From a virus: a DNA stretch of 33,070 nt. A program made the translations under genes and the position numbers. The notes beneath the pieces are model-generated. The model made no database searches. It was not told the DNA's origin and was given only the letters and a program-made list of their open reading frames with translations. Location of the stretch: the IMG/VR virus record IMGVR_UViG_3300043449_000754, positions 1-33,070 of that record. One strand, given 5' to 3'. This document shows, one piece after another, positions 1-33,070 of this stretch (within the stretch, counting starts at the first letter, position 1; the number at the start of each line of letters is the position of its first letter).

Positions 1-223
1 ATTTGGTTATTATTTCTATTCCGTACTCCATTGCTCTCATCTCGTCTATGTCGCCATCCTTGGTCAGTATGCCTGTCTCGATTAGTCGAGATGCCATCCT
101 ACCATAGTGTCCCTGTAGAGACCACGCCATTTCGTTCTTTATTAGTTCTGAGAACAGGTACACCATACCTGCTCCGTCTAGCATACCTTCCTCGTATGCC
201 ATCATTTTATCAATCATGTCCAT
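1..223 (-). CDS. Small phage protein with WSLQGHYGR motif (partial, C-terminus off window)
   Basis: This is an open minus-strand frame starting at ATG 223-221 that runs off the left edge. About 74 residues are visible, beginning MDMIDKMMAYEEGMLDG and containing a FSELIKNEMAWSLQGHYGRMA core. I recognise that core (hydrophobic helix, then W-LQGHYGR, then a helix ending IETG) as a small conserved phage protein family that I associate from memory with DUF7417; its function is unknown. It lies 5 bp downstream of the 229-504 gene on the same strand, so it belongs to the same leftward operon. The leader is A/T-rich with no Shine-Dalgarno sequence. Confidence is high that it is a gene and moderate for the family. 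Confidence 0.8.
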   Translation of the reverse strand, partial: MDMIDKMMAYEEGMLDGAGMVYLFSELIKNEMAWSLQGHYGRMASRLIETGILTKDGDIDEMRAMEYGIEIITK

Positions 224-228
224 CGTTA

Positions 229-504
229 TTAGTTATTAAATTCGTTATCATCAATGTGGATGCTCCCATCCTCATCGTACCACTCGTCCTCATCTACCTC
301 CTCCCACTCGGTGTAGTAGTACTCGTCTTCGTTGTATGCCTCGTTTAGTATGAACTCGTCAGATAGACTTTCCATACCACCACGACTTCTTAGCCAACTG
401 ATTAGGTGTTCTACCTCAGAGAAGTATAGCTCTCCGTCACCTACCACGTATCCTTCGTTCATGCCACGTCCCGTAGCATCGCAACGTCTTGCAAATTTCT
501 CCAT
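229..504 (-). CDS. Conserved small acidic phage protein (FARRCDATGxGMNEG)
   Basis: A 91-residue protein. The N-terminus has the pattern FARRCDATGRGMNEGYVVGDG, and the C-terminal half is extremely acidic and Tyr-rich (EDEYYYTEWEEVDEDEWYDEDG). I recall the FARRCD-TG-GMNEG start from conserved hypothetical proteins of crAss-like and other Bacteroidota phages; no function is known to me. The single Cys beside Arg residues could be part of a metal or nucleic-acid site, but this is only a guess. The acidic tail could mimic nucleic acid. It sits 3 bp downstream of the 508-732 gene in the leftward early cluster. The start is preceded by AAACC directly before ATG, a spacing seen at several genes in this cluster. 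Confidence 0.85.
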   Translation of the reverse strand: MEKFARRCDATGRGMNEGYVVGDGELYFSEVEHLISWLRSRGGMESLSDEFILNEAYNEDEYYYTEWEEVDEDEWYDEDGSIHIDDNEFNN

Positions 505-507
505 GGT

Positions 508-732
508 TTAAAGGTTAATTTCTTGTATGTATACTCTCTCTAGTCCATTGTCATGTAGAACATAATAGTCATCTGATGTGTCATTGTATGTCTCATCTAT
601 TGTCTTGTATTCTTGTATGTTTTTCTTGAGGAATACCAATAGTTTAAACGCCTCATCGAATGAGTTAAAGTAGTAGTGCTCGTTGTAGTCTAAGCAATCG
701 AACACATGGTGCACTGCAAATAGTGTTTTCAT
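508..732 (-). CDS. Hypothetical early protein, 74 aa
   Basis: I do not recognise this family. The protein is 74 residues, rich in aromatic and acidic residues (HYYFNSFDEAFKLLVFLKKN, then an acidic stretch with DDYYVLHDNG). It is likely a small soluble alpha/beta fold. It is spaced 2 bp from the upstream 735-1085 gene and 3 bp from the downstream 229-504 gene, so it is clearly part of the same leftward operon. The ATG is preceded by AAGTAACC, again with no Shine-Dalgarno sequence. Gene reality is supported by the tight packing and by the absence of any competing plus-strand frame of comparable length. Confidence 0.75.
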   Translation of the reverse strand: MKTLFAVHHVFDCLDYNEHYYFNSFDEAFKLLVFLKKNIQEYKTIDETYNDTSDDYYVLHDNGLERVYIQEINL

Positions 733-734
733 GG

Positions 735-1085
735 TTACTTAAATTTAGATTGATATTGTTTTTCTGATATAGCTGTGTAGTCATTTGTATCGAACGGATT
801 TTTGACCACGTTTCTGAACACCTTGCCATTCGGCATCTCGTATTCGATGACGTATCCGTACTTATCTGAGTAGTTGACAAATTGCCCGTCTCTATACGCT
901 TGATTTCTCCACACCTTTACACTCTTGTTTTTCAAGAGTATTTGTACCTCTCTGATGATGAAGTCTACTAGTATTTTCTCGTCCTCTCCCTCATACTCTA
1001 AGGTCACTATTCTACCACGTATCTCGTGTACCTTGTGGTCACGTCCCTTCATGTCTCGGTGGTTAACATTTACTATTGCTCTCAT
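735..1085 (-). CDS. Hypothetical early protein, 116 aa
   Basis: Unrecognised 116-residue basic protein starting MRAIVNVNHRDMKGRDHK. It alternates beta-strand-like segments (RGRIVTLEYEGEDEKILVDF, YGYVIEYEMPNGKVFRN), which suggests a small beta-barrel such as an SH3- or OB-like fold; that fold is inference only. It lies between the 40-aa gene at 1091-1213 (5 bp gap) and the 508-732 gene (2 bp gap). The leader reads CTAGAAACC before ATG. No signal peptide or membrane segment is visible. Confidence 0.75.
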   Translation of the reverse strand: MRAIVNVNHRDMKGRDHKVHEIRGRIVTLEYEGEDEKILVDFIIREVQILLKNKSVKVWRNQAYRDGQFVNYSDKYGYVIEYEMPNGKVFRNVVKNPFDTNDYTAISEKQYQSKFK

Positions 1086-1090
1086 GGTTT

Positions 1091-1213
1091 CTAGATTTGA
1101 TTTATTGATACTACGTCATATCCCTCGTATGACATTAAACTCATTACCTTGCCCTCGTTCCACGCCTGTACGTAGAACACGCCCTGTTTTGTGATTACCT
1201 TGTACTTGTTCAT
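1091..1213 (-). CDS. Hypothetical microprotein, 40 aa
   Basis: A short minus-strand frame from ATG 1213-1211 to TAG 1093-1091, encoding MNKYKVITKQGVFYVQAWNE and a further 20 residues. It fills the gap between two neighbouring genes exactly: 2 bp after the stop of 1216-1470 and 5 bp before the start of 735-1085. Codon choice matches the neighbours. The sequence looks like a two- or three-strand beta sheet (YKVITKQGVFYV). Function is unknown. The exact fit into the operon is the main evidence. Confidence 0.65.
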   Translation of the reverse strand: MNKYKVITKQGVFYVQAWNEGKVMSLMSYEGYDVVSINQI

Positions 1214-1215
1214 GC

Positions 1216-1470
1216 TTAGCAGTTATAATAGTTATACTCAAATAGTTTTCTAATCTCTCTTCCGTAGGCAGTATCGAAACCATAGCTAGTTGCCATTGGT
1301 ATCGTTCCCCTTCGCTCAATTATGTAGAAGAACAAGTCTTTTTTATCTAGCTTGTACTTGTTTGCTGTTCTTATTAAGGCACTATGCATCCTGTAGGTGT
1401 CGTGTCTCATTGGTCCGTAATTGCTAGTTATGTAGTCAATTATAAATTTCTTACTTATTGTGTTTCTCAT
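1216..1470 (-). CDS. Hypothetical early protein, 84 aa, basic and Tyr-rich
   Basis: Unrecognised 84-residue basic protein (MRNTISKKFIIDYITSNYG) with many Tyr and Arg residues and two probable helices around ALIRTANKYKLDKKDLFFYI. The helix content and charge would suit a small nucleic-acid-binding protein, but no known motif is evident. Its start overlaps the stop of the upstream 1467-1841 gene by 4 bp (ATGA type), indicating translational coupling. The next gene begins 2 bp after its stop. Confidence 0.75.
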   Translation of the reverse strand: MRNTISKKFIIDYITSNYGPMRHDTYRMHSALIRTANKYKLDKKDLFFYIIERRGTIPMATSYGFDTAYGREIRKLFEYNYYNC

Positions 1471-1841
1471 GGTGTAAAGATTTTACGTTCTACAATGTGC
1501 ATCTCTGCGAATTCTTGCTTGTCAACGTTGTTGCCGTTGTTGTCTATCCAATGTGGCATCAAACGTGGATTGTACGCTACCTGTCCTCTCATCCAAAGGT
1601 TCTCGGTGGGATACAGGACAACGTCCTCAGCCATAATCCATGCGCAAACAGTTTTGTTAGCGCCATCGTTGATTTTCTTGGCGGTAGAAGGATGATTGTG
1701 AAGTTTCCCATTCACGATTAGTGCTTGGAAGTTAGATGGCTCGAAGAACCACACGTTCTTAGTGGTCACGTCCTCTACTCTCCACTTCATGTAGTTCTCA
1801 CCTTGTCCAAGGTGGAATCTGATTTTAAAGTTACGTTTCAT
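1467..1841 (-). CDS. Conserved hypothetical phage protein (STAxKINxGANKTVCAW)
   Basis: A 124-residue protein starting MKRNFKIRFHLGQGENYMKW. The segment LHNHPSTAKKINDGANKTVC followed by AW matches a conserved hypothetical protein I recall from many crAss-like and related Bacteroidota phages; no function has been assigned to my knowledge. A longer frame with a TTG start at 1850 exists, but I prefer the ATG at 1841-1839. The stop of the upstream 49-aa gene (TAA at 1845-1843) lies one base before this ATG, which makes the TTG start an overlap with no advantage. It overlaps the following 1216-1470 gene by 4 bp. Confidence 0.82.
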   Translation of the reverse strand: MKRNFKIRFHLGQGENYMKWRVEDVTTKNVWFFEPSNFQALIVNGKLHNHPSTAKKINDGANKTVCAWIMAEDVVLYPTENLWMRGQVAYNPRLMPHWIDNNGNNVDKQEFAEMHIVERKIFTP

Positions 1842-1842
1842 G

Positions 1843-1992
1843 TTAGTCAATTTTAAATACGTCCATAATCTTTACTCCTTTCTTGTTCATCAGAGCCCAC
1901 CAATTGTTGAAGTGGTTCTCGTCATTAAACGTCTTCCTGTACGAGCGCATCCCTCCGTAGAATGTCAGCTCTATGATGTCATAGGTTACCAT
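1843..1992 (-). CDS. Hypothetical microprotein, 49 aa (ENHFNNWW motif)
   Basis: A minus-strand frame from ATG 1992-1990 to TAA 1845-1843, coding for 49 residues that include RKTFNDENHFNNWWALMNKK followed by GVKIMDV. The pattern ENHF-NW---M--KG-K is one I recall from small phage proteins of unknown function, so this is a real gene and not a gap. It overlaps the end of the 1979-2215 gene by 14 bp in another frame and is followed after one base by the ATG of 1467-1841. No Shine-Dalgarno sequence is visible, because the start lies within the upstream gene. Confidence 0.75.
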   Translation of the reverse strand: MVTYDIIELTFYGGMRSYRKTFNDENHFNNWWALMNKKGVKIMDVFKID

Positions 1993-2215
1993 CGAACATT
2001 GATTTTTTGAATCTGATTAAGTGACCATCTTCGTAGTTTAACAATTCGTCTACCTTATTTCGATCGACTTCGATTTTACCCAACATCGGATGGTTTATCT
2101 CGTTGATACCCTTAAAGTGTTTTACCTGTAACAACTGCTCTCTGATTGTCAATCGTCTGATTACCCCGTCTACTTGTCTGAAGCCTACGTTGTCGTTGAT
2201 TTTTCCGTATTTCAT
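1979..2215 (-). CDS. Hypothetical early protein, 78 aa
   Basis: Unrecognised 78-residue basic protein beginning MKYGKINDNVGFRQVDG, with a helix-like RRLTIREQLLQVKHF and a C-terminal LLNYEDGHLIRFKKSMF. It follows one of the three conspicuous conserved leaders of the cluster (CTAACCAATAAA, then an A-rich stretch, then AAACC and ATG). Its last 14 bases overlap the start of the 49-aa gene. Confidence 0.72.
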   Translation of the reverse strand: MKYGKINDNVGFRQVDGVIRRLTIREQLLQVKHFKGINEINHPMLGKIEVDRNKVDELLNYEDGHLIRFKKSMFDGNL

Positions 2216-2240
2216 GGTTTATTTGTTTTATTGGTTAGTT
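2216..2240 (-). promoter_or_regulatory. Conserved early-gene leader, copy 3
   Basis: On the minus strand, CTAACCAATAAAACAAATAA precedes ACC and the ATG of the 78-residue protein. It matches copies 1 and 2 except for one or two bases in the spacer. Confidence 0.5.
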
Positions 2241-2450
2241 AAATTCGTTAATATGATTCTCTATGACATACTTACAATCAGACAATGTGATGTAGTGTTC
2301 ACAATATTCGTAGTGACCTAATATCCCATCTACATTTGATTCAATAAATAGTGACATCATCCATTGCCCGTCTTCGCCTTTCTCACACATGAATAACTTG
2401 CCTTGATGCTCTATTTTATATATCCCTGTATTGATTCTATTCACTTTCAT
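2235..2450 (-). CDS. Hypothetical early protein, 71 aa
   Basis: A 71-residue protein starting MKVNRINTGIYKIEHQGKLF. It looks like a beta-rich fold with three Cys residues (FMCEKGEDGQW, YEYCEHY, SDCKY). A longer frame opens with TTG at 2477, but the ATG at 2450-2448 has a good Shine-Dalgarno-like AGGAAG five bases upstream, so I choose the shorter form; the TTG form would also overlap the 2470-2853 gene. Function is unknown. Unlike most genes in the cluster, this one has a recognisable purine-rich ribosome-binding site. Confidence 0.72.
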   Translation of the reverse strand: MKVNRINTGIYKIEHQGKLFMCEKGEDGQWMMSLFIESNVDGILGHYEYCEHYITLSDCKYVIENHINEFN

Positions 2451-2469
2451 GGCTTCCTGTTTTAAGTTT

Positions 2470-2853
2470 TTATCCAAATATCACCTCTCGGTAGAAAACG
2501 GTTTGTAGTACTACATCAGCCGTAACTCCATCACCATTTTCGTTTATCGCATCTAACAGGTGACGTGCATCCGTCTCCTGTACACGTGCATGTACATCAT
2601 GTAGGGTTATAACCGATGGCTCTAGTCCGTTCTCCTCGTCTACTAATGTTAGCATACCTCCACCCCTTAGTATTTCCATCCACACGTCCTCTAGGCATGG
2701 GCTCTCGCCTTTCTTTATTAGTCGTTTCTTAGCCTTGTCGTATTCCTTGTCATCGTCCTCTATCTGTAGTCCGTAGTACGCAATCTGATGTCCGTTGCAG
2801 AGTGAATCGTAAAAAATTTGCTCTGACTCTTGTGCTGTTAATAAGATTTTCAT
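2470..2853 (-). CDS. Conserved hypothetical phage protein (TAQESEQIFYDxLCNG)
   Basis: A 127-residue acidic protein starting MKILLTAQESEQIFYDSLCN. Features include LEDVWMEILRGGGMLTLVDEE, SVITLHDVHARVQ, and the C-terminal VVLQTVFYREVIFG. I recall this whole pattern (TAQESEQIFYD at the start, TLTLVD, TLxDVHxRVQ, ADVxxQTVFFxEVIFG at the end) as a very widespread conserved hypothetical protein of crAss-like phages and of Bacteroidota metagenomic phages; its function is unknown. The ATG is preceded by AGGAGTC, a rare clear Shine-Dalgarno match here, suggesting strong expression. Confidence 0.88.
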   Translation of the reverse strand: MKILLTAQESEQIFYDSLCNGHQIAYYGLQIEDDDKEYDKAKKRLIKKGESPCLEDVWMEILRGGGMLTLVDEENGLEPSVITLHDVHARVQETDARHLLDAINENGDGVTADVVLQTVFYREVIFG

Positions 2854-2876
2854 GACTCCTATGTTTTATGGTTAAG

Positions 2877-2898
2877 ACGGCAACCTTGTGAGTGCCGT
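2877..2898. other. Intergenic hairpin between two early genes
   Basis: ACGGCA (2877-2882) and TGCCGT (2893-2898) form a perfect 6-bp inverted repeat with a 10-base loop, in the 76-bp gap between the 2930-3052 and 2470-2853 genes. No T-run follows on the minus strand, so it is not a classical terminator. It may be an mRNA-processing or stabilising hairpin separating the two distal early cistrons. The sequence evidence is only the inverted repeat. Confidence 0.45.
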
Positions 2899-2929
2899 TT
2901 CGATTATTCAAATCTCATCAGTTAACCTG

Positions 2930-3052
2930 TTAGATGTACATCGGGCTTATGCTGTTGGTCACAAGCTTGTACGCGATGAAGATTATGCCATACGCTAACA
3001 TGCCGAACATTAGTCCTAGATACACCTTGGTTATTACATCAATTGCTTTCAT
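2930..3052 (-). CDS. Single-pass membrane microprotein, 40 aa
   Basis: A frame from ATG 3052-3050 to TAA 2932-2930, 40 residues. The core YLGLMFGMLAYGIIFIAYKL is a clear transmembrane helix flanked by Lys residues on both sides. No signal-peptidase site is obvious. It follows the conserved leader (GTAACCAATAAA, then CCC and AAATATC, then ATG). Small membrane proteins of this kind in early phage operons often act on the host envelope or in superinfection exclusion, but nothing here shows which. I do not recognise the family. Confidence 0.65.
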   Translation of the reverse strand: MKAIDVITKVYLGLMFGMLAYGIIFIAYKLVTNSISPMYI

Positions 3053-3073
3053 GATATTTGGGTTTATTGGTTA
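3053..3073 (-). promoter_or_regulatory. Conserved early-gene leader, copy 2
   Basis: On the minus strand, GTAACCAATAAACCCAAATA precedes the ATG of the 40-residue membrane microprotein. It shares TAACCAATAAA and the AAATA tail with copies 1 and 3. Confidence 0.5.
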
Positions 3074-3082
3074 CTTAATTTA

Positions 3083-3193
3083 TTAACGATGTGTGAACGG
3101 GATACGTACCTTTTGCTCACGTACTAATACTCCGTTTTGAAAGAATCCCCATACCTCAAAGATTCCCTCGATTCTAATTACTCTCGCTTCCAT
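3083..3193 (-). CDS. Hypothetical microprotein, 36 aa
   Basis: A frame from ATG 3193-3191 to TAA 3085-3083, encoding MEARVIRIEGIFEVWGFFQN and 16 more residues. It looks like a beta-hairpin followed by a basic tail. It follows the conserved leader CTAACCAATAAACAAATAAC directly before the start codon, the same arrangement as at 2215 and 3052, which is the main support for it being translated. Function is unknown. Confidence 0.6.
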   Translation of the reverse strand: MEARVIRIEGIFEVWGFFQNGVLVREQKVRIPFTHR

Positions 3194-3214
3194 GGTTATT
3201 TGTTTATTGGTTAG
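3194..3214 (-). promoter_or_regulatory. Conserved early-gene leader, copy 1
   Basis: Read on the minus strand, CTAACCAATAAA is followed by a short A-rich spacer and an AAATAnC tail ending at the ATG. The same block recurs at 3053-3073 and 2216-2240. It probably acts as a translation-initiation enhancer of the A-rich, Shine-Dalgarno-free type used in Bacteroidota, or as a binding site for an early regulator. Identity of role is inference. Confidence 0.5.
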
Positions 3215-3215
3215 T

Positions 3216-3261
3216 GGTGCAGTAGGTATCGCTCCTATTAATTAGTCTCTCTAACTGCACC
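3216..3261. other. 46-bp perfect three-way-junction (mini-cloverleaf) element
   Basis: On the plus strand: GGTGCAG (3216-3222) pairs with CTGCACC (3255-3261). Inside are hairpin TAGG/CCTA (3223-3226, 3234-3237, 7-base loop TATCGCT), linker TTAA (3238-3241), and hairpin TTAG/CTAA (3242-3245, 3251-3254, 5-base loop TCTCT). Every stem base is paired and only the linker and loops are free. The element can fold from either strand. It lies in the transcribed leader just upstream of the 36-aa early gene. It is too short for a tRNA. It could be a structured RNA, an mRNA-processing site or a DNA cruciform; the role is unknown. Confidence 0.6.
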
Positions 3262-3275
3262 TAGTATAACGTTTT

Positions 3276-3322
3276 GAACTTGCACCTCGCTTATATAGGT
3301 AGAATCGAACTACCACAAGTTC
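3276..3322. other. 47-bp folded element with 7-bp closing stem and T-arm-like hairpin
   Basis: GAACTTG (3276-3282) pairs with CAAGTTC (3316-3322). Inside is a 5-bp hairpin GGTAG/CTACC (3298-3302, 3310-3314) whose loop, read on the minus strand, is TTCGATT, a perfect tRNA T-loop signature. A competing pairing ACCT/AGGT (3284-3287, 3297-3300) is also possible. It is 14 bp from the 3216-3261 element, has nearly the same size, and shares TGCACCT with it. No matching acceptor stem for a real tRNA is present. It overlaps the last base of the stop codon of the 49-aa frame upstream. Confidence 0.5.
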
Positions 3323-3471
3323 TAGGTTTTTGATAGCCACGTGAAACTGCTATCTCTCTTCTTTATCCCTATGCTATGCATGGTGTTGACATCAGCCACC
3401 CGAGTAGTGTACTGATTGCCGTTGCTTTTGGGAGTCCTTATACTTACCCCGTACAACCCTAGGTCTGACAT
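3322..3471 (-). CDS. Hypothetical microprotein, 49 aa
   Basis: A frame from ATG 3471-3469 to TAG 3324-3322, encoding MSDLGLYGVSIRTPKSNGNQ and 29 further residues ending FTWLSKT. Composition is protein-like (no stop-codon-neighbour bias, mixed polar and hydrophobic), and the leader ends in ACAATAAACATTAACGGGGT, which partly resembles the conserved early leader. It would be the first gene of the leftward operon. No homology is recognised. Because the same stretch contains hairpins (for example GATAGC/GCTATC at 3332-3354), coding status remains uncertain. Confidence 0.45.
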   Translation of the reverse strand: MSDLGLYGVSIRTPKSNGNQYTTRVADVNTMHSIGIKKRDSSFTWLSKT

Positions 3472-3739
3472 ACCCCGTTAATGTTTATTGTCTTACCGAT
3501 TTTGATATACGCATGTAGATGCCTTGACTAGATTAGGTAGATGCCTTATTACTACCGACAACGCAACCTCTTACAGCGAGGGATATTACGCGACTTACGT
3601 GCCTAGATTACTCTACGTGTGTGTATACCAATATGTCAAAGAACTTTAGAGGTTGTGGTGATGTTCATCAGCGTCTCTGATACAAATAACGGAAGTCTAT
3701 CTCGAAATGATACAATTTTTTTTCAGTTAGATTGAAAAA
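3472..3739. other. Leader region of the leftward operon, no gene seen
   Basis: No convincing reading frame exists on either strand. It holds an 11-bp direct repeat GTAGATGCCTT (3515-3525 and 3537-3547), short hairpins (GGTAG/CTACC 3536-3556; CCTC/GAGG 3567-3581; TGATG/CATCA 3659-3670) and, just before the iterons, a T-run. It is most likely the untranslated leader and promoter zone of the leftward genes. I could not fix a convincing minus-strand TAnnTTTG box. Confidence 0.4.
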
Positions 3740-3740
3740 T

Positions 3741-3812
3741 ACGTAGAACTACGTAGAAGAGCCTACGTATAACTACGTAGTGCCAACTAAGTAGAACTAC
3801 GTAGATGACGGG
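3741..3812. repeat. Three tandem 24-bp iterons (ACGTAGAACTACGTAG)
   Basis: Three units begin at 3741, 3765 and 3789, exactly 24 bp apart. The first 16 bases of each are ACGTAGAACTACGTAG with one or two changes per copy; the last 8 bases vary. Each unit contains the palindrome CTACGTAG or a near copy, so each could bind a dimer. They sit at the divergence point of the leftward early and rightward late genes. Tandem iterons with internal symmetry are typical of replication-initiator sites or multi-site operators. The role is inference, but the repeat itself is directly visible. Confidence 0.8.
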
Positions 3813-3951
3813 TTTGGGATACGGGTTAAAATCGCTGAAACGTAAGCTAGACAAGGCTTTAAGAGAATTACATAAGATGGGTGTAAAAAATGTATGGGAA
3901 TTCACATGGTTAACAGGTCTTGCCCTCCCTGTATGGACGCATAACAGGTAG
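3805..3951 (+). CDS. Possible microprotein in the control region, 48 aa
   Basis: A frame from ATG 3805 to TAG 3951, encoding MTGLGYGLKSLKRKLDKALR, then a further amphipathic stretch ending WTHNR. Residues 8-27 would form a basic amphipathic helix, and the sequence reads like a small DNA- or membrane-associated protein. The start lies inside the third iteron, so a repeat-binding protein could control it. There is no Shine-Dalgarno sequence or promoter box that I trust. It is the only protein-like frame in the control region; I give it low to moderate weight. Confidence 0.35.
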   Translation: MTGLGYGLKSLKRKLDKALRELHKMGVKNVWEFTWLTGLALPVWTHNR

Positions 3952-4040
3952 GCCAAACGACAGGGCGAATGGATGGCCGAGCCAACAGCAAGTGTTAACG
4001 AATGTTAATTCTATTTAACATAATGGAAGTTATCAATCAA

Positions 4041-4088
4041 CAGGCAGGCCGACAGGCAGACAGGTCGGTTGGTTGTTCGGTTGGTTGG
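4041..4088. repeat. Four 12-bp repeat units in two families
   Basis: Units at 4041-4052 and 4053-4064 share CAGGCAG; units at 4065-4076 and 4077-4088 are TCGGTTGGTTG plus one variable base. The 12-bp register is kept across both families. Confidence 0.6.
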
Positions 4089-4195
4089 CAGTGCTACCTA
4101 CCTACCCTAAAATATGTATACATACATATCAATCGTTCGGTCGGCCGTCAGATAGGCTGACCATGAAAAGCTAGAAATTCCGACCATAATTTCTG

Positions 4196-4219
4196 AAATC
4201 AGACCCCCCCCTCTGATTT
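4196..4219. other. Hairpin with 8-bp stem and C8 loop
   Basis: AAATCAGA (4196-4203) and TCTGATTT (4212-4219) are perfect inverted repeats around eight C residues (4204-4211). Just upstream, TCTGA (4192-4196) can pair instead with TCAGA (4199-4203), so two folds compete. No T-run follows on either strand, so it is unlikely to be a terminator. The homopolymer loop is prone to slippage and on the other strand is G8. Confidence 0.6.
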
Positions 4220-4279
4220 AAAAACCGTTTTCCTTTCCGACCGAGCTGCGTAGAATCTGGTTCTTACCCAAATATTCCG

Positions 4280-4287
4280 TATATTTG
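4280..4287 (+). promoter_or_regulatory. Bacteroidota-type -7 box (TATATTTG)
   Basis: TATATTTG matches the TAnnTTTG box of the Bacteroidota primary sigma factor and lies 13 bp before the ATG at 4301. A -33 TTTG is not clear. It is the likely promoter of the 4301-6124 unit. Confidence 0.55.
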
Positions 4288-4300
4288 ACAAAAAAAAGGT

Positions 4301-4432
4301 ATGGCCAAATCTAGGAAGGAGTATCCAAAACCAAAGAGCAGAAGATCGATCAAGCGAGTCGACAATATGATAAAAATAAATGATAAAAAAATCGCTAAAT
4401 TTGTAGAAGAATATGCTACTAGAAATTCATAA
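4301..4432 (+). CDS. Basic microprotein, 43 aa
   Basis: ATG 4301 to TAA 4432, encoding MAKSRKEYPKPKSRRSIKRV and a C-terminal helix (KKIAKFVEEYATRNS). The N-terminal 20 residues are very basic with two YPKPKS-like turns, fitting nucleic-acid or capsid-interior binding. It is preceded by A7GGT and a TATATTTG box, and overlaps the next frame by 20 bp. No known family is recognised, though Lys/Arg-rich microproteins of this kind are common between structural genes in crAss-like phages. Confidence 0.65.
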   Translation: MAKSRKEYPKPKSRRSIKRVDNMIKINDKKIAKFVEEYATRNS

Positions 4433-4550
4433 TACTATACCTGTCGGACTGAATCTTGGTTTCGAGATTTACAGCAAAGATGACGAGTATGATCACCATG
4501 AGGTACATATTAATTTATTAATTATAAAACTTGTTTTCAAATGGCAATGA
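4413..4550 (+). CDS. Small beta-strand protein, 45 aa
   Basis: ATG 4413 to TGA 4550, beginning MLLEIHNTIPVGLNLGFEIY. It alternates hydrophobic strands with an acidic-His turn (SKDDEYDHHEV) and ends in INLLIIKLVFKWQ. It overlaps the upstream basic microprotein by 20 bp and the 527-aa gene by 10 bp, so three frames are chained by overlap, a good sign of translational coupling. The 50-aa protein at 13873-14025 has a comparable strand-turn-strand layout. Function is unknown. Confidence 0.65.
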   Translation: MLLEIHNTIPVGLNLGFEIYSKDDEYDHHEVHINLLIIKLVFKWQ

Positions 4551-6124
4551 ATAAATACGGGAGACTATCAAATTCTATCCCATCTACAACTTCAACAACT
4601 AAGCCACCTAAAGAAGAGGTCACGCAAAAAAAAATGTATACCGAAGAAGAGTTCGTAGCAAACAGTAATGCGGCTCGTGCCTATGAGGATGAGTTAAAGG
4701 CTTACGAAACAAATCTTGATACATATAAAAAGAATTTAGCCTTATATTCTAAGGGCCCAGACGCAATAAAAGAATCGGCTGGAGATATTAAATTAACAGA
4801 GTTTAACGTAAAGGGTGGTAAAAAGAAGGTTGTTGGTTCTGATTCATTTTCTGCTGAAAAATTTAATGCCGATCTAGATAAAAGTATAAAGTCTGGAGAC
4901 GTTGTGGATCTTTATGATAAATCAATAGATCCTACTACGAGGAGATTAATATTAAATTCGAGCACTCTGTCTGGTGAAGTTAAGCCTGACGTTTATGGCA
5001 AGGTTTCAAAAGTGTATATTCCAAAAGGGACTAAATTCACAAACTACAGCCAGATATATGGTGAAAACTTTAATCCAGAAGAATACTATAAAGCATCAAA
5101 AGGTAAAAACTTTGACAAGTATTTACAAGACAAAGGATATGTAGGTAGATCTTTTGTTGCCAGGACTGGTGCTAGTATGTACTATGAAAAACCAACCGAG
5201 CCAATAAAGCCGACTCTTGAACCTATAGAAAGGATAAAAGGTAGCCAGGTAAAATGGAACCCTATAGAACTACCGAAAGCGACTCAAATTGAAAATAAAT
5301 ACAAACCACTATCTGTTGCGAAAGCACCAAAAGAAGGTAATTGGAATAATCCAGAGCCAAAGGGCTACAAAACAAAGAGAGAGGTTGTTAAGAGCAGAGA
5401 GGGTGGCCAAGGCAAAAAGGTTAGCCCATTCTCTACCGTGTATGTCCCCAAGAAAGATGGCGGAGGGGTCAGGAAGATGCCAGCAATACTGGTTGGAAAA
5501 GAAAAGGTTGAGACCGAAAAGGCAAAGGGCTGGAGATACAATATGGAGGAAAGACAGGCAAAAGCATTTTACGCTCCAAAAAGTGATTTAGGGCATGGTG
5601 GATACTACGAGATGGGCGACCAAGCGTTTGATGATCAAGGCCAATCTGTAGATATGTCTAAAGTTATAAAGTCAGACCTTAAAAATATTAAGGCCGAAAG
5701 AAGTAATTGGAAACAAAACACAAGCCTTAGCGGATCTGAAAAGAGAGAGGGTTTAAAAGAATACAGGTCAGACATTAAACAGGCTAGATTATCTGGTAGA
5801 TACGCTAAAAGAGGTGACCTTAGCTCTGCTGGAGATGAAACGTGGAGGGAGGGCGACAAGTCAAAGTTAACATATTTTACTCCAGATGTTAAAAAAACTG
5901 GAGATAGTGGGGCAATGAGTGGATACACTAGCGCTGCAATGCAAAATATTGAAAGAATCAAGTCTCTTAATACGGCAGAGGGTCAAAATAGATTAAATGC
6001 TTCGATAACAAAAAGGACTAAGTCAGAAAATTTCATCAAGGCTGCCGAGGACAACGCTACAAATCGCAACAGCACTCAGGCCAGGATGGCACTTTTCCCT
6101 GGATGGGGTAAAAAAATAAAATAA
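4541..6124 (+). CDS. Unidentified 527-aa protein, possible virion protein
   Basis: A 527-residue, Lys-, Glu- and Tyr-rich, hydrophilic protein with no membrane segment and no enzymatic motif I can see. Residues about 25-75 look coiled-coil-like (EEEFVANSNAARAYEDELKA). The middle is rich in Pro and Lys (EKPTEPIKPTLEPIERIKGS), and the C-terminus ends MALFPGWGKKIK. Composition suggests an elongated, partly disordered virion or ejected protein, but this is inference. The start could be ATG 4541 or ATG 4547; 4541 overlaps the upstream gene by 10 bp and is preferred. A strong terminator follows 23 bp after the stop, so this gene ends its transcription unit. Confidence 0.85.
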   Translation: MAMNKYGRLSNSIPSTTSTTKPPKEEVTQKKMYTEEEFVANSNAARAYEDELKAYETNLDTYKKNLALYSKGPDAIKESAGDIKLTEFNVKGGKKKVVGSDSFSAEKFNADLDKSIKSGDVVDLYDKSIDPTTRRLILNSSTLSGEVKPDVYGKVSKVYIPKGTKFTNYSQIYGENFNPEEYYKASKGKNFDKYLQDKGYVGRSFVARTGASMYYEKPTEPIKPTLEPIERIKGSQVKWNPIELPKATQIENKYKPLSVAKAPKEGNWNNPEPKGYKTKREVVKSREGGQGKKVSPFSTVYVPKKDGGGVRKMPAILVGKEKVETEKAKGWRYNMEERQAKAFYAPKSDLGHGGYYEMGDQAFDDQGQSVDMSKVIKSDLKNIKAERSNWKQNTSLSGSEKREGLKEYRSDIKQARLSGRYAKRGDLSSAGDETWREGDKSKLTYFTPDVKKTGDSGAMSGYTSAAMQNIERIKSLNTAEGQNRLNASITKRTKSENFIKAAEDNATNRNSTQARMALFPGWGKKIK

Positions 6125-6147
6125 ATCATCCAAAATTTATAAAAATT

Positions 6148-6168
6148 GGGCCTTCGGGCCCTTTTTTT
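6148..6168 (+). terminator. Rho-independent terminator with UUCG tetraloop
   Basis: GGGCC (6148-6152) and GGCCC (6157-6161) form a 5-bp GC stem closed by a C(UUCG)G tetraloop and followed by seven T residues. It separates the 527-aa gene from groEL. Confidence 0.9.
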
Positions 6169-6191
6169 GTTTACAGTAAACAAAAAATTAC

Positions 6192-6199
6192 TAAATTTG
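6192..6199 (+). promoter_or_regulatory. Bacteroidota-type promoter of groEL-groES
   Basis: TAAATTTG (6192-6199) is the -7 box, with TTTG at 6166-6169 as a possible -33 element 22 bp upstream; the latter lies inside the T-tract of the preceding terminator. The groEL ATG is 17 bp downstream with an A/T-rich leader. Confidence 0.6.
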
Positions 6200-6216
6200 G
6201 TGTAAAATTTAATAAA

Positions 6217-7782
6217 ATGATAGTAAAGGAGATCCATTTTGGCGATGAAGGCCAAAAAAAATTAAAGCTTGGCATCAAGAAGATTGCTGGGGCGGTAAAG
6301 AGTACTCTTGGCGCTAGAGGTCGGACCGTATTAATCGAGTCGGAGCAGCACGTGGGAGGAATTACAGTGACAAAGGACGGTGTAACGGTGGCAAAGGCTA
6401 TCAACTTGTACGACCCGACCGAGAACCTGGCCGTCATCATGATGAGGCAGGCAGCAGACAAGACGGCAACAGTGGCTGGTGACGGTACAACGACATCAAT
6501 TGTCTTGGCAGAGGCTATAATTGACGCATCTGACAAGTATCTAAAGCCCGACCACAATGTAACCGAGGTGATACGCAAGATAAACGCCATCACCAAGAAG
6601 GTCGTCTCTATTTTAGATAAAAAATCAAAAAAAGTAAACGGCAGGAGGCTGTATGACGTGGCCACTATATCGTCAAACAATGACCACGAGGTGGGCAAGA
6701 TGATCGGTGACGCATTCTCAGAGGTTTCTCTTGTGACCGTTGAGAACAGCATGAACTCTGAGACAAGGGCCGAGATTATTAATGGGATGCGTATCGAGAG
6801 GGGATACACGTCACAGTACTTTGTGACTGACGCAAAGAAGCAGGAGTGTGTCCTTGACAACCCGTACGTACTTATATGCGACCACGAGATCAGCAACATA
6901 TCCAACCTAGAGAAGGTGCTTGCTCCAATTGTCTCTCAGGGCAAGTCGTTGCTCATCATTGGCACATTAGGGCCAAACGCACTTCAGACGCTAAACGTGA
7001 ACGTGTACCAGGGCAAGATTAAGGCGTGCAATATTATTCCTCCATCCTTTGGATACAGACAGAAAGACCTGCTGAAAGATTTGGCGGTAGCCCTTGGTGG
7101 CACATACTTCAGCGATGACACTGGTGACGATCTGTCAATCATATCTCTTAGCGACCTTGGAAGAGCGTCAAAGGTAATTGTAAGAAAGGACATGACCGTG
7201 TTTATGCACCAGTCTGAGTTTAAGTCTGACATTGACAACCACCTTGCTGATTTAAAGGGAATGATAGACCAGACAGACAGCCAAGAGGACAGGGAATTCT
7301 TAAGAGAGAGGATAGCCAACATATCTGGTGGAATAGGGGTGATATATGTCGGTGCACAGAGCGACATTGAGCAGAAGGAGAAGAGAGACAGGATAGATGA
7401 CGCTGTGTACGCTGTGATGGCGGCACTAGAGGAGGGCATTCTTCCAGGGGGTGGGATTGCCTTGGCAGAGTGTGCATCGTTGATAGATGACCACGAGGAC
7501 GTGGCGGCTAAGATCATGTATGACGCACTAATATCACCATTCAATCAGATTCTAGTTAACGCAGGCAAGAACCCGAAATCTATCGCACTCAATATGCTTG
7601 AGAACAAGGGATGGGGATATGACGTAAAGAATGATGTGGCTGGTGACATGATAAAGATGGGGATCATTGACCCGACCAAGGTCACAAAGAATGCACTACT
7701 AAATGCTGTGTCTGTTGCGACCACAATAATGAGTACTAACGCAATTATAACAAATATCAGAGCAGATGAGAGTTCTAAATAA
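6217..7782 (+). CDS. groEL: GroEL-family chaperonin (Hsp60), phage-encoded
   Basis: A 521-residue group I chaperonin, slightly shorter than the usual 540-550. It would form the ATP-driven folding ring with the GroES encoded next. Visible family features: ITVTKDGVTVAK with the catalytic-domain Asp (D54, equivalent to E. coli D52); AGDGTTT with D89 (D87); apical RGYTSQYF carrying the substrate-binding Tyr/Phe cluster; IDDAVYA with the hydrolytic Asp (D398); LPGGG; and IDPTKVTKNAL with the late Asp (D495). All ATPase positions appear intact. The C-terminal GGM-repeat tail is missing; it ends IRADESSK. It has its own promoter box after a terminator. The last 17 bp overlap groES. Codon use is richer in G/C-ending codons than in the 527-aa gene upstream, compatible with separate acquisition. 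Confidence 0.97.
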   Translation: MIVKEIHFGDEGQKKLKLGIKKIAGAVKSTLGARGRTVLIESEQHVGGITVTKDGVTVAKAINLYDPTENLAVIMMRQAADKTATVAGDGTTTSIVLAEAIIDASDKYLKPDHNVTEVIRKINAITKKVVSILDKKSKKVNGRRLYDVATISSNNDHEVGKMIGDAFSEVSLVTVENSMNSETRAEIINGMRIERGYTSQYFVTDAKKQECVLDNPYVLICDHEISNISNLEKVLAPIVSQGKSLLIIGTLGPNALQTLNVNVYQGKIKACNIIPPSFGYRQKDLLKDLAVALGGTYFSDDTGDDLSIISLSDLGRASKVIVRKDMTVFMHQSEFKSDIDNHLADLKGMIDQTDSQEDREFLRERIANISGGIGVIYVGAQSDIEQKEKRDRIDDAVYAVMAALEEGILPGGGIALAECASLIDDHEDVAAKIMYDALISPFNQILVNAGKNPKSIALNMLENKGWGYDVKNDVAGDMIKMGIIDPTKVTKNALLNAVSVATTIMSTNAIITNIRADESSK

Positions 7783-8023
7783 GTTCATACTAATCGAGAA
7801 GATTGTAGAGCAGAAAAAATCAAGCAGCGGACTAATACTTAGCGGTGACGAGTACCAGGACATGAGGTACCAGTACGGTATAATCGTTGAGCCAGGGATC
7901 AATGTTGTAGGAATGTCAAACGGTGACAAGGTGATGTACGACAAGGTTCACTCATACGAGGTCCTAATTGACAACAATAGGTTTACTGTTGTTCAGGAGA
8001 AGGACATTGTTTGCGTTCTTTAA
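7766..8023 (+). CDS. groES: GroES-family co-chaperonin (Hsp10)
   Basis: An 85-residue co-chaperonin, the lid of the GroEL chamber, slightly shorter than the 95-100 residues of bacterial GroES. The segment SSSGLILSGDE matches the mobile loop, with LIL in place of the IVL tripeptide that docks on GroEL. YQYGIIVEPG, then NGDKVMYDKV and FTVVQEKDIVCVL, match the beta-barrel and the conserved C-terminal strand (ESDILA in E. coli). It starts 17 bp before the groEL stop, so translation is coupled and the order is groEL-groES, reversed from the normal bacterial operon. Its 3' end overlaps a convergent minus-strand gene by 41 bp. Confidence 0.93.
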   Translation: MRVLNKFILIEKIVEQKKSSSGLILSGDEYQDMRYQYGIIVEPGINVVGMSNGDKVMYDKVHSYEVLIDNNRFTVVQEKDIVCVL

Positions 8024-8489
8024 AGTCTGAGTTAAATCTCTTTATAGCGTGGGCTAGCATCCTCTCGGAGTAAGAGGCGTTTGGTTTCATTACCTTATTT
8101 CGTCTTGGTGTCTCTGGGAAGGGTTCTAGCCCAGTTAGCTTTCTATACATACTGGCTATCATCTTTTTAGACTGGAACGATAGCTCGTACAGGTTGTACT
8201 CTCCGTACCTTCTTTTCCTCCATATTGAGATGAACCCCTCTCTAAGTAGTCTGTCAAATCTTCTTTTATCCCAAGACATAAACGATGCGTACTCGTTAAA
8301 TTTTGACCTGGTGAATAGTTTCTCTGAGTACAGGTACAATAGCATATCAACGTCTGCAGATGACTTTAGCCCGTACTGGAATATGGCCCACTTTCTAATC
8401 ATCCCCCAGTTCTTAAGAAAGTCGTACTTGGTATCTCTGCCATAGTAAATAGCGTCAACACGCTTCTTTCTCTTTTTAATTATTCTCAT
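7983..8489 (-). CDS. Probable winged-helix DNA-binding regulator
   Basis: A 168-residue, strongly basic protein on the strand opposite to all genes around it. Residues about 40-125 read like a winged-helix domain: a long helix (SADVDMLLYLYSEKLFTRSK), a recognition-helix candidate (SWDKRRFDRLLREG), a wing (IWRKRRYGEYNLYELS) and a last helix (SKKMIASMYRKLTG). The order resembles MarR/PadR-type regulators. The N-terminus is RIIKKRKKR and the C-terminal tail is basic and probably disordered. It converges on groES (41 bp overlap) and diverges from 8521-8907, with face-to-face promoter boxes between. A role in timing late transcription is inference. Confidence 0.75.
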   Translation of the reverse strand: MRIIKKRKKRVDAIYYGRDTKYDFLKNWGMIRKWAIFQYGLKSSADVDMLLYLYSEKLFTRSKFNEYASFMSWDKRRFDRLLREGFISIWRKRRYGEYNLYELSFQSKKMIASMYRKLTGLEPFPETPRRNKVMKPNASYSERMLAHAIKRFNSDFKERKQCPSPEQQ

Positions 8490-8495
8490 TTTTAT

Positions 8496-8503
8496 TATAT
8501 TTG
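8496..8503 (+). promoter_or_regulatory. Rightward -7 box (TATATTTG)
   Basis: TATATTTG ends 17 bp before the ATG at 8521. It matches TAnnTTTG. A -33 element is weak (T-rich 8469-8477). Confidence 0.55.
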
Positions 8504-8513
8504 TACTTTAAAA

Positions 8514-8521
8514 CAAAGTTA
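8514..8521 (-). promoter_or_regulatory. Leftward -7 box (TAACTTTG) of the winged-helix gene
   Basis: On the minus strand TAACTTTG occupies 8521-8514, 24 bp before the ATG at 8489. Together with the rightward box at 8496-8503 it makes a compact divergent promoter region in which the two polymerases would exclude each other. Confidence 0.5.
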
Positions 8522-8907
8522 TGAAAAATAGATCTACAAAGACAACCACAATAACGCCAATTGAAAAAAATGTGGCATATGCTGAGGCGATGGTAAATTC
8601 AGTTAAAATGGCGACGCAAGAGGGCATTGCCGAGGCTACTGGAGATATGTATAATAAAAATACTTTCAAAAACAACACCGTTGACTTGTTTAACAGAAAG
8701 AAGTACGACATCTCAAGAGAGTTTGACGGTAGAGAGGTAGAGGGCACAATGATGGAGCGTCCTACATTAGGGGGTGGCAAGATGGTAGTAGAGAATTTTA
8801 ACAATATGCCTGGGGGTGGATCTCACACACAAAGGACTAGATTTAACTCTGAGGGTATGCCAGTTAAAAGAACTATCAAAGACAAAAAAATAAATCCACG
8901 TGGGTAG
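8521..8907 (+). CDS. Hypothetical 128-aa protein, possible virion protein
   Basis: A 128-residue basic protein starting MKNRSTKTTTITPIEKNVAY. Residues 15-45 are a probable amphipathic helix (AEAMVNSVKMATQEGIAEAT); the remainder is Gly-, Asn- and Lys-rich and probably extended (TLGGGKMVVENFNNMPGGG). No known domain is recognised. It is the first gene of the rightward unit that continues into the appendage genes. The start is supported by the TATATTTG box and a short A-rich leader (AAAACAAAGTT). Confidence 0.75.
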   Translation: MKNRSTKTTTITPIEKNVAYAEAMVNSVKMATQEGIAEATGDMYNKNTFKNNTVDLFNRKKYDISREFDGREVEGTMMERPTLGGGKMVVENFNNMPGGGSHTQRTRFNSEGMPVKRTIKDKKINPRG

Positions 8908-8929
8908 TTATGTCTATCGTTGATTGGCC

Positions 8930-9181
8930 ATGATTATAATTAAGAAACACTACGGATTTGGCGACACGGTACAGGCAATAACCAGGGCCACTGGGATTGA
9001 AAAAGTTGTAAAGGCCGTGGCTGGAGAGGACTGTGGGTGTAACGAAAGAAAAGAAAAACTAAACGATCCAAACTTATTAATTAACAGAATATTTTATGGG
9101 ACAGAGCAAGACATCCAAGTACTACGCAAGCAACCCGAAGGCGGCAGAGAAGAGGAGAGAGTATCAGAGGGAGCTGAATAA
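8930..9181 (+). CDS. Small phage protein with CGC motif
   Basis: An 83-residue protein read from ATG 8930; a TTG start 6 bp earlier is less likely. The N-terminal part (GFGDTVQAITRATGIEKVVK, then GEDCGCNERKEKLNDPN) matches small phage proteins I recall from Bacteroidota elements, where a short helix is followed by a CxC motif and RKEKLN. The Cys pair may bind a metal. The last 28 residues are Arg/Glu-rich and overlap the next gene by 86 bp in another frame, so the C-terminus may be an unconstrained extension. Confidence 0.65.
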   Translation: MIIIKKHYGFGDTVQAITRATGIEKVVKAVAGEDCGCNERKEKLNDPNLLINRIFYGTEQDIQVLRKQPEGGREEERVSEGAE

Positions 9182-9356
9182 AAGCGAGTCTGAGAAGAAG
9201 TACAGGGCAGAGCACACTAAGGAGAGAAGAAAGAGGGGGATTGATGGCAAGGGTGGCCCTGACGTTAGTATGAAAAAAAATGGTAAATTTGTACTTGAGT
9301 CTCCTTCTATCAATAGAGGTAGAAACGGGGCCAATGGAAAAAGCACAAAAAAATAA
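9096..9356 (+). CDS. Conserved basic phage protein (SKYYASNPKAxEKRREY ... GKSTKK)
   Basis: An 86-residue, very basic protein with the order SKYYASNPKAAEKRREYQRE, KKYRAEH, GIDGKGGPDVS, and the end SINRGRNGANGKSTKK. I recall this arrangement (Tyr/Lys-rich helix, GxGDGKDxSH-like turn, NRxRNG-DGKSTKK end) from small basic proteins of many crAss-like and marine phages, usually next to structural genes; the function is unknown but a capsid-interior or DNA-binding role is plausible. It overlaps the preceding gene by 86 bp and reads in a different frame. Confidence 0.8.
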   Translation: MGQSKTSKYYASNPKAAEKRREYQRELNKSESEKKYRAEHTKERRKRGIDGKGGPDVSMKKNGKFVLESPSINRGRNGANGKSTKK

Positions 9357-9372
9357 CTTTTAAAAAAAGAAT

Positions 9373-9987
9373 ATGCCAGTATCAATACCAGCAGGGACAA
9401 AGTTTGAGGCTATTAAGCCTACAACAGTTGTCAACAGAAGATCAGCGTTAGTCAACTCTAACGATCAAACATTTACTATTGAGGATATTGTTGCCGCAGC
9501 AGGTGGTGGCACTTTTCCTATAACAAACAACTACATACCAAAGGCTGATAATGCTGGAGGATTAATTGATTCAGGTTTATATGAAGTTATTTTTGCTGGG
9601 GACAAAATTTTGTCTGGTTTATATGATGGCGGTCTTAGCTTTTCTACTACTTCTAGTGCTGAATTAATTGTAATCAACAGTGGTCTTCCTAAATTTGCCA
9701 GGATTGGTGACACATATGGTTCTAATGGACCGCCTTTTGGAATTGATATTGATTCTGCAAGTGGAGGTGTAAATATTATAACCAACGGTGTAAATGTTTT
9801 AGGTTTTAATCAATTAACTGGAGACTATCAAATCGGTGGATCAACTAGTAGATTTGGAATAAAAGATGCCGATACAGTTCACCCAACTTTGCAAGCAACT
9901 CCAGACATGATTCAAAATATATTAGGGGTAAATTATCTTTTAATTGATATATCTGGAACTGTATATAAAATACAATTAATTCCTTAA
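9373..9987 (+). CDS. Probable appendage or head-fibre protein, 204 aa
   Basis: A 204-residue protein with almost no Cys, rich in Gly, Ser, Thr, Ile and Asn, of the beta-rich type seen in phage fibres and decoration proteins. The N-terminus (MPVSIPAGTKFEAIKPTTVV) could be the virion-anchoring segment. Residues 50-150 carry repeated short strands (SGLYEVIFAGDKILSGLYDG). The C-terminus (INYLLIDISGT-like VNYLLIDISGTVYKIQLIP) resembles the last strands of fibre head domains. No receptor-binding motif is recognisable. It is spaced 2 bp from the following 41-aa gene, so it is co-expressed with the downstream appendage genes. Confidence 0.7.
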   Translation: MPVSIPAGTKFEAIKPTTVVNRRSALVNSNDQTFTIEDIVAAAGGGTFPITNNYIPKADNAGGLIDSGLYEVIFAGDKILSGLYDGGLSFSTTSSAELIVINSGLPKFARIGDTYGSNGPPFGIDIDSASGGVNIITNGVNVLGFNQLTGDYQIGGSTSRFGIKDADTVHPTLQATPDMIQNILGVNYLLIDISGTVYKIQLIP

Positions 9988-9989
9988 TA

Positions 9990-10115
9990 ATGGACAAAGA
10001 AAAAGCATTAATAATAATTGAAAGAGCCTTAGACGAGGCTACAAAAAAAGGCGTTTATAGCCTTGTAGATGTGGCCGCTATTTTAAACGCACTTAACACC
10101 ATAAAAAACGACTAA
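9990..10115 (+). CDS. Small helical phage protein, 41 aa
   Basis: ATG 9990 to TAA 10115, encoding MDKEKALIIIERALDEATKK, then GVYSLVDVAAILNALNTIKND. The two-helix pattern with GVYSL-DV--IL-ALN is one I recall from microproteins lying among tail-fibre genes of Bacteroidota phages. It starts 2 bp after the upstream stop and is followed 2 bp after its own stop by the next ATG. A role as a small assembly factor or connector is possible; none is shown. Confidence 0.75.
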   Translation: MDKEKALIIIERALDEATKKGVYSLVDVAAILNALNTIKND

Positions 10116-10117
10116 AG

Positions 10118-10378
10118 ATGGCATATCAAAAATTACAACAAGGAAGAGCTGCTGAGGTAACTCCAGACGATATTAACAAGATACCATACATTGGGTATCC
10201 AAGCGAGACATGGCCATGCGTACTTTATATTGGAGTAACTGGTGATGTACGGGTGCTAACAGCTGGCGGTGACGATGTTATATTCTATAATGTTCAAGGG
10301 GGGACTGTGCTACCTATTCAAGTAATACAGGTATTTACAACCAACACAACGGCATTACGCATTGTAGCACTTTGGTAA
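10118..10378 (+). CDS. Spike-base-like virion protein
   Basis: An 86-residue beta-sandwich-like protein. The pattern CVLYIGVTGDVRVLTAGGDD, then VIFYNVQGGTVLPIQVIQVF, and the end TNTTALRIVALW, matches a family I recall as the spike base protein of the Rhodobacter gene transfer agent (RCAP_Rcc01079-type): ALYVGTGGDLxVxxAGGDxVxFxNVxAGxxLPIRVxRVxATGTTAxxIVALW. It would form a small capsid- or baseplate-attached base for a fibre. Neighbours agree: fibre-like proteins flank it. The match is from memory of the consensus, not a search. Confidence 0.8.
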   Translation: MAYQKLQQGRAAEVTPDDINKIPYIGYPSETWPCVLYIGVTGDVRVLTAGGDDVIFYNVQGGTVLPIQVIQVFTTNTTALRIVALW

Positions 10379-10379
10379 G

Positions 10380-10709
10380 ATGGCTCTCATTAGCAATGAA
10401 GGTAATGTTGGGCTAACCAGTACAGTTCTTTACGAGTGCAGGTCTCAAAATGTGTGCGCTATAAATTACATTAGATTTTCAAACTCAGCATCTAACTATG
10501 ATGTTATCCTACAAAAGTACGTTGCATCAAGCGCTACAACTGTTGACATATACACGCTAACACTAACTCACGGTGACACCGTGACTGACGACATGGTGTA
10601 CATACTATATAACGGTGACAAGATACTGGCCACAACAACTGACGCAAACACCACATTTATAATCAGCGGAGAAGAGGGACCTAACTTATCTTTCTTAAGA
10701 TGCAAGTAA
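10380..10709 (+). CDS. Small virion-associated beta protein, 109 aa
   Basis: A 109-residue beta-rich protein (MALISNEGNVGLTSTVLYEC at the start, EEGPNLSFLRCK at the end). The internal NYIRFSNSASNYDVILQKYV and LTHGDTVTDDMVYILYNGDK look like strands of a jelly-roll or sandwich domain, similar in style to small phage proteins next to spike-base proteins. It is spaced 1 bp from the upstream stop and overlaps the fibre gene by 10 bp. Structural role is inferred from context. Confidence 0.65.
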   Translation: MALISNEGNVGLTSTVLYECRSQNVCAINYIRFSNSASNYDVILQKYVASSATTVDIYTLTLTHGDTVTDDMVYILYNGDKILATTTDANTTFIISGEEGPNLSFLRCK

Positions 10710-12070
10710 CTGACGGATCGGGATATATATTTGGGCCTCACGGGCTACAGGTAAATGGAGCTGACGGTAAGCCAAAGGTAATATCTGGTGGTGGAGCAAC
10801 TCCAACTGGGTACTACCTACAGTATTTAGACGAGATCACTCAGCCATTAGGAGCCGCCAATGTAGGGCAAGAGGTTAGATTCAGAACACCCGATATCACT
10901 AATGGTATCAGTATGGTGAATGACACAAAGATAACATTCGCACACACAGGAATATACAACCTACAGTTTAGCTTTCAATTCAAGAACATAGATGTCCAGG
11001 ATCATGACGTGGTGGTGTGGCTGAGAAAGAATGGTGTTGATGTCTTAGGTAGCTCAGGCTATGTAGATGTTGCGGCATCACATGGAGGTGTACCTGGTCA
11101 TATAATAGTAGCGTGGAACTACCTACTTGATGTGGTAGGTGGTGATTACTATGAGATGATATGGAGTGGTACTAGCATGGATGTTACTATGGAGTTCTAT
11201 CCCGCAGGGAGCCCTCCTCCATCTGCAGCCTCTGCTATTCTAACGGTTACACAGCAGTCAGGTATTATGGCAGGCACAGGTATGACAGCATTGAATGGGC
11301 TGAGTGCTGATGTACAGACCATCAGTACAGGTACTACAGGCACTGACTTCAATGTTATATCTAGTGGCACTGACCATCAGTTCAATCTACCCACAGCATC
11401 AGCACTAACAAGGGGAGCATTGAGTACTACTGATTGGACCACCTTCAACGATAAGCAGACAGCTCTAGTATCGGGAACAAATATCAAGACAATTAATGGC
11501 GGATCAATACTAAGTAGTGGTAATATATTATTACAAACTATACTGATTAGTGGGACTAATATTAAGACTGTTAATGGCACATCTTTAATGGGTAGTGGGA
11601 ACATTAACACCAACCCAAGGACACTAACCAGTATGAACGGGACAAATCTAACAGGCACAGCCAATCAGATAAGCGCATCATATATGATACCTGCAAACAC
11701 ATTGGTAACTAACAACACCATTGATATCAGGAGCTTGTTGACCAAATCAGCAGGTAGTACTACATCTACAGCTAGGATGTACATTAACACTACCAATAGC
11801 TTAACAGGGGCCACATTAATAGGTACAGCAGGGGCGATGAACGCTGCTACATATATACAGAAGTTTTGGAGAAGTTTTTTCTATGATGGTACAAATCTAT
11901 GCGTCTATAACCCTGCCAATGGTATCAGCTCAGATATCACATCAGGCACACTTACATCGGTGCCGTTTAACCGAACCATTAATAATTATCTTATTTTTGC
12001 CGTTCAAAACGGTACAACTACACCCGATGACTTGGGACACAAGAGAGTAATAGTAATGCTGTATGATTAG
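10700..12070 (+). CDS. Tail-fibre/spike protein with C1q-like and fibre-repeat segments
   Basis: A 456-residue protein. After a short anchor (MQVTDGSGYIFGPHGLQVNG), residues about 35-170 read like a C1q/TNF-type jelly roll (FAHTGIYNLQFSFQFKNIDV, then VVWLRKNGVDVLGSSG). Residues about 200-315 hold the fibre-shaft pattern common in tail fibres: TALNGLSADVQTISTG, LTRGALSTTDWTTFNDKQ, and two copies of SGTNIKTINGxSxLxSGNI. The C-terminus (residues about 320-456) is Ser/Thr/Asn-rich and likely the host- or glycan-contacting head, with no recognised domain. It overlaps the preceding gene by 10 bp. Function as a receptor-binding appendage is established for such shaft repeats and inferred here. Confidence 0.85.
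   Translation: MQVTDGSGYIFGPHGLQVNGADGKPKVISGGGATPTGYYLQYLDEITQPLGAANVGQEVRFRTPDITNGISMVNDTKITFAHTGIYNLQFSFQFKNIDVQDHDVVVWLRKNGVDVLGSSGYVDVAASHGGVPGHIIVAWNYLLDVVGGDYYEMIWSGTSMDVTMEFYPAGSPPPSAASAILTVTQQSGIMAGTGMTALNGLSADVQTISTGTTGTDFNVISSGTDHQFNLPTASALTRGALSTTDWTTFNDKQTALVSGTNIKTINGGSILSSGNILLQTILISGTNIKTVNGTSLMGSGNINTNPRTLTSMNGTNLTGTANQISASYMIPANTLVTNNTIDIRSLLTKSAGSTTSTARMYINTTNSLTGATLIGTAGAMNAATYIQKFWRSFFYDGTNLCVYNPANGISSDITSGTLTSVPFNRTINNYLIFAVQNGTTTPDDLGHKRVIVMLYD
11468..11623 (+). repeat. 78-bp tandem repeat in the fibre shaft
   Basis: Two copies of a 26-codon unit start at 11468 and 11546, coding VSGTNIKTINGGS and ISGTNIKTVNGTS with following strands. At DNA level they differ mainly at third codon positions, which indicates an old duplication under protein-level selection. 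Confidence 0.6.
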
Positions 12071-12215
12071 TACATTCACATATAATGGTATTGAGTACAC
12101 AATCACTGGACCTATTGAGGTGATAGGTGATGCTCAGATTCATGTTGAAACAGACAAGGGTATCATTCTAGTTGATGATACGATGGAGGTATATAAGTAC
12201 CTAATACAAAATTAA
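12063..12215 (+). CDS. Hypothetical microprotein, 50 aa
   Basis: ATG 12063 to TAA 12215, beginning MISTFTYNGIEYTITGPIEV and continuing as alternating strands (AQIHVETDKGIILVDDTMEV). It overlaps the fibre stop by 8 bp, which suggests coupling. It looks like a small beta sheet; a role as a fibre chaperone or attached subunit is possible but not shown. It is the last gene before the promoter of the lysis cassette. Confidence 0.65.
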   Translation: MISTFTYNGIEYTITGPIEVIGDAQIHVETDKGIILVDDTMEVYKYLIQN

Positions 12216-12231
12216 ATAGTCATATTTTTCA

Positions 12232-12239
12232 TATCTTTG
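12232..12239 (+). promoter_or_regulatory. -7 box (TATCTTTG) of the lysis cassette
   Basis: TATCTTTG matches TAnnTTTG perfectly and lies only 5 bp before the spanin ATG at 12245, giving an almost leaderless transcript. Confidence 0.65.
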
Positions 12240-12244
12240 TTGTT

Positions 12245-12733
12245 ATGAAATATGCATCTGTATTACTCTTATCAATTCTTATATTTTCATGCTCTCTTGA
12301 AAGAAGATTAGCAAAGTACTGTCCTATGTGCACACAGAAAGATAGCGTTGTTACGGTTACACAATACAGAGACACTACAATCAAAATTCCTGGAGAAACA
12401 GTATTTATTGAGGACACACTTTTTTGTGACTCTTTGGGTAATGTGTACGCATCTAGATTAGCAGAACGAGACGGCACTATACTTAAGCTTGAGGCTAGAA
12501 TTAGAAACAATAAGTACAAGGTAATTGCAAGGACGGATACAATATACAAGACTGTAGAAGGGAACACTATATACAAGACAAAAATCGTAACTAAAACTCA
12601 AAAGCCAGAACGAATTAAATACATACCGTGGTGGGTAAACTTCTTTGCTGTATTGGGGGGAATTTTATTCATCATTATACTAATATATGTCACAATAAAG
12701 ATTATTAAAAAAAGCATCATACCTATTTCATGA
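12245..12733 (+). CDS. Unimolecular spanin (lipoprotein with C-terminal TM)
   Basis: A 162-residue protein with two membrane anchors. The N-terminus MKYASVLLLSILIFSCS is a lipoprotein signal peptide with the lipobox Cys at position 16. Residues about 129-150 (WWVNFFAVLGGILFIIILIY) form a transmembrane helix followed by a basic cytoplasmic tail. The periplasmic part between is beta-rich and charged (YRDTTIKIPGETVF, TDTIYKTVEGNTIYKTK). A lipoprotein N-terminus plus a C-terminal inner-membrane helix in one chain is the defining layout of unimolecular spanins (T1 gp11 type), which fuse the outer and inner membranes at the end of lysis. It is followed by holin and endolysin genes and overlaps the holin start by 4 bp (ATGA). 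The TATCTTTG box precedes it. Confidence 0.85.
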   Translation: MKYASVLLLSILIFSCSLERRLAKYCPMCTQKDSVVTVTQYRDTTIKIPGETVFIEDTLFCDSLGNVYASRLAERDGTILKLEARIRNNKYKVIARTDTIYKTVEGNTIYKTKIVTKTQKPERIKYIPWWVNFFAVLGGILFIIILIYVTIKIIKKSIIPIS

Positions 12734-13227
12734 AAACAAAAATAACACTCGTAGCATTGACAATCTCATCATTTTTTGCACCAATAGAGCTAATGGCTCT
12801 TGTTTTAATGTTTATAATATTTATAGACACCGTAGTTAAGCTTATATCTCTTAGAAAGATTGCCAGGGAATCAAAAAGGAATTACAGGGATGTTTTTAAG
12901 TCTAGAATACTAAGATGCGGATACATATATAAGGCGCTTGGATATTATATTACAGCTGGGGTTATATTCCCACTGGACTATTATGCACTTACCCCGTTTA
13001 TTAATGGGATGTTAAAGTTCTTAAATTTTGACTTTATGATTAGTGTTCCAGCTATTCTAACTAACATATTGTTAGGTATATTTTCAATCATTGAGCTTTC
13101 TTCTATAAATGAAAATTGGTTCGACATCACTGGAAACAATGTCTTAAGAAAAACGTGTGACACTGTTAAGAAATTAAGAAGCGGACTAAAAGAGGTATCA
13201 GATACTTACAAAGACATAAGAAACTAA
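12730..13227 (+). CDS. Phage holin (holin_4-like)
   Basis: A 165-residue membrane protein. Predicted helices cover about residues 8-38 (FFAPIELMALVLMFIIFIDT), 67-90 (ALGYYITAGVIFPLDYYALT) and 100-122 (SVPAILTNILLGIFSIIELS), followed by a soluble basic C-terminus with SSINENWFDITG. That last motif and the layout resemble the phage_holin_4 type common in Bacteroidota phages. It would permeabilise the inner membrane and release the endolysin encoded next. It overlaps the spanin by 4 bp and is separated by 1 bp from the endolysin start. Confidence 0.8.
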   Translation: MKTKITLVALTISSFFAPIELMALVLMFIIFIDTVVKLISLRKIARESKRNYRDVFKSRILRCGYIYKALGYYITAGVIFPLDYYALTPFINGMLKFLNFDFMISVPAILTNILLGIFSIIELSSINENWFDITGNNVLRKTCDTVKKLRSGLKEVSDTYKDIRN

Positions 13228-13228
13228 T

Positions 13229-13876
13229 ATGAAACTAGACATAAGCAAAATTGTACAGGCAAGATTAGACAGTGATCAATTCTTTGCCGAGGAGTCTAAG
13301 AAAACGCAGATATATTTACACCATACAGCAGGGGGTGGTAACGCTGTAGCTGTTTCCAAATTCTGGAACAGTAACGATAGTCGAATAGCCACCGCATTTG
13401 TTATCGGAGAGAAGGGAACAATAGTTCAATGTTTCTCGTCCAAACACTGGGCCTGGCATTTAGGTATAGACCTAGAGGATTTCTCAAAAAACGGGGCAAA
13501 GTATCAGAACTTAAACAAGCTATCTGTTGGGATTGAGGTGTGCAACTGGGGTCCGTTAAAACTTAAGAACGGTAAGTTCTATAACTACGTTAATGGAGTT
13601 GTCGATCCGTCTATGGTTACCCAATTAGATAAGCCATACAAGGGGCACGTTTTGTGGTACAAGTATACAGACGAACAAATCGAGAGTACCCGACAACTTG
13701 TAGAGTACCTATGTGAGACTTACGATATACCAAAAGATTATAGATCTGAAATCTGGGACATTGATAAGGAAGCATTTAAGGGAACCCCTGGGATTTATAC
13801 ACACAACTCAGTTAGAAAAGACAAGAGCGACATTTATCCTGATTCTAGAATGATTGATATGTTAAAAAAATTATGA
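13229..13876 (+). CDS. Endolysin, N-acetylmuramoyl-L-alanine amidase (Amidase_2)
   Basis: A 215-residue peptidoglycan amidase that cleaves the bond between N-acetylmuramic acid and L-alanine. Zinc site and family motifs: IYLHHTAGGG (H31/H32), SSKHWAWHLG, SVGIEVCNWGPL, and the C-terminal GTPGIYTHNSVRKDKSDIYP, which supplies the second His (about H192) and the Asp/Cys-type ligand (about D201). There is no signal peptide, so release depends on the holin. It lies in a spanin-holin-endolysin cassette. The stop overlaps the next small gene by 4 bp. Confidence 0.93.
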   Translation: MKLDISKIVQARLDSDQFFAEESKKTQIYLHHTAGGGNAVAVSKFWNSNDSRIATAFVIGEKGTIVQCFSSKHWAWHLGIDLEDFSKNGAKYQNLNKLSVGIEVCNWGPLKLKNGKFYNYVNGVVDPSMVTQLDKPYKGHVLWYKYTDEQIESTRQLVEYLCETYDIPKDYRSEIWDIDKEAFKGTPGIYTHNSVRKDKSDIYPDSRMIDMLKKL

Positions 13877-14025
13877 GATTTAGAAGTCATTGGTCAAAAC
13901 AAACATGGGGTCACGTTATGATCAAGCTCATACTTGGGCCAATAAGGGTATTTGCCATTGATATCGATGTGTACAGAAATTTTTATTCGATTACTTTTCT
14001 TAACTTTACACTTAGAAACAGATGA
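13873..14025 (+). CDS. Small beta-strand protein, 50 aa
   Basis: ATG 13873 to TGA 14025, beginning MRFRSHWSKQTWGHVMIKLI, then LGPIRVFAIDIDVYRNFYSI and a short tail. The layout of hydrophobic strands around a polar turn resembles the 45-aa protein at 4413-4550. It starts with an ATGA overlap at the endolysin stop and ends with a TGATGA-type overlap into the next microprotein, so it is translated as part of the lysis unit. Function is unknown. Confidence 0.7.
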   Translation: MRFRSHWSKQTWGHVMIKLILGPIRVFAIDIDVYRNFYSITFLNFTLRNR

Positions 14026-14159
14026 GCAAAAAATCATTAGAAGTAAAAAAATTCGAGAAAAAGTGTGTGTCTAGGCCAGGTGTTCATTCTAAGACTAAAA
14101 CATCTGTTTTAAAGGCATCAAAGAATTATAAGAAAAAATATAAAGGACAAGGAAAATGA
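14022..14159 (+). CDS. Lys-rich microprotein, 45 aa
   Basis: ATG 14022 to TGA 14159, beginning MSKKSLEVKKFEKKCVSRPG, then VHSKTKTSVLKASKNYKKKY and KGQGK. I recall the block SRPGVHSKTKTS, then SKNYKKKY-GQG, from microproteins in Bacteroidota phage genomes, usually near lysis or packaging genes; its role is unknown, and the strong positive charge fits nucleic-acid or ribosome binding. It overlaps both neighbours by 4 bp. Confidence 0.75.
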   Translation: MSKKSLEVKKFEKKCVSRPGVHSKTKTSVLKASKNYKKKYKGQGK

Positions 14160-14560
14160 AAGCAGGAAACTATCAAACTAACTCACCAAGCGTTAATGAC
14201 TTGTTGTTTGGGACTCAAAGCTCAACTGGCAATACTGTAAATTTTAAGGTTCAAGACGTTGTTAACCTAACACAAGCTCCGTCTGTTGTATCTACAAACG
14301 TATTAACCGCAGTAACTATTTCAAACATTAACACATACTTTACTGGAACCGCTGGGGCTCAATTTGATATTACAATGCCAACAGCTAGTTCAAATATTGA
14401 TGGATTGAAGTACGTTATTATGTCTACAACACTAAGGGCTGCAACAACATGGATTACCCCAGGTGCGTCAATTGTAGGCGCTCCAGCTACATTAACTGCA
14501 GATACCCCAATTTGTTTCCAATACAACAACAGCAACACTACCTGGTATATATCTATGTAA
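14156..14560 (+). CDS. Probable virion or appendage protein, 134 aa
   Basis: A 134-residue Thr/Ser/Asn-rich beta protein without Cys pairs, starting MKAGNYQTNSPSVNDLLFGT. Segments such as FDITMPTASSNIDGLKYVIM and TWITPGASIVGAPATLTADT read like a fibre-head or decoration fold with a central ITMPTAS motif often seen in phage structural proteins. The start overlaps the upstream microprotein by 4 bp. There is no enzymatic motif. Confidence 0.7.
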   Translation: MKAGNYQTNSPSVNDLLFGTQSSTGNTVNFKVQDVVNLTQAPSVVSTNVLTAVTISNINTYFTGTAGAQFDITMPTASSNIDGLKYVIMSTTLRAATTWITPGASIVGAPATLTADTPICFQYNNSNTTWYISM

Positions 14561-14571
14561 CAAATTTTGCT

Positions 14572-14579
14572 TATATTTG
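14572..14579 (+). promoter_or_regulatory. -7 box (TATATTTG) before the packaging block
   Basis: TATATTTG lies 24 bp before the ATG at 14604. It likely starts the transcript that runs through the packaging genes. Confidence 0.55.
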
Positions 14580-14603
14580 TGACATAATTTTAAATTTAAT
14601 AAA

Positions 14604-14849
14604 ATGGCAAAAGAAAACAAAATCACTCAAGAAGAGTTAGATAAGCTAAGATCTTTAAATCAAACTTACAGAGATCTTAAATTCCAAATCGCTGATATCG
14701 AAGTATCATTCGAAAGAATGAAAAGTCAAAAGATGTCGTCATTGGCCAATCTAGAAACATCTGCATTTGATCTGTCACAGTTTCAAGATGAGCTAATATC
14801 TAAGTACGGAGATATTAAAATTAATCTTCAGACAGGTGAATATAATTAG
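14604..14849 (+). CDS. Small coiled-coil phage protein, 81 aa
   Basis: An 81-residue helical protein: a long heptad-like helix (LRSLNQTYRDLKFQIADIEV, then RMKSQKMSSLANL) followed by FQDELISKYGDIKINLQTGE. The helix-then-YGD-I-INLxTGEY ending is common to small conserved proteins of Bacteroidota and T4-like phages; I recall no assigned function. The next frame overlaps its end by 14 bp. Confidence 0.8.
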   Translation: MAKENKITQEELDKLRSLNQTYRDLKFQIADIEVSFERMKSQKMSSLANLETSAFDLSQFQDELISKYGDIKINLQTGEYN

Positions 14850-15060
14850 AAAAATATCTGTAGGACCAGACTACATGAAGTCCATGCACTACGTTGTTGG
14901 TCAGGATGTTCTTAGGGGAAATGGCACCATCGATACAATTTTAATGGAGGACGATCTATCTATATCTATATATATTTTAAATCAGTCAAAGGAAATTGTT
15001 AAGTGGAAAAGCTTTTCGTATTCAATGCCAATATCTATTGAGTATAATATAGATTTCTAA
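14836..15060 (+). CDS. Conserved small phage protein (MNIIRKISVGPDY)
   Basis: A 74-residue protein starting MNIIRKISVGPDYMKSMHYV. That start (IRKISVGPDYKxAMHYVVGQ) is one I recall from conserved proteins lying just upstream of terminase genes in crAss-like phages. The rest is beta-rich (TILMEDDLSISIYILNQSKE, IVKWKSFSYSMPISIEYNID). It overlaps the preceding gene by 14 bp and shares one base (15060) with the next start. Function is unknown. Confidence 0.82.
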   Translation: MNIIRKISVGPDYMKSMHYVVGQDVLRGNGTIDTILMEDDLSISIYILNQSKEIVKWKSFSYSMPISIEYNIDF

Positions 15061-15620
15061 TGAAATCTCCGCATCATTTTATAGTAACGCCTAACGATAG
15101 TAGACGTTACGATAATATACGTAAGTATGGTGACGTTGACTTTATTATAAGTTCATCTCAAGAAGACCACACTGTATCTAACAGATTGGCCATAGTTGTA
15201 TCTGTACCTATTAACTATGACGGCCCAATAAAGAGTGGCGATCACGTGATAGTTCACCACAATGTGTTTAAGTTCTACTACGACATGAAGGGCAACCAGA
15301 AGAGTAGCTGGCACCATTTATTTGACAATTACTTTATAATTGAACCAGATCAGTTATACCTATACAAAGACCCAAACGGTGATTGGATGGCACCGTATCC
15401 GTATTGTTTTGTGAGACCAATAGATAATCAAGACAAGATAATCTCAAGCGCTGGATCGAGGGAGCAATTATGGGGGGAGCTTGTTTATTTTAACGACATG
15501 CTAAAAGATGTTGAGGCTGGAGATACGATATCTTTTTCGCCAGACAGTGAGTACGAGTTTAGGGTAGACGGAGAGATTCTTTACAGGATGTACAACAAGA
15601 ACATATGTCTAAAAAAATAG
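15060..15620 (+). CDS. Protein with GroES-like C-terminal half
   Basis: A 186-residue protein. The first half contains RYDNIRKYGDVDFIISSSQE, then NRLAIVVSVP, then SGDHVIVHHNVFKFYYD; the GD-VIVHHN-F motif recurs in conserved phage proteins of this type. The C-terminal segment (EAGDTISFSPDSEYEFRVDG, then EILYRMYNKNICL) aligns by eye with the end of the GroES encoded at 7766 (GDKVMYDKVHSYEVLIDNNR, then FTVVQEKDIVCV). Both halves follow the GroES order of strand, loop, GD-turn, strand. I infer a GroES-fold protein, possibly a co-chaperonin variant or an unrelated beta-barrel virion factor. It overlaps the next gene by 16 bp. The first half is poorly conserved and the mobile loop is not obvious. 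Confidence 0.65.
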   Translation: MKSPHHFIVTPNDSRRYDNIRKYGDVDFIISSSQEDHTVSNRLAIVVSVPINYDGPIKSGDHVIVHHNVFKFYYDMKGNQKSSWHHLFDNYFIIEPDQLYLYKDPNGDWMAPYPYCFVRPIDNQDKIISSAGSREQLWGELVYFNDMLKDVEAGDTISFSPDSEYEFRVDGEILYRMYNKNICLKK

Positions 15621-15886
15621 AGTTAATACAAGCGGCAAAGGTAGCTGTAGATGAGCTAATTAAGGTTCTTCGTGAGCCAATTATAACTCACGCAGAGGAC
15701 GATATATCTGCCGATAAGCTAAAGAATGCTGCATCGGCAAAGAGGCTTGCCTTTGAGGATGCTCTGTACATGTTGGGCAAAATTGATGAGGAGGAAAATA
15801 GAGATGTGCAGCAACCTGTTGCACAAATTGATTTTGGTAAGCATGGATTTGCTGAGGGTAAGGCGAAAATAAAAAATGGAAAATAA
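15605..15886 (+). CDS. Candidate small terminase-associated protein, 93 aa
   Basis: A 93-residue, mainly helical protein starting MSKKIELIQAAKVAVDELIK. The segment DDISADKLKNAASAKRLAFE with DALYMLGKIDEEEN fits proteins I recall immediately upstream of the large terminase in crAss-like phages; their helices and position suggest a small terminase role, but no DNA-binding motif is obvious. The C-terminus is basic (GKAKIKNGK). It overlaps the terminase start by 11 bp. Confidence 0.65.
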   Translation: MSKKIELIQAAKVAVDELIKVLREPIITHAEDDISADKLKNAASAKRLAFEDALYMLGKIDEEENRDVQQPVAQIDFGKHGFAEGKAKIKNGK

Positions 15887-18800
15887 TCTATATACTGTTC
15901 TTGAAGACTACGTAAATAAGTCTACAATCTCAAATAAAAATAGGAGAAAGAACTGGGAGTATGGTTATAATAAAGACCACGACCTTGTCGTAATATCAAA
16001 GGACGGCACTATTGGAGATATATACAATATAAGCGGTGTAAAGGTTGCGATACCATCAGTTCCAGAGAAGGTCGAGAACCGAGGATCAAGGTGGGAGCCT
16101 CAAGAATATCCAAAAGAACTTCAAAAGATAAAGAGCATATTTGACTGGAACAGGAAGGACAATGCATTTAAGGTTCAGTATGTAGACTATATCGAGCAAG
16201 AGTTTGACAGGAGAGACAACGGGTTCTGGTTTATGAACAACGGCAATCCAACCTATATGACTGGCACACACTACATGTACCTACAGTGGACAAAGATTGA
16301 CATTGGTCTTCCAGACTTTAGGGAATCCAACAGAATATTCTATATTTACTGGGAAGCCTGCAAGGCAGACAACAGGTCGTTTGGGATGTGCTACCTAAAG
16401 AACAGACGATCTGGTTTCTCTTTTATGAGCTCTGCAGAGACATGTAACACGGGTACAATTGTAAGAGACTCAAGGATAGGAATACTATCTAAAACTGGGT
16501 CCGATGCAAAGAAGATGTTCACCGACAAGGTTGTACCAATAGTAAGAAACTATCCATTCTTCTTTAAGCCAATACAGGACGGTATGGACAATCCAAAGAC
16601 CGAGCTGTCGTTTAGGGTGCCTGCCAGTAAGATCACTAAAAAGAACATGGACGAGGAGAAGGTAGATGACATAGAGGGTTTGGACACAACTATTGACTGG
16701 AAGAACACGGCAGACAACAGTTACGATGGTGAGAAGCTATTACTATTGGTTCATGACGAGTGCTATGCCCCAGACACTAAAATATTGATGGAAGATTTCA
16801 CCTTTAAACCAATAAAAGACATTAGTGTTGGAGACAAGCTACTTGTAGAGGGTGGAAAAATAAAGACGGTTGTAAAGAAGACCAGCGGAACCACAGATAG
16901 ATATTTAGTAAGGCAGCCATATGGAGAGGATTACATCGTAACCAAAAACCATAGACTAGTATTTAATGAGTACCGCAAGGGAGAGGTTATAATGAAACCC
17001 GATGAATACATAAACAGCTCTAAGTTTAGAAAGCAGCACATAACCAGGGTTACGTCAAGTGGAATTGAGTCTAACGATGTATTTGATGGTATTCCACCCT
17101 ATTTGTTAGGGCTATGGCTTGGAGACGGAAGGAGCAGTAGCATGACCATACTTGTAAATAAATACGAAGAGCCAGAGATACTTGACTACTTAGGAAAGGT
17201 ATCTACAATTATGGGGATTGACTTTGATCTAAAGAAAAGTACGTCTGAAAAAATTGTTGAATTTGCATTTAAAGGAATAAACAATGAATTAAGAAAAATA
17301 GGCGTATACAATAATAAGCACATACCAATCGATTATATGAGGTCGTCTATTGACGCTCGTCTACAGTTATTGGCTGGTATTATCGAGTCTGACGGTTATT
17401 CCGATAAAAAGAAGAACATTGTGTCGATAGGCATGAATAGAAAACATCTTATCGAACAAATTAGATTTTTAGCGTTATCGTGTGGTTTAAGCTGTGGTAA
17501 TATTATAACCAAGAAGACTAACTTTAACACTGAATCGTACAATATAAGTATATCTGGGAATCTATCAATAATCCCATTAATTACAAAAAAGAAATCCTTT
17601 GACGGATACGTTCCTAAAACCAGAGGTCGAAGAAATAAAGTTACTGTTGAGTATTTAGATAATGGCGATTACGTTGGTATACAGGTAGACGCTGATACAG
17701 ATGACGAAAGAAAGTTAATCCTAAGTGATTTCACTGTCAGCATGAATAGCGGAAAATGGGAAAAGCCAGAGAACATATTAAACAACTGGAGGGTAACCAA
17801 AACATGTCTGCGCTTAGGTGCGAAGATCATAGGAAAGTGCATGATGGGATCAACATCTAACGCACTGCCAAAGGGTGGGGAGAACTTTAAGAAGCTATAC
17901 AACGATAGCAATGTAGCACAGAGGTCTGCAAATGATCAGACAAAGAGCGGACTATACTCGTTATTTATACCGATGGAGTGGAATGTTGAGGGCTACATAG
18001 ACGAGTTTGGATGGCCAGTTCTTGATAATCCAGAAAAGCCAATCAAGGGTATAGACGGTGAAATGATAAAGTCGGGGGTTGTAACGTGGTGGACGAACGA
18101 GGTTAACGCCCTTAAGTCTGACTCTGACGCATTAAATGAATTTTATAGGCAGTTCCCAAGAACCGAGTCTCACGCATTTAGAGACGAGTCCAAGCAGTCT
18201 GTGTTCAACCTAACCAAGATATACCAGCAGATCGACTATAACGACTCTCTAATAAAGGAGAAATTCTTAACCAGGGGATACTTCCACTGGAAGAACGGAG
18301 ATAAGGACACAGAGGTGGTCTGGACACCAGATAAAAACGGTAGGTTTTTAGTATCTTGGATACCAAAACAACATCTAAGAAATAATATTATAACGAAAAA
18401 TGGCAAAAAATATCCAGGAAACGAGCACATGGGAGCATTTGGTTGTGACCCTTATGACATATCGGGTGTTGTTGGAGGAGGTGGCTCTAACGGTGCTCTC
18501 CATGGTATGACACAGTTTCACATGTCTGATGGACCAACAAACGAGTTCTTCTTAGAATATATAGCGAGACCACAAACTGCTGAGATATTTTTTGAGGATG
18601 TCTTGATGGCTTGCCATTTTTATGGAATGCCAATACTAGCAGAGAACAATAAGGCCAGACTACTATACCATTTTAAAAACAGGGGCTACCGTGGGTTTTC
18701 CATGAACAGGCCAGACAAAAATTTAACCAAGCTATCTAAGGCAGAGCTAGAGATAGGAGGTATACCAAACTCAAGCGAGGACGTTAGGCAGGCTCATGCA

Positions 18801-19082
18801 TCTTGCATAGAATCATACATAGAGGAGTACGTAGGTTTTGATAGCGAGAGCACTTATCGTGATTCTGGGTGTATAGGATCGATGTACTTTAATAAAACTT
18901 TAGAGGATTGGGCCAGGTTTGACCCAATGAACAGAACAAAGTACGATGCCTCAATTAGTTCTGGATTGGCAATAATGGCCACAAGGAGGCACATGTTTAC
19001 ACCAGAAAGAAAAGAATCAAAAATTAGTATTAAATTTGTAAGATACAATAATCAAGGAAGTCACAGCAAAATTATAGAATAG
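15876..19082 (+). CDS. terL: Large terminase subunit (TerL) containing an intein
   Basis: A 1068-residue reading frame that becomes a 739-residue terminase after removal of a 329-residue intein. TerL is the ATP-driven DNA-packaging motor and nuclease. The ATPase part has a crAss-like Walker A segment (YLKNRRSGFSFMSSAE, residues about 171-188), a Walker B LLLLVHDE (residues 288-295) and the usual GKW segment after it. The intein begins at C296 and ends at N624, splitting Walker B from its following Ser-Gly-Lys-Trp. The nuclease part shows GCDPYDIS (about residue 856) and later acidic residues in FEDVLMACHF and ILAENNKARL. Spliced length fits crAss-like TerL. It ends 1 bp before the portal start. 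Confidence 0.93.
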   Translation: MENNLYTVLEDYVNKSTISNKNRRKNWEYGYNKDHDLVVISKDGTIGDIYNISGVKVAIPSVPEKVENRGSRWEPQEYPKELQKIKSIFDWNRKDNAFKVQYVDYIEQEFDRRDNGFWFMNNGNPTYMTGTHYMYLQWTKIDIGLPDFRESNRIFYIYWEACKADNRSFGMCYLKNRRSGFSFMSSAETCNTGTIVRDSRIGILSKTGSDAKKMFTDKVVPIVRNYPFFFKPIQDGMDNPKTELSFRVPASKITKKNMDEEKVDDIEGLDTTIDWKNTADNSYDGEKLLLLVHDECYAPDTKILMEDFTFKPIKDISVGDKLLVEGGKIKTVVKKTSGTTDRYLVRQPYGEDYIVTKNHRLVFNEYRKGEVIMKPDEYINSSKFRKQHITRVTSSGIESNDVFDGIPPYLLGLWLGDGRSSSMTILVNKYEEPEILDYLGKVSTIMGIDFDLKKSTSEKIVEFAFKGINNELRKIGVYNNKHIPIDYMRSSIDARLQLLAGIIESDGYSDKKKNIVSIGMNRKHLIEQIRFLALSCGLSCGNIITKKTNFNTESYNISISGNLSIIPLITKKKSFDGYVPKTRGRRNKVTVEYLDNGDYVGIQVDADTDDERKLILSDFTVSMNSGKWEKPENILNNWRVTKTCLRLGAKIIGKCMMGSTSNALPKGGENFKKLYNDSNVAQRSANDQTKSGLYSLFIPMEWNVEGYIDEFGWPVLDNPEKPIKGIDGEMIKSGVVTWWTNEVNALKSDSDALNEFYRQFPRTESHAFRDESKQSVFNLTKIYQQIDYNDSLIKEKFLTRGYFHWKNGDKDTEVVWTPDKNGRFLVSWIPKQHLRNNIITKNGKKYPGNEHMGAFGCDPYDISGVVGGGGSNGALHGMTQFHMSDGPTNEFFLEYIARPQTAEIFFEDVLMACHFYGMPILAENNKARLLYHFKNRGYRGFSMNRPDKNLTKLSKAELEIGGIPNSSEDVRQAHASCIESYIEEYVGFDSESTYRDSGCIGSMYFNKTLEDWARFDPMNRTKYDASISSGLAIMATRRHMFTPERKESKISIKFVRYNNQGSHSKIIE
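16761..17747 (+). mobile_element. Intein with LAGLIDADG homing endonuclease
   Basis: The 329-residue intein starts with Cys (block A: CYAPDTKILMEDFTFKPIKD), has a block B of TKNHRLVF with the splicing T-x-x-H, two LAGLIDADG-type motifs (LLGLWLGDG at host residues about 410-418 and LLAGIIESDGY at about 498-508), and ends with block G LSDFTVSMN followed by Ser. The residue before the final Asn is Met, where most inteins have His, and block F lacks the usual His. The insertion follows HDE of the TerL Walker B motif. Both LAGLIDADG motifs keep an acidic residue, so the endonuclease may still be active; splicing of the atypical C-terminus cannot be judged from sequence. Confidence 0.9.
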
Positions 19083-19083
19083 A

Positions 19084-21513
19084 ATGGAGAAACCATCTGT
19101 CGTAATATATCAAAATCCGTTCCCAAGTCAAATGGTTTCGGATGAAGAGCAACAAACCAGCGAGTATGGTTTGAAGATTGGTAAAGCTATTGAAGGGGAA
19201 TGGTTTAAACGTAAGAATAATACGTGTAGATTTTACGATCAATGGGGCGAGCACCACAGGCTTCGTCTTTACGCTAGAGGCCAACAACCAGTACAAAAAT
19301 ATAAGGACGAGTTATCTATCAATGGCGACATGTCGATGATGAATTTAGACTGGACTCCAGTTCCAATTATACCTAAGTTTGTTGACGTTGTGGTTAACGG
19401 AATGTCGGATAGATTATTTAAGGTAAGGACTGAGGCTCAAGACGTTATGTCGGCAGAGCGAAAGAATATATTTCAAGAGATGATCGAGGCCGACATGGTG
19501 GCTAAAGATTTTCTAACGATGACCAAGGAACAGTTTGGTGTAAATGCGTTTAATGTTGACCCAGAGGAATTACCAAGCACTGATGAAGAGTTAGAGCTTT
19601 ATATGCAGATAAAGTACAAGCCAAGTATAGAGATAGCAAATGAGATAGCTATAGACACTATATTTGAGATGAACGACTACAACGAGCTAAGAAAACTAAT
19701 TAACTACGATTTAGTTACGCTTGGCGTGTCTGTTGTTAAGCACTCATTTTTAATAAACGATGGGCTAAAGGTTGACTATGTCGACCCAGCTAACTGGATA
19801 CATAGTTATACAGAAAAGAACGACTTCTCTGATTGTTACTATTTTGGAGAGGTAAAGCAAATGCACTATACCGAGGTCTTAAAGATAGACCCAAAATTAA
19901 CCGAAGAACAACTAAACGAGATAAGAAATAGCAGTGCCGCTTGGTACACGTACTTCCCTATTATTAGAAACTATCAAGATGATTATTTTACTAATGAGAT
20001 AGTAACCCTTATTTACTTTAACTACAAGTCAAGTAAAAAATTTGTATGGAAAAAGAAACTACTTGAAAATGGTGGAGAAAGGGTTATTAGAAAGGGAGAA
20101 GAGTTTAATCCACCAATGGAGGATGGAATGCCTTTTGAAAGGGTTGAAGCGGTTAGAGATGTTTGGTACGAAGGCGTACTGGTAGCTGGGACAAACATCA
20201 TACTCAAGTGGGATATGATGAGGAACATGGTTAGACCAAAGTCTGCATCACAAAGAGCATACCCTAACTATATTGCGTTTGCACCAAGAATGTATAAAGG
20301 ATCATTGGAGTCTTTAGTTAGAAGAATGATTCCGTTTGCCGATCAGATTCAGCTAACACACTTAAAGCTACAGCAAGTTACGGCACGTGTAGTTCCAGAC
20401 GGTGTATTTATTGACGCTGACGGTATTAACGAGGTAGACTTGGGTACTGGGGCAGCATACAATCCAGAAGACGCATTAAAATTATACTTCCAAACAGGTA
20501 GTGTTATAGGCCGAAGCTATACTCAAGACGGTGAGTTCAATAATGCCAGGATCCCAATTCAAGAGCTAAGCACAAATAGTGGCCAAGCTAAGATGTCTTC
20601 ACTTATAAACAACTATAATCATTACCTAAACATGATTAGAGATGCTACAGGAGTTAGTGAGGCAAGGGATGGTAGTATGCCACACCCAGACGCACTTGTT
20701 GGGATTCAAAAATTAGCAGCTTTAAATTCTAATACCGCTACAAGGCACATACTTGATGGTAACTTAAATATTACAAAAAGGTTGGCAGAGTGCGTATCTA
20801 TTAGGGTGGCTGATATATTAGAGTACTCAGACTTTGCTGAAGAGTTTGCAATGCAGATAGGTAAGTACAATATATCTATTCTTGATGAGATTAGAGATCT
20901 GTACCTGTTTGATTTTGGTATTTTCATTGACCTCGCCCCAGACGAAGAAGAGAAGCAAATGCTTGAGGCCAATATACAGGTCGCCCTTCAACAACAGACG
21001 ATTGACCTTGAGGATGCTATTGACATTAGAAACATAAAGAACATTAAGCTGGCGAACGAGTTGTTGAAGATGAAGAGAAAGAAGAGGATGGAGCAGCAGC
21101 AGAAAGATAAGCAGATGGAGTATCAAATGCAGATGCAGACTAATATTCAATCACAACAAGCTGCTTCCGAGTCTAAGGCACAATTGTTACAGATGGAGGC
21201 TCAGAGCAAGATACAGATCAAAGAGGCCGAGGTTAATTACGAGATAATGAGGATGAAGGCCGAGGTAGAGATGAAGAGAGAGCTGATGGACCTTGAGTTC
21301 CAATACAATATGCAGTTAAAGGGAATGGAGGCCGATCAATTAAAGAAAAGAGACGAAGATAAAGAAAAAGCAAAAGACAAAAGAGTTGATATCCAAGCGT
21401 CAAGACAGTCAGAGTTAATTAATCAGAGAAAGAACAATCTTCCTCCTATAGACTTTGAAAGTACTGAAGACTCTTTGGATGGATTTGATTTAGAGTCTTT
21501 TGGACCAAAATAA
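19084..21513 (+). CDS. Portal protein
   Basis: An 809-residue protein, the size typical of crAss-like portals. It forms the dodecameric vertex ring for DNA passage. The core contains FYDQWGEHHRLRLYARGQQP, WTPVPIIPKFVDVVVNGMSD and later YVDPANWIHSYTEKNDFSDC, a layout I recognise from crAss-like portals. The C-terminus (from about residue 640) is a Gln/Met/Glu/Lys-rich coiled coil (RMEQQQKDKQMEYQMQMQTN). No signal or membrane segment is present. The position directly after TerL and before a scaffold-like gene and the capsid gene agrees with the assignment. Confidence 0.92.
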   Translation: MEKPSVVIYQNPFPSQMVSDEEQQTSEYGLKIGKAIEGEWFKRKNNTCRFYDQWGEHHRLRLYARGQQPVQKYKDELSINGDMSMMNLDWTPVPIIPKFVDVVVNGMSDRLFKVRTEAQDVMSAERKNIFQEMIEADMVAKDFLTMTKEQFGVNAFNVDPEELPSTDEELELYMQIKYKPSIEIANEIAIDTIFEMNDYNELRKLINYDLVTLGVSVVKHSFLINDGLKVDYVDPANWIHSYTEKNDFSDCYYFGEVKQMHYTEVLKIDPKLTEEQLNEIRNSSAAWYTYFPIIRNYQDDYFTNEIVTLIYFNYKSSKKFVWKKKLLENGGERVIRKGEEFNPPMEDGMPFERVEAVRDVWYEGVLVAGTNIILKWDMMRNMVRPKSASQRAYPNYIAFAPRMYKGSLESLVRRMIPFADQIQLTHLKLQQVTARVVPDGVFIDADGINEVDLGTGAAYNPEDALKLYFQTGSVIGRSYTQDGEFNNARIPIQELSTNSGQAKMSSLINNYNHYLNMIRDATGVSEARDGSMPHPDALVGIQKLAALNSNTATRHILDGNLNITKRLAECVSIRVADILEYSDFAEEFAMQIGKYNISILDEIRDLYLFDFGIFIDLAPDEEEKQMLEANIQVALQQQTIDLEDAIDIRNIKNIKLANELLKMKRKKRMEQQQKDKQMEYQMQMQTNIQSQQAASESKAQLLQMEAQSKIQIKEAEVNYEIMRMKAEVEMKRELMDLEFQYNMQLKGMEADQLKKRDEDKEKAKDKRVDIQASRQSELINQRKNNLPPIDFESTEDSLDGFDLESFGPK

Positions 21514-21530
21514 TTGATAAAATTATTTAT

Positions 21531-21538
21531 TAACTTTG
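21531..21538 (+). promoter_or_regulatory. -7 box (TAACTTTG) before the scaffold-like gene
   Basis: TAACTTTG lies 21 bp before the ATG at 21560, in the 46-bp gap after the portal. It may boost capsid-block transcription. Confidence 0.55.
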
Positions 21539-21559
21539 TAGAAATTAAATTTAATTAAC

Positions 21560-22654
21560 ATGGAAGGAGAAATTAAAGTAAGGGCGGTAGACTTTGAAGA
21601 AAAGTCTGTTGCCGAAATAGAGGAACAGTTATTAAAACAACACGAGGAATCAACTGGCGTTGTTACTGAACCTGTAGATACCGTAGAAACAATAGTTACT
21701 ACACCAGATACTGTAGAGACAATTATTGACGAAATTGATGATAATAAAGTTCTTTCATATATTGGTAAAAGGTACAACAAGGAGATAAGTAACTTGGATG
21801 AGTTATTTGAGCAGAGACAACAGAACGAGGATTTACCCGAAGATGTTTCTGCATTCCTTAAGTACAAAAAAGAAACAGGACGTGGAATCGAAGATTTTAT
21901 TCAGTTGAATAAGAACTACGATGACATGGACGAAGACTCTTTGCTTTTTGAATATCAGCGTGAGCAGAACCCAGACTTAGATCCAGAAGACATTAGGTTT
22001 GACGTATCTGATAAGTTCTCTTACGATGAAGACTTCGATGATGAAAAAGAAATCAAGAAGAAAAGATTAGCAAAGAAAAAAGAGCTCTCAAAGGCTAAAA
22101 AACACTTTAACGACCTTAAAGAACAGTACAAAGTTCCACTTGAGTCAAGGGAATCACTTGTTCCACAGGAAGAAAAAGAAAATTATGATGCCTTTAAGAG
22201 ATATAAAGAGTCTTCCAAGTCTATGGAGGAAGAGAACGCAAGAAGGTCAGAGTTCTTCTCAAGTAAAACTAAGGAGCTTTTTTCGGATAAGTTTGAAGGT
22301 TTCAAATTTAATATCGATGAAAAAAAGAAACTAGTTTACAAGCCAGGAGATAATAAAGCCTTACTGCAGGACCAAAATGATTTAAGAAACTTTGTTTCAC
22401 AGTTTCTTGATGACAAAGGGTACCTTGCAGATGCTGAATCTTTTCACCGTTCTATTGCAATAGCTAGAAACCCAGATAAATTTGCCAAATTCTTTTACGA
22501 AAAAGGGATGGCAGATGCGGTAGGCACTGTAGCCAAAGAGTCTAAAAATATTGACATGACTCGACAGGCACCTCAGAGCACACCGTCAGAAGGTGTAAAA
22601 ATTAGAGTAATAGATCCAGACAGGGGAAGCAGATTAGTGATTAAAAAACGATAA
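21560..22654 (+). CDS. Scaffold-like acidic protein
   Basis: A 364-residue, strongly acidic, Lys/Glu-rich protein lying between portal and capsid genes. The N-terminal third includes a repeated DTVETIV/DTVETII pair (residues about 39-57) and is probably disordered. The middle is predicted as long helices (KKRLAKKKELSKAKKHFNDL), and the C-terminus is basic (TPSEGVKIRVIDPDRGSRLV). Size, charge and position are those of capsid-assembly scaffolds. No protease or capsid motif is visible. Not certain: it could instead be a decoration protein. Confidence 0.72.
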   Translation: MEGEIKVRAVDFEEKSVAEIEEQLLKQHEESTGVVTEPVDTVETIVTTPDTVETIIDEIDDNKVLSYIGKRYNKEISNLDELFEQRQQNEDLPEDVSAFLKYKKETGRGIEDFIQLNKNYDDMDEDSLLFEYQREQNPDLDPEDIRFDVSDKFSYDEDFDDEKEIKKKRLAKKKELSKAKKHFNDLKEQYKVPLESRESLVPQEEKENYDAFKRYKESSKSMEEENARRSEFFSSKTKELFSDKFEGFKFNIDEKKKLVYKPGDNKALLQDQNDLRNFVSQFLDDKGYLADAESFHRSIAIARNPDKFAKFFYEKGMADAVGTVAKESKNIDMTRQAPQSTPSEGVKIRVIDPDRGSRLVIKKR

Positions 22655-22673
22655 ACTTTTAAATTTTTAAAAA

Positions 22674-24101
22674 ATGGCTGGTACATTACAAACGAGCCCA
22701 GGTGTAGCAATTACACCTAGCTCAGTGAAGGCAACATTGCCTACAAACTATATTACAAACTTCAACTTCTTGAATCAGTATCTTCCAGATACTTACGAGC
22801 AAGAATTTGAGCGTTACGGAAACCGTTCAGTTGCATCTTTCTTGCGTATGGTTGGTGCTGAACTTCCTTCTAACTCTGACATGATTAAATGGGCAGAGCA
22901 AGGTCGTTTGCATACAAAATATACAGCATGTTCTATTGCGTACGGTGCTGGTAACGACACCGCCGTTCTTACAGTTGCAGATCCAAGTATTACTGCGTGT
23001 AACTTTAGAGTAAACCAAACTGTATTCTTATCTTCAAATGTTTCTTCGGCATCTGATAAAGCTATTATTACTGCTGTATCTGGATTAACTTTTACAGTGT
23101 CTTATTATTCTGCCGCTGGTGGTACTATTGTAGATACAGGAAACAATGACATTACTGCATTTGTTTATGGTTCTGAATTTGTAAAAGGAACAAATGGAAT
23201 GGGTGGTTCTTTAGAGGCCGAAGACTTATTCTTTGACGTTAAACCTATTATCATTAAGGACACATACACAGTATCTGGTTCTGATATGGCGCAAGTTGGA
23301 TGGGTTGAAGTGACTACAGAAAACGGAGCTACTGGTTACTTGTGGTACATGAAGTCTGAGCACGAAACTCGTCTACGTTTTGAGGATTATCTTGAAATGG
23401 CAATGGTTGAAGGTGTTCCTGCTGAACAAGGGTCTGCGGCTGCAACATTCTTAAACAATGCCCCTTCATATCCTGCACCATCTACTCTTGCAGCAGCTGG
23501 TACACAAGGATTATTCAGTACTATTGAAGGTAGAGGTAATGTTTGGTCTGGTGGTAACCCATCTTCATTGGCTGACTTTGATACTATTATCCAAAGACTT
23601 GACAAGCAAGGTGCTATCGCTGAAAACGTATTATTCTTGAATCGTCAGTTCTCTTTCGATATCGATGATATGTTGGCCGCTCAAAACTCTTACGGAGCAG
23701 GTGGTACATCTTACGGTCTATTTGACAATAGCGAAGAGATGGCGTTGAACCTTGGTTTCTCTGGATTTAAGAGAGGGTACGAGTTCTATAAAACTGACTG
23801 GAAATATCTTAACGATGCAACACTTCGTGGAGGTTTAGTTGGTGGTGTAGTTAACGGAGTATTGGTTCCTGCTGGAACAATGAGTGTATACGATCAAGTT
23901 CTTGGTAAAAATGCTAGACGTCCGTTCTTACACGTTCGTTACCGAGCTTCTGAGGCTGAGGATCGTAGATACAAAACTTGGATGACTGGTTCGGCTGGCG
24001 GTGCTGCAACTAGCGATCTTGATGCAATGCAAGTTAACTTCTTGTCTGAGAGAGCGCTTTGTACACTTGGTGCTAACAACTTCGTTATCTTCAAGGGATA
24101 A
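22674..24101 (+). CDS. Major capsid protein (HK97-fold, crAss-like)
   Basis: A 475-residue protein with the N-terminal pattern FNFLNQYLPDTYEQEFERYG, then NRSVASFLRMVGAE and IKWAEQGRLHTKY, which I recognise from crAss-like major capsid proteins. The later part shows ASEAEDRRYKTWMTGSAGGA, and the end LCTLGANNFVIFKG. It forms the icosahedral shell. The leader AAATTTTTAAAAA before ATG is A/T-rich without a Shine-Dalgarno sequence, typical of Bacteroidota. Third positions favour T and codon use is more biased than in neighbours, as expected for a very highly expressed gene. A hairpin terminator follows 12 bp after the stop. Confidence 0.95.
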   Translation: MAGTLQTSPGVAITPSSVKATLPTNYITNFNFLNQYLPDTYEQEFERYGNRSVASFLRMVGAELPSNSDMIKWAEQGRLHTKYTACSIAYGAGNDTAVLTVADPSITACNFRVNQTVFLSSNVSSASDKAIITAVSGLTFTVSYYSAAGGTIVDTGNNDITAFVYGSEFVKGTNGMGGSLEAEDLFFDVKPIIIKDTYTVSGSDMAQVGWVEVTTENGATGYLWYMKSEHETRLRFEDYLEMAMVEGVPAEQGSAAATFLNNAPSYPAPSTLAAAGTQGLFSTIEGRGNVWSGGNPSSLADFDTIIQRLDKQGAIAENVLFLNRQFSFDIDDMLAAQNSYGAGGTSYGLFDNSEEMALNLGFSGFKRGYEFYKTDWKYLNDATLRGGLVGGVVNGVLVPAGTMSVYDQVLGKNARRPFLHVRYRASEAEDRRYKTWMTGSAGGAATSDLDAMQVNFLSERALCTLGANNFVIFKG

Positions 24102-24113
24102 TTGAAAACTTAA

Positions 24114-24141
24114 GGGAGGGGTTTAGTGCCTCTCCCTTTTT
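24114..24141 (+). terminator. Terminator after the capsid gene
   Basis: GGGAGGGG (24114-24121) pairs with CCTCTCCC (24129-24136), 8 bp with one G-T pair and a 7-base loop, followed by five T residues. Partial readthrough would set the ratio of capsid to downstream proteins. Confidence 0.85.
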
Positions 24142-24167
24142 ATTATTTATAAATTAAATTATATCAA

Positions 24168-24932
24168 ATGAAAACAACAAGAAAATCTGTTTTAGAGCCA
24201 AAAGATAGAACATATCTTTTAAAGAATGGAATGAATCCATTAACATACTTCCTTGCCTCAAAGGATACCCCAAGAAAAAGATTATTGCACTATGATGAAG
24301 AGTCGAACACTAACAGACCTCTTCGTTACGCTAGAAATGCAAATTCACCATTTCAAGATGAGCAAGGAGAAAATGTAATTATTGAGCCTATCATATTTGA
24401 AGACGGCATTCTTAGGGTTCCCAAAAATAATCCAGTGCTACAAGAGTTCTTACACTATCACCCTGGAAATGGAACTGAGTTTTATGAGTTCGACAAGGAA
24501 AAAGATGCGCAACAAGAGATTAAAAACATGTACGATGTACTTGATGCTCAGTTAATTGCAAGAGAGATGCCTTTTGAAGAGCTTGAGCCAATCGCTAGAT
24601 TGCTTCTTGGTGGTTCTGTTGATAACATGAAGGTATCGGAAATTAGAAGAGACATTATGATTTACGCCAAGAGATATCCTCAAGATTTTATGGAGGCTGT
24701 CAACGATCCAACGATCAAGGTTACTAGCTATGCGGCTAGATCACTATCTGACGGATATCTATCATTTAGAAACAACAAGAAGGAGATTTATTACAATCTA
24801 AAGGACAACAAGAAGAAGCTTCTTACTGTTCCATTTGGAGAGGATCCTGTATATCTATTGTCGGCTTACCTGCAATCAGACGAGGGTATTGATCTGTATA
24901 AATTTCTTGAGAATAAGTTCTCTGAAAATTAA
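24168..24932 (+). CDS. Capsid auxiliary/virion protein, 254 aa
   Basis: A 254-residue protein with the N-terminal KSVLEPKDRTYLLKNGMNPL, a central EPIIFEDGILRVPKNNPVLQ, then EFLHYHPGNGTEF, and a charged C-terminus. The block (F)EDGxLRVPKxNPVLQxFLxxHPGNGTxF is one I recall from conserved virion-associated proteins of crAss-like and some T4-like phages; the function is not established to my knowledge. It lies between the capsid gene and the ring genes, where crAss-like genomes carry auxiliary or cargo proteins. A strong terminator follows the stop. Confidence 0.78.
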   Translation: MKTTRKSVLEPKDRTYLLKNGMNPLTYFLASKDTPRKRLLHYDEESNTNRPLRYARNANSPFQDEQGENVIIEPIIFEDGILRVPKNNPVLQEFLHYHPGNGTEFYEFDKEKDAQQEIKNMYDVLDAQLIAREMPFEELEPIARLLLGGSVDNMKVSEIRRDIMIYAKRYPQDFMEAVNDPTIKVTSYAARSLSDGYLSFRNNKKEIYYNLKDNKKKLLTVPFGEDPVYLLSAYLQSDEGIDLYKFLENKFSEN

Positions 24933-24960
24933 AGCGGTAAAACTGGCTATATGTATATAG

Positions 24961-24989
24961 AAAAGGCACTCCAATAAGTGCCTTTTTTT
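24961..24989 (+). terminator. Rho-independent terminator before the tail genes
   Basis: GGCACT (24965-24970) pairs with AGTGCC (24977-24982), extended by AAAA/TTTT, 6-base loop, followed by T7. It ends the capsid unit. Confidence 0.9.
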
Positions 24990-24992
24990 ATT

Positions 24993-25000
24993 TATCTTTG
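24993..25000 (+). promoter_or_regulatory. -7 box (TATCTTTG) of the tail-gene unit
   Basis: TATCTTTG matches TAnnTTTG and lies 14 bp before the ATG at 25015, directly behind the terminator. It starts a unit covering the ring, muzzle and fibre genes. Confidence 0.65.
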
Positions 25001-25014
25001 TAAAAAGCATTTCC

Positions 25015-25770
25015 ATGATAAACGAAGTTCGCAATAACGTCATGTTTATATTGAACAAGGATAACAGGGGTTACATAACTCCTATGGAGTTCAATACATA
25101 TGCTAGACAAGCGCAGTTAGATATATTTCAGAAGTATATGTATGAGTATAGCAACGCTATAATCAAACAGAACGCCCGTTATCATGGTGAGGGGTACTCG
25201 AATATTGCACAAAAATTGTCAGAGACGATAGATCGGCTGTCCGAGTACGATACCCTACAGTACAACGCAATTGGCGGTAATGTTAAGGTGCCACTTAACT
25301 GTTACTACATTGAGAAGGTAATATACAACAATAGCGTTGAGGTGAATAGGGTTGACCACAGCAAGGTATTAAACCTGATTAACTCTAATCTTACCGCCCC
25401 AACGGTAGACTACCCTGCCTATATAGTATCGTCAGACGTATCTACTGGTACTCAGACGTATACACAGGGTGTGATTACGGTATACCCTAACTCGCTAATG
25501 AATATTGTTAGTGGGCCAACATCGACAAACTTACAGATTAGGTACGTTAGGAATCCAGAAGATCCAAACTGGACATACACCGCCATAACAAACGGTGAGC
25601 CTATATATGACCCATTTAATTTACAGCACAAAGACTTTGAGCTTCCTTACGAGGAGCTACCAAACCTTGTATCTAAAATCTTACAGTATGCTGGTCTATC
25701 CATTAGAGAGTCTGAGGTTGTTCAAGACGCAAAGGCAGAGGAAATACAATCAGCACAACAAACACAATAA
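25015..25770 (+). CDS. Ring protein (tail tubular-type), 251 aa
   Basis: A 251-residue protein with VMFILNKDNRGYITPMEFNT at the start and YARQAQLDIFQKYMYEYSNA next, a pattern I recognise from crAss-like ring (tail tubular) proteins. Later segments IGGNVKVPLNCYYIEKVIYN and LQIRYVRNPEDPNWTY are typical of this family. It would form one of the rings between portal and muzzle in the short tail. It is the first gene of the tail unit and is 3 bp from the next gene. Confidence 0.85.
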   Translation: MINEVRNNVMFILNKDNRGYITPMEFNTYARQAQLDIFQKYMYEYSNAIIKQNARYHGEGYSNIAQKLSETIDRLSEYDTLQYNAIGGNVKVPLNCYYIEKVIYNNSVEVNRVDHSKVLNLINSNLTAPTVDYPAYIVSSDVSTGTQTYTQGVITVYPNSLMNIVSGPTSTNLQIRYVRNPEDPNWTYTAITNGEPIYDPFNLQHKDFELPYEELPNLVSKILQYAGLSIRESEVVQDAKAEEIQSAQQTQ

Positions 25771-25773
25771 CAG

Positions 25774-26682
25774 ATGCCATACATAACTAATTATCAGTAC
25801 TATACGAATAACGGGACCAATCCTCAAGATGTTAACTGGGGTAGTTATCAGTACGTTACGCTAAAAGACTTAATCAATAACTTCATGTTAATGTATGTCG
25901 GTAACGATAAGTTAGTTAACAATGTTGAGATATATACCGTAAGATTCCACGCAAAAAGAGCCATACAAGAGATTAACTATGACGCACTTAGAAATATAAA
26001 GGTGATGGAGCTAGAGCTTGGAGAAGAGCTTAAGATGGTTCTGCCTCCAGACTATGTTAACTATGTAAGGATATCATCTTTAAAGGGCAACGTGTTGATA
26101 CCTCTTGTAGAGAGCAGGACAGCGATCACGGCCAATGCGTATCTGCAAGATAATAACTTGGACATTGTTTTCGATTCAAATGGTGAGGTTGTCACGGGTA
26201 CGTCAAAGCTTGACATACTACGACAAGACAAGCAACTATACACTGGGGCTGGTCCGTACAACGGGTACTACGGATGGTCGTTTGATGGTGATTGGTACTT
26301 CGGCTATAACATCGGAGGAAGATTTGGTTTAAACACTGAGGACGCAAACGTGAACCCTAGGTTCACAATCAACAAGGCCGCTGGTGTTATTGATTTTAGC
26401 AGTGGAGTTGAGAACGGAAAGATAGTGCTAGAATACGTTTCAGACGGTATGGAGAACGGTGACGACTCAAAAATTAGCATTAATAAACTGGCCGAAGAGT
26501 ACATATATTCATACTTAAAGTGGGCTATACTTAACAATAAAACTGGGATACAGGAGTACGCCATTAGAAGGGCCAGAGAGGAGAAATCTGCAAACTTAAG
26601 AAACGCTAAAATAAGATTAAGTAACATTCATCCATCTAGACTTTTAATGAGCCTTAGAGGTAGAGATAAATGGATTAAGTAA
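25774..26682 (+). CDS. Second ring / tail tubular A-type protein, 302 aa
   Basis: A 302-residue protein. The start is MPYITNYQYYTNNGTNPQDV, the core LVNNVEIYTVRFHAKRAIQE with INYDALRNIK, and ELKMVLPPDYVNYVRISSLK. The end is IRLSNIHPSRLLMSLRGRDK. The pattern of helical N-terminus, Y-NYVR motif and RLSNIHPSRLLxSLRGRDK end is one I recall as the second conserved ring protein of crAss-like phages, related to tail tubular A of T7-like phages. It sits between the first ring gene and the muzzle gene with 2 bp to the latter. Confidence 0.88.
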   Translation: MPYITNYQYYTNNGTNPQDVNWGSYQYVTLKDLINNFMLMYVGNDKLVNNVEIYTVRFHAKRAIQEINYDALRNIKVMELELGEELKMVLPPDYVNYVRISSLKGNVLIPLVESRTAITANAYLQDNNLDIVFDSNGEVVTGTSKLDILRQDKQLYTGAGPYNGYYGWSFDGDWYFGYNIGGRFGLNTEDANVNPRFTINKAAGVIDFSSGVENGKIVLEYVSDGMENGDDSKISINKLAEEYIYSYLKWAILNNKTGIQEYAIRRAREEKSANLRNAKIRLSNIHPSRLLMSLRGRDKWIK

Positions 26683-26684
26683 TT

Positions 26685-29600
26685 ATGGCTGACGTTAGTA
26701 GAACATTTCAGAAAGGGACGATGAACCAAGACCTCGATGAGAGGTTGTTGCCCAATGGGTACTATTTATACGCAAAAAACGCCACTGTAAATAGCTATGC
26801 AGCAGGTGACGTGGGTGCGGTTCAAAATGCATTTGGCAACTCAATTACAGGTGTTATCTCTGACATTGTAACCACTCCAACGGTTACAAATCCAATTGTT
26901 ATTGGAGCAATTGCATACGAGCCCAAAAGTCTTATATACTGGCTTGTTACATGCACAGAGTTTGACGCTATATTTGAGTACAATGTATTATCTGGACAAA
27001 CTACAAGGGTGCTACAGTGCTCAAAACCAAGCCCTGGCAGCCCATTAAACTTTAACAGCGACTACATTGTAACGGGGATAAATTACGTTGAGGGGCAAGA
27101 CAATAATGACTATCTTTTTTGGACCGACAACTACAACCCACCTAGAAGAATAAATATTGGTCGTTGCAAGGGATACACGGCTGACGATCCATCAATATCT
27201 GATGACATTAGCGTTATAATGGCGCCACCGTTAAACGCACCATACATATCATTATCCCAAGACAATAATCCAGACTCTATAAATCTAAAGGAGAAGTTTG
27301 TATACTTTAGCTATAGATATAAATACGTTGACAATGAATACAGCTCAATGTCCCCGTTTTCAGCGGTTGGATTTAAAGCTGGATCTTTTGCTATTGACTA
27401 CGAGACAGGAGACAACCTGGGAATGTTAAATAATATTAACAAGGTAGACATACACTTCGAGACTGGTAATGAGTTTGTAAAAGAGATACAGCTGCTTGTT
27501 AGAGACACAAGAAGCTTGAATATAATGGTAATAGAGTCGTTCGACAAGGACCAGCTATCTATACAGAACAATACCACATATTCATTTACATTTAGGAATA
27601 ACAAGATATACTCCACACTGTCAAGCGATCAAGTTACAAGGCTATTTGACAATGTTCCATTAAAGGCTTTAGCTCAAGATATAATTGGAAACAGGCTTGT
27701 GTACGGTAACTATCTGCAGTTTAGAAATATATCAAATATAAACGATATAGATATAAGAATTGATTTTAAGGTGGATTATTTTTCTGAAAATATTTCAACA
27801 AGCGATATGTCGCCTAAAAGATCTTTTAGAAGCGACAGGGATTACGAGGTAGGTATAGTGTATACAGATGGGTATGGAAGAATGACAACAGTCCTTACCC
27901 CTGCCCTAACTAACTCAACTAATAACCTAACCAATGCTGTATATATACCTCCATCCGCTTCAAATACAGCAAACAGCCTTCGTGTTGAAATAAACAACGA
28001 GCCACCGTACTGGGCCACAAATTATAGGTTTGTGTTGAAACAAAATAAAAAAGAATACTATAATATATTTCCTAGATTATATTATGTGCAAGGTCTTTTT
28101 GTTTATTTTTTAATTAATGAGCCAGATAGGGATAAATTTTCAGTAGGTGATTATATTATAATTAAGAACGCAAATGGTGGGCCTACACATTTAAACAAAC
28201 AATTTAAAATTTTAGAACTAGAAATAAAACAATCTGGGTTTATACCAAACGCTCAAGAAGGACTATATTTTAAAATAAAAATAGACCCATCTTTTACATC
28301 TATATTACCTCCAGGGATAACTCAAAACTATACAACCACAAATCAAGGGACCAATAACCCTAATTCAAGCCATGGAATGACAAATGGTGGTAATACACAT
28401 CTATCTATAATAAATGGGCTTACAATAGCATCTTCTGGACAATCTTACACTAATTTAATAACGTCATATATTTCAAGACCAATTTTTTATGGGTCAAATA
28501 GCTCTAATATAAATTCAATATCTATATCATGGAACGGTTCTTTTAATGTTGGAACATCAACATTGCAGTCTTATAGTTCCCAATATTGGGCGTTTCCAAA
28601 CGCAAGAGATTATAGATACACAATTGAAATTCAATCTGGAAATAAATTTAGGTACACTACTGATATATATGGCATTAGCAACTGGATTGAAACCGATATC
28701 CCAATATCTGTCGGCTCCGTAAATCTTATAAAATTTCCTATAGGTGTTACTGGAAATGCTCCAGGAGGTGCAAATAATATAGCTTTTGCTATAAAATGGA
28801 CATCAAATCAATTATCTATAGGAGATAAATTTAAGATTAGCTGTAGGTCTGAAAACGGAGATAATTATTTTCCTGGAGCATCTAACAATACTAATAACAT
28901 TGGATTATTAGCAAATGGATATGACGATAATGGTGGCTTTGCAATTGTAAACGGTAATATTAACGGATCTATTTTTGCAGGCGCAAATATATCAATAACT
29001 ATAAATCAAGACAGTAATAATTCTAATACATATACGTCAACACAATCGTTTACAGCACAACAGACATATAAAAATATAGAAGAGTGGTTTATAGAGTCTG
29101 GGGCGTTTGATTTATTTATTCAAAAAAACTCGTCTGGAACAAATATAAAATCAAGAGGAATTTGGTTTAGAAATACACCTAGCCCACCACAGGTTTCTAC
29201 ATTACCAACATCTTATAGCTATGTTCAAACATTTTACCCTAGTGGAAATGGGCCATGGACTCATACTAATTGGGTACTAAATGCATATAACGGTAACTAT
29301 ACAAAAATGTTTTTAAAAGGATTTGGGGGTGGAAATAATTCTCAAAATATAATCTCAGTTACTTTTAAGATAAATCAAATAATACCATCAAAAGCCCCAA
29401 TATTAGAAACGGTTCCATTAGACACCGAAACAGAAATATTCCACGAACTATCCAGAACATACCCAATTAAAAATGGGAAACACATATCTAGATGGTTCTT
29501 TGATTTAAGAACGGCTGGCCCTTTAGGTAGTACCAGATTAAGGCAGAATACAAAGGAGTGGCCTCATTACTTTAGCGTCGGAGACACTGTATATTTAAAC

Positions 29601-30770
29601 ACTAACGGTGTTTCGTTAAACACGCCACACACAATTGTAGGTATAAATAGCAGGTACTCAATTGACGTAACCCCACCACTATCTATTTCTCCATCGTTCC
29701 CTGGATCTGTATCATACACAACATATGAACAAGACCAGACATCTGTAACTAACCCAGCCAAGGTGCAAATAAATTACCCTGACTATGTAAATAGCGATTA
29801 TAACTCATTTACATACAATACTGGTTTAGAGACATACAGAATAAAAGACGCATTTAATGCCCCTACAATGAAGTATAGCCTTAGGGCGTCTACGGTGATA
29901 GATAATTATGAGGAAGAAAATAAGTTCGCATCTCTTACATATAGCGGAGTATTCCAGTCTTCTACATCAATTAATAAATTAAATGAGTTTAATCTTTCTT
30001 TGGCAAACTTTAAAAATTTAGACAAGAGATACGGAAGTGTACAAAAATTAAAAGCAAGAGATACGGACCTATTGACCTTGCACCAAGATAAAGTAACATC
30101 TGTATTGTACGGAAAGAACTTACTATACGATGCTGTTGGCGGTAGCCAGATTGCATCAATACCAGAGGTTCTTGGGAATCAGGTTGCATATCCAGGCGAG
30201 TACGGAATAAGTGATAACCCAGAAAGCTTTGCTACTTGGGGTGACGTGTGCTATTTTGCTGATGAAAAAAGAGGCTCTGTTTTAAAGCTAGTTGGGACAG
30301 ATGTTTTGCCGATCTCAAGTTTAGGAATGGGATCTTTCTGGATTGATACAATGAAGGAAAATCCAACAAATTATAAGTTAGGCGGTTTCGATCCATACAA
30401 CGGAACATACGTTTTAAGCGTATCATCAAGATCAAGGGCAGCGTGCCAATTAAACTTAGCTCCATCAATTAAAAGTGTGTCTGCAAGTTCTTCTTTAGGT
30501 GCTGTGTTTATATTCTCTGTAAACAGTATGGCAATATCTTGGACTATATCAATTGTTGACAATGGGTATGGGGTAAACTGGGTGAATTGCCAAACAACAA
30601 GTGGGTCTTACTCTCAGTTTGTGTATTCAGCATATTCATCTAATCCGTCACCAGCACCTAGAAGTGTTATATTTAGGGTTACATATTGCGATGGACTAAT
30701 TAAAGACTTTTTACTTCAACAAGGGGGGGTAACGGCTCCAATACAATTAATACCAATGGTAAACGGATAA
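26685..30770 (+). CDS. Muzzle / tail stabilization-type protein with BACON-like C-terminus
   Basis: A 1361-residue virion protein. The start ADVSRTFQKGTMNQDLDERL followed by LPNGYYLYAKNA matches the first residues I recall for the crAss-like stabilization/muzzle protein, which closes the tail. Residues about 445-905 are a low-complexity, Asn/Ser/Gly-rich insertion (nt about 28020-29400) with visibly higher A+T content than the flanks, then conserved-looking sequence resumes (KHISRWFFDLRTAGPLGSTR). Residues about 1255-1350 form a BACON-like module: AISWTISIVDNGYGVNWVNC, then PRSVIFRVTYCDGLIKDF and LLQQGG. BACON domains are known from crAss-like phages and bind glycans or mucin. It is 2 bp downstream of the ring gene. 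Confidence 0.88.
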   Translation: MADVSRTFQKGTMNQDLDERLLPNGYYLYAKNATVNSYAAGDVGAVQNAFGNSITGVISDIVTTPTVTNPIVIGAIAYEPKSLIYWLVTCTEFDAIFEYNVLSGQTTRVLQCSKPSPGSPLNFNSDYIVTGINYVEGQDNNDYLFWTDNYNPPRRINIGRCKGYTADDPSISDDISVIMAPPLNAPYISLSQDNNPDSINLKEKFVYFSYRYKYVDNEYSSMSPFSAVGFKAGSFAIDYETGDNLGMLNNINKVDIHFETGNEFVKEIQLLVRDTRSLNIMVIESFDKDQLSIQNNTTYSFTFRNNKIYSTLSSDQVTRLFDNVPLKALAQDIIGNRLVYGNYLQFRNISNINDIDIRIDFKVDYFSENISTSDMSPKRSFRSDRDYEVGIVYTDGYGRMTTVLTPALTNSTNNLTNAVYIPPSASNTANSLRVEINNEPPYWATNYRFVLKQNKKEYYNIFPRLYYVQGLFVYFLINEPDRDKFSVGDYIIIKNANGGPTHLNKQFKILELEIKQSGFIPNAQEGLYFKIKIDPSFTSILPPGITQNYTTTNQGTNNPNSSHGMTNGGNTHLSIINGLTIASSGQSYTNLITSYISRPIFYGSNSSNINSISISWNGSFNVGTSTLQSYSSQYWAFPNARDYRYTIEIQSGNKFRYTTDIYGISNWIETDIPISVGSVNLIKFPIGVTGNAPGGANNIAFAIKWTSNQLSIGDKFKISCRSENGDNYFPGASNNTNNIGLLANGYDDNGGFAIVNGNINGSIFAGANISITINQDSNNSNTYTSTQSFTAQQTYKNIEEWFIESGAFDLFIQKNSSGTNIKSRGIWFRNTPSPPQVSTLPTSYSYVQTFYPSGNGPWTHTNWVLNAYNGNYTKMFLKGFGGGNNSQNIISVTFKINQIIPSKAPILETVPLDTETEIFHELSRTYPIKNGKHISRWFFDLRTAGPLGSTRLRQNTKEWPHYFSVGDTVYLNTNGVSLNTPHTIVGINSRYSIDVTPPLSISPSFPGSVSYTTYEQDQTSVTNPAKVQINYPDYVNSDYNSFTYNTGLETYRIKDAFNAPTMKYSLRASTVIDNYEEENKFASLTYSGVFQSSTSINKLNEFNLSLANFKNLDKRYGSVQKLKARDTDLLTLHQDKVTSVLYGKNLLYDAVGGSQIASIPEVLGNQVAYPGEYGISDNPESFATWGDVCYFADEKRGSVLKLVGTDVLPISSLGMGSFWIDTMKENPTNYKLGGFDPYNGTYVLSVSSRSRAACQLNLAPSIKSVSASSSLGAVFIFSVNSMAISWTISIVDNGYGVNWVNCQTTSGSYSQFVYSAYSSNPSPAPRSVIFRVTYCDGLIKDFLLQQGGVTAPIQLIPMVNG

Positions 30771-30773
30771 GCT

Positions 30774-33070
30774 ATGATGACTAAACAATCTTTCGAGTAT
30801 ACTGGAAGCAGTACGTATAACATAGATAATGTTGTTATAAGCAATAACAATATAGCCTTGTTTGACCAGCTCACTGGTGTTGGTGGTGTAGAGTACATGC
30901 CGTATGACGGATCAACGGTTACCGTAAAGGCTGGAGACTCTACTGGGGTATATCAAGAATTGGCACCTACGCTAAACAATAAATTATACTATCACGTTTC
31001 TGACAAGTTGTATGGTCCAGAAGACAAGAACGCACTAATCAGCGATTCAATTGAAATACCAGTTATATATTCTGGAGGCGAGTTTATAGGTACATTTGTT
31101 TTTGTTAATCCGAATGACTATCCGTATTTATATCTATTTTGGAACTACAACGATAGTATCGATGGATCGGCCAATATATCGTATATTGGAATCACGAATG
31201 AAAGGAGTATCGATTGGACTATAGGCACATCTATCGGTGTGTCTGGTATAAACTACAACTCTATCGATACGCCAACCAGGTTTCAAATAAAATGGAACGG
31301 ATCTATTGTATCTGATTCTGGGTATGTAGGGTTAAATACCTTGGCCAATTACAACGACCTTATAAGCGCTGGTGTTGATCCAGAAGATATAAATCTATCG
31401 TTCCCGTATAATGGCCTTGTTAATAATGGTAATGGGGCGTTAAGATTTAAAAAGAATGATGCGTCTGTAGATACGGCTGAGGTGATAGTGTCCTCTCCAA
31501 TTGCTACGTCTACTTGGATCATAAACAAGGTAGACACGTACTTGACACCTTTCTATATAGATGTAACAGACGGAGACACTACAAATGTGTGTACACAGTG
31601 CCCAACGTCAGTGTACTACCATAATGGTTTTAGGTTAACCCCAGAGTACGGAGACATAATATATGTAGATCCGTCTGGGCTAACTTTATATAACGGGAAT
31701 GATTCGTATCATATGATAGATATTTCATTATGTGTGGTTCCATCACCAATAAACAAGAGCTATGTCTTGGTAAATGAAACAGGGCAGGTAGACCTTATAA
31801 CTAACTGTAATTGCACGCAAACAGCTGTGCCAATGATAAATCAAGGTGATATACATATAACTGTAAATGAAAATATAAACATACCATTGTCGGCAATTGG
31901 AAATCCAATAACATTTAATCTTGTTGGCTCATGCTATAGCTATATATTAAATGGAGGATCAAAGTCAAGCCTTTTTACTTATTCAGATTGTAATGGCAAC
32001 ACTAGATACGTTACCGTAGGATTCAATCAAAATCAGAATATTTGTTCTTCAGCTGGGCCAATAATCATAGATGGTGACGGTTCGTATACCGTGTCAGGAC
32101 AGTGTAACGAGTTTTCTCTTGCCCCAGGTTTATCGTTAGATTCTAGCGGAGTGCTTTCGGGTTCAACGCTAGAGCTAAAGAATTTTTCTTTTTCAGTTAC
32201 AGCAACAAATTGCTTCGGTACAAGCGCCGTGTATGACATCAATGTATTTGTTTCAAAGGGAGACTCGTTAACACCGTTCTCTGTAGATATTGAGCAGTAC
32301 AAAGAAACTGCTGCCGACTGTTGCAGTATTACTCCAACATTCTCGATACTATATTCTGACGGTAAGTTCCCTATTCCAGATCTACGTAATAGAATTTATA
32401 AAGACCAATTAGGTGATGAATACTTTGACGGTGGTGATTTCTGGTACTTTATAGATAAGTCTGACTATATTATAAAAATAGACCATAATGGATATATTGT
32501 TGACATCTCAGTTTGTCCAGGCAGTACTACAACCACGAGCACTACAAGCACCACGACAATACCAGCCGTTGGCAATTACTACGAGGCAACGTCATGCATA
32601 GACGGTGTAACTACGGCAATACTATTAGACACAACTCTAGCGATAATAGTCCCTACAAATATTGTGGCTACAGCTGACGGCAACTGCTGGACAATTTCAT
32701 CTGTATCTGGTGGGGGTTACCCATACTTTTATATTGAGAACCCAGTTGTAATTTACCCAGACTGTACAACGTGTACGGGTACTACTACTACAACCACAAG
32801 CACAACAACAACAACACTACCACCCATAACTGCATTTAATATAAGCCCCTCTACTCCGTCCACAGACGACTACTCAGCGTGTACATCTGTTGGTGTATTC
32901 CTAGTGTACTATCACTTTGGGCCATATACAATGCCGATCATAGGGGATATTGTGTATACAGATCCATTGTGTACCGTACCGTTTAACGGGTCATTTTATT
33001 GGTACATATCAAACGATGGTTTTAACACGTATGCGATACACATTGCAAACACAGGGCAGGTGTTACATAT
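30774..33070 (+). CDS. Large modular tail/appendage protein with Thr-rich linkers (partial)
   Basis: An open frame of 765 residues from ATG 30774 that runs off the right edge, starting MMTKQSFEYTGSSTYNIDNV; ATG 30777 is an alternative start. The visible part is a string of beta-rich modules separated by Thr-rich linkers. Cys-containing modules occur around residues 260-300 (VCTQCPTSVYYHNGFRL), and the linkers CPGSTTTTSTTSTTTIP (from about 32515) and CTGTTTTTTSTTTTTLPP (from about 32770) flank a module with YYEATSCIDG, NCWTISSVSGGGYPYFYIEN and YPDCTTC. Such Thr-linked Cys modules are typical of Bacteroidota phage adhesins. There is no terminator or stop before the edge. It probably forms the host-contacting part of the tail. 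Confidence 0.8.
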   Translation, partial: MMTKQSFEYTGSSTYNIDNVVISNNNIALFDQLTGVGGVEYMPYDGSTVTVKAGDSTGVYQELAPTLNNKLYYHVSDKLYGPEDKNALISDSIEIPVIYSGGEFIGTFVFVNPNDYPYLYLFWNYNDSIDGSANISYIGITNERSIDWTIGTSIGVSGINYNSIDTPTRFQIKWNGSIVSDSGYVGLNTLANYNDLISAGVDPEDINLSFPYNGLVNNGNGALRFKKNDASVDTAEVIVSSPIATSTWIINKVDTYLTPFYIDVTDGDTTNVCTQCPTSVYYHNGFRLTPEYGDIIYVDPSGLTLYNGNDSYHMIDISLCVVPSPINKSYVLVNETGQVDLITNCNCTQTAVPMINQGDIHITVNENINIPLSAIGNPITFNLVGSCYSYILNGGSKSSLFTYSDCNGNTRYVTVGFNQNQNICSSAGPIIIDGDGSYTVSGQCNEFSLAPGLSLDSSGVLSGSTLELKNFSFSVTATNCFGTSAVYDINVFVSKGDSLTPFSVDIEQYKETAADCCSITPTFSILYSDGKFPIPDLRNRIYKDQLGDEYFDGGDFWYFIDKSDYIIKIDHNGYIVDISVCPGSTTTTSTTSTTTIPAVGNYYEATSCIDGVTTAILLDTTLAIIVPTNIVATADGNCWTISSVSGGGYPYFYIENPVVIYPDCTTCTGTTTTTTSTTTTTLPPITAFNISPSTPSTDDYSACTSVGVFLVYYHFGPYTMPIIGDIVYTDPLCTVPFNGSFYWYISNDGFNTYAIHIANTGQVLH

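Follow-up and report, generated by a model that had tools for sequence, protein, structure and literature searches.

Phage GroEL is known to occur with or without GroES (PMC7185714). Phages EL, OBP, and AR9 encode GroEL-like rings that are reported to work without a co-chaperonin; two of these chaperonins, those of OBP and AR9, are single-ring (PMC9598537), and that of EL has just 22% identity with GroEL (PMC7185714). T4 does not encode a GroEL, and its co-chaperonin gp31, a single-domain protein with a mobile loop and no roof hairpin, serves the GroEL of the host. Among relatives of Cellulophaga phage phi38:1, GroEL was found in 36 of 78 environmental genomes (PMC5332604), and GroEL together with GroES has been reported in Maribacter phage Panino (PMC11590407). 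The phi38:1 GroEL protein has been detected in virocells and free virions (PMC13288928), which is the sole protein-level evidence and comes from a distant relative of the phage studied here. Tandem GroES lids have been described as chloroplast-specific (PMC5780408), and mixed Cpn10/Cpn20 lids have precedent (PMC4242682; PMC5780408).

Here, we examine a complete IMG/VR virus record (IMGVR_UViG_3300043449_000754; 33,070 bases, hereafter the window), in which, unlike in EL, OBP, and AR9, a clear group I GroEL is encoded together with its own GroES. We propose that the window probably encodes a self-contained three-part group I chaperonin for virion proteins, made up of GroEL, a small GroES, and a second, tandem co-chaperonin that we call ES2 (Table 1). 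The earlier note on this DNA had passed over ES2, the gene convergent with groES, the GroEL substitutions in the groove and at inter-ring positions, and the absence of a GroES roof hairpin. It had considered a complete GroEL/GroES pair unusual for a crAss-like phage, a view that we cannot share: 266 phage records have GroEL matches, pairs are annotated in Elemovirus, Callevirus, and Immutovirus, and a member of Crassvirales also has both genes. The pair is already known, and the tandem third component is the undescribed part; in the literature searched, we found no paper on tandem GroES in phages and no description of a set of GroEL, GroES, and tandem lid.

Table 1. Features of the window, with coordinates and strand.
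Feature	Coordinates	Strand	Remarks
Intrinsic terminator	6148..6168	+	GGGCC-TTCG-GGCCC hairpin 6148-6161, T run to 6168; fold z = -4.1
Presumed Bacteroidota-type promoter	6166..6199	+	TTTG 6166-6169, 22 nt, then TAAATTTG 6192-6199
groEL	6217..7782	+	521 aa; ATPase residues retained, C-terminal GGM tail absent; substitutions at the SR1 inter-ring sites and at L234 and V263
Small groES	7766..8023	+	85 aa; SGLILSG in the mobile loop; roof hairpin absent
Convergent gene	7983..8489	-	168 aa; PHROG 17028; 3' end overlaps groES 3' end by 41 bp
ES2, second co-chaperonin	15060..15620	+	186 aa; two tandem GroES-like domains; two genes before terminase
Small gene between ES2 and terminase	15605..15886	+	93 aa; no family match
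Terminase large subunit with intein	15876..19082	+	Hint residues 296-368; homing endonuclease 483-562
Portal protein	19084..21513	+	Used for phage placement
Major structural protein	22674..24101	+	PHROG 13704; 25-65% identity to relatives

Both members of the pair match their families above cut-off in the HMM check that had been suggested for them. GroEL matches Pfam Cpn60_TCP1 (PF00118; E = 6.9e-57, 193.7 bits, cut-off 34.3), PHROG 5725 (E = 3.5e-127), and NCBIfam NF009487 (485.9, cut-off 352); it scores below the cut-off of the equivalog TIGR02348 (479.6 against 582) and is therefore divergent. The small GroES matches Cpn10 (PF00166; E = 2.7e-10, score 40.6 against a gathering cut-off of 21.1), and its model matches Cpn10 structures in structure comparison. 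As the earlier note had described, the pair is present and intact, overlaps by 17 bp (7766-7782), and has groES downstream of groEL, the reverse of the order in 78 of 80 bacterial loci. The 17-nt overlap recurs in 40 of 46 lineage loci when the longest ORF is taken; in the other six, the longest ORF begins 12 nt further upstream, and in one example among them (L008) the inner ATG of groES is kept. Read where dS is not saturated, dN/dS is 0.04-0.07 for groEL, 0.04-0.08 for the small groES, and 0.03-0.05 for ES2. All three genes are under purifying selection, which is strong for groEL and groES, and with such low values we reject gene degeneration.

The arrangement upstream of groEL, read earlier as a UUCG terminator followed by a promoter box, is also borne out. 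None of 200 shuffles folds as well as the cUUCGg hairpin, and a hairpin of differing sequence (GGGCC-TTCG-GGCCC, GGGGTCACTGACCCC, CCCCGATAAAAAGTCGGGG, and others) lies at the same place in most relatives. The adjoining TTTG-22-TAAATTTG we take to be a promoter of the Bacteroidota type; a TAnnTTTG-type box is found upstream of groEL in most of 23 aligned relatives. Because the box is mostly kept in relatives while the hairpin sequence changes, we regard both signals as real.

Alignment of the window GroEL confirms the ATPase Asp positions, the YxxxYF cluster, and the missing GGM tail that had been noticed before. The ATPase residues T30, K51, D52, G53, D87, T89-91, D398, G415, and D495 are kept, P33A and N479D are substitutions at residues of ATP binding or hydrolysis, and the apical residues Y199, Y203, and F204 are retained along with L237, L259, and V264. 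A GGM tail is present in 38 of 43 cellular GroELs and in none of the 24 from phages. In the groove that receives lid and substrate, the window protein has L234E and V263N, at positions that are L234 in 42 of 43 and V263 in all 43 cellular GroELs; L234, L237, and V264 are lid contacts (PMC5653362). Mutation of R452, E461, S463, and V464 turns E. coli GroEL into a single ring (PMC5653362), and at these SR1 positions the window GroEL has R452N, E461N, S463K, and V464S, and also A109P. The alignment is gap-free around the substituted sites. Of 180 positions invariant in cells, 28 are lost in all 12 members of the phage clade to which the protein belongs. Across this clade, the ATPase residues are constant while groove and inter-ring positions vary, which argues against general decay as the source of the substitutions. 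Together, the lost inter-ring residues and the changes at L234 and V263 suggest a ring that is possibly single and has coevolved with its own lids, away from those of the host; for the single ring taken by itself, we consider the substitutions a possible sign, and lean against it.

The small GroES has L-I-L as its mobile-loop tripeptide (SSSGLILSG), intact as reported earlier; a loop of L-I-L type is conserved, and its S-G-L is invariant or nearly so in 15 relatives. Where E. coli GroES has the roof hairpin, the alignment shows a gap, as in T4 gp31, which also shares the mobile loop; a roof hairpin is not a required feature of phage co-chaperonins.

Cellular GroELs nearest to that of the window are 38-42% identical and are spread over many phyla. 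In a tree of 69 proteins, the window GroEL groups with those of MW202828, Panino, and Elemovirus in a clade that holds only phage proteins and lies apart from every cellular sequence; the clade has support of 88/77, and its depth is unsure owing to long branches and the midpoint root. GroELs of Vibrio phages group with gammaproteobacteria and that of SJC03 with Bacteroidales, as separate captures. As far as sequences can tell, the GroEL/GroES pair of the window is a long-standing phage lineage and no recent host capture.

The evidence for ES2 is partly of a different kind. It matches PHROG 13932, “co-chaperonin GroES” (E = 1.4e-17), and has 294 matches in IMG/VR; no Pfam or NCBIfam model matched it, and a sequence search against PDB returned nothing, the structural match coming from a fold search. 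Its AlphaFold2 model (35 sequences) is all-beta, with pLDDT 78 and pTM 0.74. The top solved structures are chains R and Q of 7ekq, tandem Cpn20-type co-chaperonins of the Chlamydomonas chloroplast, matched over the full length with E = 5.6e-5 and a moderate TM of 0.54, and the remaining strong structural matches are single Cpn10s. The C-half is recognized by the bacterial GroES profile (Prob 96.8%, E = 2e-10), whereas the N-half matches the GroES profile weakly (HHalign 13%, score 22, where shuffled sequences reached at most 14), and its assignment as a GroES-like domain draws mainly on the predicted fold and on the relatives. In the window and Elemovirus lineages, the N-domain loop reads FII, FIV, or LIL at the place matching the tripeptide of the small GroES, and in Elemovirus-type tandem proteins the GLILS of the small GroES corresponds to GLILN in the N-half; residues 31-40 of the model, which are predicted with low confidence, coincide with this loop. 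The tandem proteins of Panino, phi13:2, and phi38:1 no longer have the tripeptide, the C-domain loop of ES2 is shortened, and an invariant VHHN...F motif is atypical for GroES. As modeled, ES2 is a Cpn20-like arrangement of two domains, head to tail, and we incline slightly toward regarding it as a working co-chaperonin. It is about 12% identical to the plastid/apicoplast Cpn20 (7ekq Q and R), from which it differs in being viral, in its other invariant motifs, and in the short C-domain loop; the two probably originated independently.

All three genes are found together in 17 of 20 related virus records, many of which had been picked for having GroEL, and the other three records break off shortly upstream of the ES2 position; of the sufficiently long records retrieved by way of ES2, seven of seven carry the full set. 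The trio is also present in MW202828, Elemovirus, Panino, and phi38:1. The Elemovirus locus (elemo Flavobacterium phages) resembles the window in having groES directly behind groEL and a 180-aa tandem co-chaperonin adjoining the terminase (before TerL), with a homologue of the convergent gene nearby, but its GroEL is 39% identical, the overlap is 1 nt, L234 is kept, and the cassette lies on the strand opposite to the structural genes. Cellulophaga phage phi38:1 and Calle (Pervagoviridae) likewise have GroEL, Cpn10, and a tandem co-chaperonin before TerL; in these, however, groES precedes groEL with one gene between, and GroEL is 36-37% identical to that of the window and sits on a different branch of the tree. 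In phi13:2 (Pachyviridae), both co-chaperonins are present but no GroEL could be detected. Flavobacterium phage MaF61 encodes a 187-aa two-domain GroES (L130:912-1475) about 14 nt before groEL; both of its halves match the GroES profile, and this pairing is the most direct hint of a tandem GroES working with GroEL.

Several further observations concern individual records. Panino at first seemed to be without a small GroES, an impression overturned by a wider profile: the protein is divergent, annotated as hypothetical, and encoded downstream of groEL (L004:38128-38395, minus strand; E = 2.7e-5). Panino ES2 used as a query found no relatives in IMG/VR. Lahndsivirus rarus (cr111_1; Crassvirales) has GroEL and a 136-aa “10 kDa chaperonin” near the terminase (L121:31148-34412); the 182-aa protein before its terminase, tried as a candidate tandem homologue, gave no match. 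The record “Acinetobacter phage MD-2021a” (L124) has a groS-groL pair between the housekeeping genes lipid kinase and dgkA and a GroEL with a GGM tail; it resembles a bacterial contig that was deposited as a phage.

If the three proteins act together as we propose, the small GroES would be translated from its overlapping start behind groEL, ATP-driven GroEL would bind newly made virion proteins (capsid, portal, fibres), and the phage's own lids would cap it while the enclosed protein folds. That GroEL and GroES form a working chaperonin is very probable. A heptameric ring has to be matched by seven lid domains, for which reason tandem and single proteins may combine in a mixed lid, in which ES2 and GroES would share one lid (e.g. 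three tandem proteins plus one single, giving seven domains), like chloroplast Cpn10/Cpn20; argued from that analogy, the mixed lid is a tentative idea and rather unlikely. The changed groove and interface would make a private machine. A fuller picture, doubtful to a similar degree, is that of a viral chaperonin, possibly single-ring, with a mixed Cpn10/Cpn20-like lid that evolved independently of plastids, with L234E and V263N co-adapted and no exchange of lids with the host. Points against the three-part reading are the weak N-half match and moderate structural match of ES2, the loss of its loop tripeptide in three phages, its shortened C-domain loop, and the L234E and V263N changes, since lid and substrate are held at these positions in the E. 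coli protein. Late timing, replacement of the host GroEL, and cargo specificity, as put forward in the earlier note, would be conceivable features of such a system.

The ES2 gene is about 7 kb away from groEL and in the company of packaging genes, so that ES2 may act in the head or in packaging: it could be a protein of GroES fold that no longer takes part in chaperonin work, with GroEL and the small GroES as the whole chaperonin. Its position just before the terminase, kept in all relatives, would fit such a role, as would the VHHN...F motif and the loss of the loop tripeptide in some lineages. Set against this, ES2 is always accompanied by a small GroES, even in the GroEL-less phi13:2, the N-domain loop is conserved in the window and Elemovirus lineages, and MaF61 pairs a two-domain GroES directly with groEL; we judge this reading unlikely, while still giving it real weight. 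Another reading takes phi13:2 as its guide: the lids would serve mainly the GroEL of the host, for which T4 gp31 is the precedent and which the absence of a roof hairpin from the small GroES, as in gp31, also favors, and the phage GroEL would be an optional extra. The constant pairing and translational overlap of groEL and groES in the window lineage, and the diverged groove of the phage GroEL, which fits a co-adapted private lid, make this improbable.

The remaining readings question the genes themselves. Decaying, functionless chaperonin genes, or a GroEL reused as a virion component, might be suspected from the 28 cell-invariant positions lost throughout the clade and from the phi38:1 GroEL in free virions (PMC13288928), but the latter may reflect co-purification, and the low dN/dS of groEL and groES (0.04-0.08) and the intact ATPase residues leave very little probability for this. 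Least probable is that a host groE operon was captured recently or that the assembly produced an artefact. Capture does exist elsewhere, in the Vibrio phage and SJC03 GroELs; here, cellular GroELs are distant, the clade is phage-only, the gene order is reversed, and dozens of independent contigs share the arrangement. The phylogeny against cellular and phage GroELs for which the earlier note had called found no host genus with near-identical sequence, which that note had named as the sign of capture or artefact, and we reject both.

The three-part chaperonin that we favor would matter beyond this phage. In chloroplasts, tandem lid chains, each with an even number of domains, have to fit a ring of seven-fold symmetry, and a phage with a tandem lid, a single lid, and its own GroEL would offer an independent, small, and experimentally easy test case of this symmetry problem. 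It would also test how far GroEL can shed inter-ring and groove residues and yet work with a private lid. Cultivated relatives (Cellulophaga phage phi38:1, Flavobacterium elemo phages) make knock-outs and purification feasible.

The gene convergent with groES has a homologue in 48 of 48 loci with groEL and groES, and in 47 of these it overlaps the groES end; at the Elemovirus locus, the homologue lies 29 nt from groES with no overlap. Homologues are also present in Panino, phi38:1, and phi13:2, in the last of which the gene lies near the small GroES although GroEL is absent. Judged by eye, its product looks like a winged-helix DNA-binding protein, and it is possibly a regulator of the chaperonin cassette.

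The host of the phage is probably an aquatic member of Bacteroidota. Its closest relatives are MW202828, Elemovirus, Maribacter phage Panino, Pervagoviridae, and Pachyviridae, none of them classed in Crassvirales; the portal has no match in Crassvirales at 1e-5, and portal and TerL show just remote similarity to the true member Lahndsivirus rarus. The label “crAss-like phage” given earlier is thus rejected at the level of close homology, by portal and terminase kinship and by nearest named taxa outside Crassvirales. Among the structural genes, the major structural protein is probably the major capsid protein and a likely client of the chaperonin, and the position of the 93-aa gene product would fit a small terminase subunit. 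The terminase is 1068 aa long in the window and 748 aa in the relative MW202828; its intein (residues about 296-562) comprises Hom_end_hint and a LAGLIDADG homing endonuclease. Between leftward and rightward genes, at about 2854-4540, there is an extended region in which large genes are missing and two kinds of repeat occur, palindromic ones of the TACGTAGAACTACGTAG type and others of the CAGGCAGGCCGACAGG type; it may be an origin or a control region for both directions.
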